Shown: positions 1 to 64,000 of the stretch, in pieces
Layout of the letters: every line of letters starts with the position of its first letter
How positions within the stretch are numbered: position 1 is the stretch's first letter
NCBI RefSeq assembly: GCF_037963145.1
Contig: NZ_CP150144.1
Span: 1,054,001 to 1,118,000, forward strand
From: Oceanobacillus sp. FSL K6-2867
GTDB lineage: Bacteria > Bacillota > Bacilli > Bacillales > Amphibacillaceae
Direction of reading: 5' to 3'
DNA length: 64,000 nt
The notes under the pieces: generated by a model
The model's input: the letters and a program-made list of their open reading frames with translations, nothing else
What the model was told of the DNA's origin: nothing
Database searches by the model: none
Position numbers and translations under genes: made by a program

Positions 1-734
1 TTGAGCAAGCACCGCGAGCTTTAACAACAGAAGAAGTATATGAAATTATCGCAGATTTTGGTGAGGCAACACGCCGTGCAATCGTGGCAGGATTTGATGG
101 TGTTGAGCTGCACGGAGCAACAGGTTACTTACTCCAACAATTTGTTTCGCCTCATTCCAACCTTAGAACAGATGAATTTCAAGATCGTCATTTATTTGCA
201 TTAAAATTAATCGATGAAGTAAAACAAGTCGTCAAAAAACATGCAACAAAGCCGTTCCTCATCGGTTACCGCTTTTCACCAGAAGAGCCAGAAACACCGG
301 GAATTACAATGAAAGAAACCTTTGCGCTAATCGATGCCCTGATTGGGGCTGACCTTGATTATCTGCATATTGCAACGACGAATGCGTGGGCAAAAGCTCG
401 CCGAGGCATTGAAAGTGAAAAATCACGTACCGAGTTAATTACCGAATTCGTTAATGGGCGTGTGCCAGTAATTGGCGTCGGGAACATTCACACGCCAGAT
501 GACGCTGCATTTGTTTTGGAAAAAGGAAAAACAGACTTTATTGCGCTAGGAAGAGCTGTTGTTGTTGACCCGCATTGGGTAGAAAAAGCAAATGCTGGTA
601 AAGAAAATACGATTATTCATCACCTAACGGAAAACGATCAACATGAAGCAGTTATCCCAACACCATTGTGGAAATTAATTTTAGAAGTTAAAGGCTGGTT
701 CCCAGTTAAAGAAACACAGGAAAGCATGTATTGA
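1..734 (+). CDS. NADH:flavin oxidoreductase, old yellow enzyme family (5' partial)
   Basis: The frame is open from base 3, before the window edge, so only the C-terminal two thirds of this FMN TIM-barrel oxidoreductase is present. The sequence runs through GFDGVELHGATGYLLQQF, where the OYE family usually has HGAHGYLL, so the second His of the HxxH substrate-binding pair is a Thr here. It continues to the FMN phosphate-binding end (GVGNIHTPDDA, then FIALGRAVVVDPHW). Family members reduce activated alkenes with NAD(P)H. It resembles the YqiG-like branch more than NamA, which is present at 39350. The physiological substrate cannot be told. Confidence 0.9.
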   Translation, partial: EQAPRALTTEEVYEIIADFGEATRRAIVAGFDGVELHGATGYLLQQFVSPHSNLRTDEFQDRHLFALKLIDEVKQVVKKHATKPFLIGYRFSPEEPETPGITMKETFALIDALIGADLDYLHIATTNAWAKARRGIESEKSRTELITEFVNGRVPVIGVGNIHTPDDAAFVLEKGKTDFIALGRAVVVDPHWVEKANAGKENTIIHHLTENDQHEAVIPTPLWKLILEVKGWFPVKETQESMY

Positions 735-1069
735 TTTTTTCATGATGCATCTAAAAAAAAGCTTCTCAAGTCTGCTGACATAATAAAACATGAAAATCCC
801 TTATATAAAATAACCGTCTTCAGGCAGTGCACAAATGGATGTTCCATGCATTGTTTAATAACCAACAATCCTTATCTTGCTTGGCAGATAGGTAAAGTAT
901 AGAACTTTCCTATCTGCATAAGTGCAACTGACAGCTCTTTTTTCGTGTGATGACTTTGTGTGAAAGGAAAGACAAGAGCAAAACTTTCCAAAGCGATGTT
1001 CAAAAACGAGTTCATTTAGGTTTATCTTTTGATTAAATACCTTTGTACCAAGCTTCTACCTAAATGTCT
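735..1069. other. Intergenic region with one strong hairpin
   Basis: No gene is supported. A hairpin at 884-917 has 9-bp arms (GCAGATAGG and CCTATCTGC) plus an inner AAAG/CTTT pair. A T run lies about 20 bases later, so it is at best an imperfect terminator for the oxidoreductase. Confidence 0.4.
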
Positions 1070-1420
1070 TTAAATCTCTTGTATATGTGTATGCTTAAAT
1101 TCATCGGAATACTTTAATCCGTAGCTGAATAATCGATCCATAAAGATATGTGCAAACCAAATGATAGATAATAAAAGCAAGAAATCTTTTGCGAAAATGA
1201 TCGAGCAAAAAATAAATAATAAAGGCAATATAAAACTATGACCAATGTTATAAACGGTTGCACCTACTTTATTGTTCCATGCATATCCAATCATTGTAAT
1301 ATCGGGAACAAATAACAGCACAAAAAATAACCATATTGGAAAATCCAGCAAAACATACATGTAAAATGAGAATACAAAAGCAATTCCATTTTCTGTTCGA
1401 ACCATTCGCTGATTAGTCAT
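1070..1420 (-). CDS. DUF4260-type small membrane protein
   Basis: The protein has 116 residues and about four hydrophobic segments (FVFSFYMYVLL, WLFFVLLFVPDI, FILPLLFIFCSI, FLLLLSIIWFAHIFMDR), matching the DUF4260 family, whose function is unknown. The start at 1420 is chosen because GGGAGGATTTA precedes it directly; an upstream in-frame ATG lies deep in the MerR gene. The start overlaps the end of the MerR gene by 8 bases, so the two are translationally coupled, and this gene is probably the regulator's main target. Confidence 0.75.
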   Translation of the reverse strand: MTNQRMVRTENGIAFVFSFYMYVLLDFPIWLFFVLLFVPDITMIGYAWNNKVGATVYNIGHSFILPLLFIFCSIIFAKDFLLLLSIIWFAHIFMDRLFSYGLKYSDEFKHTHIQEI

Positions 1421-1844
1421 TAAATCCTCCCGATTGAATATTATTGAAAAATCCAAACAATAATTCTTCAATAACTTCTTTGTTTCTTTCGTATTTTCCT
1501 TCGTTGATTAATTCCTTAATTCGATGCACTACTTTTAATGCTTGCTGATAGAACCGAATCTTTTCTTCAAGGTTAATCATTTTTTCATCTAATAACGAAA
1601 CGGTAGAAACGTTGCATTCGATTGAAATTGGTTGATCTCTTAACAGAAGTACTTGTTGAATCTCTTTAATGGTAAAACCTAATTGCTTTAATACAATGAT
1701 AAATTGTAACTGTTTCTCACAGGCTACATCATATTCCCGGTAACCATTTTCCCGCCTTTTCGGAACTAAAATGTTTTCCTTCTCATAGTAACGAACCGTA
1801 TCCGGCTGAATATGGTATTTTGCAGCAAAGTCTTTAATTTGCAT
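1413..1844 (-). CDS. MerR-family transcriptional regulator
   Basis: A MerR winged HTH occupies residues 1-70 (IKDFAAKYHIQPDTVRYYEKE), followed by a coiled-coil dimerisation helix (LLDEKMINLEEKIRFYQQALK) and a short C-terminal part. There is one Cys in the effector region, too little to claim metal sensing. It is 143 residues long, normal for the small MerR class. It lies directly behind a promoter with MerR architecture (1866-1896), which suggests autoregulation, and it overlaps the DUF4260 gene. The inducer is unknown. Confidence 0.9.
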   Translation of the reverse strand: MQIKDFAAKYHIQPDTVRYYEKENILVPKRRENGYREYDVACEKQLQFIIVLKQLGFTIKEIQQVLLLRDQPISIECNVSTVSLLDEKMINLEEKIRFYQQALKVVHRIKELINEGKYERNKEVIEELLFGFFNNIQSGGFND

Positions 1845-1865
1845 AGCAGCAAGCCTCCCATAAAA

Positions 1866-1896
1866 ATAATAACATTGGAGAAAACTCCAAGGTCAA
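1866..1896 (-). promoter_or_regulatory. MerR-type promoter with 19-bp spacer and operator dyad
   Basis: On the minus strand TTGACC (1896-1891) and TATTAT (1871-1866) are separated by exactly 19 bases. The spacer contains the dyad TTGGAG-TTTT-CTCCAA. A stretched 19-bp spacer holding the operator is the hallmark of MerR-activated promoters. The start codon lies 21 bases downstream of the -10 box. Confidence 0.8.
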
Positions 1897-2264
1897 TAGT
1901 GAATTTCTGTGCGGACTGTGATGGCAAAATATATCTTTGCAGAGCAAACGGCTGCTATAAATAAGTACAAAACTATTCTATCTGTTCTACGTACCGAAAG
2001 GATCTAGATCTTTACTTATGCGAAGAAACCCACCTATTACAACCCTAGTAACAATTGTACAATTATTGATTTGTATTGAATATACTTCTTATATGAAACT
2101 GCTCAATTTGCCCATTCAGCTTTAAATATATAGTCTATGGTTTGTAAAATTCCCTTTCAGTTCAATAATCATAATTTCTGGGGTTTTAACTTATGTATGA
2201 TTAGCCTAGCCTTGAAAATAATAAGATTATCTCTGCTATTAAAAGAAGAGGATAGGTGATATAA
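1897..2264. other. Intergenic region upstream of the formate transporter
   Basis: No ORF is supported. A possible promoter for the transporter is TTGATT (2066-2071), a 17-bp spacer and TTATAT (2089-2094), which would give a leader of about 165 bases. No riboswitch was recognised. Confidence 0.3.
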
Positions 2265-3041
2265 ATGGCATTTAATCCCCCAAAGAAAACGGCTAGACTT
2301 GCTGTTGAACACGGTGCAAAAAAGGCAAATTTGCCGATTTTAACTCAATCCATATTGGGATTTTTAGCAGGAGCATTTGTTGCTTTTGGATTTTTGTTAG
2401 ATATACGGGTTACAGGTAATCTACCAGTGGAAATTTGGGGATCATTGGGGTCATTTATTGGAGCATCTGTCTTTCCTGTGGGTCTTATTTTTGTACTATT
2501 GGCCGGTGGAGAGCTATTAACAGGAAATATGATGGCTGTAACAACAGCAAGATTTGCAGGTAAAATTAAAACAACATACTTAATTAAGAACTGGACCATT
2601 GTGGCTATTACTAATTTTATTGGTTCGATATTTGTTGCATATTTCTTTGGTCATCTTCTAGGCTTAACAGAAACTGGCCCTTATCTAGAAGCGACCGTTG
2701 CCATTGCTGAGGCAAAAATAGCGGATCCATTTATGCTTGCGTTTCTATCCGGTATAGGTGCTAATTGGCTGGTTTGTTTAGCAGTATGGCTTTGCTACGC
2801 AGCTGATGATGTTACAGGTAAAATCCTTGGTATTTGGTTTCCAATTATGGCCTTTGTAGCAATCGGGTTTCAGCACGTTGTTGCAAATATGTTTGTTATT
2901 CCAGCCGCTATCTTTGCCGGGTATTTTACCTGGGGAGAGTATTTGATAAACTTCGTAGCTGTTTTTCTTGGAAATGCTGTTGGCGGAGCCTTTTTTGTGG
3001 GCGGATTATACTATTTAGCGTATATCCGTGAAAAGGTTTAA
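2265..3041 (+). CDS. Formate/nitrite transporter (FNT family)
   Basis: A 258-residue inner-membrane protein with six predicted helices and FNT-type sequence: GGELLTGNMMAVTTA in the first half and FQHVVANMFVIPAAI in the second, the two related pore halves. FNT proteins form pentamers that pass formate or nitrite. The gene faces the formate dehydrogenase cluster (3439-7132) across one shared terminator region, so formate is the likely substrate, as with yrhG in B. subtilis. A GAGG-containing RBS precedes the ATG. Confidence 0.93.
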   Translation: MAFNPPKKTARLAVEHGAKKANLPILTQSILGFLAGAFVAFGFLLDIRVTGNLPVEIWGSLGSFIGASVFPVGLIFVLLAGGELLTGNMMAVTTARFAGKIKTTYLIKNWTIVAITNFIGSIFVAYFFGHLLGLTETGPYLEATVAIAEAKIADPFMLAFLSGIGANWLVCLAVWLCYAADDVTGKILGIWFPIMAFVAIGFQHVVANMFVIPAAIFAGYFTWGEYLINFVAVFLGNAVGGAFFVGGLYYLAYIREKV

Positions 3042-3100
3042 CACTTAGTAGAACTATTAGATGAACTTGAGAATCGCCGGTTGGATGAAAAAGACATATA

Positions 3101-3133
3101 AAAACCCAGGCTTTTATGATATGCCTGGGTTTT
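3101..3133. terminator. Bidirectional terminator after the FNT gene
   Basis: Perfect 11-bp arms AAAACCCAGGC and GCCTGGGTTTT with an 11-base loop. It works on either strand and overlaps the 3' end of the small minus-strand gene at 3114. Confidence 0.85.
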
Positions 3134-3263
3134 CCTCATTTTGCAGCGAAGCAGGGTGGATAAGGTTATCGGTGCAATCTGAACAAACGTCTAATATTCT
3201 ATAGGGGCGCTGTTCATTTTCGGTTTCCTCTTCCCTGCCACATACTTCACAAATTCTAGGCAA
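3114..3263 (-). CDS. Small zinc-ribbon-like protein (49 aa)
   Basis: A short ORF starts with TTG seven bases after GGGAGG, an ideal RBS. It encodes a 49-residue protein with two CxxC knuckles: PRICEVCGREEE near the N-terminus and LDVCSDC about 25 residues later. This spacing fits a single zinc ribbon. It sits downstream of the formate dehydrogenase operon on the same strand. The function is unknown. Its stop codon lies in the loop of the shared terminator, which is unusual but not disqualifying. Confidence 0.6.
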   Translation of the reverse strand: MPRICEVCGREEETENEQRPYRILDVCSDCTDNLIHPASLQNEENPGIS

Positions 3264-3285
3264 ATGAAAAACCTCCCTTTTAGAG

Positions 3286-3434
3286 GTTGTTCAAAAAGTC
3301 CGGTAAAAATGACACGTCGAATTTCTTCGTTGGCTTGTTTTTCCGTTCCTCACGTATTAATTACATACGTTCCGGTACTCAAAACTTCACCGCCTCGAAC
3401 TTCTCGGTCTTTTTATCCTCCTATTTGAACATAC
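3286..3434. repeat. MITE-like repeat
   Basis: A roughly 149-bp block bounded by related inverted ends, GTTGTTCAAA at the left and TTTGAACATAC at the right, sharing TGTTCAAA. It carries an internal dyad ACGTATTAATTACATACGT and no coding capacity. Its base composition and style differ from the genes on both sides. I recall similar sequences as dispersed repeats in Oceanobacillus-like genomes; only one copy is present here. Confidence 0.5.
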
Positions 3435-3438
3435 ACTT

Positions 3439-3660
3439 TTACATGTCATCCTCCAGTTTATTTACTTCATAACCTAGGTCTTTTACTGCTTGTTCGAAAT
3501 CCATTAGTGATCCTGCGTCCTCATCATAAGAAATAATCGCTTCATTGGTTTGCGTATTAATTTTAATATTGCGAACTCCCCACACGTCATGCAAGGCATC
3601 GCTTACTTTCCTTTCATCTTCCTTTTTTAGATCTGGAATAGAAAGTTTATGTGTTATCAT
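3439..3660 (-). CDS. HMA-like small protein of the formate dehydrogenase operon
   Basis: A 73-residue protein with a heavy-metal-associated (ferredoxin-like) fold pattern: HKLSIPDL, VSDALHDVWGVRNIKINTQT, AIISYDEDAG, AVKDLGYEV. The CxxC metal site of typical HMA proteins is absent. The start at 3660 is preferred because AAGGTG lies six bases upstream. It follows the DUF1641 gene immediately and is probably cotranscribed with fdhF. Its role in formate dehydrogenase maturation or metal handling is only a guess. Confidence 0.75.
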   Translation of the reverse strand: MITHKLSIPDLKKEDERKVSDALHDVWGVRNIKINTQTNEAIISYDEDAGSLMDFEQAVKDLGYEVNKLEDDM

Positions 3661-3675
3661 TTTCATCACCTTCAC

Positions 3676-4167
3676 TTAAGAAGTATGTTTTTGAGATAAT
3701 CCTTCACCCATACCACTTAAAAATTGAATCATCGCATTAAAGGAATTTCTTACTTCAATATCTTTTGTTGACTTATAGAGGTTCCACATTCCAATATTTT
3801 CATTGTAATTGGAGGCTTCTGTCATTCTTTCTAATCCTTTATTTACCCCATTAAAGATTGCCTTTATTTGATCGGGATCCATATCGGAAAGCAATTGAAT
3901 GGTGCTCATTCCATTTTTGATAATATTATGCATCCCAGTTTGGTTCAGTTGTTCAACGGCAATTGCGCCTACTTTTTCACGTGTGCGCAGCAAACCTTTA
4001 AGCATATCAAGAACTCCAAAATCATGGAGTTCTTTTAATATAATAAGGGTATCTTCAATAGCTTCACGGTTTTCCGCAATTTGTTTAATTATAGCTTGCA
4101 GGTCTTGTGCACGTTCTTCCTCTTCACTAAGTTGTTTTTTCTCAATTTGCCTTATTGCCCTTGCCAC
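3676..4167 (-). CDS. DUF1641 protein, formate dehydrogenase partner (YrhD/YjgD-like)
   Basis: About 163 residues, mostly helical, with the DUF1641 core (IEDTLIILKELHDFGVLDMLKGLL; then LLSDMDPDQIKAIFNGVNKGLE). In B. subtilis the homologues YrhD and YjgD are encoded next to the formate dehydrogenases YrhE and YjgC, exactly as here. GTG at 4167 is chosen because GGGTGG lies five bases upstream; GTG 4176 is also in frame. The start lies inside the end of fdhF, a 26-base overlap, so translation is coupled. It probably acts as an accessory subunit. Confidence 0.88.
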   Translation of the reverse strand: MARAIRQIEKKQLSEEEERAQDLQAIIKQIAENREAIEDTLIILKELHDFGVLDMLKGLLRTREKVGAIAVEQLNQTGMHNIIKNGMSTIQLLSDMDPDQIKAIFNGVNKGLERMTEASNYNENIGMWNLYKSTKDIEVRNSFNAMIQFLSGMGEGLSQKHTS

Positions 4168-7132
4168 GTAAACCACCCTCTCTTCTTATCACTTCAGGTA
4201 TCGGCGTAAAATCATCTCTTCTCCATTTTTTCTCTACTTCTACACCGATATGTGGTTGTGGATTACCGAAACGGTGATTATTTTTTGGCAATGGAGATTC
4301 GCCTGTTTTCTCGAGCACTTCCATTCTTACTTGTGCCTCTTTATAATTTGGTGTATGTGTGTCTTTGTCATAGTAACTGCTTGTTAACGCATTTACTGCT
4401 TTTTCGTATTCCACGGTGTTCATAGGCAGGTACAGTTCATTCCCCGTTACTCTTTCAGATACCAATACACGCACTTTCACTTTTCCATAAGGGGAAATGA
4501 GACGGACGAGTGAACCGGTCTCGACATTTCTTTCTTCTGCTAGTTCTTTTGAAACCTCAAGCCATGGCTCGGAAACCATCTGATTAATTCCGGCTGATTT
4601 ATTAGTCATATTGCCTTCATGAAATTGTTCCAAAAGTCGTCCATTGTTTAGGTGAAGATCAAATTCTTTCCCAAACTCCATTGGTGGAGTCCAATCAACT
4701 GGGAATAATTTTGCTTTACCATCTTTAGATTTAAATTCTTCTTCATATAACAATGGTGTGCTTTCTCCGTTTGGTTTAACAGGCCAAATTTGGCTATCCC
4801 ACCCTTCAAGAAGATCATAGCTTACACCTGCGAAAATAGGAGCTAATTTAGCTACTTCCGCCATAATTTCAGATGGGTGTTCATACTTCCAGTCAGCTCC
4901 ACATTTATTTGCAAATTCCTGGAAGATTTGCCAGTCTGGTTTACAATCACCTAATGGTTCTAATACTTGGTAAAAGCGTTGGATTCTTCTTTCTGTGTTT
5001 ACAAAAGTTCCTTCCTTTTCCAAACTAGGAGCAGCTGGTAAAACAATATCTGCGAATTGGGCCGTTTTAGAGAAGAAAATATCTTGCACCACAAAGAATT
5101 CCAGTTTTTCAAATGCTTCATGTACGAAATTAATATTGGAATCAACCAATGCCATTTCTTCACCGAATAAGTACATGCCTTTTATGTTACCATCCATAAT
5201 ACCATCCACGATTTGGTGGTTATCCAGACCAGGATTTTTAGGCAGCTTTGTTCCCCATGCTTTTTCATAGCGTCCACGTACTAAATCATTTTCAATCGGT
5301 TCATATCCTGGCAGCCAGTTTGGCATCGTTCCAAAATCACTTGCTCCTTGTACATTATTGTGACCACGAAGCGGATAAGCACCTGCTGCAGGTTTACCAA
5401 AATTTCCTGTGACCAATAAAAGGTTTGCAATTGCGGTACTTGTGTCTGTACCGCCAAGGTGTTGTGTTACACCCATAGCCCAAAGAATACATGTACCATT
5501 TGATTCGTGTATCATTTTTGCTACTTTTATTAATGTATCTTTCGAGATACCTGTCACTTTTTCCGCATAATCAAGCGTGAATTTTTCTAACGATTGTTTA
5601 TACTCCTCTACTTGATTAACACGTTTTTGTAAAAACGCTTCATCTTCCCATCCTTGATCAAGAGTATACTTTGTAACAGCGGACAGCCATACTAAGTCTG
5701 TTCCCGGTTTTGGATGAATGTATAAATCTGCTCTATCAGCCAGTTCATTCTTCCGCAAATCTGATACGATCAGTTTCTGACCATGTAATTTATGTGCCCG
5801 TTTCACCCTTGTTGCCAATACGGGATGGGATTCGGAAGGATTTGCGCCAACAACCATTACTAAATCAGCTGCCGCGATGTCCTTGATTGTCCCAGAATCC
5901 CCACCAATACCAACTGTGCGCATAAGTCCAGCTGATGCAGGAGTTTGACAGTATCTTGAGCAATTATCAACATTATTAGATTGAAAAATGGAACGAGCTA
6001 GTTTTTGGAATAGGAAGTTTTCCTCGTTTGTACATTTAGAAGACGCAATAAAACCAAGCTTGTCGCCACCTTCTTTTTCTTTAATTTCCATAAACTTCTC
6101 GGCCATTAAGCTCAGCGCTTCTTCCCAGGTTGCCTCGTGAAATTTATCTCCTTTACGAATCAATGGTTTGGTAAGGCGCTCCTCACTATTCACAAAATCC
6201 CAACCGAATTTCCCTTTGACACAAGTAGAAATTCCGTTAACCGGTGCATCACTCTGAGGTTGAACTTTAAGAATATCTCTACCTTTTGTCCATACTTCAA
6301 AACTACAACCTACCCCACAATAAGTACAAACCGTTTTTGTCTTCTTAATCCGATCTTCACGCATCGCCGCTTCAACATTGGAGATGGTGAAGATTTCCTT
6401 ATACCCTGGTTCCACTTCTTTTGTTAGATCAATCATTGGTTCAAGAATATTATTTGGTATTCCCGTCATGTACCCAGCTTCACCGAGCATGGATTTTTCC
6501 ATTAGAGCGTTACAAGGACATACGGAAACACAATGTCCACATGATACACAAGAAGATTCATTAATTGGCACATCATTATCCCAAATGACCCTTGGGTGTT
6601 CCCGATCCCAATCAATGCTAAGCACTTCACTTACTTGCAAGTCCTGACATGCCTCCACGCACAACCCACATTTGATACATTGATCAGGCTCATATCGATA
6701 AAATGGATGTGAATTATCTGGAGGATACGGTTTGGGTGTAAATTCGTATTTTTGGTGCTCTAGTTCTAAGTATTCTGCAGTATTATGTACCACACAATTT
6801 CCATTGTTATTATCACAAACAGTACAATAAAGCTCATGGTCCTTCAGAATACGTGACATACCCTCTAACTGTGCTTCTTTTGCTGTTTCTGACACAGAGT
6901 TTACAACCATATCGGGTTCCGCTTTTGTCGCACATGCTCGTCTTAATTGCCCATTGACTTCTACAAAGCATGTGTCACAAGTTTGAATAGTTCCTATACC
7001 TAGATCTGGTTGTGACGAACAAATACCGGGAATATAAATATTGCTTTCTAAAGCTGCCTCTAAAATAAATTGCCCATCTTTTGCTTCGATTGTAATGTCA
7101 TTTACGGTTATTTGGAAACTACGACTTTCCAT
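4142..7132 (-). CDS. fdhF: Formate dehydrogenase alpha subunit, NAD-type molybdoenzyme
   Basis: A 996-residue multi-cofactor enzyme. The N-terminus has a 2Fe-2S ferredoxin domain (GICSSQPDLGIGTIQTCDTC). It is followed by a His/Cys cluster (HELYCTVCDNNNGNC), two 4Fe-4S motifs (CIKCGLCVEAC and CVSCGHCVSVCPC), the 4Fe-4S motif of the catalytic domain (CTYCGVGC), and the molybdopterin domains. The active-site position reads SRYCQTPASAG, so it is a cysteine rather than selenocysteine enzyme. The C-terminal dinucleotide-binding domain is complete. It oxidises formate to CO2. Neighbours are a DUF1641 partner and the facing FNT transporter. A good RBS precedes the ATG. Confidence 0.95.
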   Translation of the reverse strand: MESRSFQITVNDITIEAKDGQFILEAALESNIYIPGICSSQPDLGIGTIQTCDTCFVEVNGQLRRACATKAEPDMVVNSVSETAKEAQLEGMSRILKDHELYCTVCDNNNGNCVVHNTAEYLELEHQKYEFTPKPYPPDNSHPFYRYEPDQCIKCGLCVEACQDLQVSEVLSIDWDREHPRVIWDNDVPINESSCVSCGHCVSVCPCNALMEKSMLGEAGYMTGIPNNILEPMIDLTKEVEPGYKEIFTISNVEAAMREDRIKKTKTVCTYCGVGCSFEVWTKGRDILKVQPQSDAPVNGISTCVKGKFGWDFVNSEERLTKPLIRKGDKFHEATWEEALSLMAEKFMEIKEKEGGDKLGFIASSKCTNEENFLFQKLARSIFQSNNVDNCSRYCQTPASAGLMRTVGIGGDSGTIKDIAAADLVMVVGANPSESHPVLATRVKRAHKLHGQKLIVSDLRKNELADRADLYIHPKPGTDLVWLSAVTKYTLDQGWEDEAFLQKRVNQVEEYKQSLEKFTLDYAEKVTGISKDTLIKVAKMIHESNGTCILWAMGVTQHLGGTDTSTAIANLLLVTGNFGKPAAGAYPLRGHNNVQGASDFGTMPNWLPGYEPIENDLVRGRYEKAWGTKLPKNPGLDNHQIVDGIMDGNIKGMYLFGEEMALVDSNINFVHEAFEKLEFFVVQDIFFSKTAQFADIVLPAAPSLEKEGTFVNTERRIQRFYQVLEPLGDCKPDWQIFQEFANKCGADWKYEHPSEIMAEVAKLAPIFAGVSYDLLEGWDSQIWPVKPNGESTPLLYEEEFKSKDGKAKLFPVDWTPPMEFGKEFDLHLNNGRLLEQFHEGNMTNKSAGINQMVSEPWLEVSKELAEERNVETGSLVRLISPYGKVKVRVLVSERVTGNELYLPMNTVEYEKAVNALTSSYYDKDTHTPNYKEAQVRMEVLEKTGESPLPKNNHRFGNPQPHIGVEVEKKWRRDDFTPIPEVIRREGGLRGKGNKAN

Positions 7133-7378
7133 AAAAATCCCTCACCACCTTATTTTCCTTTATATGAAAGTATTTACTAAAAAGTTTAAAATATAACTGG
7201 AGTTTGTAAACAAGGTGAGTGAGGACATAGTGCTTTTGATGCTATTTAATTTTGATTTTCGCACGGAGAGTTGCGCGTAGAATAGTCGTCAGCTGGTTTA
7301 AAGTATTTTTAATATGGTGGTAGTAAAATTAATTAGGTGAAAGACCTTCAGCTTAGTTTTTTATAGCCCACTTCACCA
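7133..7378. other. Intergenic region upstream of fdhF
   Basis: AT-rich spacer that must hold the fdhF promoter on the minus strand. I see no gene and no clear sigma-A hexamers. Confidence 0.3.
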
Positions 7379-7418
7379 TAAAAAAAGCCCGCTATCTTTC
7401 AAATGATTGCGGGCTTGT
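7379..7418 (-). terminator. Terminator after grpB and the VOC remnant
   Basis: Arms AAGCCCGC and GCGGGCTT (7385-7392 and 7409-7416) are followed on the minus strand by a run of T residues. Confidence 0.8.
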
Positions 7419-7506
7419 GACAATCCAAGCTTAGATTTTCGTAAAATTCAATAGACCTTTTTAAATTACTTACTGGTAAATGTTCTTCATATAATCCTTT
7501 AATCAT
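7399..7506 (-). pseudogene. VOC (glyoxalase) family remnant, N-terminal piece
   Basis: A 35-codon frame begins MIKGLYEEHLPVSNLKRSIE and continues FYENLSLD, the unmistakable first beta-alpha unit of a VOC/glyoxalase domain. It then stops within the terminator, so about three quarters of the domain is missing. The upstream RBS is weak. It lies 32 bases after the GrpB gene. It is read as a decayed gene end rather than a functional peptide. Confidence 0.6.
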
Positions 7507-7538
7507 TAAAAATTGTTCGCCTGTTGTCTTTCGTGGAA

Positions 7539-8057
7539 TTAACTTTTATACCACTGTACTGCTTTAGCTTCCATTTCTTTCACAAAATGATCTTTACCAT
7601 TAATATAAGATTCCATATCGTATGGAAATTGTTTTGCCAGATTTTCTTTCAAAGCACCATAAGCCTCTTTTAAATCTGGATGGCTTCTTAAATAATCCCG
7701 AAATGCTAAATGCCGCTTTATTTCGTCACTACCCACTTGAAAAATATGAACATGATGGGTACGATTGCTGCCCTCTTTTTGGAAATACCTTCGTCCAGGT
7801 ATTCCATTTTCCCCTTTTGCTTCATATCCAATGCGTTTCATTTCTTCATTGAATTTTTCAACTAGGTTAATTTCTTTAACAACAGGCATAATGTCTATTA
7901 CTGGTTTAGCTTTCAACCCTTGTATGGATGTACTGCCAATGTGGTGAATATCTAATAGCTGATTTCCGAAAATAGGTTTTAACTTTTCTGCCTCTTTCGC
8001 AAACATGTAAGTCCATTGTTCAGTATATGAACACACTTCAACTTTTCTCACTGTCAC
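7539..8057 (-). CDS. GrpB/UPF0157 family protein
   Basis: A 172-residue single-domain protein of the GrpB (UPF0157) family, related to the nucleotidyltransferase fold. Motifs are HIGSTSIQGLKAKPVIDIMPVV with the paired acidic residue, then RRYFQKEG, HHVHIF, and HLAFRDYLRSHP near the C-terminus. The length is typical and the gene looks intact. The start is GTG after AGGGAG. The biochemical role of the family is not settled. Confidence 0.9.
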   Translation of the reverse strand: MTVRKVEVCSYTEQWTYMFAKEAEKLKPIFGNQLLDIHHIGSTSIQGLKAKPVIDIMPVVKEINLVEKFNEEMKRIGYEAKGENGIPGRRYFQKEGSNRTHHVHIFQVGSDEIKRHLAFRDYLRSHPDLKEAYGALKENLAKQFPYDMESYINGKDHFVKEMEAKAVQWYKS

Positions 8058-8153
8058 ACTTCTCCCTGCAATGAATTTAAGATAAACAAGACTAATTATG
8101 CTATGCTCTATTTGATTGCATTCAAATTTCAGTGCAGAATCTCTTATATTTTC

Positions 8154-8289
8154 CTATACATGCTTTTTGCAACGCTGCAAGATTAATTTCTTCATCTTAA
8201 GAAATGCCTGATTAATTCTTGCGCGTTATTCTGGTGCGCTATTTTGCAGCATTCTTACCATCATCTCTCTTGAAACAATTTGTTTCCGG
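8154..8289 (-). pseudogene. VOC (PhnB-type) C-terminal remnant with internal stop
   Basis: Translated on the minus strand this reads QIVSREMMVRMLQNSAPE, a stop, then RARINQAFLKMKK and a degraded tail. The pattern matches the C-terminus of PhnB-like VOC proteins (WQIVP...MLQMKK...). There is an in-frame TAA and no start, so it is a wreck. It is distinct from the VOC remnant at 7399. Confidence 0.4.
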
Positions 8290-8333
8290 CTCTATCTAAG
8301 TCAACTTCACAACACTGTTATATCATCATTTGA

Positions 8334-9155
8334 TTAGCCATCGATTAAATCTTTCACCCAATTAATTCCCTCATTAACAAATTCCTCTGTTGGATTTGTA
8401 TGTGGCGTATGCTCAAAAACAAAAAACACATCCGAATTTGTCGACAGCTCGTAAATTAGATTTGCTACTTTAAAATGTTTGTTATCTAATTCGTGTGATG
8501 GATGAACAGGCACCCAAATATATTTATTGTTATGAAACTCAACATTGTGCAGATGAACTACCATAATATGCTTTTTCCATTTTTTGATATAACTCTTCGC
8601 TTCATCGCCAGTCGCTAATAGATAATCACCAATATCAATACAAAGCTTTATTCCATATTTATCCCAAGTTTCTACAGGAAAATCATTAAGTGCTTTAATC
8701 CCAAACGCAGACCTGTTAAGCCCTAATTTTGGTTCACATACAATTGATATCGAATATCTCTCTTGCAGCTGTTGTAATCTTATTAACCCGTCTTCAATCA
8801 ATTTAGCAGTATCTATTTCCTTTTCTTCTTTAAAATAAGGAAAGTGAACTAAAATATATGCCGCACCTAACTTGGACATATATTTTACTTCCGATTCAAA
8901 CTGTCTCCAGGCTTGTTCAGGTTGGTAATTTACCTTTTCCAGCAAATCATATTTGCTTTGATTTCTGTACAAGGGAGAATGCAATCCAAATGTTACATTT
9001 TCCTTATCCAGTAATTCTGTGAAATAACGAAAGGAATCCTCACTTGGAAACTCACCAATTTCAATATGACTCACATTATCCATATCAAATAATAAAGTGA
9101 ACCTCCCAGGATCTGTCATAATTGTACTGCCAGAAAGTCCTATATGATGATGCAT
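8334..9155 (-). CDS. Sugar phosphate isomerase/epimerase (xylose isomerase-like TIM barrel)
   Basis: 273 residues of the AP-endonuclease-2/xylose isomerase-like barrel. The sequence shows the metal-site pattern of the fold: VTFGLHSPLYRN, YILVHFPYF, SIVCEPKLG, KLCIDIGDYLLA, VVHLHNVE and FVFEHTPH, giving Glu, Asp, His and Glu ligands at the strand ends. The family isomerises or epimerises sugars, or less often cuts abasic DNA. The substrate is not deducible. It stands alone between converging and diverging neighbours. Confidence 0.82.
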   Translation of the reverse strand: MHHHIGLSGSTIMTDPGRFTLLFDMDNVSHIEIGEFPSEDSFRYFTELLDKENVTFGLHSPLYRNQSKYDLLEKVNYQPEQAWRQFESEVKYMSKLGAAYILVHFPYFKEEKEIDTAKLIEDGLIRLQQLQERYSISIVCEPKLGLNRSAFGIKALNDFPVETWDKYGIKLCIDIGDYLLATGDEAKSYIKKWKKHIMVVHLHNVEFHNNKYIWVPVHPSHELDNKHFKVANLIYELSTNSDVFFVFEHTPHTNPTEEFVNEGINWVKDLIDG

Positions 9156-9342
9156 TTTATGTATACTCTCCTCTCAAATATTAGAGCTGTATTGGGTTCT
9201 AATTATACTAAATATAAAGATAATTTTATATAGAAGGAAATAAAAAATCCTTGTCATTAATACAGACCTTTTTTGCGACATTACTTTTTCAGCCTGCATA
9301 TTCTCGCAGAAGTTAGGAGAACTTATAGTGAGGAGGGGTTCT

Positions 9343-9693
9343 ATGGATCAAGAATTTTTATCTGTTGAAGAGTTTAACACTTTAATTCAGCAGTGGAGCG
9401 GAAGAACGATTAAAATTATTAAGCATGAATTGGAAGATATCGATCAAACAGTACTGAATCTGCAGAGTATTTCCTATGACCAAAACTTGCGCAGAATCGA
9501 TGACTACGTACCAAAACATAATTTACTTTTAAATGGAGACGGGCAAATAGAAACGCTAACTACAATGAGCAACGCGCCACTTCCATCATCCAGTTATGAA
9601 ATCCCCCTGCAGGACGATTCTCTCTATGAATTTAATGGGGAGACATTTGTCATTACTACGAATCGTGGCGTTTATAAAATTGAATTGGCGTAA
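9343..9693 (+). CDS. Hypothetical protein (116 aa)
   Basis: A small soluble, acidic protein with no signal peptide or membrane segment and no motif I recognise. ATG 9343 is preferred over an upstream GTG because AGGAGGGG ends four bases before it. It is followed by its own terminator (9703-9727), so it is a single-gene unit. Codon use is like the neighbours, supporting a real gene. Confidence 0.7.
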   Translation: MDQEFLSVEEFNTLIQQWSGRTIKIIKHELEDIDQTVLNLQSISYDQNLRRIDDYVPKHNLLLNGDGQIETLTTMSNAPLPSSSYEIPLQDDSLYEFNGETFVITTNRGVYKIELA

Positions 9694-9702
9694 ATGGCAA
9701 TA

Positions 9703-9727
9703 AAAAGGGCTTGTAATTAGCCCTTTT
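9703..9727 (+). terminator. Terminator of the 116-aa hypothetical gene
   Basis: Arms AAAAGGGCT and AGCCCTTTT with a 7-base loop, starting ten bases after the stop codon. Confidence 0.85.
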
Positions 9728-10018
9728 AGTGTCTGTTGATAAATAAATTTACTCTGATAAAACTTCGATCATAAATACTCTGTGACCTTCAACATAGAAT
9801 AATTTAAATGATTTAAATTCATAAATCCCTTCTATCAGATTGCTTCTTGGCTTTTAATCCTTTTAAAATTAAAATCCTCTTACTCCTGTTCCCTTTTTCC
9901 TGAAGTTTTCTAATCTCTTCAGTTTGTATTTATTTTTCTCAAAGCGTCATAGATGGTAAATAGTGCTGCAAAGCTCATAATACCTGTTAACAGTTCCAAA
10001 CTAATTCGCCCTTTGCAG
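9728..10018. other. Intergenic region, unresolved
   Basis: No convincing gene. On the minus strand a 32-codon open stretch ends at about 9748 (reading ...GIYEFKSFKLFYVEGHR) and a TTG-started hydrophobic 26-codon frame lies at about 9920-10000. Neither has a firm start or RBS. They may be decayed coding sequence. Confidence 0.25.
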
Positions 10019-10507
10019 TTAATTCAATATCACTGTATCACGAAATGGAATTCCAAAATAACTATACTTTATCTGCACCTCACTTATGGGCTCGCTATGA
10101 AAAACCGTAATCCCGTAAATGGTGTCCTCTTTAGTGGCTGTACCACCATCTTGCTTTTCAAAATTAGCTGTTGGAGATGTCCCAGTTTTAATCGTGATAC
10201 CCTCTAAACCACGTATCCCATATTTGTCAAATTCCTCACGATTGTATTCATTCGTTATAAAAAAGCCTTGTAAAGCATTGCTAACCTGTATATTTGCAGT
10301 GGATGGTTTTTCATTATTATTTATTGAAACGTTTAATTGTTTTAAATCACCAAGACCTTTATTGCCAACACCTATAACAACCCCGTGTTTGTTTTCACTG
10401 GAAGCGAGTGTGCCAATCTCTAAAGGCGGATTCAGTTTCACATACAAATAAGCCCCGCCAAAGGCAATTGCTGCAATTAAAATCGGTATCCATAATTTCT
10501 TTTTCAT
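10019..10507 (-). CDS. Hypothetical membrane-anchored protein (162 aa)
   Basis: One N-terminal membrane anchor (KKLWIPILIAAIAFGGAYLYV) is followed by an extracellular domain of about 135 residues, rich in beta-strand pattern and without Cys. It has no recognisable family motif. It is divergently oriented from the lipoprotein-like gene at 10656, with about 150 bases between them for two promoters. Confidence 0.7.
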   Translation of the reverse strand: MKKKLWIPILIAAIAFGGAYLYVKLNPPLEIGTLASSENKHGVVIGVGNKGLGDLKQLNVSINNNEKPSTANIQVSNALQGFFITNEYNREEFDKYGIRGLEGITIKTGTSPTANFEKQDGGTATKEDTIYGITVFHSEPISEVQIKYSYFGIPFRDTVILN

Positions 10508-10655
10508 TTCTCAATCTCACCCCTTAATCCTTTCCATCTTTTCCCTTAAATTTATGTTATATTATAAATAGAATTTTTGGAATGATTTTAAGCGAAAAAA
10601 CTTAAGTTATATTTCATGTGAAAGAAATAGCTGTAAGGAAAGTGAGGATTGCGTT

Positions 10656-11129
10656 ATGAAGAGGGGATTACTCGGTCTGGTACCATTGTTATTCATATTA
10701 TTTGCATGCCAGAAACAGCAATTGGAAATGAATTATTATTTATCCCTGTTGGGCGAGAGTGAGATCTGGAAATTGACTGGTTATGAAATAATGTTAACCT
10801 CAGATGAAATAAAAATCGGAAATGGAAAGCTGATAATGAAGGAAAAAAATGAATTTATTACAGATTCCTTTAGCTTCAACACATATGCTGTTATTAATGG
10901 GGAAGATCAAAGAATTCATGCTGGCTCAGTCTCTGGACGCACAGACATTAGAGAGCAAACGACCGGCACATTAGAAGGTGACGAACACATTGATTTCGAT
11001 GAATTAAGTGATATTTACATGATAGTTGAATGGTGGAATCCTAATGAAAATAATAATGATAAAGAGCGAATTAATTTATATCAAAAATCAGGAAAAGATG
11101 AAACGTTTTTAAATGAAGCATCCTTTTAA
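10656..11129 (+). CDS. Putative lipoprotein (157 aa)
   Basis: The N-terminus is a lipoprotein signal: two basic residues, a hydrophobic stretch (LLGLVPLLFILFAC) and a Cys at residue 18 in a lipobox-like LFAC. The mature part is acidic, ends in a Trp-rich strand (MIVEWWNPNENN) and resembles no family I know. A GGAAAGTGAGG-type RBS precedes the ATG. The gene has its own terminator. Confidence 0.7.
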   Translation: MKRGLLGLVPLLFILFACQKQQLEMNYYLSLLGESEIWKLTGYEIMLTSDEIKIGNGKLIMKEKNEFITDSFSFNTYAVINGEDQRIHAGSVSGRTDIREQTTGTLEGDEHIDFDELSDIYMIVEWWNPNENNNDKERINLYQKSGKDETFLNEASF

Positions 11130-11166
11130 GAGAAATGGAGACCAATCTGGAATTCTCCATTTCTCT
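11129..11166 (+). terminator. Terminator of the lipoprotein gene
   Basis: Perfect 13-bp arms AGAGAAATGGAGA and TCTCCATTTCTCT overlapping the stop codon of the gene. A T-rich segment follows. Confidence 0.8.
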
Positions 11167-11197
11167 TAGATTAATTTAGTTTTTAACTCACTGATAT

Positions 11198-11986
11198 TTA
11201 TTTTCCAACAAATATTGAGTACTCAACTGGTTTAACGAACCCCAGCTTTGCAGCCAATTTTATGGAACTAATATTATTCACATCACAATCCCAGCCAGGT
11301 GTTAATCCTCTTTCCGAACACTTATCAATAAATAGCTCTCCTAAAATAGATGCGAAACCTTTCCCAGCATATTGATTCTGTGTCACTATATCAATTTCTG
11401 CAAAGGATTGACCGATAAAGATAGAAGTACACTCACTTACTACTTCCCTATCATCATTTATTACACAGAAACCGAACCCATATTTCAGGAAGTTTGAAAT
11501 CCCATCCCAATACTGTTCATAATAACTCTTTTTAAAATGAGAACTCATTTCAATGGTTTCTTTGCTAATTTTCCTGATTGTAAATCCACCAGGTAACTGC
11601 TTTTTAATAACTGGGTAATCTCTTATGTTAAATTCAAATGAGTATCTCTTCATCTGAAATATTTCCCCTTTAAATAGCTGACATATAACACTGTCCCAAT
11701 TTCCTGTAGCTGAAAATAAAGTGAATCTTGCTCTCTCACTAGTATGCTGTTTGTACCAAGTGAAAAATGCATCATTAAATGCAGTGTTGCATTCATTACC
11801 ACCGATAAAATATACACCGTTTTTAGTACCAATTAAAACTGTTGTCGGTTGAACTTGATCATCTGCATACACAATTCCAGAGATTATGTTGTCCACAACA
11901 GAATAAACAAATGTTGGACACCTTCTCGAATTCTCTATTAACACAGGTAGGACGCGATAATAATCTGTTTCCTTTAGCATTTCCAT
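11198..11986 (-). CDS. GNAT family N-acetyltransferase, two-domain type
   Basis: About 262 residues. The N-terminal half is a degenerate GNAT-like domain. The C-terminal half has the acetyl-CoA loop pattern (DIVTQNQYAGKGFASILGELFIDKC) and the final strand region (NNISSIKLAAKLGF). This matches the GNAT_acetyltran (PF12746-like) group of Firmicutes, whose substrates are unknown. ATG 11986 is preferred, with AAAGGG ten bases upstream; the in-frame TTG 11995 is too close to it. Confidence 0.82.
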   Translation of the reverse strand: MEMLKETDYYRVLPVLIENSRRCPTFVYSVVDNIISGIVYADDQVQPTTVLIGTKNGVYFIGGNECNTAFNDAFFTWYKQHTSERARFTLFSATGNWDSVICQLFKGEIFQMKRYSFEFNIRDYPVIKKQLPGGFTIRKISKETIEMSSHFKKSYYEQYWDGISNFLKYGFGFCVINDDREVVSECTSIFIGQSFAEIDIVTQNQYAGKGFASILGELFIDKCSERGLTPGWDCDVNNISSIKLAAKLGFVKPVEYSIFVGK

Positions 11987-12046
11987 TGTAAACAAACCCT
12001 TTGCCTAGATTACTCATTTATTATAAATAATAATAGCTTACTAATC

Positions 12047-12703
12047 TTAAAATAGTTCAGCTAAAACCTCTTTTAGCTCAATTAAGTCATCGATAACAAA
12101 GTCAGCCTTGGCCAACTCATCTACTTGTGCAAAATCAAAATTACAACCAATTGAAACTAATCCATTGTCTTTCGCCGCTTTTATATCTGATAGACGATCT
12201 CCTATTACTGCTCCGTTGGAAATATCATATTTTTTTATAATATCCTGTACTAAGTCTGACTTATTCAATGATTTTATTTGTTGAATACTAAATGTTTCGG
12301 TAACCCAATTATCCAATTGATAATACCTTACAATTGTTTTTAAATATTCCTTTAAACCATTACTAGCTATATAAATGGACCAATTATTCTTCGTTAAATG
12401 ACTGAAGACTTCTTTAACATTAGGATATAAAGCACCTTTACTATTATTTATATTTTCGATTAATCTTTCCAAGAAATAAACATCCGTTTGTTCTCTTACA
12501 TCTATGGAATGATCAGGCAGCAGTGTTTCCCATACTTTAGGTAATGGGACGCCCATAATTTCCCGATATTTTTCAATGGGGGTTTCCCCCTCCCATTTAC
12601 CTTGCGTTCGCAAATAGTTAAACGTGTCGTCAAGAGATAACTCTAATATTCTATCTGTTTGAAAAAGCGTCCCATCCATATCAAAGATTAGTGATTTCGG
12701 CAT
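12047..12703 (-). CDS. HAD family hydrolase (PGP/beta-PGM-like)
   Basis: A 218-residue haloacid dehalogenase phosphatase. Motif I is FDMDGTLFQTD, motif II is IYIASNG, the Lys is in KSDLVQ, and motif III is GDRLSDIKAAKDNG. A helical cap domain sits between motifs I and II. Such proteins hydrolyse small phosphate esters. The start at 12703 has GAGAGG eight bases upstream; the longer ORF start lacks an RBS. Confidence 0.9.
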   Translation of the reverse strand: MPKSLIFDMDGTLFQTDRILELSLDDTFNYLRTQGKWEGETPIEKYREIMGVPLPKVWETLLPDHSIDVREQTDVYFLERLIENINNSKGALYPNVKEVFSHLTKNNWSIYIASNGLKEYLKTIVRYYQLDNWVTETFSIQQIKSLNKSDLVQDIIKKYDISNGAVIGDRLSDIKAAKDNGLVSIGCNFDFAQVDELAKADFVIDDLIELKEVLAELF

Positions 12704-12759
12704 ATTTTTTACCTCTCCCATTAAAATTACTGATTACGCTCAAGCAATGCTGCTATATA

Positions 12760-13467
12760 TTAATGAATGCTTAACACCTCAATTAAATCAATGATTTTCT
12801 CATCTGTAACTGGTTCTATGTATACTAGCTCCGTATTTTCAATAATATTTTCCATTTGCTCGATGATTTCATTTTTATCTATATCATCTGGAGGAGGAAA
12901 ACCACCATACCAGCGTGATGGAACATTATATACATCAATTGTGCCGTCACCATTACCACTATAAGTTACTGATCCATCAACTATGCGAGAGCCACTGAGC
13001 TGGATGACATCCTCTGGATAACTGACATCGGTATCATCATCTGGATTCAGTGGTTCACCAGCTGGAATATGTAAGACATTCAATTCATCTATTTCTTGAT
13101 CTGGACCAAGCTGCAGCCAAACTCGGGCATATTCAATTTCCTCAGAAGAATATTTCGACAATCGATTTTCTTTTACACTCTCAGATGTGGCAACTGAATC
13201 GTCATTGCTGGTATCTTCTGCTGCTGCTTCACTTGGAGTATTCGTTGTAATTTTTTCTCTTTCTGTCAACGATTCCGTGTCCTCCAGCTCTTCATCTTGG
13301 CTGCTTTTCTCTGCACCGTTAATTTCCTCAGGTTCTTCTAGTGTTGAGGCACTTTCTGCAAGAACTGCTTCTGATTCTTCCTTCATACCGCTCGAACAGC
13401 CGACAAGCAATAGACTTAATATTAGTAGAGCTGCATCGTAATAGAAAAACCTTTTTACACACTTCAT
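12760..13467 (-). CDS. Acidic lipoprotein of unknown function (235 aa)
   Basis: The signal ends in LSLLLVGCSS, a good lipobox with Cys 24. A Ser/Glu/Thr-rich linker of about 80 residues follows, then a compact C-terminal domain (YARVWLQLGPDQEIDELNV ... VTYSGNGDGTIDVYNVPSRW). The linker suggests a domain held away from the membrane in the cell wall. The start has AAAGGAATGG upstream. It precedes the HAD gene on the same strand. Confidence 0.8.
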   Translation of the reverse strand: MKCVKRFFYYDAALLILSLLLVGCSSGMKEESEAVLAESASTLEEPEEINGAEKSSQDEELEDTESLTEREKITTNTPSEAAAEDTSNDDSVATSESVKENRLSKYSSEEIEYARVWLQLGPDQEIDELNVLHIPAGEPLNPDDDTDVSYPEDVIQLSGSRIVDGSVTYSGNGDGTIDVYNVPSRWYGGFPPPDDIDKNEIIEQMENIIENTELVYIEPVTDEKIIDLIEVLSIH

Positions 13468-13878
13468 TTAACCATTCCTTTCTGCATCCCAAGTCATACA
13501 GAGGTATAACCACCCCTTGCATTGTCTATATAAAATATTATATATCTCGGGTTCGATAAAGGCGAAGTTGTTGCCTATAGTGGTCCTAACTCGATTTAAA
13601 ATGCTTCAAACAATCTGCCTTTCCAATTTAACTAGACGCAAGAAGTGGTTGGGGAGTATAAAAAAATAACCTTTTCCTAGAAAAACACCTTATCTTTAAA
13701 TCACCTAAACAGATAAGTTTCAACTTTTTCATTCCCAGTAGCCTAATCTGATTATTTTTCATTTCATCTTCTCCATATTTATTTCAACATTTTTCATATA
13801 GATAGTCGTTTTCGGAGTCATAAAATTAGTAAATTCATAATCTGCCTCAAATGTCTATTTTTCTTAGACTTTTTTTGG
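13468..13878. other. Intergenic region, AT-rich
   Basis: No supported gene. A weak hairpin CTTATCT/AGATAAG lies near 13690-13720. The promoters of the lipoprotein gene (minus) and of yfmQ (plus) must lie in or next to this stretch. Confidence 0.3.
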
Positions 13879-13900
13879 TTTTAACATTTAAATGTTAAAA
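13879..13900. promoter_or_regulatory. Perfect 22-bp palindrome upstream of yfmQ
   Basis: A fully symmetric AT-rich sequence with arms TTTTAACATTT and AAATGTTAAAA and no loop, about 100 bases before the yfmQ start. A TTGTCA -35-like hexamer follows at once (13903-13908). The location suits an operator. Confidence 0.45.
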
Positions 13901-14002
13901 TTTTGTCAAACTTAAAAATCCTATGCTGTGGTAATCTTAATCTATTGCCAAGAGAATTAAACTGCGGGTAATTGAAGTTATTCATCAAGGAGTTGATAGG
14001 AA

Positions 14003-14458
14003 ATGGCTTGGATAAGTATTCTTGTTATAGTGGCTGGAGCAATTCTTAAATTTTTAACGAGCCCTCCAAGTGCTCTGGTTGGATGGTTCTTAAGTAAATT
14101 TGAACTGCACCCAAAACTTGATTCAAAAGATATTACTGTAACAATTAACGGTAATCCATTAGAAGCGGAAGAAAAAGATAAATTTACGGACTACTTTAAT
14201 GAAGCACAGTTCTTAAATCGTAATCCTATATTCCAGGGAAATGAAGAATTATATCTAAATCCAGATACGGAAGTTATTCCATTTATTATCAACATAAAAA
14301 GGCGAAGCAAGGAAATTAATTTCTTTGTTTATAATGACAATAAAGATGACCACATTTTTGTAGTCAAGCAGAAGAAGAAAAAAGTTGCATCTTATAACCT
14401 TAGATCTTTATATCTGCAACAATTTGCATCTTCATACCGAATAAATGAAACTGCCTGA
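14003..14458 (+). CDS. yfmQ: YfmQ family protein
   Basis: 151 residues with an N-terminal membrane segment (ISILVIVAGAILKFLTSPPSALVGWFLSKF). An intracellular or extracellular domain follows, with the motifs ITVTINGNPLE, FNEAQFLNRN and YLNPDTEVIPFII characteristic of the Bacillus YfmQ family. The function is unknown. A strong AAGGAG RBS precedes the ATG. The gene is monocistronic, with a hairpin downstream. Confidence 0.75.
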   Translation: MAWISILVIVAGAILKFLTSPPSALVGWFLSKFELHPKLDSKDITVTINGNPLEAEEKDKFTDYFNEAQFLNRNPIFQGNEELYLNPDTEVIPFIINIKRRSKEINFFVYNDNKDDHIFVVKQKKKKVASYNLRSLYLQQFASSYRINETA

Positions 14459-14521
14459 TTTGAATAAAACTGATCTATATCTATGCATCTTCTCGGCTCC
14501 ATCCTAACTAGATGCCACTCT

Positions 14522-14558
14522 TTTACAGCCACCTGCTACTAAATCAGGTGGCTGTAAA
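14522..14558 (+). terminator. Strong hairpin after yfmQ
   Basis: 14-bp perfect arms TTTACAGCCACCTG and CAGGTGGCTGTAAA with a 9-base loop. No T run follows, so termination efficiency is uncertain. Confidence 0.6.
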
Positions 14559-14704
14559 GCTACCTCCTCTTACATTCTGTTTTCCAATATAATTCAAATT
14601 AAATGTTTAGTAATATACTGAAATATAAACTATTAGTCCAATAGCTGCACTTTATTTAATTCCTTAGCTAAAGATTCAATCGTTAATCTAATTAACAAAT
14701 CCTC

Positions 14705-15084
14705 TCAATCAAAAAAACCCATATGTGTTTTCTCCTGCTTATAGTAATCTAATCTGTCTTGTAATGTCCCTGTATGAAACTCAAATTTATGCCGTCTGGA
14801 TCCATAAAATAAATAGACTTTTTATCTCGCTCATCTCTTGGCCGGCCTGACAAGATGTTTACATTTAATCTTTTTAGCTTGTCGTACATTTTATCAAATT
14901 CTTGTTCTTCAATTGAAAAGGCGATATGTGTGTACGATTGGTTTATGTCATTACGGGGTATAGCTTTCTCTTCATTCAGAGCAAGCCACATTACATTTAA
15001 ATCAAAGTAGGCAGTGCTTATATTCGTGGGCCCCGGGGTAACCGTCACAATAAAGCAGTATATAATAAAAGATGTTATATCCAT
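14705..15084 (-). pseudogene. fosB: Chimeric fosB pseudogene with LysE-family N-terminus and a frameshift
   Basis: From ATG 15084 (AAAGGAG upstream) the first 22 residues are the start of a LysE/RhtB exporter, including the diagnostic TVTPGPTNI. The frame then switches to the middle of a FosB-type fosfomycin thiol transferase: [41 protein letters not shown]. The first quarter of FosB with its first metal-binding His is gone. Near 14791 one base (a C after GGC) is missing. In the shifted frame the true tail [18 protein letters not shown] resumes and ends at 14705, including the Glu metal ligand. Both breaks make it inactive. Confidence 0.8.
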
Positions 15085-15170
15085 GATGAAAACTCCTTTC
15101 AAGCGTAGTTCTCATATCAATATACATCTAAAGCTTTTTGGGGATATAGTATATTATTGCAAAACCAAGG

Positions 15171-15198
15171 AAAAAAGCTGCCTTTAGGACAGACAGCT
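15171..15198 (-). terminator. Terminator of the PaaI thioesterase gene
   Basis: Minus-strand hairpin AGCTG...CAGCT with an inner TCC/GG pair, followed by a run of T residues. It lies about 20 bases past the stop codon. Confidence 0.6.
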
Positions 15199-15219
15199 CT
15201 TCTTTTACAATCGTATAAC

Positions 15220-15675
15220 TTAGTCTTGTTCTCCAATATCAATAAAATAATGATCCTTTCGGTAAGACATTGCCTCCATAGTCGCTATCAGATTGTCTTC
15301 ATGAAAAACCTCAATCCGATAGAATCCTGTACGAAAATTCCGTTTTACCTCTGTTGCACGGGCTGCTAATTTGTCTCCAGGCTTAGCTGATTCCATAAAC
15401 TGTATGGTTGTATTTACCCCGAGAGATGTTTTTCCATAGGCATTGCAAGCTGCCGAAAAGGCATAATCTGCTAAAGCGTAAATAATAGCTCCATGAACTG
15501 TGCCATAAGCATTTACCATATGACTTTTCACTTCTAATATTGCTTCAGTGAAGCCCGCTTCAAATTTTGTTAACTGAATTCCAATCGACTGTGCATATGG
15601 ATCATTTTTTACATGATTTAATATTTGCTCGTAATTTTTTTCATAGATTTGATTCTCATCAATTCGCTTCCCCAT
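15220..15675 (-). CDS. PaaI family thioesterase (hotdog fold)
   Basis: 151 residues with the hotdog-fold pattern of PaaI/YdiI acyl-CoA thioesterases: HMVNAYGTVHGAIIYALADYAF, which has the conserved HG motif and an Asp in the central helix, then GVNTTIQFMESAKPGDKLAARA. Enzymes of this group hydrolyse aryl- or acyl-CoA esters in the cytosol. An AAAGGAG RBS supports the start. It is monocistronic with its own terminator. Confidence 0.9.
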   Translation of the reverse strand: MGKRIDENQIYEKNYEQILNHVKNDPYAQSIGIQLTKFEAGFTEAILEVKSHMVNAYGTVHGAIIYALADYAFSAACNAYGKTSLGVNTTIQFMESAKPGDKLAARATEVKRNFRTGFYRIEVFHEDNLIATMEAMSYRKDHYFIDIGEQD

Positions 15676-15756
15676 CTGGAATTACTCCTTTGTATTTTAT
15701 ATTTCACTCCCAGCACTGATGTATAAAAACTCAAAGAAGTTGGAGCAATTAACGCA

Positions 15757-16089
15757 TTAAAAAATAAGTTGCACTAAAACCATATAAACAATCGTTCCAC
15801 CAGCTATTGATAGAAGCATTTGTCTTTTCCAAACGTGTAATAACGCAACTACAGCTACGGAAAGAAATTCTGGTATTCCACGATTTCCAGCAAACACACT
15901 TATATCTTTAAAACAATAAATAACTAAAAGACCTAATACTGCTGCTGGGAGCACTCTACCGAGATACTGAATATATTTTGGTGTTGGTTTACCGGCTGGG
16001 AAAACAAGGAATGGAAGAAACCTGGTAATCATCGTACCTAACACAACCATTGCAATCATAATAATTTGCTGTGTCACACTCATCGTCAT
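15757..16089 (-). CDS. azlD: AzlD branched-chain amino acid exporter subunit
   Basis: A 110-residue membrane protein with four predicted helices and the AzlD pattern ([38 protein letters not shown]). It pairs with AzlC to export branched-chain amino acids and analogues such as azaleucine. Its ATG overlaps the AzlC stop codon in an ATGA junction. Confidence 0.92.
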
Positions 16090-16799
16090 GCAGCTTCAGC
16101 CTCAACTTTCTCTAAGGATTTTCTGGATAAAGTAAGAACCCCCAATATTGCTATCATTGCAGGGATAATAAAATGACTCCCTCCAAAAACCAAGAGACAG
16201 ACAATAGATGCACCAAGACCTACAAGTGAACTAGTATGCTTTTCTTCCTTCATCCACTGTTCAAGAAAGATAACGACAAATAGGGCAGTCATAACAAACT
16301 CAAGCCCTTCAATATTGAAATTGATAAAAGAACCAAAAACACCGCCTAACGTTGCACCTAATACCCAATAGAAATGGTTAAGCAATGTGACAAAAAACAT
16401 AACCCAGCCTTTATTAACATCTTTGGGCACATCGATCGTACTATTAATAGCAAATGATTCATCGCAAAGTCCAAAAATCATATAGCCCTTTTTCTTCCCA
16501 AGTCCATCATACTTGCCGAGCATGGAAAGACCATAAAATAAATGACGTGCATTTACTGTCAACGTTAGAAAAAGAGCGGTAAGTGGATTAAATGCGCCAA
16601 TTAATAAACTCGCTGCCACAAACTCCACCGAACCTGCAAATACGATAAGACTAATGATGATAGGGTAAATGGCGCTAAATCCCAATGAATTCATCATGAA
16701 TCCATAAGCAATACCCAAAAATACAAATCCTGCAAAAATCGGCAATGTTTTTGGATAAGCCACTCGAAATGCAATTATTAATTCTGTTCTTTTCTTCAT
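16086..16799 (-). CDS. azlC: AzlC branched-chain amino acid exporter subunit
   Basis: About 237 residues with seven to eight membrane segments and the AzlC pattern ([60 protein letters not shown]). The start at 16799 has an AGGATG-type RBS; the in-frame ATG 12 codons upstream lacks one. It forms an operon with azlD, divergent from the MocR-type regulator at 17044. A paired operator in the shared region suggests that regulator controls it. Confidence 0.92.
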
Positions 16800-16851
16800 A
16801 CAATTCACATCCTGCAAGGTTAACATTTTATCCATCTTATCATAGAAAATC

Positions 16852-16877
16852 CATACAATGTATAATACAATTGTATG
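16852..16877. promoter_or_regulatory. MocR-type operator 1, azlC side
   Basis: Inverted repeat CATACAAT-N10-ATTGTATG, 53 bases before the azlC start, covering the likely azlC promoter (TTGTAA, 17 bases, TACATT on the minus strand). An identical pair of arms with the same spacing occurs at 16995. Confidence 0.8.
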
Positions 16878-16994
16878 GATTACAATTTTTTGAAAAAGAT
16901 ATATAATTAATAAGATAAAAATTGTTATTCTCTTTTATGTTGCATACGAATTTTAGTAATCTGTAATTCAAGCTAAGACTTTCAGGTTAAAATA

Positions 16995-17020
16995 CATACA
17001 ATAAATGATATGATTGTATG
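16995..17020. promoter_or_regulatory. MocR-type operator 2, regulator side
   Basis: The second copy of CATACAAT-N10-ATTGTATG, 24 bases before the regulator's ATG, where it would block or direct its own transcription. The centres of the two sites are 143 bp apart. Confidence 0.8.
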
Positions 17021-17043
17021 CACAGAAAGTAGAGGTGTGTGAG

Positions 17044-18432
17044 ATGCCTGTTAATTCATTTGATAATTATCCAATGTCTTGGAAACCTGATAAAAGTATA
17101 TTGAAGCGACCCTTTTATTCTTCCATTGCTTCCTTGCTGGAGAATGATATAGTAAATGGCTTTTTAGCACCTGGTACAAAGCTACCGCCACAGCGAGAGC
17201 TGGCAGATTTTCTTGACTTAAATTTTACTACAATTACTCGTGCCTACAATTTATGTGAAAAAAGAGGTTTAATTTATGCGGTTACTGGAAGTGGTACCTT
17301 TGTAGCTCCTAATGCCACCAGATCTATTACGATTTCTAAAGATAGCACGGAAGACCTTATCGAGTTTGGGTTTGTTGCGTCCTTTGAAGAAACGAATACT
17401 GTGGTTAAAGATATCATTCCAAAAGTGATAGAAAAAAGCTATTTGGAACAATTGCTCAATTACAATGAACCTACTGGGATTGCGCACCAAAAAGCAGCCG
17501 CACTTAATTGGATGAAATCTTTCGGTATAGAAGCGGATCAAGAGCATACAGCAATTGTTTCTGGTACTCAAAATGCATTGGCGATTGCTTTAACCGCTTT
17601 GTTTGAACCTGGAAATAGAATTGCAACTGATTTATATACCTATTCCAATTTCATAGAGCTGTCAAAAATCTTGCATATCCAGTTAGTCCCCATTCTCGGA
17701 GACCAAGATGGGATGTTACCGGACGAGCTTGATAAACAATGTAGTCAGCTAAATATTCATGGAGTTTTCCTTATGCCCTCCTGCTGCAATCCTACAACGG
17801 TTATGATTCCAGACTTTAGAAAAAGGGAGTTAGCAAATATCATTCGTAAGCATCGTTTAATTTTAATTGAGGATGATATCCATGCATATTTGACTGCGGG
17901 TATCATTTCGGATTACCAAGGTCCAATGTTCCATTTAATTCCCGAACAGACTGTTTATATTTGCGGAACCTCAAAATCTATATGTTCCGGACTAAGAGTT
18001 GCCTATATGGTCTATGGGGATACATTGCGTGAAAGGATCTTGCGGGCGATTTTTAATATAAATGTCAAAACTTCTTCTTTAGATGCTGAAGTGATTACAG
18101 AGCTTATTTTATCAGGTAAAGCCCAGGAAATTGTTATGCAAAAGAAACAGCTTGCACAAATAACAAATGACATTTATTTGGAATACTTTCCTTCTAGCGG
18201 GAATTTTGGACATCCACTTAGTTTTTATCGTTGGCTTTCTGTTCAAGGGCATCATTATGGAGATAAGTTGGAAAATGAGTTAAAAAAGCGTGGTATCCGA
18301 GTCTTTCATTCTGATCGTTTTTTAAGCGGGCAGACTACGCCAGATAAGTATTTACGAATTGCCCTTTCCTCAACAAAATCAGTTGATGAATTGAAAATAG
18401 GATTAAACATATTAAAACAGTACCTGGGTTAA
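17044..18432 (+). CDS. MocR-type GntR/aminotransferase regulator
   Basis: About 462 residues. The N-terminus is a GntR winged HTH (PFYSSIASLLENDIVNGFLAPGTKLPPQRELADFL ... YAVTGSGTFV). The rest is a fold-type I aminotransferase-like domain with the PLP Lys region (YICGTSKSICSGLRVAYMV) and LIEDDIHAYL. MocR regulators sense amino acids or vitamin B6 forms through PLP. The ATG 17044 follows AGAGGTG; an in-frame TTG at 17014 lies inside the operator and is rejected. It is divergent from azlCD, the probable target. Confidence 0.92.
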   Translation: MPVNSFDNYPMSWKPDKSILKRPFYSSIASLLENDIVNGFLAPGTKLPPQRELADFLDLNFTTITRAYNLCEKRGLIYAVTGSGTFVAPNATRSITISKDSTEDLIEFGFVASFEETNTVVKDIIPKVIEKSYLEQLLNYNEPTGIAHQKAAALNWMKSFGIEADQEHTAIVSGTQNALAIALTALFEPGNRIATDLYTYSNFIELSKILHIQLVPILGDQDGMLPDELDKQCSQLNIHGVFLMPSCCNPTTVMIPDFRKRELANIIRKHRLILIEDDIHAYLTAGIISDYQGPMFHLIPEQTVYICGTSKSICSGLRVAYMVYGDTLRERILRAIFNINVKTSSLDAEVITELILSGKAQEIVMQKKQLAQITNDIYLEYFPSSGNFGHPLSFYRWLSVQGHHYGDKLENELKKRGIRVFHSDRFLSGQTTPDKYLRIALSSTKSVDELKIGLNILKQYLG

Positions 18433-18448
18433 TGTTTAATCCTATTTT
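18394..18448 (+). terminator. Terminator overlapping the 3' end of the MocR gene
   Basis: A 17-bp perfect stem AAAATAGGATTAAACAT with ATGTTTAATCCTATTTT, the left arm inside the last codons and the right arm starting at the stop codon, followed by more T residues. Confidence 0.8.
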
Positions 18449-18509
18449 TATTTAAATAAAACTACAGATTAGAATTGAAATACAAATTAACTTTTACTAT
18501 CCATAAAAC

Positions 18510-19091
18510 TTAAACCCTTAGCGAGCCGCGGAATCCTCTTGCGCCATAGTAGGAATCTGCTCCATTATGATACACAAAGACAGTGTCGTAACGACGATCA
18601 CAAAAAAGAGCACCACCGAGTTTTCTAATATCAGCAGGTGTTTGCACCCAGCTGGATGTTTTCTTATCGAAGTCTTCCAGTTTCTGCAGCTCTCGGTATT
18701 GCTCTTCCGTTAAAAGTTCAATTCCCATCGCCGTTGCCATATCCATAGCACTATTTTCGGGTTTGTGCTTTTTCCTTGCCTCCAGTGCTTCACGGTCATA
18801 ACAAACACTCCTGCGGCCTTTAGGACTTTCCGCTGAACAATCATAAAAAATGTACTCATCCGTCTCTTTATCATAACCAACAACATCTGGTTCACCACTG
18901 CTTTTTTCCATTTCGTTTAGTGACCAAAGTTTTACGGGGTTAACATCAAGTTTTGCTTGGACATCCTCCCATTCAATCTCTTGATGGCGATGCATGTTTT
19001 TCTCAAAACGGGCTTTCAATACGCTGAGTAATTCGTCACGCTGTTCCGGTGCTAACTCTTTGTTAACGTTCATTTCATTTTCCTGTGTCAT
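18510..19091 (-). CDS. DUF4256 domain protein
   Basis: 193 residues matching the DUF4256 family: RHQEIEWEDVQAKLDVNP, LWSLNEMEKSSGEPDVVGYD, YDREALEARKKHKPENSAMD, SWVQTPADIRKLGGALFCDR and a C-terminal YYGARGFRGSLRV. The function is unknown. ATG 19091 is chosen because AGGAGG lies seven bases upstream; the longer frame has 28 extra codons without support. It is monocistronic. Confidence 0.88.
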   Translation of the reverse strand: MTQENEMNVNKELAPEQRDELLSVLKARFEKNMHRHQEIEWEDVQAKLDVNPVKLWSLNEMEKSSGEPDVVGYDKETDEYIFYDCSAESPKGRRSVCYDREALEARKKHKPENSAMDMATAMGIELLTEEQYRELQKLEDFDKKTSSWVQTPADIRKLGGALFCDRRYDTVFVYHNGADSYYGARGFRGSLRV

Positions 19092-19237
19092 ATGTTTCCT
19101 CCTAATAGCTTGATTCAGTTTGCAGATCCATTCTTGTACATTAATTGAATAATGGGATTCATCATTTAGCATCATTGTACCAAACTTTTTTATAAATTAG
19201 GATCCCTAATAATTTTCATAAGAAACACTACCTTACA

Positions 19238-19474
19238 CTACCTGGATTTCTCTTTTTTAGCCTTTCTTAATTCAACTGCCCTTATTATCTTTTGACTGTA
19301 AAAAAACGAGATTTCTTCTACCAGTTTTTCAATCGTATAGTTTCCGTTTCCATTTTTGTATATATCTAAATTAGCATATATTAATTTCAAAAATGCTTTG
19401 GCATCTTCCTCTGTTAGATTATCTACCGCATTTAACGTATTTTCAAAATCTGACGTATCTGTTGTTTCTTTCAA
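19238..19474 (-). CDS. Small hypothetical protein (78 aa)
   Basis: A TTG start lies seven bases after AGGAGGGC. The protein is helical and charged with no signal peptide (LTEEDAKAFLKLIYANLDIY; C-terminal KAKKEK). I recognise no family. It is probably real because of the RBS and the intact frame. Confidence 0.6.
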   Translation of the reverse strand: MKETTDTSDFENTLNAVDNLTEEDAKAFLKLIYANLDIYKNGNGNYTIEKLVEEISFFYSQKIIRAVELRKAKKEKSR

Positions 19475-19516
19475 TTTAGGCCCTCCTAAGTCTCCTAATA
19501 CGTACTCAGAAAAGTT

Positions 19517-20014
19517 TCAATTCATATCCTCTCTTTTTTTGACCAAATTATACCAGCGTACCCCACCATGTTTTGATTCAGAAACGCCATGGTTAACAAA
19601 TCCAAGCTTTTCATAAAAAGCAACTAGTTCCTGTTTACAGGTTAATGTGATTCCCTCTCTATTATTTTCTTTTACGAGTTCCCCCATTGCGTCCATTAAA
19701 ACACTAGCAACTCCTTGATTCCTAGCCTGTTTGGACACCGCTAATCCTAGGACACTCTGATATCCGCCTTCTATCGGATTCGCTTTGATTTCCTCAAAAA
19801 GGTCATCGGTTATATATGGCTGATGAATAATCGGCCCATTAATATAACCAAGCACTTCCCCTTCCTTTTCCGCAACAATAAACGTATCGGGTATCAATTG
19901 AATTCTCTTAATAAACGCTTCTTTTGTAGCAGCCTCTTCTTTTGAGAAACCTTCATTCTCAATATGTAACAGCTGCTCTAAATCTGTAGTTTGCACATTT
20001 CTTAATGACATCAT
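19517..20014 (-). CDS. GNAT family N-acetyltransferase
   Basis: 165 residues of a single GNAT domain: FIVAEKEGEVLGYINGPI, then motif A (VLGLAVSKQARNQGVASVLMDAM) with the Q/RxxGxA acetyl-CoA loop, then FYEKLGFVNHG. The pattern is close to arylalkylamine N-acetyltransferase-like bacterial proteins. The substrate is unknown. Confidence 0.88.
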   Translation of the reverse strand: MMSLRNVQTTDLEQLLHIENEGFSKEEAATKEAFIKRIQLIPDTFIVAEKEGEVLGYINGPIIHQPYITDDLFEEIKANPIEGGYQSVLGLAVSKQARNQGVASVLMDAMGELVKENNREGITLTCKQELVAFYEKLGFVNHGVSESKHGGVRWYNLVKKREDMN

Positions 20015-20110
20015 TTAATCAAGACCCTCTTTTCTGACTGAATACAATAATTTTTCCCTTTTAAATATGTAAATATATAATATCTGTGCCCCGTGGATAG
20101 TATCAATAAA

Positions 20111-20491
20111 TTATACGTAATGTGTTACACCATAAACAATTAATCCCGCAATAAATAATCCACAAGTTACAGCACTTAGAAAATACGTTTTGCTTTCTTT
20201 CATAAAATTCCATTTCATAATGGTACGGAAAGCGAATAAAATAGCCATACCAATAAAAATGAATAACCTGAGATGATGAAATTCCTGTATTGAAATAATC
20301 ATCACAATAAAACTAGACCAGTAGAGTACCCTCTCACCATATTTATGTAGTTTGTTTACATATTTACTTTCTAATTCCGCCTTTTCAATATGCAATTTCT
20401 TGATTAGACTCCTATTTATAAATTGGTCTAAGATAAGAATACTGAATAAAATGATTAAAATGGATACCACCTTTAAATCCTCTCTTTGCAT
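20111..20491 (-). CDS. DUF4181-type membrane protein
   Basis: 126 residues with four predicted helices and a charged N-terminal loop (SLIKKLHIEKAELESKYVNKLHKYGERVLYW), as in the DUF4181 family. The function is unknown. Its start is 10 bases after the stop of the upstream membrane-protein gene, so the two are probably cotranscribed. Confidence 0.78.
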   Translation of the reverse strand: MQREDLKVVSILIILFSILILDQFINRSLIKKLHIEKAELESKYVNKLHKYGERVLYWSSFIVMIISIQEFHHLRLFIFIGMAILFAFRTIMKWNFMKESKTYFLSAVTCGLFIAGLIVYGVTHYV

Positions 20492-20501
20492 TCATTAATC
20501 A

Positions 20502-21296
20502 TTATTTAATCGATTCATTATTATCATCTTTCTCTATTTCCCAGGTTACGATAAAGCTTCCTTTGACATCATCACCTGTTACAACTATTCTGTAAACACC
20601 AGAATCTTGAACCTTTAATCTAACCTTCTTCTCATTAACTTCTGTCATCCCTACTAAATTATTTATCTCGTTTAGTACATGAAATCCATGTCCTCCTCCA
20701 TTCGTATTGTTAAAATCATGAAAAACGGTAATGGTCTGACCTTCCTTTAAATGAATAGGTATTTCATGTTTTCCATTAAAATATTCAAAAGTTGCTGTAT
20801 AAGAGTGATCACTCCCTACTTCAACCCAGTTTTCCTTTTCCGTAAAGTCGAAATTCAATAGAATTATAAAAAACAAAGGTGCAATGATCACTGTATATTT
20901 AAACGTTTGAGAACGAAAAGATTTATAAGTTCCAAAATAAAATAGTACGGAGCACAAAGCTCCGACTGTACCAGCAATGAACATAATGACACTTAATTCA
21001 CGTGCCATGAAATAAGCGTAGCCGGCAACGATATATAGCAAGATTTTTACAGAATAGTTTTTCTTGGGAATCTTATATGTAATTAAATCAATAATTATTG
21101 AACACGCAATGCCATAAACGTAAACAGTATACAATAGAAATCCATGAGATGTTTCTTCAACATATTCATATAAATCGAAACCAGTTGCAATTAAAAAATA
21201 AATAGACATTACTGAGTATAAAAAACCAGCACCTGCTAGCTTTGTTGTCAAATAAAGAAATGCGTTTATTATATTTTGTTTTAGTCCCACCAACAA
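20502..21296 (-). CDS. Membrane protein with C-terminal extracytoplasmic domain (264 aa)
   Basis: Six or so membrane segments fill residues 15-150. A soluble domain of about 110 residues follows, with beta-rich pattern (TATFEYFNGKHEIPIHLKEGQ, FHDFNNTNGGGHGFHVL). The family is not recognised. GGGGAGG precedes three consecutive possible starts (TTG, TTG, GTG), so the exact start may be two codons shorter. It is linked to the DUF4181 gene. Confidence 0.72.
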   Translation of the reverse strand: MLVGLKQNIINAFLYLTTKLAGAGFLYSVMSIYFLIATGFDLYEYVEETSHGFLLYTVYVYGIACSIIIDLITYKIPKKNYSVKILLYIVAGYAYFMARELSVIMFIAGTVGALCSVLFYFGTYKSFRSQTFKYTVIIAPLFFIILLNFDFTEKENWVEVGSDHSYTATFEYFNGKHEIPIHLKEGQTITVFHDFNNTNGGGHGFHVLNEINNLVGMTEVNEKKVRLKVQDSGVYRIVVTGDDVKGSFIVTWEIEKDDNNESIK

Positions 21297-21374
21297 ACCT
21301 CCCCTAGAAATTGGCTAGGTTTACGCCACACCTCTGGCCCTTTTATTGAAATACTATTCACCATTAGAAAAAAT

Positions 21375-21860
21375 CTAAGATGGTTTAATTGAATAAATCG
21401 CTTGTTCAGCACCAAAGCGAATAATCTTATATTCTAATTGCATACCTAATCTTTCCAAGAGGCTACAAGAACTTATATTTGCAGATTGAGTTTCCGCGAC
21501 TATTTTTTTTAGTTTTAATTCATATAGAGAGAAATGAATTATTGTTCTGGCTGTCTCTGTTGCATAACCATTTCCCCACCAATTCGGTAATAATTGATAG
21601 GATAGTTCAAGGAAAATACTATTATGATGAGGATCTAATGAAACTAAGCCTATAAAATTATTGGATTGTTTTTCCCTTATTACCCAATAAAATGCTTCAT
21701 CCGACGAATTTAGCATGCTGGTTAATATCGCTGAGGTTGATTCCTCATCCCGTATACCACCCAGGTACCTTCTCACATCCTCATTTAAAAATATTTTTTT
21801 TACATCGGCAAAATCATTTTTCCTAAAAAGATTAATATAACATCTCTCAGTTTCAAACAT
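21375..21860 (-). CDS. GNAT family N-acetyltransferase (RimJ/RimL-like)
   Basis: 161 residues beginning FETERCYINLFRKNDF, typical of RimJ/RimL-type acetyltransferases. LSYQLLPNWWGNGYATETART is the acetyl-CoA loop and SSCSLLERLGMQLE follows near the end. It probably acetylates a protein or an amino sugar; the substrate is unknown. A GGGGAGAAGAGG RBS precedes the ATG. Confidence 0.88.
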   Translation of the reverse strand: MFETERCYINLFRKNDFADVKKIFLNEDVRRYLGGIRDEESTSAILTSMLNSSDEAFYWVIREKQSNNFIGLVSLDPHHNSIFLELSYQLLPNWWGNGYATETARTIIHFSLYELKLKKIVAETQSANISSCSLLERLGMQLEYKIIRFGAEQAIYSIKPS

Positions 21861-22042
21861 ATTTCCTCTTCTCCCCGATTAATTAACCACATTCTATCAC
21901 CCTAAAATTAATTAAATGTTCTTTCTCTGTACTATCATTTTAATTTAAAACAATTCCGAACAAACTCCAAACTCATTTTATCATAATTATTTGGAAATCT
22001 TTTTTCAAATAATCACCTAAAATAACCCACTTTTCATATATT

Positions 22043-22084
22043 AAAACAAAAAATTGCCATACCGTTTTATTTGGCAGGGCAATT
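22043..22084 (-). terminator. Probable terminator of the resolvase-like gene
   Basis: Minus-strand arms AATTGCC and GGCAATT (22078-22084 and 22052-22058) are followed by a T run. The rest of 21861-22156 is AT-rich with no gene. Confidence 0.6.
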
Positions 22085-22156
22085 AATTATTATAAAGTAT
22101 TTAAAATCATTAGGGAGTTTTATAAACTAGAGCTTGTTATGCCTTTAATACTGCAG

Positions 22157-22555
22157 TTATATAATCTTTTTCCATATATCCGTATTGAGCTGAAGCTTCA
22201 ACTTGCTGTCAGGATACAGGCTAGTTTGGTTCTCAATCAACATCACCTGGGGAACATACTCTTTTATTCTAGGCAATAAATAACGAAGTCTCATTTTATC
22301 TCTTCCTAAATAATCGAAGGAATAAAATGCTACTACATCAATATGTTGATTCGTATTCATAAGATATTTAATTAGTTCATTCAATCCGGTACGCATTGGA
22401 TTGTAATAACCAAGATCTGAAAATTTCTTAACAACTTCCAAATCATTTGCATGTAAATACGTCACAATATTATTTTCTATTTCAGCGACATTACATTTCT
22501 CTTCCATAATTCTTTGAGAGTACAATATCGCCTTTTTGTAGGAGTGACTAGACAT
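22157..22555 (-). CDS. Resolvase-like protein without catalytic serine
   Basis: 132 residues that follow the N-terminal domain of serine recombinases: KKAILYSQRIMEEK in place of YARVSTxxQ, then NIVTYLHANDLEVVKKFSDLGY, then the core DVVAFYSFDYLGRDKMRL. The position of the nucleophilic Ser is not Ser here, and no DNA-binding domain follows. It may be a regulator, a pseudo-enzyme or a decayed recombinase. Its start overlaps the preceding ORF by 79 bases. Confidence 0.55.
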   Translation of the reverse strand: MSSHSYKKAILYSQRIMEEKCNVAEIENNIVTYLHANDLEVVKKFSDLGYYNPMRTGLNELIKYLMNTNQHIDVVAFYSFDYLGRDKMRLRYLLPRIKEYVPQVMLIENQTSLYPDSKLKLQLNTDIWKKII

Positions 22556-22803
22556 TGTATCATCGGTCCTTTATTAATCAAATATAGATATAAGTAATGT
22601 CCAATTTGATTAATAAATATACTTTTATTTCTATATCTATCACCTCTGTTCAGTTTCTTGAAAAACCTATGCATAGCAATCTCTTTGAATAATTTATCAA
22701 ATTGATTATCAAACTGTAGTGAAAGCAAGGAGGTGATCCAGCTATGATTTTCTTTTAAGATATTGATTGTATCCGCCATTTTATCAATTCTATTGTTCCC
22801 CAT
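22477..22803 (-). CDS. Hypothetical ORF overlapping the resolvase-like gene
   Basis: A 108-codon frame with the readable stretch RIDKMADTINILKENHSWITSLLSLQF. The last 26 codons are read in another frame as the start of the resolvase-like gene. The frame is open about 17 codons further upstream, to 22854, without a good start or RBS. It may be a broken gene; the family is not recognised. Confidence 0.35.
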   Translation of the reverse strand: MGNNRIDKMADTINILKENHSWITSLLSLQFDNQFDKLFKEIAMHRFFKKLNRGDRYRNKSIFINQIGHYLYLYLINKGPMIQCLVTPTKRRYCTLKELWKRNVMSLK

Positions 22804-22861
22804 CAGTGGTATAGCAGCTTCCCTAGAGAAATTACCATCCTTAACAAGATCAAATCAATGA

Positions 22862-23206
22862 GAAGTAATTATTGATACACCTAAAAGAAAAAATGTTGAG
22901 CCGGAACGGGATACCTATAATGTTTTCAGTATGGATCTTAAATATATCGGGGATGAAGATATAGTAATAGTGAAGGTAGAAACGTACAGAGATGACCCAA
23001 GATTATCATCAGATTTTGAATTATTTACTGTGGAAGAAAAGGAATTAGAACTCCGTCCAGCTTTTCAACATCAGAATTTCCCTCTCTCTGCTCAAGCAAC
23101 CAAGTTGAAGGGCATTGTTAATTGGACTAAAGAAGACAAAGATTCTCCAAATACAGAGAAGAATTTATCTTTAATCAATAGGAAGCATTCGAGAAACCCG
23201 CCCTAA
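22862..23206 (+). CDS. Hypothetical protein, start uncertain
   Basis: The frame is open from 22862, and the 22 codons before ATG 22931 (IIDTPKRKNVEPERDTYNVF) read like genuine protein. The gene either starts at a non-ATG codon or has lost its beginning. The 91 residues after the ATG are acidic and soluble (VIVKVETYRDDPRLSSDFEL). I recognise no family and see no good RBS. Confidence 0.45.
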   Translation, partial: EVIIDTPKRKNVEPERDTYNVFSMDLKYIGDEDIVIVKVETYRDDPRLSSDFELFTVEEKELELRPAFQHQNFPLSAQATKLKGIVNWTKEDKDSPNTEKNLSLINRKHSRNPP

Positions 23207-23213
23207 TGGCGGG
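23197..23213 (+). terminator. Short GC-rich hairpin
   Basis: CCCGCC-CTAAT-GGCGGG overlapping the stop of the preceding ORF. A T-rich stretch begins eight bases later. Confidence 0.45.
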
Positions 23214-23249
23214 AAGATATTTTATATCTTTCTATCTACAAACGCTGCA

Positions 23250-24253
<1,004 letters not shown>

Positions 24254-24271
24254 ATTCAGCTCCTTTTAATT

Positions 24272-24289
24272 TTGTTGCAAATGCAATAA
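24272..24289. promoter_or_regulatory. Candidate MarR operator, proximal
   Basis: TTGTTGC-AAAT-GCAATAA, an imperfect copy (6 of 7 arm pairs) of the site at 24316, 19 bases before the marR start codon. Confidence 0.6.
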
Positions 24290-24315
24290 AATCTATTATT
24301 AACTTTACTCTAAAA

Positions 24316-24333
24316 TTGTTGCGTTTGCAACAA
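24316..24333. promoter_or_regulatory. Candidate MarR operator, distal
   Basis: Perfect inverted repeat TTGTTGC-GTTT-GCAACAA. The centre is 44 bp, about four helical turns, from the proximal site, so both lie on the same DNA face around the presumed promoter. Confidence 0.7.
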
Positions 24334-24466
24334 AAAATAATAATCTCTTATAGTTTGCCTCAACTGCCATAACATTTATTAACCAGTAAACCAATCATAC
24401 AAATATAGAAAAAAATAGTTTAAACTAAATAGAATAGCAGTATTCTTTTACAATTGAGGTGTAATC

Positions 24467-24670
24467 ATGCCAAAAACGAATATCTTATTAAAAGAAATTT
24501 TTCTTTTTCTATTTGGTGTTTTAATTATTTGTGGAGTAGCTGGTTTTATAGACTTTTTAAGAGAGCTGCCAATTAATTGGGGAGATAGACTTTTTAAATG
24601 TATATTAGCCGTAATTCTAATTCGATTATTTATGTTGATGGGCAGCGCGGGAGATAAGAAAAAGAACTAA
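24467..24670 (+). CDS. Small membrane protein (67 aa)
   Basis: Two predicted membrane helices (IFLFLFGVLIICGVAGFIDFL and LFKCILAVILIRLFMLMG) with a short loop and a basic C-terminus. A GAGGTG RBS lies before the ATG and a terminator follows. The function is unknown. Confidence 0.65.
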   Translation: MPKTNILLKEIFLFLFGVLIICGVAGFIDFLRELPINWGDRLFKCILAVILIRLFMLMGSAGDKKKN

Positions 24671-24679
24671 AAATAAACA

Positions 24680-24713
24680 AAAAAAGATGCAGTGCAGGAC
24701 AAACATCTTTTTT
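24680..24713. terminator. Terminator of the 67-aa membrane protein gene
   Basis: Perfect arms AAAAAAGATG and CATCTTTTTT with a 14-base loop. Confidence 0.8.
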
Positions 24714-24754
24714 AAGCTGCAATTTATAAATTATCATAGTGACAATAGATGTGT

Positions 24755-24880
24755 GAACTACCTACCACTTAGCTAACCTTACGGTCTGCTTGAAGTGGGG
24801 GCTTCTCGACTTATCGTTACTTTTACTAGCTAACGAAAACGGACCGAGCTAACCCTCTTGTTCCAAGAGTTTTGTTTTTA
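24755..24880 (-). ncRNA. Probable TnpB guide RNA (omegaRNA/reRNA) scaffold
   Basis: Sequence between the tnpB stop and the element end folds into several stems: CTCTTG-GAA-CAAGAG, CGTTA...TAACG and GAAG-CCCCC-ACTTC. It ends in AAGTGGTAGGTAGTTCAC. In this family the transcript of the right end is the guide RNA, and its spacer comes from the flanking DNA just outside (about 24735-24754). Confidence 0.6.
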
Positions 24881-26001
24881 TACGAATCCCAATATGCGTA
24901 ACCCTTCCTTTTTGATGTTGATCGCTGAATTGTGGTCACGATCTGCCGCATAACCGCAAGAACATTGATAGGTACGTTCAGATAATGACATGATTTTTTC
25001 TGCACCACAACGAGAACATCTTTTAGTAGAAGGAAACCATTTGTCAATTTTTATTAGTTGCTTCCCCAGTTCTTTTAGTTTGTATTCTAAAAACGTAGTG
25101 AACATACCCCAGCCATTATCGTGAACACTTTTACCAAAGTTGAGGGCCTTAGACATCCCCTTCATATCTAAGTCCTCCATAATGACAGCATCATAGTCTG
25201 AAGCTAATTCTTTTGACTTATGATGCAGGAAGTTTTTACGTTGATTTGCCGTTTTTTCTTGCAATCTAGCTACTTTCAATCGTTGCTTTTCCCAACGTGC
25301 AGAACCTTTCTTTTTGCGGGATAGGATACGCTGTTCTTTTGCTAGGTTGTCTAATGATTGACGATAGAAACGAGGGTAATTGGCTTTCTCACCCTGTTCG
25401 CTTTCAACATAGAGACCATCCATGGCAAAATCTAATCCAATAACATGTTGAACGTTTACAGGCTTAATCTCTTTCTCATATTCTGTCAAAATAGAAATAT
25501 AATATTTTCCTGACTTTGTTTTGGTAATCGTACAGGATTTTATTTTATAATCCGTAGGAATTTCTCTATGCTGTTTGATTTTTATTGTCTTTTTTATTTT
25601 GGGCAATTTGATATGACTATCTTCCAATTTGATATTTTCATTTACCATATTTGTTGTATAAGATTGTTTATTTTTTTGGCATTTGAATTTTGGGTATTTT
25701 GCACGGCCTTCAAAGAAGTTTCATAAGCTTCTTGCAAGTTAATCTGTGCATTTGCCAAGGCCAATGAATCCACTTCTTTTAGGAATGGAAATGCCTCTTT
25801 ATATTTAGCAGGAGTCGGAAACTTTTGTTTTTTGAGTTTTTTATTGTCATCTTTGTATTTCTCATACGTTTCTTTACGGTCTGCTAACATTTTGTTGTAG
25901 ACAAAACGAACACACCCGAAAGTTTTAGCAAGAAATATTTCCTGGTCTTTATTCGGTAATAATCGAAATTTGAAAGCTTTATTTTGCTTGGTCATATCCA
26001 T
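24878..26001 (-). pseudogene. tnpB: tnpB RNA-guided nuclease, frameshifted
   Basis: Two frames together make one TnpB. The first (26001 to 25642) holds the N-terminal domain (FKFRLLPNKDQEIFLAKTFG ... ANAQINLQEAY). The second holds the rest, including the RuvC Asp (GLDFAMDGLYVE), Glu (VIMEDLDMKGM), zinc finger (CSRCG and CSCG) and final Asp (AADRDHNSAINI). The frames join near 25722, where AYKNFFEGRAKYPKF is expected and one base is missing. All catalytic residues survive, so only the frameshift inactivates it. Confidence 0.85.
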
Positions 26002-26099
26002 TCACCTACCCCTAATATAGAATATATGTTCTTATTATATCATAGTAAGGGAACCTTGGCTATCGCCAACCGAAATTCATCTCCCGCCTACTCGTTGGG

Positions 26100-26741
26100 C
26101 TAACGCCCTTCATACTCCTTGAGGATGGGAGACTTCTTTCGGAAATCTATTAAATCTTCTATCGTGTTATTCAAAATAATTATATTTTTCATTGTGTCAA
26201 TTCCATATACAGCGATCCCATGACCATTCCCATCATCTGCATTGGTTTCAATCCGCTGCACATTGTTATTTTCTAATGTAATATGGTTGCTAGATCCTGT
26301 TACATAAATCCCCATCACTGTTTCATCTGCTAAATTAGTAGATAAATCCTGGATAATTATTCCACTGATGGTCACATAGTTTTTATTATTTATCGTAACT
26401 AAGGATGTATCCCCTTCAACATCCTTTAAATCTCTTCCACTAAGAATAACCTTCTCCTTGTTATAGGCTTTAAAAGTAATTGGATTTGATTTGGTGCCAC
26501 TATGTTTGACGACAAGCTTTTCCTTATATTTTCCCTCTCGTATGAGGACGGTAGTTCCCGCAATTGCTTCTGACGCTGCTTTTTTTAGTGTGCGAAATGG
26601 TTTTGATTTTGTCCCCGGATTTTGATCATCTCCATTTATAGCTACGTAAATAGCTTGGTCCTGCTTATCAAACTTATTGTTTAAAACAAATATAATTATG
26701 ATAGCAGCTGCAGCCAAAAGAATAAAATAGATTTTCTTCAT
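26100..26741 (-). pseudogene. Secreted right-handed beta-helix protein, 3'-truncated
   Basis: An N-terminal membrane anchor (KKIYFILLAAAAIIIIFVLNN) is followed by the start of a parallel beta-helix of the pectate-lyase/DUF1565 type (AIYVAINGDDQNPGTKSKPF; then IREGKYKEKLVVKHSGT; VTISGIIIQDL; then NNTIEDL). At NNTIEDL the sequence passes into the left end of the IS element and the last residues (IDFRKKSPILKEYEGR) are encoded by it. The remaining half of the protein is not found beyond the other end of the element, so material was lost. Confidence 0.75.
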
Positions 26742-27160
26742 TAAAACATTCCCTTTCTCAAATGGACATAGCTTTAGTATCTACTGGATATTATGTCCTT
26801 TCCTATTTCTTCAAAAGGTTAAGGTCATCTAATTAAAATAAAAAATGTTTATGTATTTCAACCTTTCCGTTCTATTTCTGTTCTTCTAAATCAATTCCAA
26901 ATTCCTTGTAATGTTACCTACCAGCAAAATAATCGTAGCAAGTTCTAGCGAAACGGATACGACTTTACCCAAATAATAACATATTACCTACCTCTTTCAT
27001 TTTAATTTTGATGGTCTCGTTTTTTCAAATCTCTCACTCTTTATTTAAATTACATTTACTCGGTTATTCTTCAATTCTAATCAAATTCTAATTTTCTTAT
27101 CACTATTATCTTATTTCTAATAGTTACTATTATATTAAGACAAATAAAGGAGGATGAAAT
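26742..27160. other. Intergenic region between the beta-helix and PepSY genes
   Basis: Divergent promoters are expected here. No gene is supported. A hydrophobic minus-strand frame of about 30 codons near 26890-26990 (reading VVSVSLELATIILLVGNI) has no good RBS. Confidence 0.3.
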
Positions 27161-27742
27161 TTGAAAAAAAATCTTTTGATTGGGACAGTAGCAGCAATGG
27201 TTACTTTGGGTGGTGCCGCAGTTGTGGGAGCATCGGATGACAATAACATCGTGGAGAATCAAACAATTACTGCAGAGCAAGCTATCCAGACAGCATTCAA
27301 AAAAGTGGAAGGATTCGTGCAAGAAGTGGAACTTTCCTTCGAAGAGGATGAAAATTATTATGAAGTTCAAATCGAAAGCAGTGTAAACGAGTATGAATTT
27401 AACATTGATGCAGCAACGGGAAAAATTGCTGGGCAGAAGACTGAAAATATTGTAGAAGAAAAGCAGGAAGAAACTGGTCAGAAACACTCTGTTGATGAAA
27501 GTAACTATTCGAATGAATCAGCTGCTGTTACTTCACTTGAAGAGTACGATACCATTATCAATCAGGTAGACGCAGAAGATTTGACTTTTCATCTGGTTAC
27601 TGACAATTCAGGAAACCGTATAATGTTCCTTGTTGACGGTGACGGGAATAAGCACTTTAAAACTATTTTCCTAAAACACGACAACCTTCTGAAAATCATT
27701 GATATGAACGGTGATGGACAGGTATACAACGGCAATCTTTAA
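27161..27742 (+). CDS. Secreted PepSY domain protein
   Basis: 193 residues. A signal peptide (KKNLLIGTVAAMVTLGGAAVVGA) is followed by a PepSY domain (ITAEQAIQTAFKKVEG ... YYEVQIESSVNEYEFNIDAATG). An acidic Gln/Glu linker and a second beta-rich unit ending in IIDMNGDGQVYNGNL complete it. PepSY domains often inhibit peptidases or act in the cell envelope. The start is TTG after AAAGGAGG. It is monocistronic. Confidence 0.85.
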   Translation: MKKNLLIGTVAAMVTLGGAAVVGASDDNNIVENQTITAEQAIQTAFKKVEGFVQEVELSFEEDENYYEVQIESSVNEYEFNIDAATGKIAGQKTENIVEEKQEETGQKHSVDESNYSNESAAVTSLEEYDTIINQVDAEDLTFHLVTDNSGNRIMFLVDGDGNKHFKTIFLKHDNLLKIIDMNGDGQVYNGNL

Positions 27743-27761
27743 TGAAAAGCACCATTTTTCC

Positions 27762-27797
27762 CCATCCTAAAAGTGATACCTTTCACTTTTAGGATGG
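27762..27797. terminator. Terminator of the PepSY gene
   Basis: 15-bp perfect arms CCATCCTAAAAGTGA and TCACTTTTAGGATGG with a 6-base loop, followed by ACTTTT. Confidence 0.85.
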
Positions 27798-27875
27798 ACT
27801 TTTCCACCAGCCGTTGCTTTTTTGTCCCGGGAAAATGGTTTAAGTAATAAATTTCTGTAGAGCAGGCTGACATTC

Positions 27876-28430
27876 TTATCTTTCTAATTTTTTTACAAAC
27901 AATGTGAACCAGTAGGATAGAAAAACTACGGCAAGATCAACAAGGAATATATGGAAATTATTGGTTCCCTCATGAAGCTCCAATAAACCCAACCATTCTT
28001 CCAGCGTGGCAAAACCAAATGCAAATACGGCACTTAACAGAACAGCATATACGTAAAAGTTCTTCTTATGCTTTGTTGTATACTGATATAAAAGTAAAAA
28101 CCCTACAGGAAGAATGGACACTGTTATATTTAAAGAATATGGCAGTGCGGGTGCGAGAAAGAATGTATGAAACATGAAATTATATTTTTCAAGAATTATA
28201 CTGGCGTAAGTCCATAAAATATGTACCATAAAGCCAAAGAAAAACACCTCAAAAATTCTGCCTCGATCCACTGTAAAGTAAAGCAGAACTAATGGAAGAA
28301 TAAAAACCAGCAGTGTTACCCAGAACTGCCATGTACCAAAATTGGAATAATCATTCCAGTAGTTCGATATAAGCTCATTAAATTCTTCTGTCTTCACATA
28401 AATTTCATCTCGATATTCTTTAAAATCCAC
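27876..28430 (-). CDS. Multi-pass membrane protein (CBO0543-like)
   Basis: 184 residues with five predicted helices: WVTLLVFILPLVLLYFTVDRGRI, FGFMVHILWTYASII, ITVSILPVGFLLLYQY, VYAVLLSAVFAFGFATLEEW and IFLVDLAVVFLSYWF. The order and motifs (VDRGRIFEV near helix 1) resemble the CBO0543 family of Firmicutes, of unknown function. The start is GTG after AGGAGGGG. Confidence 0.7.
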   Translation of the reverse strand: MDFKEYRDEIYVKTEEFNELISNYWNDYSNFGTWQFWVTLLVFILPLVLLYFTVDRGRIFEVFFFGFMVHILWTYASIILEKYNFMFHTFFLAPALPYSLNITVSILPVGFLLLYQYTTKHKKNFYVYAVLLSAVFAFGFATLEEWLGLLELHEGTNNFHIFLVDLAVVFLSYWFTLFVKKLER

Positions 28431-28545
28431 AAAACCCCTCCTAACTTTCAGGCTTATTTTATGGATTTATGATTAATTTATGTAATTTTATTTAGGAAGC
28501 AGGCTAAGACCACAGAACAATAAAATCCTCCGCTGTAAAATACAA

Positions 28546-28593
28546 ATTGGCAGGAGTGAACCCGAAATAATACCGGTTCAGACCTGCCAATTG
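28546..28593 (-). terminator. Long hairpin after dus
   Basis: Arms AATTGGCAGG and CCTGCCAATT, then a 3x3 internal loop, then GAACC/GGTTC with a 12-base loop. T-rich sequence follows on the minus strand. It lies 65 bases beyond the dihydrouridine synthase stop. Confidence 0.65.
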
Positions 28594-28657
28594 TCTGCTT
28601 ATTTATAAATTCCAGCTTCCTGAACATAACAAAGTCCCTTGAAACAGAAAAATTCTG

Positions 28658-29638
28658 CTATTCTCCCGTGTTATCAGAACTCTTCTCCTCAAAGTTATCG
28701 AGCAATGCCCGTACATCATCAGTGGATTCTGTGCTCATCAATTGATTTCTCAACTCACCTGCTCCTCGAATCCCGCGGACATATATTTTAAAGAAACGAC
28801 GGAGAGGTTTAAATGCACGTGGTTCCACTGCTGAATATTTATCAAAGAGATCCAGATGCAGCCTTAAGAGATCAAGCAACTCCTTACTGCTGTGATCTTT
28901 AGGCTCCTTTTCAAAGGCAAACGGATTTTTAAAAATTCCGCGCCCAATCATAACCCCATCAACACCATATTTCTCAACAAGCTCCAAGCCAGTTTGACGA
29001 TCAGGAACATCCCCATTAATTGTCAAAAGTGTATCTGGCGCTATCTCGTCACGAAGTTTCTTAATCTCCGGAATCAGTTCCCAATGAGCATCCACTTTGC
29101 TCATTTCCTTTTTTGTGCGCAGATGGATGGAAAGATTAACAATGTCTTGTTTCAGGACGTGTGTCAACCAGTCGCGCCATTCGTCTACATTCGTGTAACC
29201 TAGTCTTGTCTTCACACTTACAGGCAATCCACCTGCTTTTGCGGCTTGTATTAGCTCTGCTGCAACTTCCGGACGGCGGATAAGGCCACAACCTTTCCCC
29301 TTCCCTGCCACATTTGGTACTGGACAGCCCATATTGAGATCGATCCCTTTAAACCCTTCTTCCGCCATACCAATACTCATTTGTCTAAAGTATTCAGGCT
29401 TATCGCCCCATATATGGGCTACAATCGGTTGTTCATCCTCTGTAAACGTCAAACGTCCACGAACACTTTGTTTCCCATCTGGGTGACAATAGCTCTCCGA
29501 GTTTGTAAACTCTGTAAAGAACACATCTGGCCTACCTGCCTCACTCACAACATGACGAAAAACAACATCTGTCACATCTTCCATTGGTGCCAATATAAAA
29601 AACGGACGTGGTAAATCACGCCAAAAATTATCTATCAT
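28658..29638 (-). CDS. tRNA-dihydrouridine synthase
   Basis: About 326 residues of the Dus FMN TIM barrel: [15 protein letters not shown] at the N-terminus, then [21 protein letters not shown] with the catalytic Cys in a Dus-type [27 protein letters not shown] and [14 protein letters not shown] follow, and the C-terminal helical tRNA domain ends the protein. It reduces uridine to dihydrouridine in tRNA. ATG 29638 is chosen as the family N-terminus; the longer frame adds 13 unsupported codons. It is monocistronic. Confidence 0.9.
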
Positions 29639-30031
29639 TTCAAATTCAAATCCTCTCATTCGGGGAAACCAGGACAAACCCTTACCACAAAATTAAAAAG
29701 CAGAAAATGGCTCCTGCTCCTTTATATTTATACCATGTATAGGTACTTTTTATCAAACTCATTGGGAATGTTTACTTTAGTTTGACACGCTTTGTACTTT
29801 GCTATGTAACCTTCATTTTAACACTTTTCCAGACTGAAAATCATCGTTTTTTTTCGACTTTACCACCTGGATTGTCAAAGTATAATGGAAATAACTTCTT
29901 AAAATAATCATTCGAAATACGTTCTTTTATTCTCCTCAAAATGATTCAGGCAACATTCTATACAGAGTGCATTTAGTCAATCAAAATAAGCTATAATTAG
30001 TTATAATCAATAGAAAAAACGGGTGATGATT
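29639..30031. other. Intergenic region between dus and the two-component locus
   Basis: Holds the dus promoter (minus) and that of the response regulator (plus). A TATAAT lies about 35-40 bases before the regulator start (near 29991), without a clear -35 hexamer. No gene is seen. Confidence 0.35.
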
Positions 30032-30712
30032 ATGAATGAAGGGAAAAGGATTTTAATAATTGAAGATGATCAGGAAATTAGCAAATTGCTTAGCGTTATT
30101 TTATCAAAATCAGGGATGGATTCGATTGTGGCTTATTCTGGTACAGAAGGTCTCCTGCAACTGCAAAATAATAAGTTTGATTTAATTTTATTAGACTTAA
30201 TGCTGCCAGGCAAAAGTGGAGAGGATTTAATAAAAGCAATCAGAGAAGAGAATTCCATCCCAATAATTGTGATTTCAGCCAAGGTTGATATAGAAAATAA
30301 AGTGCATGTATTGAAAATGGGAGCAGACGATTATATAACCAAACCATTTAATCAAGAAGAGGTTCTTGCTAGAATTGAAGTTCAATTTCGAAAATCAAGC
30401 GTTCATCCATCACGAACAGCGGAGAATGTATGGCGCGGACTTAAGATCAAACCTGAAAAACTATCTGCATCTTTAGAAAACAACGAGCTGCAATTAACGA
30501 ATGCAGAATTTGATATTCTCTCCTTATTTGTCAGTCATCCGGAGCAAGCTTTTTCTAAAAGGGAGATTTATGAAAGAATCTGGAAAGGTACTTACTTAGG
30601 TGATGACAATACGATTAGTGTCCATGTATCAAACCTTCGCAAAAAAATTGCCGGAATCACTTCTGATGAGTATATAAAGACAATATGGGGAGTAGGCTTC
30701 ATGCTGGTGTAA
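30032..30712 (+). CDS. OmpR-family response regulator
   Basis: 226 residues. The receiver domain has the acidic pair (IIEDD), phospho-Asp about residue 55 in LILLDLMLPG, Thr/Ser in VISAK and Lys in YITKPF. The C-terminal winged helix (LQLTNAEFDILSLFVSHPEQ, then DNTISVHVSNLRKKI) is OmpR/PhoB type. It heads a unit with an ABC transporter and a histidine kinase (30808-33397). ATG 30032 is chosen because GGGTGAT lies upstream. Confidence 0.93.
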   Translation: MNEGKRILIIEDDQEISKLLSVILSKSGMDSIVAYSGTEGLLQLQNNKFDLILLDLMLPGKSGEDLIKAIREENSIPIIVISAKVDIENKVHVLKMGADDYITKPFNQEEVLARIEVQFRKSSVHPSRTAENVWRGLKIKPEKLSASLENNELQLTNAEFDILSLFVSHPEQAFSKREIYERIWKGTYLGDDNTISVHVSNLRKKIAGITSDEYIKTIWGVGFMLV

Positions 30713-30713
30713 A

Positions 30714-30746
30714 TTCTTTATGATTTCTTTATGTTTTGTTTAAGGG
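30714..30746 (+). promoter_or_regulatory. Three tandem 11-bp repeats, OmpR-type operator
   Basis: TTCTTTATGAT, TTCTTTATGTT and TTGTTTAAGGG follow each other without gap, directly after the regulator stop codon and about 60 bases before the ABC gene. OmpR/PhoB regulators bind tandem 11-bp direct repeats, so this is the likely site by which the regulator activates the transporter genes. Confidence 0.7.
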
Positions 30747-30807
30747 AAATTAAAGGCATCTACACTACACTGAATATATCATGAAATTTAGTGAAGGAGT
30801 CAACAAA

Positions 30808-31722
30808 ATGGATACCATTATTCAAACATATCAATTAAAGAAGACCTTTAAAGAAGAAGAAATCATCAAACCCCTTGATTTCTTATTAAGAAAAGGAGAA
30901 ATTTGTGCATTGATTGGTAAGAATGGTGCTGGAAAGTCAACCTTTTTTAAAATGCTTGCTGGACAATTAATGCCAACTGGAGGAGACATTCACTTATTTG
31001 GGAAATCAGGAAAAGAAATGATTCACTCCAAAAAAAGAATGGGTTTTATGATAGAAACACCTGAATTTTTCCTTGATTTTACTGCAACTCAAAATCTAGA
31101 GTATTTCCGAATTCAACGAGGTGTTATTGAAAAGAAACGCATTTATGAGGTTTTACAAATTGTTGGTTTAGCAAATCAAAAGAAGAAACGGTTTAAAGAT
31201 TACTCGATGGGAATGAAGCAACGTTTAGGAATCGCGCTTTGCTTGCTAAGCAGTCCGGATTGTTTAGTGCTCGATGAACCAATTAATGGATTAGATGCTG
31301 AAGGGATTATAGAGATTCGTAACCTATTATTGAGGCTAAATCACGAAAAACAAATAACGATTTTAGTTTCCAGCCATATTTTAACGGAACTGCAATTACT
31401 AGCAACACGTTTTGTATTTATCAAAAATGGTGTAATTGTCGATGATTTAAGTAAAGAGACTTTAAACGAAAAAAGCAAGAAACAAATTCAGCTTAAAGTC
31501 AATGATGCAGCAATTGCATCACGATTGTTAGAACAAACATATGCTGATATTCAATATAAAATCCTTCCTAATCATATAATAACCATCCAAAATCATGTAG
31601 AGGAAAGCGGAGAAATCAATCGTCTCTTAGTCGACAATGGGGTACTGGTGATAGAATTCCGTATGGAGTCTCTTAATTTGGAAGAGTACTTCTTAGGATT
31701 AGTGGGGGAGAATGAAAAATGA
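30808..31722 (+). CDS. ABC transporter ATP-binding protein (BcrA-like)
   Basis: About 304 residues. Walker A is IGKNGAGKSTFFK, the signature is YSMGMKQRLGIAL, Walker B is CLVLDEPINGLDAEG, and the switch His is in VSSHI. A C-terminal extension of about 85 residues resembles the BcrA/lantibiotic-immunity class. It pairs with the permease at 31719 (4-base overlap) and probably exports or expels an antimicrobial compound. The start at 30808 has GAAGGAG upstream. Confidence 0.92.
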   Translation: MDTIIQTYQLKKTFKEEEIIKPLDFLLRKGEICALIGKNGAGKSTFFKMLAGQLMPTGGDIHLFGKSGKEMIHSKKRMGFMIETPEFFLDFTATQNLEYFRIQRGVIEKKRIYEVLQIVGLANQKKKRFKDYSMGMKQRLGIALCLLSSPDCLVLDEPINGLDAEGIIEIRNLLLRLNHEKQITILVSSHILTELQLLATRFVFIKNGVIVDDLSKETLNEKSKKQIQLKVNDAAIASRLLEQTYADIQYKILPNHIITIQNHVEESGEINRLLVDNGVLVIEFRMESLNLEEYFLGLVGENEK

Positions 31723-32468
31723 TTAATTATATGAAAAGCGAAAATTACCGTTTATTGCATAAAAAAGGTCTTCATATTACGAGTGTTATCTGTTTATTGT
31801 TAATTGCTGCAGCTTCGGTTGTCTTGTACTATTCCGGGCAACAAGATCCGAATTTCCCCTACGCCACTAGTTTGTTTTTTTATTCGAACGTAATTGGCAG
31901 TGGGATACTAATTATAATCGTTGCCTTTCTCTTTAATTTGTCTCTTACTGGCAAGGATACGTCCCTAATCAAACAATCTGTATCCTTTGGTGTATCTCGA
32001 AACACAATCTTTTGGTCAAAGTTAATTCTAACATTGAGTTACTTTCTGGCAATATGTGCCGTTGGTCTTCTCTTAATGATTGGATTGGGAGAGAATCTTT
32101 TGGCTAGTGAGGAACAATCAGTCAAGTATTTCTTGACAGCTAGTATAAACATGTTCCCGATTGTAATCTGTGGATTTTTTATAATTCATGTGCTGAAAAT
32201 GTTGAAGTTCGGTGAAGTCTATATCATTATCACGTTGTTATTCATATTTATATTTTCTGGTGATCTATTACGGATGCTACTTCGCCCGATTTCAGGATTG
32301 AATGAGCTTTACAAATATGCACCAAGTACACTATTAAATGAAAACCTAATGAGCTTCTTGAACAAAGCAGTTCAATTTGATTACCATTACTGGATTACTG
32401 GCACCATTATTTCGGTGGTTTCTTTACTAATAGGAGCGAAAAAGTTCTCTAAACAAAATATCGATTGA
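31719..32468 (+). CDS. ABC-2 type permease
   Basis: 249 residues with six predicted membrane helices (GLHITSVICLLLIAAASVVLYY, VIGSGILIIIVAFLFNLSL, ILTLSYFLAICAVGLLLMIG and others). The first bases overlap the ATPase gene. The pattern DTSLIKQSVSFGVSRNTIFWSK after helix 2 is typical of ABC-2 permeases in immunity transporters. It is the membrane half of the exporter. Confidence 0.85.
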   Translation: MINYMKSENYRLLHKKGLHITSVICLLLIAAASVVLYYSGQQDPNFPYATSLFFYSNVIGSGILIIIVAFLFNLSLTGKDTSLIKQSVSFGVSRNTIFWSKLILTLSYFLAICAVGLLLMIGLGENLLASEEQSVKYFLTASINMFPIVICGFFIIHVLKMLKFGEVYIIITLLFIFIFSGDLLRMLLRPISGLNELYKYAPSTLLNENLMSFLNKAVQFDYHYWITGTIISVVSLLIGAKKFSKQNID

Positions 32469-32482
32469 CGGAGATGGGATGA

Positions 32483-33397
32483 ATGGAAGTGAGCAGCTGG
32501 TTGATAATCATTACTTTGCTTTTACTACTAATTTTTAATATTGGGATGCTTTTGCTTTTTCATTGGGACATCAAAAAGATGACAAACCAATTAGAAGAAA
32601 TCATTGAAAATTTTGGTACAAATGAATTGGTTCGCACCAATACACATAGTAAAAGCTTAATCGGATTTGCTGCCAAAATCAATCAGCTCATTCATTTATT
32701 CAAGCAAGATCAACAGTACACTCATAAGAAAGAAAAAGAACTAAAACAAGAAATAACAAATATCTCTCATGATTTGAGGACCCCTTTAACATCGATTAAA
32801 GGATTTTCAGAATTGTTAACTGATCCATCTTTATCTGAAGCAGAAAAGAAAGAGTTTCTAGCTATTATTCAAAAAAAAATTGACAATCTCACAATGATGG
32901 TCGACCTTTTCTATGAACTCTCCCAAATTGACTCCGCCGACAAGCAATTGGTCATGGAACAGCAGTTTTTAGATCAACTTGTCGTAGAATCTATGCTAAT
33001 GTTTTACGACGATTTTGAGAAAAGCCAGTTAAGCATACATGTGGATGAAGTTGACTTACCAACCGTTATTGCAGACAAGAAGGCAACAAACCGAATTGTT
33101 ACAAACATTATTCAAAATGCGTTACGATATGCCAAAAGCTATTTAACAATTAACCTGATTGAAGATGAAACATATGTCTGGTTAAGAGCAATAAATGATG
33201 TTAATGAGTTTGATCGCACTGAGATCAATCGAATTTTTGATCGAACATTTAGTTTGGATAATAGCCGAACTGGTGGGCAGCTTGGATTAGGCCTGCATAT
33301 TGTAAAGCAGCTTATCAACAAGCAGGGTGGAAAAGTAGTTGCAGATGTTCATAAAAATGAATTTAGAATCGATGTTGGGTTTAAAAAATGGGATTAG
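32483..33397 (+). CDS. Sensor histidine kinase
   Basis: 304 residues. There is one membrane helix at the N-terminus (WLIIITLLLLLIFNIGMLLLF) and no sizeable extracellular domain. His 96 lies in ISHDLRTPLTSIKGF. N, D/F and G boxes follow: NIIQNALRYAKSY, then FDRTF and GLGLHIVKQLI. Kinases with almost no sensor domain often detect antibiotics via a partner ABC transporter. It closes the operon, 14 bases after the permease stop. Confidence 0.9.
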   Translation: MEVSSWLIIITLLLLLIFNIGMLLLFHWDIKKMTNQLEEIIENFGTNELVRTNTHSKSLIGFAAKINQLIHLFKQDQQYTHKKEKELKQEITNISHDLRTPLTSIKGFSELLTDPSLSEAEKKEFLAIIQKKIDNLTMMVDLFYELSQIDSADKQLVMEQQFLDQLVVESMLMFYDDFEKSQLSIHVDEVDLPTVIADKKATNRIVTNIIQNALRYAKSYLTINLIEDETYVWLRAINDVNEFDRTEINRIFDRTFSLDNSRTGGQLGLGLHIVKQLINKQGGKVVADVHKNEFRIDVGFKKWD

Positions 33398-33743
33398 TTG
33401 GGTAAACATCTAAGTAGCACAGATGTAATAACACGTCAGAGTGAGTTGATAAAACCCTTTGCCGTATTTCCATTGTCTATAACGACCATCATTAACATAT
33501 TAATCGCTTTATTATTTCCGCCAAAACCAGTGTATAATGCGGAGTTATTTGTTTTCCAAACATAATCTCAGCTTTTTCTACTAGCTTATCGATCACAACT
33601 CAAGAGCTCCGCCTTTATTTAAAGTAAATTTAATCTTTTGTTTAATCTAACTTAATATTTATATGGTATAATTACAATGTAATGACTGAATTTTGGTATT
33701 ATTAGATAAACACACTTATACTAGTTTTCTGAAAGGTGATTTG
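33398..33743. other. Intergenic region with extended -10 promoter for ugtP
   Basis: TGGTATAAT at 33664-33672 is a near-perfect extended -10 about 72 bases before the glycosyltransferase start. No convincing terminator for the kinase operon and no gene is seen in the rest. Confidence 0.55.
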
Positions 33744-34889
33744 ATGATACAAAACTCTAGAATATTAATTTTAACTGGAAGCTACGGAAATGGTCATTTA
33801 AAAGTTTCTAAAACACTAAAGGAAACATTGATGGCTTACGGCTGCAATGAAGTAATAGAATCCGATTTATATTTAGAAGCACATCCATTATTAACAAAAG
33901 CAACCAAATTTTTATATATTAAGAGTTTTACCTATGGACAGAAACTATATGGCAGTTTTTATTATGCGGGAAATAAAGAAAAAAGTATCTCTCCATTCGA
34001 TTTCATCAATTACTATGGGAGAAAGACATTAGCAAATTTAGTAAAAGAATTCAATCCCGATATTATCATCAATACATTTCCAATGACTGTTGTTCCAGAA
34101 TTCTTAAAGAAAACAGGTTCGCCGCTTCCAATGGTCAATGTGTTAACAGACTTTGGCCTGCACAATAATTGGATACACGAGGAAATTGGACGATATTACG
34201 TCGCTTCCGAGGATTTAAAAGCTGAAATGATTCGAAAAGGTATTCCTTCTGATAAAATTAAAGTTACAGGCATCCCGATTCAGTCTAGTTTTGAAGAGGA
34301 TTACGATAAAGATGTGTTGCTCGAATCCTATGGACTAAATAAAAATATGCCTGTAACACTTCTTGCCGCAGGTGCTCATGGTGTATTGAAAAACATGGTT
34401 GACATCGTCGATCGCTTGCTGGCAATAAAGAATAACCAAGTTATCATCGTTTGCGGCCATAACAAGAAATTAAAGATGAGTTTAACTAATAAATTCGGAG
34501 AAAATAACCATGTGAAAATTTTAGGTTATACGAATAACATGGACGACCTAATGAAGTTATCGAACGTGATGATTACAAAACCTGGGGGCATTACATTAAG
34601 TGAAGCACTGGCAGTACAGGTTCCATTAATCCTTTACCGTTCTGTACCTGGACAAGAGAGGGAAAATGCTTTATTTTTCGAACGAAAAGGCGCTTGTATC
34701 AATGTTGACAACCCAGATACATTAATCGAAACAATCACGAATCTTATTTCTCAGGAAATGATGCAATTGAAAATGAAGGAAAAGATGAAATCCCTATATC
34801 ATCCACATGCCGCAAAGGTTATTTGTGACGATGTTAGCAGCATGTTGAAAGAGAAAAAGGAAAAACGTATAAAGGAATTTGTTAACTGA
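33744..34889 (+). CDS. ugtP: Diacylglycerol glucosyltransferase, UgtP/MGDG synthase type
   Basis: 381 residues of a GT28-family glycosyltransferase: GSYGNGHLKVSKTL at the N-terminus, then INTFPMTVVPEFL, NVLTDFGLHNNWIH, and the donor-binding C-terminal motif MITKPGGITLSEALA. This family moves glucose from UDP-glucose to diacylglycerol to make the glycolipid anchor of lipoteichoic acid. The start at 33744 has AAAGGTGATTTG upstream. The next gene overlaps it by one base and is an LtaA-like transporter, which strengthens the call. Confidence 0.85.
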   Translation: MIQNSRILILTGSYGNGHLKVSKTLKETLMAYGCNEVIESDLYLEAHPLLTKATKFLYIKSFTYGQKLYGSFYYAGNKEKSISPFDFINYYGRKTLANLVKEFNPDIIINTFPMTVVPEFLKKTGSPLPMVNVLTDFGLHNNWIHEEIGRYYVASEDLKAEMIRKGIPSDKIKVTGIPIQSSFEEDYDKDVLLESYGLNKNMPVTLLAAGAHGVLKNMVDIVDRLLAIKNNQVIIVCGHNKKLKMSLTNKFGENNHVKILGYTNNMDDLMKLSNVMITKPGGITLSEALAVQVPLILYRSVPGQERENALFFERKGACINVDNPDTLIETITNLISQEMMQLKMKEKMKSLYHPHAAKVICDDVSSMLKEKKEKRIKEFVN

Positions 34890-36070
34890 TGAACATCTTA
34901 AAAAACGTTACAGCAAGACAAGAATTTTTATTACTCATTATCCCTCTTTTTCTCATTGAATTTGTTAGGGGTGCATATGTTTTTAGCTACCTCCCAGGTT
35001 TATCTATCCACCCTGGTGGTATTGCTTTAACGATCATCGGATTAGCTATATCCATTCATTTTATAGGTGATTCAGTGACAAATTTAATCGTTGGCTATTT
35101 CATGAAGATATTTGGAAGTAATGTTGTCATTCATCTAAGCTTTACCTTTTCGATTATAGGTCTTGTGATTGCAGCTGCATGGACAAATGGTATGACGCTG
35201 ATTGTTAGTGCCTTATTTTTAGGTATTGGTATTTGCCCCCTGTGGATTATTCTATTATCCAAAGCAGGTAAACAGCAGCGCGGGCAAAATATTAGTATTG
35301 TCTATTTCGGCTGGCTTGCCGGAATTGGTGCTGGCTTAATAACGATGAACCATTATTTGCAATTCAACTTAAAGTATATTTTATGGTTTCTGCCTGCACT
35401 CATCCTGCTTGGCTGGATAATTTATACGCTTGTAAATAAAGGTAATGCATCATACCATCATTCTAATCTTAAGGAGCAAAAGGACAATACCATTACATTA
35501 ATAAAAAAAAGTAAAGTCGTGATACCTGGATTATTATTGCAGGGTGTCGCAATGGGAATGATTATCCCAGTTCTCCCTGCATTCGCAATTAATGTATTGC
35601 ACGTTTCAACGGATCAATATTCCTTATTAATGTTGTTAGGCGGAGGAAGTGCATTATTATTCCTTGTTCCAATTGGAAAATTAGTTGATAAAATATCAAA
35701 TAAAGTTGTATTATTTATTATTGGTTTTTGTTTGTTTGCTCTTTCACTACTAATCCTAATTACTAGTCCCAACATTGTGGCTACATTTGCAATAGTCATT
35801 TTGCTCGGATTGTTTTATGCTTTATTTTTACCAGCTTGGAATGCATTTATTGCTGGATTTATACCTGGAAATTTAAAGGAAGCTGGCTGGGGTATCTTCT
35901 CTGCGTTACAAGGCTTTGGTGTCATGATTGGGCCAGCCATCGGCAGTGTTTTAGCCAATCAAAATCAAACTATAACGACGATAAAAGTGAGTGCAGCTAT
36001 ATTTGGCATAACCGCAGTTATTTACTTACTTTATGCTTTGTTTTTTCGAAAGAGGAAAATATTGATTTAA
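34889..36070 (+). CDS. ltaA: MFS transporter, LtaA-like glycolipid flippase
   Basis: 393 residues with 12 predicted membrane helices and MFS-type sequence (FVRGAYVFSYLPGLSIHPGG; LVDKISNKVVLFIIGFCLFA). Its start overlaps the ugtP stop as TGATG. In Staphylococcus the same pair (ypfP-ltaA) makes and flips diglucosyl-diacylglycerol for lipoteichoic acid. The symbol rests on this context and family, not on a residue-level match. Confidence 0.75.
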   Translation: MNILKNVTARQEFLLLIIPLFLIEFVRGAYVFSYLPGLSIHPGGIALTIIGLAISIHFIGDSVTNLIVGYFMKIFGSNVVIHLSFTFSIIGLVIAAAWTNGMTLIVSALFLGIGICPLWIILLSKAGKQQRGQNISIVYFGWLAGIGAGLITMNHYLQFNLKYILWFLPALILLGWIIYTLVNKGNASYHHSNLKEQKDNTITLIKKSKVVIPGLLLQGVAMGMIIPVLPAFAINVLHVSTDQYSLLMLLGGGSALLFLVPIGKLVDKISNKVVLFIIGFCLFALSLLILITSPNIVATFAIVILLGLFYALFLPAWNAFIAGFIPGNLKEAGWGIFSALQGFGVMIGPAIGSVLANQNQTITTIKVSAAIFGITAVIYLLYALFFRKRKILI

Positions 36071-36077
36071 ATAATAG

Positions 36078-36101
36078 ATAAGGTCATTGCGCTGACCTTA
36101 T
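36078..36101 (+). terminator. Terminator of the ugtP-ltaA operon
   Basis: Arms ATAAGGTCA and TGACCTTAT with a 6-base loop, 8 bases after the stop codon. Only a weak T run follows. Confidence 0.6.
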
Positions 36102-36193
36102 TGTTGAGTATGAAAAATCATTGATTTCTGCCCATATCTCACCAATCTCAATTTATATTATTTTGATTGATATTGAAATCCTACTCTGATAAT

Positions 36194-37057
36194 CTACGCC
36201 TTATCTCGAAAGTTCACTCGATAGTCATTTAGAAAATCTTGAATACTAACAGATGGTCGATTTAACAAAGTATTAATATCGTTTGTGATCAGCTTGTTAC
36301 TATTATTTGAATATGCCTCTGCAATGTATGCAAGGTCATAAGCTCGCCAGGAAGGGAATCCTTTCTCCAATAGCGTTTCATAAAATTGTTTTTGTGTCAC
36401 TTGATTATAATTTATTGGCCTCTGAAGAATAGCTGATAAATGCTTGGCAATGTCTTCATAAGAAACTGCAGCAGGGCCCGTTAGTGTATATATTTTATCA
36501 GCATGACCCCTCCCACTTAAAACCTTCGCCGCTGCTTCTGCTATATCACGAATATCAACCAAAGCAAATTCACCGGAACCCATTGGAGTTGAAAAGCATC
36601 CATTTGATGCAACCGAATCACCAAAGCGCAATAAATTTTGCATATATAATTGTGGACGAAGGAATGTCCAGTCTATTTTTGAATTTCTCAACTGTTCTTC
36701 TGTTTCAGCATGCCAACGCATTAAAGCGATTGGTGAATCTTTAGATGCTCCTAACGCTGATAGCTTGACGATATGCTTCACACCATTTCGCTCCGCTGCT
36801 TTTATGACATTTTCATGCTGGACCACTTGATCGGGATTATCTCGTGCAACTAAAAAAAGCCGTTCTACCCCTTTAACAGCATTTTCAAGAGAATTTTTAT
36901 CTTCAAATGTTCCTGCAGCTACCTCTAGTAATACATGATGAAAATCTTTAAAAGCATCTTCGTTTCGCACAAAGACTCGGACTGGAACATTCATTTTTAA
37001 AAGCTGTTCCACCACAAGCCTGCCAATTTGCCCTGTAGCTCCTGTAACTAAAATCAT
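36194..37057 (-). CDS. NmrA/QorB-like NAD(P)-binding oxidoreductase
   Basis: 287 residues of an atypical short-chain dehydrogenase: GATGQIGRLVVEQLLK (nucleotide-binding loop), VRVFVRNED, GVERLFLVARDNPDQ, HIVKLSALGASKDSP, WTFLRPQLYMQNLLRF and VDIRDIAEAAAKVLSG. This is the NmrA/QorB pattern. These proteins reduce quinones or act as redox sensors. The substrate is unknown. A GGAGGG RBS precedes the ATG. Confidence 0.88.
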   Translation of the reverse strand: MILVTGATGQIGRLVVEQLLKMNVPVRVFVRNEDAFKDFHHVLLEVAAGTFEDKNSLENAVKGVERLFLVARDNPDQVVQHENVIKAAERNGVKHIVKLSALGASKDSPIALMRWHAETEEQLRNSKIDWTFLRPQLYMQNLLRFGDSVASNGCFSTPMGSGEFALVDIRDIAEAAAKVLSGRGHADKIYTLTGPAAVSYEDIAKHLSAILQRPINYNQVTQKQFYETLLEKGFPSWRAYDLAYIAEAYSNNSNKLITNDINTLLNRPSVSIQDFLNDYRVNFRDKA

Positions 37058-37129
37058 ACCTTCATCCCTCCAAATAATAATTATGATTGAAATAGATAAT
37101 TAGACATTCATCCATTCCTTTTATTTGTA

Positions 37130-38017
37130 TTACTCTTTATATTGCATCCTCTTCAATTTAAACACGCGAATATTTTTTCCTGCACTCATAAAGATAATGC
37201 TGAATAAAACGAGAAATGCTCCAAAAAACTGCCCTGAAGACATGACTTCATTGATAAATAGATACCCGAATAGTGCAGCAAAAACGGGTTCCAACGAGAA
37301 TATGAGACCTGTTCTAGTAGCAGAAGTATATTTCTGTGCAACGATCTGTAAGATAAAACCTAAAGCACTGCATAAAATGCTAAGCGCAAGGATTGCAGTC
37401 CACCCTTTTGCAGTACTTGGAAGTGCAGGTGTTTCAAAAATCAAGGAGAATACTAGACCAATTAAACCAGTAAAACCCAATTGAAGCATGCCAAGATTTA
37501 AAGGGTTTACTTCTTTTACTGCGAAGCTGACTATTATAATATGTGCTGCATATAAGAGTGCTGCCATTACGCAGAACAAATCTCCTAATTTTATGTGAAA
37601 TGGGAATTGGATAGTCAGAAATCCAATACCTATCATCGAAAGTACAATACTTATGATAATCTTTGATTCTAATTTCCTTTTTAAAATAAAGGTATTGATT
37701 AATGGAACAAAAACAACTGTTAGACTAATTAAAAAACCTGCATTTGAGGTTGTTGTAGTGTTTAAACCGAATGTAATTAAAGTGAAAACGAGAAATAAGA
37801 TAAAACCTAATATGAAACTATATTTTAAAATATTAAGGTCTATTCTTCGTAATCGTCGAAAAAGAATTGGCAGGACGATAATAAAAGCGAAACCAAAACG
37901 CAGTGCAATTAAATTGAATTCAGATAATGAATGCAGTCCCATATCCATGAAAAGGTATGAAGCTCCCCAGAAAATTGTCACCAGTAACATAAGTAAATCA
38001 GCAATATATGCCTTCAT
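37130..38017 (-). CDS. EamA-family (DMT) transporter
   Basis: 295 residues with ten predicted membrane helices in two EamA repeats (LLMLLVTIFWGASYLFMDMGL at the start and SATRTGLIFSLEPVFAALFGYLF near the end). Such drug/metabolite transporters export amino acids or other small molecules. It is divergent from a LysR regulator with a candidate operator between the two genes, so it is the probable regulated target. Confidence 0.9.
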   Translation of the reverse strand: MKAYIADLLMLLVTIFWGASYLFMDMGLHSLSEFNLIALRFGFAFIIVLPILFRRLRRIDLNILKYSFILGFILFLVFTLITFGLNTTTTSNAGFLISLTVVFVPLINTFILKRKLESKIIISIVLSMIGIGFLTIQFPFHIKLGDLFCVMAALLYAAHIIIVSFAVKEVNPLNLGMLQLGFTGLIGLVFSLIFETPALPSTAKGWTAILALSILCSALGFILQIVAQKYTSATRTGLIFSLEPVFAALFGYLFINEVMSSGQFFGAFLVLFSIIFMSAGKNIRVFKLKRMQYKE

Positions 38018-38063
38018 TTTGGTTTCCTCCTTTGCCTAAATCCAGTATACTAAGCTAAAAAAC

Positions 38064-38087
38064 ATAAGTAAAACGAGTATTTCTTAT
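38064..38087. promoter_or_regulatory. Candidate LysR operator
   Basis: Imperfect dyad ATAAG-N14-CTTAT in the 112-base space between the divergent EamA and LysR genes. It is of the size expected for LysR recognition but weak on its own. Confidence 0.4.
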
Positions 38088-38129
38088 ATTTAACATGAGA
38101 AAAACTAATGTAAAGGACAGGGATTTGTG

Positions 38130-39011
38130 ATGAGCATTAGCAAGTATAAAGTATTAATGGAAGTACTAGAACAAAAGAGTCTAACTAAAGCAGCGGAAAC
38201 AATGGGATATACTCAATCTGGCATCAGTCATACAATCAACAGTCTGGAAGAAGAATTTGGATTTGAATTAATTGTGCGTGGCCGTTCCGGAGCAAGATTA
38301 ACGAAAAATGGTGAACAAGTCATCACAACGATACGCGAAATTCTTAAATGGAATGAGTATTTAGAACAACAAATCGCTGCTGTCCACGGGGTAGAGTTAG
38401 GTACAGTCCGAATTGGAACCTTTACAAGCGTTTCTGTTCATTGGCTGCCAAACATATTAAAAAAATTCCAGCAGGACTTTCCAAATATTAAAATTAAGTT
38501 AGTTGAGGGGGATTATCGTGAAATTGAGGAGTGGATTTTAAATGGAGTGATAGACTGTGGTTTTATTTCAGCACCAACACGGAATAAGTTTGATGTCATC
38601 CTTTTACACAAAGATAAAATGCTAGTGATACTGCCTCCTGACCACCATTTGGGTTCGCAGGATACTATTAATATAGAGCAGATTGAAAAGGAGCCCTTTA
38701 TTATGCCAAGGCAAGGTTCTGATGATGATATTAATCGAGTATTAAAAAAGGCTCCATTTAAACCAAATATTGCATTTATGGCTGGAGATGACTATGCTAT
38801 TATGTCAATGGTTGAGAGCGGCCTAGGCATTAGTATACTTCCAGAGCTAGTGCTCAAAGGACAACAACGTTATATCCATAAAAAGGAACTAAAAGAGGAA
38901 AATTACCGTTCTCTCGGTATTGCTATTAACTCTAAGAAGAATCTTGCTCCAGCAACTAAAAAATTTCTTAACTATGTTCAATATTTCCTAAATAAGGATG
39001 AGTCTTATTGA
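38130..39011 (+). CDS. LysR-family transcriptional regulator
   Basis: 293 residues. The N-terminal HTH (YKVLMEVLEQKSLTKAAETMGYTQSGISHTINSLEEEFGFELIVR) is classic LysR. The effector domain follows (GTVRIGTFTSVSVHWLPNILKKFQQDFP ... GLGISILPELVL). It is divergent from the EamA transporter gene and probably activates it in response to a small ligand. ATG 38130 is preferred over the GTG just before it. Confidence 0.92.
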   Translation: MSISKYKVLMEVLEQKSLTKAAETMGYTQSGISHTINSLEEEFGFELIVRGRSGARLTKNGEQVITTIREILKWNEYLEQQIAAVHGVELGTVRIGTFTSVSVHWLPNILKKFQQDFPNIKIKLVEGDYREIEEWILNGVIDCGFISAPTRNKFDVILLHKDKMLVILPPDHHLGSQDTINIEQIEKEPFIMPRQGSDDDINRVLKKAPFKPNIAFMAGDDYAIMSMVESGLGISILPELVLKGQQRYIHKKELKEENYRSLGIAINSKKNLAPATKKFLNYVQYFLNKDESY

Positions 39012-39301
39012 ATTCAGTTCAAATCTCTCATTGAAAAAAATCGTTCACGGTAGATGTTTTATTGCGTTAGCAGGAGCGTCTGGAACCATGTCCGGCATTG
39101 TTATGCTAGGATAATGAAAAATTCCAAATAGCAAGTGTTTGATAGTTATCACAGATTACTTTGTCAATAAGTCCTGTCGAAAAAATCCTATACCCTGTTT
39201 TAAGTTCAGCTATTATTGGCAAGTCTTATTTTTTCAAAAGCTGGTACCTAACAATTCTCATTCCTTTAAGATTGCATTTGTTGCATAATTGGTTTAATCT
39301 A
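39012..39301. other. Intergenic region upstream of namA
   Basis: A TTG-started hydrophobic frame of 27 codons near 39028-39114 (IVHGRCFIALAGASGTMSG) has no RBS and looks like debris. No gene is supported. Confidence 0.3.
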
Positions 39302-39325
39302 TTACATGCATGCACATACATGTAA
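39302..39325. promoter_or_regulatory. Inverted repeat upstream of namA
   Basis: TTACATG-N10-CATGTAA, 25 bases before the namA start, inside the expected promoter. The MarR regulator encoded after namA is the obvious candidate binder. Confidence 0.55.
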
Positions 39326-39349
39326 ATTTCTGAAGGGAATGAAACTATA

Positions 39350-40396
39350 ATGAAAACCATTGATTCATCCTTTAAAGTTAAAGATTTGCAACTTAAAAAT
39401 CGTATTGTAATGGCACCAATGTGTCAATATTCTGTTGATAAAGAAGATGGTGTACCAAACGATTGGCATTTTGTTCACTATACATCCAGAGCTGTTGGGG
39501 GTACAGGATTAATTATCATGGAAATGACAAGTGTAACCCCTGAAGGCAGAATTACGAATCAAGATTTAGGATTATGGACCGATAGCCAGGTTCCTGCCTA
39601 TAAGCGAATCGTAAACGAGGTTCATAAATATGGTTCAAAAATTGGTATACAAATAGCCCATGCAGGCAGAAAAGCGGAAGATGCAACCCAGCCCGTCGGC
39701 CCTTCTAATCTTCAAGGTGATGCTTTACCCGAAGAAACCAAATACGGTGGACTTAAACAACCCCGTGCTTTAACGATCCAGGAAATAAAACAAACAATTG
39801 AGCAGTTTAAACAAGCTTCCAGAAGAGCAGTCGAAGCAGGCTTTGACACGATAGAACTGCATGGGGCACATGGTTATCTTCTGCATCAGTTTATGTCTCC
39901 CAGTATTAATAATAGAAACGATGAATATGGTGAAGATCTCTCAAAATTTGGTGTAGAAGTAATTCGCTCTGTGAAATCCGTTATGCCAGAGGGTATGCCA
40001 TTAATTATGAGAATTTCTGCTATTGAATATATAGACGGTGGCTATGGAGTAGAACACTCCCTTCATATGGCTAAAAAATACAAATCTGCTGGCGTAGATA
40101 TTTTCCACATTTCTTCCGGAGGGGAAGGCACTCCCGGTACTTTAAAACCTGGTAATTATCCTGGCTATCAAGTTCCTTTTGCCCGAGCTTTCAAAGAAGA
40201 GTTTGGAATCCCTGTCATAGCTGTCGGCATGTTAGATAATCCAAAAGTAGCCGAGGCAACCTTATCCAATAAAGACGCCGATTTAATTGCGGTTGCTAGA
40301 GGAATGTTAAATGATCCATATTGGAGTTTACATGCTATTAAAGAAGTAACAAGGAAAGTGAACCCGCCATTTCAATATAGCAGAGGAATTCGATAG
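39350..40396 (+). CDS. namA: NADPH dehydrogenase NamA (YqjM-type ene-reductase)
   Basis: 348 residues, full length. The flavin-tuning Cys 25 is in MAPMCQYS, the substrate His pair is H171/H174 in ELHGAHGYLLHQFMSP, and the FMN-binding end reads VGMLDNP ... LIAVARGMLNDPYW. This is the thermophilic-like OYE class of B. subtilis YqjM. It reduces activated C=C bonds and is induced by oxidative and electrophile stress in Bacillus. It is followed by a MarR gene 44 bases later. Confidence 0.93.
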   Translation: MKTIDSSFKVKDLQLKNRIVMAPMCQYSVDKEDGVPNDWHFVHYTSRAVGGTGLIIMEMTSVTPEGRITNQDLGLWTDSQVPAYKRIVNEVHKYGSKIGIQIAHAGRKAEDATQPVGPSNLQGDALPEETKYGGLKQPRALTIQEIKQTIEQFKQASRRAVEAGFDTIELHGAHGYLLHQFMSPSINNRNDEYGEDLSKFGVEVIRSVKSVMPEGMPLIMRISAIEYIDGGYGVEHSLHMAKKYKSAGVDIFHISSGGEGTPGTLKPGNYPGYQVPFARAFKEEFGIPVIAVGMLDNPKVAEATLSNKDADLIAVARGMLNDPYWSLHAIKEVTRKVNPPFQYSRGIR

Positions 40397-40440
40397 CAGG
40401 TAATGCTATAATTGGGATATATCATTGAAAGGTGATGGCA

Positions 40441-40854
40441 ATGAATCAACCACAGCAATTAATCCATACGTGGGTAAACTTTTCAAAATTCCATAAAAGA
40501 ATTACACATTCATTAGATTATTTTTTGCAGCAAAAATATCATTTAGGTTTGAATGAATTTTATTTTATGATGTTTCTCAATGAAACCAGCGAAAAAAAGC
40601 TCCGACTATCACAGCTTCAGAATATGATCGGTCTTAGTCAAAGTGCTTTATCACGCTTGGTTTCAAGGCTTGAGCAACATCATCTTAAACCAGTGGAACG
40701 AGCTAGTTATGCTGAAGACAAACGTAGTGTTTATGCTGTACTGACTCCTAGTGGTCAGCAGCATATAAATGAGATAATGAATGACGTAAATAATATCTTG
40801 CAACAATCTCTTTCAGAAAAAGATATTAACAATTTAAAATTATTTGCTGAATAG
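40441..40854 (+). CDS. MarR family transcriptional regulator
   Basis: 137 residues: a MarR winged HTH with LRLSQLQNMIGLSQSALSRLVSRLEQHHLKPVERASYAEDKRSVYAVLTPSGQQ. There is no Cys, so thiol-based sensing like OhrR is unlikely. ATG 40441 has AAAGGTGAT upstream. It is in an operon with namA and probably represses it through the inverted repeat at 39302. Confidence 0.88.
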   Translation: MNQPQQLIHTWVNFSKFHKRITHSLDYFLQQKYHLGLNEFYFMMFLNETSEKKLRLSQLQNMIGLSQSALSRLVSRLEQHHLKPVERASYAEDKRSVYAVLTPSGQQHINEIMNDVNNILQQSLSEKDINNLKLFAE

Positions 40855-40869
40855 AATTCCAAACGAAAT

Positions 40870-40916
40870 GCATTACTGAAGCCTCTCTTAAGAGTTGCTT
40901 TAGTAATGCTTTTTTT
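40870..40916 (+). terminator. Terminator of the namA-marR operon
   Basis: 13-bp arms GCATTACTGAAGC and GCTTTAGTAATGC (one G:T pair), followed by seven T residues. Confidence 0.9.
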
Positions 40917-40961
40917 AGATGCTGCTGAATTTAGCGAGAGGGCTTGATTTCTTCACGAAAT

Positions 40962-41002
40962 ACTAACCCGACCAGTTGGTAAATATGGTTAGTCCGATTT
41001 TT
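40962..41002 (+). terminator. Second hairpin, possible terminator or operator
   Basis: Arms ACTAACC and GGTTAGT enclose a second small dyad ACCA-GT-TGGT. A six-base T run follows. Confidence 0.35.
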
Positions 41003-41036
41003 TGCTGACCTGCTAGTTTAATAAGTTATAGTTCCT

Positions 41037-41558
41037 TTATTTTCCCTTCTTTAATACCGATGTATCTTTCCAGCCATAAGCAACATCATCTACTACCATT
41101 CCTCCAAACTCACTTTTTCTACGAAGATATTCCTTTCCTCCCATACGTTTATAGAAACCAAGCCCAGATTTATTTTGTTCCATTACCCATACCATCATAG
41201 AAGTAATGCCCTGTTCTCTAAAATGTTCAGCAATAGATGAAACCAGGTTTCTTCCTATACCTAATCCCCTGGATTCCCGTGATAGATAAAGGGAGTATAA
41301 TTCTCCATTAAAATTTTCGTCATCAATACTTTTGCCAGATGCAAAACCAATAACCTTTCCCGCTTCATTAATTGCAATATAGATAAAGGAATCAATTTCA
41401 TTATTTAAAAAGTGAAACCACTTTTGCTTTGCCCCTTCATACGTTAATCTGTTCAAATAATCCTCTGGAACCAAGCCGCGATAAGTAGTCCTCCAACTAT
41501 CTACATAAACTTTTGCAACGGCTTCTATCTCTTCTCCATTTGCTATTCTTATCTTCAA
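41037..41558 (-). CDS. GNAT family N-acetyltransferase
   Basis: About 173 residues of one GNAT domain: VAKVYVDSWRTTYRGLVPEDYLN is the usual N-terminal helix. LYSLYLSRESRGLGIGRNLVSSIAEHF is the acetyl-CoA loop, and MVWVMEQNKSGLGFYKRMGG follows. The start is probably TTG 41558, five bases after AGAGGTGA, rather than the GTG inside the RBS. The substrate is unknown. Confidence 0.88.
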   Translation of the reverse strand: MKIRIANGEEIEAVAKVYVDSWRTTYRGLVPEDYLNRLTYEGAKQKWFHFLNNEIDSFIYIAINEAGKVIGFASGKSIDDENFNGELYSLYLSRESRGLGIGRNLVSSIAEHFREQGITSMMVWVMEQNKSGLGFYKRMGGKEYLRRKSEFGGMVVDDVAYGWKDTSVLKKGK

Positions 41559-41885
41559 ACTAATCACCTCTCATCGGATGCTTTAAGATTATTATAGCAT
41601 TCACTTAACTCCTTCTATTATCTCGTTCACTAAGTAACAAGATAATAGAATAGTATTTAATTAATCAACATTTTTTATGCAGGACTGTTTTAGTAATTTA
41701 ATTTTGGTTGGTATCAATCCAGTATACGTTAATTCTCTAGTTGTAATATTTTATAATAGTTTGTTATTTCTTCTTAACCGCTATGTTATCTCAGTGATAT
41801 TTTTATATGATACATTGTGGTTAGTTAAGAGCAATGAAATATGTCGAATTATGTTTCATTGCTTATTAGTTTAAAAGGAGGAATA
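41559..41885. other. Intergenic region upstream of the NlpC/P60 gene
   Basis: AT-rich; holds two divergent promoters. A plus-strand frame at 41677-41874 is hydrophobic but lacks an RBS and is not called. Confidence 0.3.
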
Positions 41886-42710
41886 ATGTTGGTACAGTCC
41901 ATTCAGACAACAAGAAAATATGTAATTTCTACAGCACTTGTAACATCTCTTGCTCTCACTCCTGTTTTTAGTGGAAGTGTGTTTGCCAATGCTGGTGCAG
42001 GATCTTCGGAGGGCGATATAACCATTAGTGAGAGCAATCTGCCTAATGTAACAGAGCAAGAGGAAATATCACAAGATGAGACGGGACTCATTCGAAGTGG
42101 AGATGTTGGTGCAGCAGTAGAAGATATACAGGAAGAACTTCAAGCTCAAGGGTATTATACATACACAATTGACGGTATTTTTGGTCCATTAAGTGAACAA
42201 GCTGTAAGAGATTATCAAGCAGACCAAAATTTGCAAGTTGATGGTATTGTAGGTCCAAATACATTGGAAAAAATGACACTTTCACCAAGTGATTCTTCTG
42301 AAAATAATTTAACTATTACGGAGTCTGGAGACGATGCTTCAAACGTTCCATCTGATATTGTTGCTGCTGCAGAAAGTGTCTTAGGTACACCTTACGTTTG
42401 GGGAGGAACAACTCCAGAAGGCATGGATAGTAGTGGTTTTATTAATTATGTGTTTAACCAAGCAGGGATTGACGTTTCACGTACACATAGTGAAATGTGG
42501 GAGAACGATGGTTCCCATATAGAATCTCCTGACATCGGGGATGTCGTATTTTTCGAAGGTACTTACGATACAGAAGGTGCCTCTCATAGCGGAGTTTATA
42601 TCGGTGATAATCAAATGATTCACGCTGGAAATGACGGTATTAGTATAGCAGATATCAGCGTTGATTATTGGCAGGACCATTATATTGGAGCTAAATCTTT
42701 TACTGAATGA
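41886..42710 (+). CDS. Secreted NlpC/P60-fold protein with Cys-to-Ser active site
   Basis: 274 residues. A signal peptide (residues 1-36, ending SGSVFANA) and an acidic linker are followed by a peptidoglycan-binding domain (LIRSGDVGAAVEDIQEELQA ... DGIFGPLSEQAVRDYQ) and an NlpC/P60 domain from about residue 155. The catalytic motif reads GMDSSGFINYVF: the nucleophilic Cys of the usual FDCSGF is Ser 182. The two His positions are kept (ASHSGVYIG and HAGND). It binds cell wall but may not cut it. RBS AAAGGAGG. Confidence 0.9.
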   Translation: MLVQSIQTTRKYVISTALVTSLALTPVFSGSVFANAGAGSSEGDITISESNLPNVTEQEEISQDETGLIRSGDVGAAVEDIQEELQAQGYYTYTIDGIFGPLSEQAVRDYQADQNLQVDGIVGPNTLEKMTLSPSDSSENNLTITESGDDASNVPSDIVAAAESVLGTPYVWGGTTPEGMDSSGFINYVFNQAGIDVSRTHSEMWENDGSHIESPDIGDVVFFEGTYDTEGASHSGVYIGDNQMIHAGNDGISIADISVDYWQDHYIGAKSFTE

Positions 42711-42712
42711 TA

Positions 42713-42746
42713 AAAATACAAGTGCAAAGACTGCACTTGTATTTTT
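42713..42746. terminator. Terminator of the NlpC/P60 gene
   Basis: 14-bp perfect arms AAAATACAAGTGCA and TGCACTTGTATTTT with a 5-base loop and further T residues. Confidence 0.9.
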
Positions 42747-43079
42747 AATTACCATAAGTTTCGAATGACTGATCAGTTTAAACGCCCCCTTCCCTCTTTT
42801 TCCTTGACTACAAATATATTATTTCCCGTATCATCTGCTCTCTCTTTCATTAGGACTTAATATGCTGCAGCCCGGTGCTCGGGTTTTGATATTGAAAAGA
42901 TAAAAAAGATATTAAATCTCTCCGATTATGTTAAGGTTATAGCAATAGTGTCATTTTGTTATCCTTCTGCAGCATGTCACATATATCACTGTTTTGAATG
43001 AAAAAAGACTGCAACGTTTCATAAGCAAATCCCTCTCTAATATTAATTATTCATAAGATCAGGAAGGCGGACTATTACT
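42747..43079. other. Intergenic region upstream of the arylamine N-acetyltransferase gene
   Basis: No gene. A small hairpin CCCG-GTGCT-CGGG followed by TTTT lies at 42871-42887 and could be a weak terminator. Confidence 0.3.
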
Positions 43080-43859
43080 ATGACGGTAGATTCATTATTT
43101 CGTAAAAGAATGAGAATACCAGCAAATGAAGATATTACATTTGATAAGCTAGAATATCTACTTGAAAAAACAGCAAAAATTCTTCCATTTGAAAATTTAT
43201 CAGTTATTGAAAATAGAAATTATGAGATTACGAAGGAAAGTCTTATAAACAAAATATTAGGTAATAATGAAGGTGGTCTATGCTATGAATTAAATCCAAT
43301 ACTTTATTATTTTTTAATAGAAAACGGATTTAATGCCGTATTGGTTAGAGGCAATGTATATAATAATGATAAGGAGACCTTTCAACAATTAGGAAGAACA
43401 CACGTAACGATTCTTGTGTCCCACCAAGGCAGGATCTATTTAGTGGATACGGGATTTGGTAGTAATTTACCGTTGAAACCAGTTCCTTTGACCGGAAAAT
43501 CTGTAATATCAAGGAATGGAGAATTTCGAATCAGAGAAATAAATAATGATCATGGAAACTATATGCTCCAGATTAAAATAAAACATAAACATACAGAGTG
43601 GAAGAATGGTTATGCCTTTCTTTCTAATAAACCTATCAAGAGTATATCAGAATTAAACGAGGTTCAAACTACCATCTTTAGACACCAAGAGTCACCGTTT
43701 AATAAAAGTCCACTATTTTCATTCTTTACAACCAATGGAAGGAAAGTCCTGACCAATACCCATATTACCCAATGGATGAATGGAGTTATGACAAAAGAGA
43801 AAACTGAAAACAAGAATTTTAAAGAAGTAGTTAAACAGCACTTTGGAAATTATCGTTAA
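43080..43859 (+). CDS. Arylamine N-acetyltransferase
   Basis: 259 residues of the NAT family. The catalytic triad is complete: Cys 68 in GGLCYELN, His 108 in GRTHVTILV and Asp 123 in YLVDTGFGSN. FENLSVIENR is the N-terminal substrate region. NATs move acetyl from acetyl-CoA to aromatic amines and hydrazines. The C-terminal domain is normal in length. It is a single gene with no linked partner. Confidence 0.93.
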   Translation: MTVDSLFRKRMRIPANEDITFDKLEYLLEKTAKILPFENLSVIENRNYEITKESLINKILGNNEGGLCYELNPILYYFLIENGFNAVLVRGNVYNNDKETFQQLGRTHVTILVSHQGRIYLVDTGFGSNLPLKPVPLTGKSVISRNGEFRIREINNDHGNYMLQIKIKHKHTEWKNGYAFLSNKPIKSISELNEVQTTIFRHQESPFNKSPLFSFFTTNGRKVLTNTHITQWMNGVMTKEKTENKNFKEVVKQHFGNYR

Positions 43860-44260
43860 TTATTATTCTCCATTTTCTTTAAACTGTAACAATTACACAG
43901 TGGATTGCGACAATTAAAAAGCCCAATAAAAATATAATTTTTACTGAACTTAGCTTAATAACAGGAGCTTATGAAAGTTTAATGCCAATTATTGTTGCAG
44001 GGAATTAGTGAACGACTGGAAGACTTGAAACAGATTGCAGCAGCATGAGCGGAAAAACCAAAAGGAGGATTTTGGAGCAGAATGTTTAAGAAATAGCATA
44101 ATTTCCAGCCACTATCAGAAAGACATTGCATCAGCGAAAGTAGGACTTTTTCAAGATTGTTATAATAAAAAATGCAAATTGTCTAGGATAAATTCCTATT
44201 GTAGCTTTTATATGAAATATATATAATGGATTGAACAAAACAATGGGGATGGATTGAGGT
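43860..44260. other. Intergenic region, possible gene debris
   Basis: A short open stretch at about 43990-44045 reads LLLQGISERLEDLKQIAAA and stops, with no start upstream. A 63-codon frame at 44035 lacks RBS and protein-like composition. Nothing is called. Confidence 0.3.
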
Positions 44261-44566
44261 ATGAGCAAAAGGAAATTAGGGATTACAGTATTAATCATTG
44301 TTTTAATAGTGGGTAGTGTCTTTGGATATATTCAATTTAGGAAAATGAGTGTTGAAAATAGTGTTATTGAATATTTGACAGTTGAGGAAAATATACCAGA
44401 AAGCGATATTGTTTCTAGTGAGCCTTTTATTGCAAACTTGGAAGGTAGTAAAAATTATATGGTTAGTATAAAATTAAAAGATGATGATAGATCATATTTT
44501 TATTACCGAAATGATGATGGCAAAGTAGTATTAGAATCATATGTTGAAGACGGAATGACATATTAG
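44261..44566 (+). CDS. DUF3139 domain protein
   Basis: 101 residues: one N-terminal membrane segment (LGITVLIIVLIVGSVFGYIQF) and a small external domain with the DUF3139 pattern (VIEYLTVEENIPESDIVS, then RSYFYYRNDDGKVVLE). The function is unknown. It has its own terminator, so it is a single-gene unit. Confidence 0.75.
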   Translation: MSKRKLGITVLIIVLIVGSVFGYIQFRKMSVENSVIEYLTVEENIPESDIVSSEPFIANLEGSKNYMVSIKLKDDDRSYFYYRNDDGKVVLESYVEDGMTY

Positions 44567-44593
44567 AACTAAGAGTAATTCACTCTTAGTTCT
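44565..44593. terminator. Terminator of the DUF3139 gene
   Basis: 12-bp perfect arms AGAACTAAGAGT and ACTCTTAGTTCT overlapping the stop codon, then a T-rich tract. Confidence 0.9.
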
Positions 44594-44727
44594 ATTTTTA
44601 TATTTTATTAAGGTCTGAAGATAATCATAAGGTTAGTTATACTTCTGAAAATTTAATCTTGACAACATGCGTTTACTAAGATAATATTGCTAATAATTAA
44701 ATAATAACAAGCAAAGATTGGAAATAG

Positions 44728-44978
44728 TAGAAGGTTGATAATCTTTTCAGAGAGCCGATGGTTGGTGAGAATCGGCAGTTATTCCCTTCGAACTCATCCA
44801 GGAGCTGCTCCCTGAACTTATATCTGCTGAGTAAGGGAAGTCGGATTTCTTCCGTTATAAAGATAGGTGGTGATGGCCGCCGAAAATGAGTGGGTTATTA
44901 TGTATGTAGTTAACCAATTAGAGTGGTACCGCGAGCAATGCCTCGTCTCTATATTTTTATATGGAGGCGAGGCTTTTT
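44728..44978 (+). promoter_or_regulatory. T-box riboswitch (leucine-specific) upstream of leuA
   Basis: A full T-box leader. Stem I starts near AGAGAGCCGATGG; the specifier loop contains GAACTC with CTC (Leu) at 44793-44795; the T-box sequence is AGAGTGGTACCGCG at 44920-44933. A terminator follows (GCCTCG 44940-44945 with CGAGGC 44968-44973) and ends in a T run. Uncharged leucyl-tRNA would pair with it and allow read-through into leuA. Confidence 0.93.
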
Positions 44979-45006
44979 ATATTTTATTTCAAAAGGAGTG
45001 GATCAC

Positions 45007-46575
45007 ATGTCAAGAAAGTTTTGGGTATTTGATACGACATTAAGAGATGGCGAACAAGTTCCAGGTGCTAAATTAAATCTATATGAAAAATTGGAAGTCG
45101 CTAAGCAATTAAAGAAACTACAGGTTGATATGATTGAAGCCGGGTTCCCATCTTCATCAACAGGTGATTTTAATGCTGTTAAAGAAATTGCCAGGAAAGT
45201 AGGAAATTCAGATGACTTAATTATTACGGCGTTAGCCAGAGCAGTAAAATCTGATATTGAGGCTGTATACAATAGTGTAAAATATGCAGAAAATCCACTC
45301 ATCCATATTGTCTTAGGTGCTTCGGATATTCACGCAGAAAAGAAATTTGGAAAATCAAAAAGTCAACTATTGGATATTGGAGTGGATGCCGTGAAGTTTG
45401 CGAAAACACTCCTGCCTGAAGTGCAGTATTCGACAGAGGATGCATCACGAGCTGACTTTGAATATTTGTGGCAAACGATAGAGGCGGTTGTTAAAGCAGG
45501 AGCTACAATTATTAATGTACCTGATACAGTTGGATTTGCTGAACCAGAAGAGTTCGGCGGACTGATATATAAGATTAATGATCGCTTAAAGAATTTGAAT
45601 GATAATGTACTTCTAAGTGTTCATTGCCATAATGATTTAGGTATGGCTACAGCTAATACCTTAGCAGCAATTAAAAATGGTGCAGACAAAGTAGAATGCA
45701 CAATCAATGGAATTGGAGAACGTGCAGGAAATGCTTCATTAGAGGAAGTAGTGATGGCAGTCCATACACGTGCTGAAATATATCAAGCATATACGAATGT
45801 GAATACAATGGAAATCATGAATACATCGAGAATGGTAAGTGAATTTATGGGGCTTGATGTACAAGTAAATAAAGCAATTACAGGAGAAAATGCTTTTGCA
45901 CATTCTTCAGGCATACATCAAGATGGATTAATCAAATCAAGAGATACTTATGAAATCATTAATCCAATCGATATTGGACTTGATGATATGGAACTTGTTT
46001 TAACAGCTCGTTCTGGACGTCACGCAGTAAAAACTGCATTTAAACAATTAGGCATGAATCAATTTACAAATACGGAATTTGAAGAAATCTTTACAGACTT
46101 CCTTGAATTAGCTGATGCGAAAAAAGAAGTATACAATCATGATTTATATGTGATTATAGAAAACTATTATAAGAAAAAGAATAAAGATAATGAAAATATG
46201 AATCATTTCAGCAGTAATTTTTATGAGCTGGTTGATTTACAGGTGATCAGCAATGCAAAATTCCCTTCCGCCAATGTGGAATTAAAGAAAGCTGGTCAAA
46301 CCTTGACAGGAAGTGCTGTTGGGTCTGGCCCCATTGATGCTTTATATTCCGCAATAATGGATGGATGTGAATTAGATATAAAGTTGATTCAATACGATAT
46401 AAGGAGTATTTCAAAAGGAAAAGAAGCATTAGGCAAAGTGAAAATACAAGTTGAATATAAAGGGGAAACATATATCGCCAAAGCATCAGATACCGATATC
46501 TTAAAGGCAAGTGCAGATGCGTATATTAATGCAATAAATAGCATTGTGATTGATCATTTACTTCCAGTTAGCTAA
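45007..46575 (+). CDS. leuA: 2-isopropylmalate synthase
   Basis: 522 residues. The catalytic TIM barrel has [15 protein letters not shown] at the N-terminus, [20 protein letters not shown] with the metal His pair, and [15 protein letters not shown]. The C-terminal LeuA allosteric domain follows from about residue 395 ([21 protein letters not shown]; [12 protein letters not shown]). It makes the first committed step of leucine synthesis. ATG 45007 follows AAAAGGAG. No leuBCD or ilv genes are next to it, which is unusual for leuA, but the T-box supports the function. Confidence 0.93.
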
Positions 46576-46733
46576 TATATGTTTTAATTGGATGTGAAAA
46601 ATGAGTAACTCTAAATAAACAATAACTCCTCTATTTAAAATTAAATAAATTAGTGATGTTGCCAGCATGTAACGATAGGAAACAGTGAGTGCAATAGGAT
46701 GAATCATGAATTATACTTATTATTGCAATTTCA

Positions 46734-46783
46734 AAAAAGAATCCATTTTAAATTGGAATGAACAATTAAAATGGATTCTTTTT
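46734..46783. terminator. Bidirectional terminator between leuA and queE
   Basis: 18-bp perfect arms AAAAAGAATCCATTTTAA and TTAAAATGGATTCTTTTT with a 14-base loop; it can serve both converging transcripts. Confidence 0.9.
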
Positions 46784-46843
46784 ACTGACAATAACTATAA
46801 AAGTTGGTTATAAGGCTAATAGATTAAGGATAAAGATTCTTTA

Positions 46844-47569
46844 TCAAACACCACGTTTGTTGCCCCATAAATAAGTGTGAAGCTGTGGCAATACCCGAAC
46901 ATCGTTCAATTCTGCACTATTCATTACAAGATCAACCAACCGTTCGTATTTTTCAAGCAAATATGGCAACAACTTGTCCTGTTCTACTGTTCCCAAATCA
47001 TCATTACCCACCTGCAGAAACAATTCTACATCAGGATACCTTTTGTGTATGTTAATGGCATATTGCAAATCTTCTTTTCCAAAGATGACCACCTTTAAAC
47101 TGAAATCCCCCTGTTGATTTTGCTTTAATGAATGGATGATAAAATCCAATGTTTCAAAATTTGTTGTCATCCCAGAGCTTGGTGGCTTTGGAGAAATTGT
47201 TAGATCATCTATCTTTGTAAACCATTGCTGCCATCTGCTGCCTTGCGTTTCTAATGCAACCTTCACTTGATTTTCATGAAGTAAATCTACCAATGTATTC
47301 AATTGTGCCAATAATCCTGGATTCCCACCAGAGATGGTAACATGCTGAAATCGTCCACCACCCTTTTCAAATAAGGCCTCCACTATTTTCTGCGGTTTCA
47401 TCATTTGAATCGATTCTTTTTCTGAACCGTCCCAGGTGAATTTCGAGTCACACCAGGAGCAGGAATAATCACAGCCGGCCGTTCTGACAAACATCGTTTT
47501 TTGGCCAATGACCATTCCCTCACCTTGAATGGTTGGACCAAATATTTCAAGTACAGGTATTTTTCTCAT
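46844..47569 (-). CDS. queE: 7-carboxy-7-deazaguanine synthase
   Basis: About 241 residues. The N-terminus has EIFGPTIQGEGMVIGQKTMFVRT and the radical SAM motif CDYSCSWCDSKFTW with Cys 33, 37 and 40. It continues with VTISGGNPG and FLQVGNDDLG. It converts 6-carboxytetrahydropterin to CDG in the queuosine/preQ0 pathway. ATG 47569 has AAAGGAG upstream and overlaps the queD stop by four bases. Confidence 0.92.
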   Translation of the reverse strand: MRKIPVLEIFGPTIQGEGMVIGQKTMFVRTAGCDYSCSWCDSKFTWDGSEKESIQMMKPQKIVEALFEKGGGRFQHVTISGGNPGLLAQLNTLVDLLHENQVKVALETQGSRWQQWFTKIDDLTISPKPPSSGMTTNFETLDFIIHSLKQNQQGDFSLKVVIFGKEDLQYAINIHKRYPDVELFLQVGNDDLGTVEQDKLLPYLLEKYERLVDLVMNSAELNDVRVLPQLHTYLWGNKRGV

Positions 47570-48000
47570 AATGTTTTCTCCTTTGGTCGGTAAATACAAT
47601 AGCTCGTGGGCGTTTCCCTTAAATACACCTGAACACATGTTGGCTTATTCGGCAAGGTGTTTAGGAATTCCTGAATGATTTCATATATAGTCCTGGCAAC
47701 CACTTCTGTTGTCGGAAAATATTCAGCGTCTTGGTCAGAGAATCTATCGTCTTCATTCATCAAACGATGATCAAATCTCTTATGGATTAAATCCTTTATT
47801 TCTTTAAAATTAACCAAAAAACCTGTGTGATCAAGTTCGTCTCCTGCAATGGTAACATTTGTAAAATAGGTGTGCCCATGCATATTTTGACATTTCCCAG
47901 CATCCTCATGTGGTACATAATGAGCTGCGGCAAATTGAAAATCTTTATTTAGTTCATATGCATAGGGATGTTCTATAACTGGATAAATCTGTTGCATCAT
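47566..48000 (-). CDS. queD: 6-carboxy-5,6,7,8-tetrahydropterin synthase
   Basis: 144 residues of the QueD/PTPS family: FQFAAAHYVP, CQNMHGHTYFTNV with zinc His 27, 41 and 43, catalytic Cys 37, and FDHRLMN and FPTTEVVARTI in the second half. It makes 6-carboxytetrahydropterin from dihydroneopterin triphosphate. Coupled to queE by an ATGA junction. No queC is present nearby and no preQ1 riboswitch was seen upstream. Confidence 0.92.
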   Translation of the reverse strand: MMQQIYPVIEHPYAYELNKDFQFAAAHYVPHEDAGKCQNMHGHTYFTNVTIAGDELDHTGFLVNFKEIKDLIHKRFDHRLMNEDDRFSDQDAEYFPTTEVVARTIYEIIQEFLNTLPNKPTCVQVYLRETPTSYCIYRPKEKTL

Positions 48001-48059
48001 GAATCATCACTCCTTCTTTTATTTTGTATCTTTGGGAGCTTGTATCCATCCAATAAAGA

Positions 48060-48297
48060 AAAGCGTAAGCACCCGTTTAGCGACGTACGGACTGCGCCCC
48101 GAAATTTGGGGTGGTTCGACCTGTCGAACATTCCTACGTAGGAGATAAAGGAAACACGACAAACGGAGTGAGTCGATGTTGACTTTCACCACAAGGGTAT
48201 AAGTGCGACTAGGCCTCTGGCACAGCCAGTCGGCAAGTCTTCTTTATCGTACGGAGGTGAGGGAAGTCTCGCTAGTCGCTGGGCGCTGGAGCTAGAC
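48060..48297. repeat. Dispersed repeat, copy 1 (about 240 bp)
   Basis: Non-coding, GC-richer than its surroundings. It shares, in the same order, ACTGCGCCCCGAA, GTCGAACATTCCTACG, ATAAAGGAAACA, GGTATAAGTGC and GAGGTGAGGGAAGTCTCGC with the block at 63227. I recall similar elements ending in GCGCTGGAGCTAGAC in many Bacillaceae genomes. Confidence 0.75.
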
Positions 48298-48991
48298 AAA
48301 AAAAGACAACACTAAGTAGATGCTGTCCGGCTCCTTAGTTTTTTATAGAGGGATGGAATTTCGAACCTCTCCTGCCAATACGCAGATTCTATTATTCACT
48401 TACCATATTACTTTATCATATCTGTTATTTAAGATTAAGGAATATATGTCAATTTTAATTTTACTGTTATAATCTAGCTTTAATTGTATTAATTTATCCG
48501 AATAGCCAGCTCTAACTTTTCCTACTAAAAACAATTGGAAGAGAAATTGAGGAAACACTGAACTGCCAAGGATTTGGGCATAAAAAGGACCCAGAAATCG
48601 CAAAAGTACTATTTAACGAATCAGGGTCGGGATTAGCAAATGTTTATTTTTGATCTACAATCGTTGTACAACCAAAATAAACATCTCCGAAATCCCCCAC
48701 CTCAAACCCGCATTCCACCGTTTTCGTTAAAATAAAGTTTACCTAAGAAACCTCCATTTTTAGACTTTTTCGGATCAAAAATGACCGTTTTTCGGGCCAT
48801 TTTCGGCTGTTTTTTCATGGTTTTTTCGGAGTTGGAATAAAGTTCTCCTAGAATGTTGCATGGTGAAAAGAAGAGAAAACCGAGACAAGACAAGGGTTTA
48901 GCATGAAAAAGACCCGGAAATCGGAAATGTTTATTTTCACGAAATCGGGGTCTGAATCGGTAATGTTTATTATGTTTCGGGATTGTTTATT
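48298..48991. other. Non-coding region with repeated GTTTATTTT motifs
   Basis: No gene. A weak hairpin ACTAAG...CTTAGT with T run at 48311-48345. From about 48560 to 48990 the motif GTTTATTTT or its complement AAAATAAAC/G occurs about seven times. Two related lines AAAAGGACCCAGAAATCGC and AAAGACCCGGAAATCGG flank it. ORFs in this area look like artefacts of the repeats. Confidence 0.5.
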
Positions 48992-50371
48992 TTAGTTAGA
49001 CAATCGTTTCTCCAACCAAGTAACTGCCTCCACATGATTCGTGCTAGGAAACATGTCTACTGGTTGTACTTCCTTTGTCACGTATCCGCCATCCTCTAAA
49101 ATTCGAAGATCTCGTGCTAATGTAGAGGGATTGCAGGATACATATACAATTCGCTTTGGCTCCATATCAATCATTGCCTGTAAGAAATCTACTTCACAGC
49201 CTTTACGTGGCGGATCAACTACAATAACGTCTGGCGTAAGGCCTTGTGCTTTCCATTTGGGCATTACCTTTTCAGCCTGTCCTACTGTAAATTCGGCATT
49301 AGTAATACCATTTAGGGCTGCATTCTTTTTAGCATCCTCAATTGCATCCGGCACCACTTCAATTCCGTAAACCTTTTTAGCCTTTTGTGCTAAAAATAAA
49401 GAAATTGTACCAATGCCACAGTATGCATCAACCACAATATCATCGCTACTGATGTTTGCAAACTCTAACGCTTTATCATACAGCACCTTTGTTTGTATAG
49501 GGTTTACCTGATAAAAGGACTTAGCTGAAATCGCAAATGTAATATCGCCGATTTTATCGTAAATATACGTTTCACCCCAAAGCACCTTCGTTTTCTCACC
49601 AAGTATGACGTTTGTACGCTTCTCATTAATATTTTGAACAATCGATTTAATGTTCGGGAATTGTCTTGTTAATTCTTCAATCAAGACATCTTTATTCGGG
49701 AGCCTATTTGTCCGTGTTACGAGCACAATCATTACTTCATTTGTTGCGTGACCCGTCCGGATCATAATATGTCTGAGTTCACCGCGATGCTGTTCTTCCT
49801 GATATGGCTCAATTCCAAGCTGGTTAGCAAGCTGACGAACTACTGGTAAGATCTCATTGATTGCCTCATCTTGAATCCTGCATGTGTCCATGTTTTCCAC
49901 GATTCGATGGCTTCGTTTTTGGTAATATCCAACAATGAGCTCACCATTTTTTTGTCCAACAGGGATTTGTACTTTATTACGATAATGGTATGGATGTTCC
50001 ATTCCCATGATTGGATGAATTGGTACGTCTGGGAGGTGCGCAACCTTTTTCATTACGTTCCTCACTTGATTTTGTTTCATATCAAGCTGAAGCTTATAAC
50101 TCATATGCTGCAGCTGACAACCACCACAATGTACATGACAGGCTGGCTCAACGCGTTCTGGGCTTGTTGTCTTAAGATTGATTAATTTTCCAAAGCCAAA
50201 ATTTTTATTTGCTTTAACAACCTTTACAATCGCTTCTTCACCTGGCAGTGCATTTGGGACAAACAATGGATAACCATCAATTTTCCCGACCCCATTCCCT
50301 TCATGGGTCAAGTCTTCAAAGCGTAATGTGATTGTTTCATTCTTTTTTACTGGAGCGGTTTGTTTTGCCAT
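48992..50371 (-). CDS. rlmD: 23S rRNA uracil-C5 methyltransferase (RlmD/RlmCD)
   Basis: 459 residues. There is an N-terminal TRAM domain ([32 protein letters not shown]) and an Fe-S cluster motif ([14 protein letters not shown]). The SAM domain has [23 protein letters not shown] and the catalytic [15 protein letters not shown]. It methylates U1939 and, in the Bacillus RlmCD (YefA) group, U747 as well. It is normal in length and a single gene. Confidence 0.92.
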
Positions 50372-50434
50372 TTATATCTTCCTTCAATTCCATTATTTAT
50401 AATTATTTTGTCCTATTTCTTCTGCGGCAAGCAG

Positions 50435-50475
50435 TAAAATAAGTATCCACCGGCAAAGGACAGATACTTATTTTA
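50435..50475. terminator. Bidirectional hairpin between rlmD and dagK
   Basis: 13-bp arms TAAAATAAGTATC and GATACTTATTTTA with a 15-base loop; it probably terminates dagK on the minus strand. Confidence 0.75.
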
Positions 50476-50528
50476 TTTTCATTTAGTATAGCATTCTTGC
50501 AGCATCAAGAAAAACAAAAAGGAAGACT

Positions 50529-51443
50529 CTAATCCAAGTCTTCCTGCATATCCATGAATTCTTCTGGAACAAAAAATTCAATATGTTCTCGTAGGTTTAC
50601 AAATTCCCCTGGCAGTAACCCACCATATTCACCATCAATATTTAATTGCATCTTTTCATCGACAGATACTTTTACATGCTTCGCTTGTCTATAAATAATA
50701 TTTTTACTATCCAAATGTGCTCCTCGTAAAGCAAGGGAGGCAATATGAATAAATTCGGCCAAATTGGTTTTGCGCAAAATCAGCAAATCAAAATATCCAT
50801 CATTCATTTTCGCGCTTGGGGCCAGTTTTTCAAATCCCCCAACCGAATTGGTATTCGATACAAGAAAGAGCATAATATCATCTTCCAGCACTTCATCATC
50901 ATATTCAATTTTAACTTTAATCGGTTTCAGCGATGGAAGCATCTCAATTCCCTTGATATAATATGCCAACTGTCCAAGCATTGTCTTCAACTTACTTGGC
51001 ACATCATAGGTTAATTCAGTTAGCTTGCCACCACCGGCAATATTTATAAAGTAATGTTCATTGACTTTTCCAATATCCAGCAGCATCGATTTATTTGATA
51101 AAATAATATCCACTGCTTTATAGATATCTCGTGGGATTCGCAATGCTCGGGCAAAGTCATTCGTTGTACCAGCAGGGATAATTCCAAGCTTTGGCCGGTT
51201 ATCGAACCCAGCTATTCCATTAATCACTTCATTAATGGTGCCGTCACCACCTGCAGCGACAATTAAATCATAGCCGCGTTCCACTGCTGATTTCGCTGCT
51301 GCAATCGCATCATTTTCACCTGTAGTAGCATGGGCGGATGTCTCGAAACCTGCAATCTCAAACTTTTCCAGTATCGTTGGCAATGCTCTTTTGATTGCTT
51401 CACGTCCCGAAGTCGGATTATATATAATTCGGGCCTTTTTCAT
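50529..51443 (-). CDS. dagK: Diacylglycerol kinase (DgkB type)
   Basis: 304 residues of the soluble lipid kinase family: RIIYNPTSGREAIKR, then the ATP-binding loop VAAGGDGTINEVINGIAG, GIIPAGTTNDFARAL and the C-terminal INIAGGGKLTELTYD. It phosphorylates diacylglycerol released by lipoteichoic acid synthesis, returning it to phospholipid. It is linked here to gatCAB as in B. subtilis (yerQ). GGGGGAGG RBS. Confidence 0.93.
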   Translation of the reverse strand: MKKARIIYNPTSGREAIKRALPTILEKFEIAGFETSAHATTGENDAIAAAKSAVERGYDLIVAAGGDGTINEVINGIAGFDNRPKLGIIPAGTTNDFARALRIPRDIYKAVDIILSNKSMLLDIGKVNEHYFINIAGGGKLTELTYDVPSKLKTMLGQLAYYIKGIEMLPSLKPIKVKIEYDDEVLEDDIMLFLVSNTNSVGGFEKLAPSAKMNDGYFDLLILRKTNLAEFIHIASLALRGAHLDSKNIIYRQAKHVKVSVDEKMQLNIDGEYGGLLPGEFVNLREHIEFFVPEEFMDMQEDLD

Positions 51444-51568
51444 TCTATTTCCTCCCCCAATATGTTCACTCTGAAGGCTTCTTTGTCATTATTACATCTA
51501 GAGGTTGTCTCAATCTAATAAATATCATAGCCTTTTTCACATCAATTGAAAAGGATTAAAACATATCG

Positions 51569-51598
51569 AGACTGCCACTTGCAAGCAAATGACAGTCT
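51569..51598 (-). terminator. Hairpin after gatB
   Basis: 13-bp arms (two wobble pairs) AGACTGTCATTTG and CAAGTGGCAGTCT on the minus strand; no clear T run. Confidence 0.5.
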
Positions 51599-51609
51599 TC
51601 CATACATAA

Positions 51610-53040
51610 TTATCGTTTACTTAACTCTTCAGAAAGAATCTTGTTAACAAGTGGCGGGTTTGCTTGTCCTTTTGTAGCTTTCATAATTTGACCAACAAGG
51701 TAACCATGCGCTTTGCCTTTTCCATTCTTAAAATCAATAATGGATTGTTCATTCTCATCCAACACCTTATTAACAATTTCTTTCAGCTGCTCTGGATCAG
51801 ATATTTGAACAAGACCTTTATCTTTAACGATCTGCTCTGGATTTCCGCCATTCTCGACGAGCTCAGCAAATACTTTCTTCGCAATTTTGGAGGAAATCGT
51901 TCCATCTTCAATCAACTGAATCATTTTAGCCAATGCTTCAGGGGTAATCGCTAGTTCTTGGATTTCTTTATAATGTTTATTCATATATGCAGAAACTTCA
52001 CCCATTAGCCAGTTCGATACTTGCTTGATATCACCGCCATGTGAGACAGCTTCTTCAAAGAAATCGGACATTTGCTTTGATGCTGTTAATACATTCGCAT
52101 CGTATTCAGACAAGCCAAGCTCTAAAACATAACGTTTTCTGCGAGCATCTGGCAGCTCAGGTATTTCACTGCGAACGCGCTCTTTCCATGCATCGTCAAT
52201 ATAAAGTGGTACTAAATCCGGCTCAGGGAAGTAACGATAATCATCCGAACCTTCCTTCACACGCATAAGAATCGTTTCTTTTGTTTTTTCATCATAACGG
52301 CGTGTTTCCTGAAGAATTTCCCCACCTGACAGAAGAACCTTTTCTTGACGTTTCTCTTCAAATTCAAGACCTTTTTGAACATAAGAGAAGGAGTTCAAGT
52401 TCTTAAGCTCTGCTTTTGTACCGAATCTCTCTTGTCCGATTGGTCGTAATGAAATATTTGCATCACATCTTAGTGAACCTTCCTGCATCTTCACATCGGA
52501 AACGCCTGTATACTGGATAATATTTTTTAGTTTTTCCAAATATGCGTATGCCTCCTCTGGAGAGCGCATATCTGGTTCTGATACGATTTCAATCAGTGGT
52601 GTTCCTTGGCGGTTAAAGTCAATATACGAATAACCATCCTCACCATGTGTCAATTTACCTGCATCCTCTTCCATATGGACACGTGTAATCCCGATACGTT
52701 TCTTCTTCCCATTTACTTCAATTTCTATCCAGCCATTCTCACCAATCGGCTGATCAAACTGGGAAATCTGATAGGCTTTCGGGTTATCTGGGTAAAAGTA
52801 ATTTTTACGGTCAAACTTTGTATGTGTTGCAATTTCACAATTCAGTGCCATTGCAGCTTTCATTGCAAAGTTAACTGCTTCTTCATTTAAAACCGGAAGC
52901 GTACCTGGATATCCCAGGTCAATTGGGTTTATATTTGTATTTGGATCAGATCCGAATGCATTAATACTCGGGCTGAATATTTTCGATTTTGTCTTTAATT
53001 CAACGTGTACCTCAAGTCCAATAATTGTTTCAAAATTCAT
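51610..53040 (-). CDS. gatB: Asp/Glu-tRNA amidotransferase subunit B
   Basis: 476 residues: [20 protein letters not shown] at the N-terminus, [20 protein letters not shown] and the kinase core, then the helical and YqeY-like tail ([16 protein letters not shown] ... [17 protein letters not shown]). It activates Glu-tRNA(Gln) and Asp-tRNA(Asn) by phosphorylation before amidation. It is the last gene of gatCAB, overlapping gatA by one base (TAATG). Confidence 0.97.
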
Positions 53041-54506
53041 TAGTTGGCACCTCCAAGCTGAGGTCGTTTTTTATGATGGTCTGTTGCCTGTTCAAATGCA
53101 TGTGCTGCACGATATACCGTACTTTCATCAAAGTACTTGCCAATAATCTGCAAGCCGATTGGCATTCCATTTTCAGAGAATCCGCACGGAAGAGAGATTC
53201 CTGGCACACCAGCAAGGTTCACTGGAATCGTTAAAATATCATTCGCATACATCGTTAATGGATCATCTATCAATTCGCCTACTTTATAGGCTGTTGTAGG
53301 GGTAGTTGGTCCAATAATAACGTCATATTCTTCAAAGATTTTATCAAAATCTTGTTTAATCAATGTACGTACTTTTTGTGCCTTTTTATAATAGGCATCA
53401 TAATATCCAGAACTTAATGCAAATGTTCCAAGCATAATCCGTTTTTTAACTTCCGGTCCAAAGCCTTCACTTCTGGATTTCTTAAACATATCAATCATAT
53501 TATCTGCATTCTCACTCCGCACGCCATAACGTACACCATCAAAACGAGCTAAGTTAGCAGATGCTTCAGAGGATGATAGTAAGTAGTATGCTGCAACGGC
53601 ATATTTAGAGTGTGGTAATGAAACCTCTTCCCATGTTGCACCAAGTGACTCATATACCTTCAATGCTTCAAGAATAGATTCTCTAACTTCTGGTGCTACA
53701 CCTTCAGCTAAATATTCTTTTGGTACAGCAATCTTCAAACCGCTGATATCCTTTGTTAATGCTTCGGTATATTTCGGTACGTCAATATTCGCACTTGTTG
53801 TATCCATCTCGTCATGTCCAGCAATTACTTCCAATACACGCGCATTGTCCTCAACTGTTTTTGTGATTGGTCCAATTTGATCAAGAGAAGATGCAAATGC
53901 AACCAGTCCTGAACGAGACACTCGTCCGTACGTTGGTTTCATTCCTACAACACCACAAAACGCAGCTGGCTGACGAATCGAACCACCCGTATCGGAACCT
54001 AGTGAAAACAGTACTTCACCAGCTGCAACCGCTGCTGCGGAACCACCACTTGATCCACCTGGAACATAGTCCGTATTCCATGGATTTCTTGTTGGTGTAT
54101 AGCTGGAATTTTCATTGGTTGATCCCATTGCAAATTCATCCATGTTTAGTTTCCCAACCGAAATAGCTTGTTCATTCTTCAATTTCTGTACAGCTGTAGC
54201 ATCATACAATGGATCATTAAAGTTATCCAAAAATTGACTCGCACAAGTTGTACGTACGCCTTTTGTTACAATATTGTCTTTGATCCCGCTTGGAATTCCA
54301 AATAGACTTGCAGTATTGTCGGCTGCTTGATCAAGTTCTTTTGCTTTAGCCCTAGCGTTTTCTTCATCTAACGTTAAAAAAGCATGAACTTGTCCGTCTA
54401 CTTCTTTGATTCTGCGATAAGATTCATCAACTAAATCCTGAACCGTAATCTCTTTATTATGTAGCTTCGCTTCTAATTCTTTAATTGTATGGTCAAATAA
54501 TGACAT
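53040..54506 (-). CDS. gatA: Asp/Glu-tRNA amidotransferase subunit A
   Basis: 488 residues of the amidase-signature family: [14 protein letters not shown] (catalytic Lys), [16 protein letters not shown] (cis-Ser) and [15 protein letters not shown] (Ser nucleophile). It releases ammonia from glutamine for GatB. Directly upstream of gatB and downstream of gatC. Confidence 0.97.
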
Positions 54507-54597
54507 CTAGGGTTTCCCTCCTTGTTTTAGAAAACTAAAGTATTTGCCTGTCCTCGTGCGGCAAATGCCTTCGTTTACAGATAGAAAAGTTCGATAC

Positions 54598-54894
54598 TTA
54601 GCTATCTCCCAAAATCGATGGTACGCGGAAATGACCGTCTTGATGATCAGGAGCATTCTTGAATGCTTCCTCTTGAGTAATCCAGTCTTTTGGTTCATCT
54701 TTGCGCATTATATTTTTCAAATCAAGTACATGTGTTGTCGGCTCAATACCGTCTGTATCCAATTCATTCAATTGTTCAGCATAATCGATAATTGCACTCA
54801 GTTCATCTGCAAGCTGCTCTACTTCTTCGTCAGTTACAGCAAGTCTTGCTAAGTGTGCGACATGTTTCACTTCTTCTTTTGAAATATCTGCCAT
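54598..54894 (-). CDS. gatC: Asp/Glu-tRNA amidotransferase subunit C
   Basis: 98 residues starting [20 protein letters not shown], with the usual GatC C-terminal line ([30 protein letters not shown]). It wraps around GatA and GatB and stabilises the complex. ATG 54894 follows GGAGG eight bases upstream. It is the first gene of gatCAB. Confidence 0.96.
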
Positions 54895-55050
54895 GTGATA
54901 TACCTCCAAATCAATAATTTATATGGTAAAGCTTTATTTTTTTCTCATTGTACTATTATAACACTATTGATAATAGCAAAGATAGGGCTATATAGGCAAA
55001 TTATGTTGTATAAAAATGTAATGTGACGTATGTTGTAGAAAATTGGAAAC

Positions 55051-55087
55051 AAAAAAAGACCTGAAACAGGTTCCACTCCGTTTCAGG
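55051..55087 (-). terminator. Terminator of the RRNPP regulator-peptide unit
   Basis: Minus-strand arms CCTGAAAC and GTTTCAGG with a 12-base loop, followed by a seven-base T run. It lies 54 bases after the stop of the peptide gene at 55141, which marks that ORF as the true end of the transcript. Confidence 0.85.
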
Positions 55088-55140
55088 CAAATCCATCATA
55101 TAGTAATAGGGTAAAAAATTGAAATACTTAAAGTTAAAAC

Positions 55141-55287
55141 TTAGAAAGATATACTTGAACTACTGACGTTTAAAATGCTAGGCTCTTTTTCGCCAGTTGC
55201 AAAATCGTCTTGCTGTACACCCTGGGCAAAAAAGAATCCAGTAGCCAGTATTACACCTAATGCAATACCTGAAATCAGCTTTTTCAT
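55141..55287 (-). CDS. Secreted signalling-peptide precursor (48 aa), NprX-like
   Basis: A 48-codon ORF starts with ATG four bases after GGAGGGGAG, 13 bases past the stop of the HTH-TPR regulator. It has a basic start (MKK), a hydrophobic export segment (LISGIALGVILATGFFFA, residues 4-21), a short hydrophilic part (QGVQQDDFATGEKE) and a C-terminal PSILNVSSSSISF. This is the layout of NprX/PapR/Phr propeptides, whose C-terminal 5-8 residues are released and re-imported. By analogy with NprX (SKPDIVG) a fragment around EPSILNV could be the signal. The precise mature peptide is inference. Confidence 0.75.
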   Translation of the reverse strand: MKKLISGIALGVILATGFFFAQGVQQDDFATGEKEPSILNVSSSSISF

Positions 55288-55300
55288 TTTCTCCCCTCCT

Positions 55301-56572
55301 TTACAGGCTAATTAAATTATCATAAGTTGAATTTGCAAGCTTATAATACTTTACAGCATCTTTATACTTATATTGCTCTTCAAAGTGTCTGGCCAACATA
55401 GTTGAGTAGTATACTAAGTTAGCATGATCACTATGTTTCTTTAAAAATGGTATAAACTTATCTTTAACTAATGATACAAATTGATTATTTTCTCCATTGG
55501 TAGCATATTCAAACGTATGAATGATATAGGAGTATATTTTAGAGTAACTATCATCCTTAGCAAGGCCAAGTATGTTCTGGGCTTCCACAATTGCATCTTT
55601 CGTTTCTTTTATTTTATCTATATTATAGAACTCTTTAATAATTGAAGTTATTGCAATTAACCGATCTTCTAAATGTACATTTTCATCATTTACAACTTCT
55701 TCTAAAAACTTAATCGCTTCCTGTGTCTCACCTAATGCAGAGTGCAAGTAACCTAAGTTTAAATTGGTTAGCTGAATAATTTGCTTATCTTTATTCAATT
55801 CTCCTAAGTGCTTAGCCAAATTATAGTTTTTTATTGCTCGTTCATGCATTTTAATCCGTCGATAAGAGATTCCTAAAATAATATGACATTGTGCACATCG
55901 CTGGAAATTATACTGTTTCATAAAAATTTCTAACGCTTGATTTGCATAGTCAATCGATTCTAATGTATTTCGCAGCTTACTATGGGTAACTGAAATTGTA
56001 TATTGAAGATCAGCTACTTGATCTTCAGATAATTCAATTTTATTAATTTTCTCTTCTGCAGTTTTATACATACTTAATGCTTGATTATAGTCTGTATCTT
56101 TCAGCGAATAATAATTCCCTTTAAATTTAAACCAATAAAACTGTTGCAAACTATCGAATGTATTGGCAATCTCACTCAATTCATTAATCTTTTTCAACGC
56201 TTCATTAAAATTACCCAATATGAGACAGTACCTAACCTTATGAATCTCAAACATTAGCAAGCTATTCGAGAGGTTTTTGTCCAGCATTTCCTGAATTTCT
56301 TCGTATGTAGTTATAATTTCTTCTTTATTGTTAACCTCAAACAGCATGCTATACCACTTGTTGCACTTTTCTTTAATCAATTCTTCCTGACTGTTGTCAA
56401 TCTCAATCCCAAGGCGATTGCATAATAATTGAATAATATCGGGACTTGCCTGGGTTTTCTGATTCTCGATTTTTGATAAATAGGAGACAGAAACGATTCC
56501 TTCTGAAAGCTCATTTAAGGTCATTTCCTGTTTCGTACGCTGTAATTTAATAAAGGATCCTATATCTATCAA
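55301..56572 (-). CDS. RRNPP-family quorum-sensing regulator, NprR-like
   Basis: 423 residues, the length of NprR. An Xre-type HTH fills residues 5-60 (FIKLQRTKQEMTLNELSEG; VSYLSKIENQKTQASPDIIQ). Helical TPR-type repeats follow to the end (for example YRRIKMHERAIKNYNLAKHL, LGYLHSALGETQEAIKFLEE, then EEQYKYKDAVKYYKLANSTY). RRNPP regulators bind imported peptides in the TPR groove. Start TTG 56572 is preferred, five bases after AGGGTGG; GTG 56581 lies in the RBS. The peptide gene follows in the same transcript. Confidence 0.88.
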   Translation of the reverse strand: MIDIGSFIKLQRTKQEMTLNELSEGIVSVSYLSKIENQKTQASPDIIQLLCNRLGIEIDNSQEELIKEKCNKWYSMLFEVNNKEEIITTYEEIQEMLDKNLSNSLLMFEIHKVRYCLILGNFNEALKKINELSEIANTFDSLQQFYWFKFKGNYYSLKDTDYNQALSMYKTAEEKINKIELSEDQVADLQYTISVTHSKLRNTLESIDYANQALEIFMKQYNFQRCAQCHIILGISYRRIKMHERAIKNYNLAKHLGELNKDKQIIQLTNLNLGYLHSALGETQEAIKFLEEVVNDENVHLEDRLIAITSIIKEFYNIDKIKETKDAIVEAQNILGLAKDDSYSKIYSYIIHTFEYATNGENNQFVSLVKDKFIPFLKKHSDHANLVYYSTMLARHFEEQYKYKDAVKYYKLANSTYDNLISL

Positions 56573-56615
56573 AATACCCACCCTAACATATTCAGAAATA
56601 TTTTTATTTACTAGT

Positions 56616-56624
56616 ATTATACCA
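56616..56624 (-). promoter_or_regulatory. Extended -10 promoter of the RRNPP regulator
   Basis: TGGTATAAT on the minus strand, 44 bases before the TTG start. No good -35 hexamer, as is common for extended -10 promoters. Confidence 0.6.
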
Positions 56625-56953
56625 TATTTAGCGAAGTTGCATATTGGGAAAATCGTAGGTAAAAAGGATGTGTAACAACACTTTTGTTTTCTTGATTTTC
56701 CTGACAGAGGAAAATTCCCGGGGTTTCTGGCTTTTTTCTAATATTATGACTGAATGTTGAGTATACTTAGTATATAGAGGGTTGAAAAGGAAAAATTAAA
56801 GTTATTGGGGAACAGAAATGACTCAATTGGTACCAATTTTCATTCGATTTTTTCTCACTCTAAAAAAAAATTATACCATTTTCAATTCGAATAACTATGA
56901 ATAATTAGTCTTATTTTAAATCTTAAATTTTGAAAGACTAGGAAGACAGATAT
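56625..56953. other. Intergenic region between the RRNPP regulator and camS
   Basis: AT-rich, no gene. It contains several A/T tracts and the dyad-like AGTATACTTAGTATATAG near 56760, which could be an operator. Confidence 0.3.
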
Positions 56954-56994
56954 AAAAACAGCTCGCCTAAATACAATTTAGACGAGCTGTTTTT
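56954..56994 (-). terminator. Terminator after camS
   Basis: Long stem AAAAACAGCTCG/CGAGCTGTTTTT with an inner CTAAAT-ACA-ATTTAG, working on both strands; it lies 27 bases past the camS stop. Confidence 0.9.
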
Positions 56995-57020
56995 ATCTTA
57001 CTAAACCTATAAATGTTTAT

Positions 57021-58127
57021 CTAATGAAAAATATGAACAGTTGGCGATTCATCACCAGCATTGCGATAAATTAAACTTTCATCTTGATTACTGGATGTAA
57101 TGTTAATTTCCAGATCATAATAGTTTGAGAACATGTCTTGTACAAGACCATAGGCATATTGGGTGAAACCCATTACCTCTGCTTTTCCATAAAACTCAAT
57201 TGGAACCTCAATGGTTAACTTTTGCAATTCACCATCGATATAAAAGCCTTCTCCAATTAAACCGACATAGTTAGGGAAAAACTCTGCGATTTCATTGCCA
57301 AAGCTAGTTACAATTTCATGATCATCGTAATATTTTTCTCTTCCTTCAGCTGAAGGGAATAGAATATTTTCCTCATCAACATCTTCCCAATCATTTATCG
57401 AACTGCTTCCACCTTTTACATTTGCTTTAGCAACAAAGTTTCCTGGTACAGGTGATGATTGTTCTGCTTCTTTATACAATGCAACCATGATTGGAATGTC
57501 CCCTAGTCCTTCCTCTTGGCGGATTTCCTCTACAACAGCTTCAGCGATCCGATCACCTTGCTCAAGCATATCTTCCTCTGAAATATTTTCATAATAATAT
57601 GGTCCGCCAATTTCGGTTTGGAAGCGATAAACGGATTTCAAAGCAATTCCGATAGACATTCCTGCGATTTGTACGGTACCATCTTCATTATGTTTTAAAT
57701 AATTTTGTTCAAGAATATGTGATAAATAACGCGGATTGTCCCGATACGTGTCCTCATCCGATCCAGTTTCCACTTTTGGGTTCAGTCCATCGATCCATTC
57801 ATAAATTTTATCAGACGTTAAATATTGGCCTTCTTGAAAATAGAAATCATTTGGATCGTAGGCGTCCTTTGATAATCGTTGCAGACCTTGCTCCATTTCA
57901 TCAATATCTACTCGGTTTGCCAATTGATTGACAATAGCACCTCTAGCCTGGCTCGTTTTGTATGGCAGTATCATTTTATAATTTTCATCCGATAATTGAT
58001 AGCTTGGAACAATGGACGTTTCTTGTTCTGTATCGTCATTTTGCAGCACTTCTTCTTCCGCCGGTTTTTGTACACAGCCTGTTATAAAAAGGAGTGTACA
58101 TAGTAAAACAGCACTTATTTTTTTCAA
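57021..58127 (-). CDS. camS: CamS family lipoprotein (sex pheromone precursor family)
   Basis: About 368 residues. Lipoprotein signal KKISAVLLCTLLFITGC with Cys 18 or so, then the CamS domain (YQLSDENYKMILPYKTSQARG, YLSHILEQNYLK, GMSIGIALKSVYRFQTE, MVALYKEAEQSSPVPG, FPNYVGLIGEGFYIDGEL). In Staphylococcus the signal peptide of CamS yields a pheromone for enterococcal plasmid transfer; whether that holds here is unknown. Start TTG 58127 or 58133 after GAGGAG. Same order after ligA as in B. subtilis (yerH). Confidence 0.9.
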   Translation of the reverse strand: MKKISAVLLCTLLFITGCVQKPAEEEVLQNDDTEQETSIVPSYQLSDENYKMILPYKTSQARGAIVNQLANRVDIDEMEQGLQRLSKDAYDPNDFYFQEGQYLTSDKIYEWIDGLNPKVETGSDEDTYRDNPRYLSHILEQNYLKHNEDGTVQIAGMSIGIALKSVYRFQTEIGGPYYYENISEEDMLEQGDRIAEAVVEEIRQEEGLGDIPIMVALYKEAEQSSPVPGNFVAKANVKGGSSSINDWEDVDEENILFPSAEGREKYYDDHEIVTSFGNEIAEFFPNYVGLIGEGFYIDGELQKLTIEVPIEFYGKAEVMGFTQYAYGLVQDMFSNYYDLEINITSSNQDESLIYRNAGDESPTVHIFH

Positions 58128-58142
58128 AGTCAAACACTCCTC

Positions 58143-62388
<4,246 letters not shown>

Positions 62389-62402
62389 GATTTGATCACT
62401 CC

Positions 62403-63089
62403 TTACCCTTTTACCGCTGCTACTGTTTTAAGTGCATTTTTGATATCGGTATAGATACTATTTCCAACTATTATTACATCTGCATGTTCTTTCATTTCCT
62501 TTGCCTGCTCAGTATTCTCGATTCCACCACCATAAAAAAGGAGTGTGTTATCAAGCTCTTGCTTCACTTCTTTCACAAGCTCAGGATCTCCATATGTACC
62601 ACTATACTCTGCATAAAAAATAGGCAAGTGGAAAACATGCTCTGCCATATACGCATAAGCCTTCACATCATCTTTATCCGGTAAATAGCTATTCGTATAC
62701 GTAAATGCCTTCGCATCTTCATTCAATATACAGTATCCTTCGAAAAATATCTCGCTGTACTCCATCATATCGATATACTCTTTAATCGCTTTATGCTGGA
62801 TATCCATCATAAACTTTTTCTCCTTGGAATTGAGCACCATTGGGATAAAGTAGTAATCAAATCCAGGAGTGAGTGCTTCTTCATTGGATATCTCCAAAAT
62901 ACATGGAACCGTATGGCTGCGGCGAATCCGTGATAATAAATCAAGAACACCATCCAAAGTTACATCATCCGTTCCGCCAACGATTATTGCATCCGTACCT
63001 GATTCGCAAATTAAATCTAAATCTTCGTCCGAAATTTCTTTTGCTGGATCAAGCTTAAATATATGTTTCCATTCATTTATTGTATTCAA
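62403..63089 (-). CDS. pcrB: Heptaprenylglyceryl phosphate synthase
   Basis: 228 residues of the PcrB TIM barrel: [73 protein letters not shown] and [11 protein letters not shown]. It joins a prenyl chain to sn-glycerol-1-phosphate, an archaeal-like lipid step. The start is TTG after GGAGG. Just before pcrA, as in other Bacillaceae. Confidence 0.95.
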
Positions 63090-63226
63090 AAGTTGATTCC
63101 TCCATCATCATTTTCCATTAGTCTATTATACCAAAAATCAAGGTAGGAATTTAGCAATTTGAGGAATGTTTATAAAATCGAAATATAAGAAGAAATACAG
63201 TAATAGGATAGATAACTTTGAATAAA

Positions 63227-63512
63227 ATCGCAAGCGTCCGGTTAACGAGGTACGAACTGCGCCCCGAACTTCGCAGTTGTTCGACGGGTCGAACATTCCT
63301 ACGGAGGGCATAAAGGAAACATGCTCTTTTAAGGGTATGCCGATGTTCGGTGCAGTCTGATTTTAATCGGCCATCATTTTACCTGAAGTCGATGCCCAAT
63401 TTCACTACAAAGGTATAAGTGCAACTAAGCCTCATGTCTTGCCAGTCGACAAGCCTGTTTTAGATTGTGATGAGGTGAGGGAAGTCTCGCTAGCCGTTGA
63501 GCGCTTCGTGGT
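63227..63512. repeat. Dispersed repeat, copy 2 (about 285 bp)
   Basis: Same orientation and block order as the copy at 48060 but with about 50 extra bases in the middle (63325-63415). It fills the space between pcrB and yerC (63090-63563), which otherwise holds no gene. Confidence 0.75.
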
Positions 63513-63524
63513 CATCGCATGAAC

Positions 63525-63573
63525 AAAAGAATAGAAACCGTAGCCCTAGCTGGGACACGGTTTCTATTCTTTT
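63525..63573 (-). terminator. Terminator overlapping the yerC stop
   Basis: 17-bp perfect arms AAAAGAATAGAAACCGT and ACGGTTTCTATTCTTTT with a 15-base loop. One arm covers the last codons of yerC. Confidence 0.85.
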
Positions 63574-63860
63574 TCCTTGATTCTATCTAAAACCATCATA
63601 TAACCATCACTGCCATAATTAAGACATCTTCGAACACGGGATATTGTTGCTGTCGATGCTTTTGTTTCATTTTCAATTGCACTGTATGTCTTGCCTTCTG
63701 TCAGCATCTTAGCAACTTGCAAGCGCTGGGAAATAGACTGAATCTCTGACATTGTTGCAATATCATCAAAAAAGCGATAGCACTCTTCTATATTTTCCAG
63801 TGATAGGATAGCTTCGAATAATTGATTTAACTGTTTTCCACGTAGTTTATCGATTTGCAA
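63564..63860 (-). CDS. yerC: YerC/TrpR-like DNA-binding protein
   Basis: 98 residues, all helical, of the Trp-repressor-like family: LFEAILSLENIEECYRFFDDIATMSEIQSISQRLQVAKMLTEG and a helix-turn-helix (TYSAIENETKASTATISRVRRCLNYG). Its role in B. subtilis is not settled. The start is TTG after AGGAGG. It follows yerB by 21 bases. Confidence 0.92.
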   Translation of the reverse strand: MQIDKLRGKQLNQLFEAILSLENIEECYRFFDDIATMSEIQSISQRLQVAKMLTEGKTYSAIENETKASTATISRVRRCLNYGSDGYMMVLDRIKEKE

Positions 63861-63881
63861 GACAAAACCCTCCTGATTATT

Positions 63882-64000
63882 CTACTCGTTTGATATTGTG
63901 ACAGACTGCTTGATTCCTGGATCTGTTGGTACAACATTGATCCATGTCTTTCCAGGAACAAGACCAATCGGTTCGCCATCTTTCACAGGGAGGATGCGTC
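63882..64000 (-). CDS. yerB: YerB family lipoprotein, C-terminal part (partial)
   Basis: Only the last 38 codons lie in the window: RILPVKDGEPIGLVPGKTWI, then NVVPTDPGIKQSV to the stop. This is the end of a DUF3048 protein, which is the yerB position before yerC in B. subtilis. The rest runs off the right edge. Confidence 0.8.
   Translation of the reverse strand, partial: RILPVKDGEPIGLVPGKTWINVVPTDPGIKQSVTISNE

Follow-up and report, generated by a model that had tools for sequence, protein, structure and literature searches.

In the genome of Oceanobacillus sp. FSL K6-2867 (G000, a single contig of 4.40 Mb), the 64,000-nucleotide stretch analysed here (the window; NZ_CP150144.1, positions 1,054,001 to 1,118,000) carries a regulator gene and, directly behind it, a small gene that very probably make up an RRNPPA quorum-sensing pair of the NprR type, in which the small product would be exported, trimmed to the octapeptide GEKEPSIL, re-imported and bound by the regulator. 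By type and layout, the assignment to the NprR-type receptor-pheromone pairs is well supported. The first-pass annotation of the window had described an RRNPP-type pair with the NprR-NprX layout, and its observation of the gene pair was confirmed and correct in the main points, i.e., an HTH-TPR regulator of 423 residues, a 48-codon frame with a strong ribosome-binding site (TGTAAAGGAGGGGAGAAA before the ATG) that starts 13 nt past the regulator stop, and a terminator behind the pair (Table 1).

Table 1. Features of the receptor-pheromone locus (window coordinates) and the AimR-family gene found elsewhere in the same genome
Feature	Position	Strand	Remarks
NprR-type receptor/regulator, HTH_3 and TPR superhelix	55301..56572	-	423 aa from TTG
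Spacer of 13 nt that includes the precursor's ribosome-binding site, AGGAGGGGAG	55288..55300	-	directly behind the regulator stop
Pheromone precursor gene of 48 codons (MKK, hydrophobic leader, signal, variable tail)	55141..55287	-	ATG start
Predicted mature octapeptide GEKEPSIL, precursor codons 32-39	55171..55194	-	from comparison with tandem-repeat precursors
Intrinsic terminator 3' of the pair, stem 55088-55059 and T-run	55059..55088	-	52 nt past the stop codon
TATAAT, likely -10 of the regulator promoter	56616..56621	-	kept in 5 aligned upstream regions; placed by eye
Conserved block GATTTTCCCAATATG between dyad and -10	56640..56654	-	upstream alignment
Dyad TTTTCCT-N5-AGGAAAA, candidate operator	56696..56714	.	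upstream of the regulator; spacer CTGTC
AimR-family gene (L138), PF22871, E = 4e-63	G000:C1:2746732-2747776		beside a peptidase-M23 gene

The pair is encoded on the minus strand, flanked by camS (57021-58133) on one side and by the gat genes (gatC, 54598-54894) on the other. At 65 of 80 loci the flanks contain relatives of camS upstream and of gatC or gatA downstream, which points to vertical inheritance of the pair. The camS gene itself encodes a CamS-family lipoprotein (PF07537, E = 6e-115; the sex pheromone cAM373 precursor family), which keeps the same neighbourhood in relatives. An alternative GTG start at 56581 would extend the regulator to 426 aa (55301-56581), and the TTG start agrees with a AGGGTGGG block kept across five aligned upstream regions. 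The HTH_3 domain occupies residues 11-62 (Pfam, E = 6e-10) and the predicted model shows a TPR superhelix with the Rap/NprR receptor fold, as in a cytoplasmic receptor of that type. Among the fetched relatives that bear a species name, Oceanobacillus polygoni and O. profundus are closest (86-87% identity in the regulator). The AimR Pfam family (PF22871) and a search of 50,697 phage records gave no match to the regulator. Five terminator-like sites were counted on both strands of the region against a mean of 0.7 in shuffled DNA.

Relatives were gathered from two sources, the first comprising 58 genomes, 48 with a match, from which 30 loci were fetched, and the second GTDB genome contigs, of which 80 of 323 relatives were kept; the resulting set of 85 non-redundant regulators leaves out L028-L030 and L016, the latter with a contig of the same length as that of L063, which is in the set, as well as the duplicates (L089 and 20 loci with G handles). 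Behind 71 of these 85 regulators, 5-30 nt past the stop, stands an open reading frame of at least 40 aa that begins M(K/R)(K/R) and contains a hydrophobic run, a test that the downstream DNA, shuffled under a first-order Markov model, passes in 0.05% of trials, so the frame is not a product of chance; a relaxed form of the test is passed by 72/85 regulators and 1.4% of shuffles. L106 was scored as lacking the peptide by the distance rule, although its regulator frame is broken and a precursor follows at a distance of 122 nt; at L109 the downstream frame looks broken, and at L084 the regulator frame ends oddly. In all eleven close precursor pairs compared, pN was smaller than pS (0.11 and 0.44 between the window and O. 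polygoni). The first-pass annotation had named absence of the frame beside homologous regulators, or lack of conservation as protein, as findings that would speak against it; co-occurrence and protein-level constraint were found instead, and by these comparisons the small frame is a gene under purifying selection, with a charged start and a leader whose hydrophobicity was judged by pattern alone. One relative's copy is annotated as a hypothetical protein (P0002). The Phr leader family matches the leader only below its cut-off (E = 0.013), and a pattern search for a sigma-H-like promoter of the small gene found none.

The limits of the signal were drawn from relatives whose precursors carry it in tandem. 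Ten precursors contain 2-10 copies each, 43 copies in all (L108, L110 and L014 are excluded from the count), with many-copy arrays in L012 (the maximum, 10 copies), L070, L091 and L102. Positions P-4 to P+3 around the central proline are identical within the precursor in 43/43 copies, P-1 to P+3 having been preset as residue classes in the search and P-4 to P-2 left free; outside this core the figures are 33/43 at P-5, 35/43 at P+4 and 30/43 at P+5, where end copies missing a position were scored as non-identical. Among 71 precursors, with the central proline assigned by a score biased towards the motif context, P-1 is E, H or Q in 66, P-3 is E or D in 61, P+2 is I or V in 60 and P+3 is F, L or Y in 59. 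In a MAFFT alignment of 13 chosen precursors, P36 is the sole invariant residue outside the leader. Since the repeat copies set the limits at P-4 and P+3, the mature signal of the source strain is predicted to be GEKEPSIL, residues 32-39, and its location in the C-terminal part of the precursor, as proposed in the first-pass annotation, is well supported by these comparisons. The two peptides suggested there fared differently: EPSILNV shares residues with the octapeptide but begins downstream of its first residue and extends beyond its last, and the SSSSISF end is disfavoured, as this tail is variable and absent from three precursors. The core types seen among relatives are EPSI, HPPI and LQPxPT. 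Similar tandem arrays with other cores occur in distant relatives (L126, L132, L028). When P-1 (E or H) was compared with receptor columns in 55 of the 71 rows, 8 of them with H, the best covarying column was K202, kept in 47/47 E-type and 4/8 H-type rows; among six independent pairs three agree and three show no difference (p = 0.25).

Eleven receptors have no precursor behind them, seven in the O. oncorhynchi/sojae/neutriphilus/jeddahense group (L094, L095, L097, L098, L099, L101, L027) and four in Aquibacillus (L090, L096, L100, L104). The three receptors of each group that were placed in the tree nest within the pair-bearing clade, and loss of the precursor in both groups is therefore the simplest reading of these sequences, which makes the eleven candidate orphan receptors. 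Four receptor genes of the clade (L076-L079) occur in Virgibacillus chiguensis, each with a precursor, and three of the cores are unlike the majority. A record titled Roseburia sp. 1XD42-34 contains three Virgibacillus-like receptor genes (L074, L080, L084) and is probably mislabelled. A second RRNPP-type pair was observed in the genome of the source strain at G000:C1:2596998-2598236 (L111), with a receptor 33% identical to that of the window and a precursor directly downstream ending in ...EEGVPPLNDKEPKPKSRG.

Two other readings of the small gene have to be weighed. The pair could be real with the mature signal lying in another C-terminal part, for example the longer peptide EKEPSILNV or the SSSSISF tail, which is possible but unlikely: in single-copy precursors P+4 (S in 38/71) and P+5 (V or I in 37/71) are also fairly conserved and an SSSSxxF tail is common to the three closest species, yet the repeat copies are variable outside P-4 to P+3, three precursors (L087, L091, L103) stop at P+3, and the tails vary freely among species. 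That the product is a peptide secreted or placed in the membrane for some other function, merely travelling with the regulator, is highly improbable; the eleven receptors that do without it and the fact that the pheromone role is read from sequence speak for such a peptide, but it is only the 8-residue unit that has been multiplied, in several lineages, and the Rap/NprR receptor fold makes little sense otherwise.

True orthology of the regulator to B. cereus NprR, with the pair being simply NprR-NprX, is also unlikely. The layout and the domain order are the same, a profile search of the regulator ranks NprR (4gpk) first, two relatives (P0078, P0098) are named 'quorum sensing regulator NprR' by one source, and the tetramer residues Y223 and F225 of NprR are kept (Y224 in 44/44 rows, F226 in 39/44). 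On the other side stand an identity to B. thuringiensis NprR (P0124) of 25% and a quick tree of 61 rows (midpoint root, some long branches) in which the regulator does not group with B. cereus-group NprR. It belongs to a 28-row clade joined first by a plasmid receptor of Priestia koreensis FS-1 (SH-aLRT 96) and next by a group of paralogues from the same genus (SH-aLRT 89), and a 44-row clade (SH-aLRT 99) leaves NprR and two Rap proteins outside. The precursor does not match the NprX peptide SKPDIVG, and the peptide-binding R126 of NprR corresponds to G123 in the window, with R in 6/44 rows. The dimer residue Y410 is kept as Y413 in 43/44 rows and N407 is replaced by V410; among the Spo0F-binding residues E188 and Y223 are kept (E186, Y224), while D107 and Y118 are S105 and K115. 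Under the membership rule given in PMC10075063, at least 30% identity over at least 80% of a reference receptor, the regulator stays outside at its 25%. The likeness to NprR-NprX in the first-pass annotation thus holds for the layout; strict membership fails because of the low identity and the separate grouping. The specificity, suspected to be new, does differ from that of NprX, yet this peptide code is widespread in Oceanobacillus, Virgibacillus, Lentibacillus and Ornithinibacillus. We regard the window pair as one of NprR type that works like NprR-NprX as far as sequence can tell.

PlcR-PapR likewise consists of an HTH-TPR regulator followed by a small precursor gene. It is set apart from the window pair here by published descriptions; PlcR is placed in a five-TPR clan (PMC12700828) and PapR7 is given as ADLPFEF (PMC6568020). 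Rap of Rap-Phr, described without an HTH in PMC9765709, has no DNA-binding domain, whereas the window regulator has HTH_3. On plasmids of P. koreensis FS-1, RRNPP_detector reported two NprR-NprX systems (PMC10075063). The plasmid receptor in our tree is 30.8% identical over the whole length and groups with the clade of the window, and its precursor also starts 13 nt downstream with the core IEKEPGPL; it differs in being plasmid-borne and in having P at P+2 in place of I or V. Both the kind of pair and its repeats were already known, since an mBio 2022 survey, whose table includes Virgibacillus, counted 21 genera with receptors of the NprR type and found the signal repeated in 17/17 unusually long NprR precursors, and a 2016 study reports nprX duplications. 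The survey was the sole paper found to join NprR and Virgibacillus; supplements aside, no paper was found on NprR with Oceanobacillus, AimR with Oceanobacillus or the peptide of this clade, which may already be listed in the supplementary tables of earlier surveys. Across 398 genomes sampled from the whole class, a search with the 4gpk sequence gave no receptor close to B. cereus NprR and nine genomes with distant ones (24-28% identity).

The dyad core TTTCCT-N5,6-AGGAAA occurs upstream of 36/67 pair-bearing regulators and 0/13 other regulators, with 0.015 expected in the whole set from shuffles and 0/80 in downstream DNA; in several genera both arm ends have changed yet still pair (CTTTCCT...AGGAAAG). 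A block TTTTCCCAA and TATAAT stand closer to the regulator gene. We infer from this pattern that the dyad is the regulator's own operator. In the accessible text of PMC3325205 no NprR box was found. A search of the source genome allowing at most two mismatches gave 88 matches per strand against 105 in the reversed control, i.e., no enrichment, and exact dyads (N5-6) in the 58 genomes were not commoner than in the control (44 vs 37). The one further exact dyad in the source genome, overlapping the ribosome-binding site of the AimR-family gene, may for that reason be due to chance; it could also be an RNA hairpin. The peptidase-M23 gene beside it looks to us like spoIIQ. Among 27 AimR-family loci the dyad is exact in four, including the source genome, and has one mismatch in three. 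The AimR-family gene is present in 18/20 pair-bearing and 0/7 orphan-receptor genomes, an absence that counts as one event because all seven form one clade, and its presence in four members of the genus that have no close receptor orthologue (G004, G011, G021, G026) speaks against a strict link. In G024 two such genes score equally and lie some 3 kb from each other (C4:3898739-3899725 and 3901703-3902689), perhaps a recent tandem duplication. It would follow from a bolder reading, which we hold to be quite doubtful, that the receptor clade uses its operator TTTTCCT-N5-AGGAAAA to control both itself and the AimR-family receptor beside the spoIIQ-like gene, wiring two peptide systems near sporulation, and that the O. 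oncorhynchi group lacks both the pheromone and the AimR-family genes, its orphan receptor taking a new role.

For the NprR-type pair itself we propose that the small gene would be made together with the regulator and its product exported through the Sec-type leader and trimmed outside to GEKEPSIL. By analogy with related systems, the octapeptide would return to the cell through an oligopeptide permease belonging to one of the 11 SBP_bac_5 systems in the genome, and would bind the concave face of the TPR superhelix, altering the shape or oligomeric state of the regulator and thereby the way it binds DNA. The regulator would probably also feed back on its own promoter through the dyad, and the switch may be density-dependent. 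Counted against this proposal are the eleven related receptors that work, or decay, without a peptide, the glycine in place of the key peptide-binding R126, the dyad without the genome-wide enrichment that would reveal a regulon, and the sub-threshold match of the Phr leader family.

In salt-loving Bacillaceae, beyond the B. cereus and B. subtilis groups, the pair adds a large, apparently vertically inherited receptor-pheromone set. Its natural tandem repeats mark the limits of the signal with single-residue precision, so that peptide codes, their switches among the EPSI, HPPI and LQPxPT cores and the signal's loss from two groups become directly testable. If the proposal is true, GEKEPSIL could be used directly as a reagent in studies of density-dependent behaviour in Oceanobacillus.
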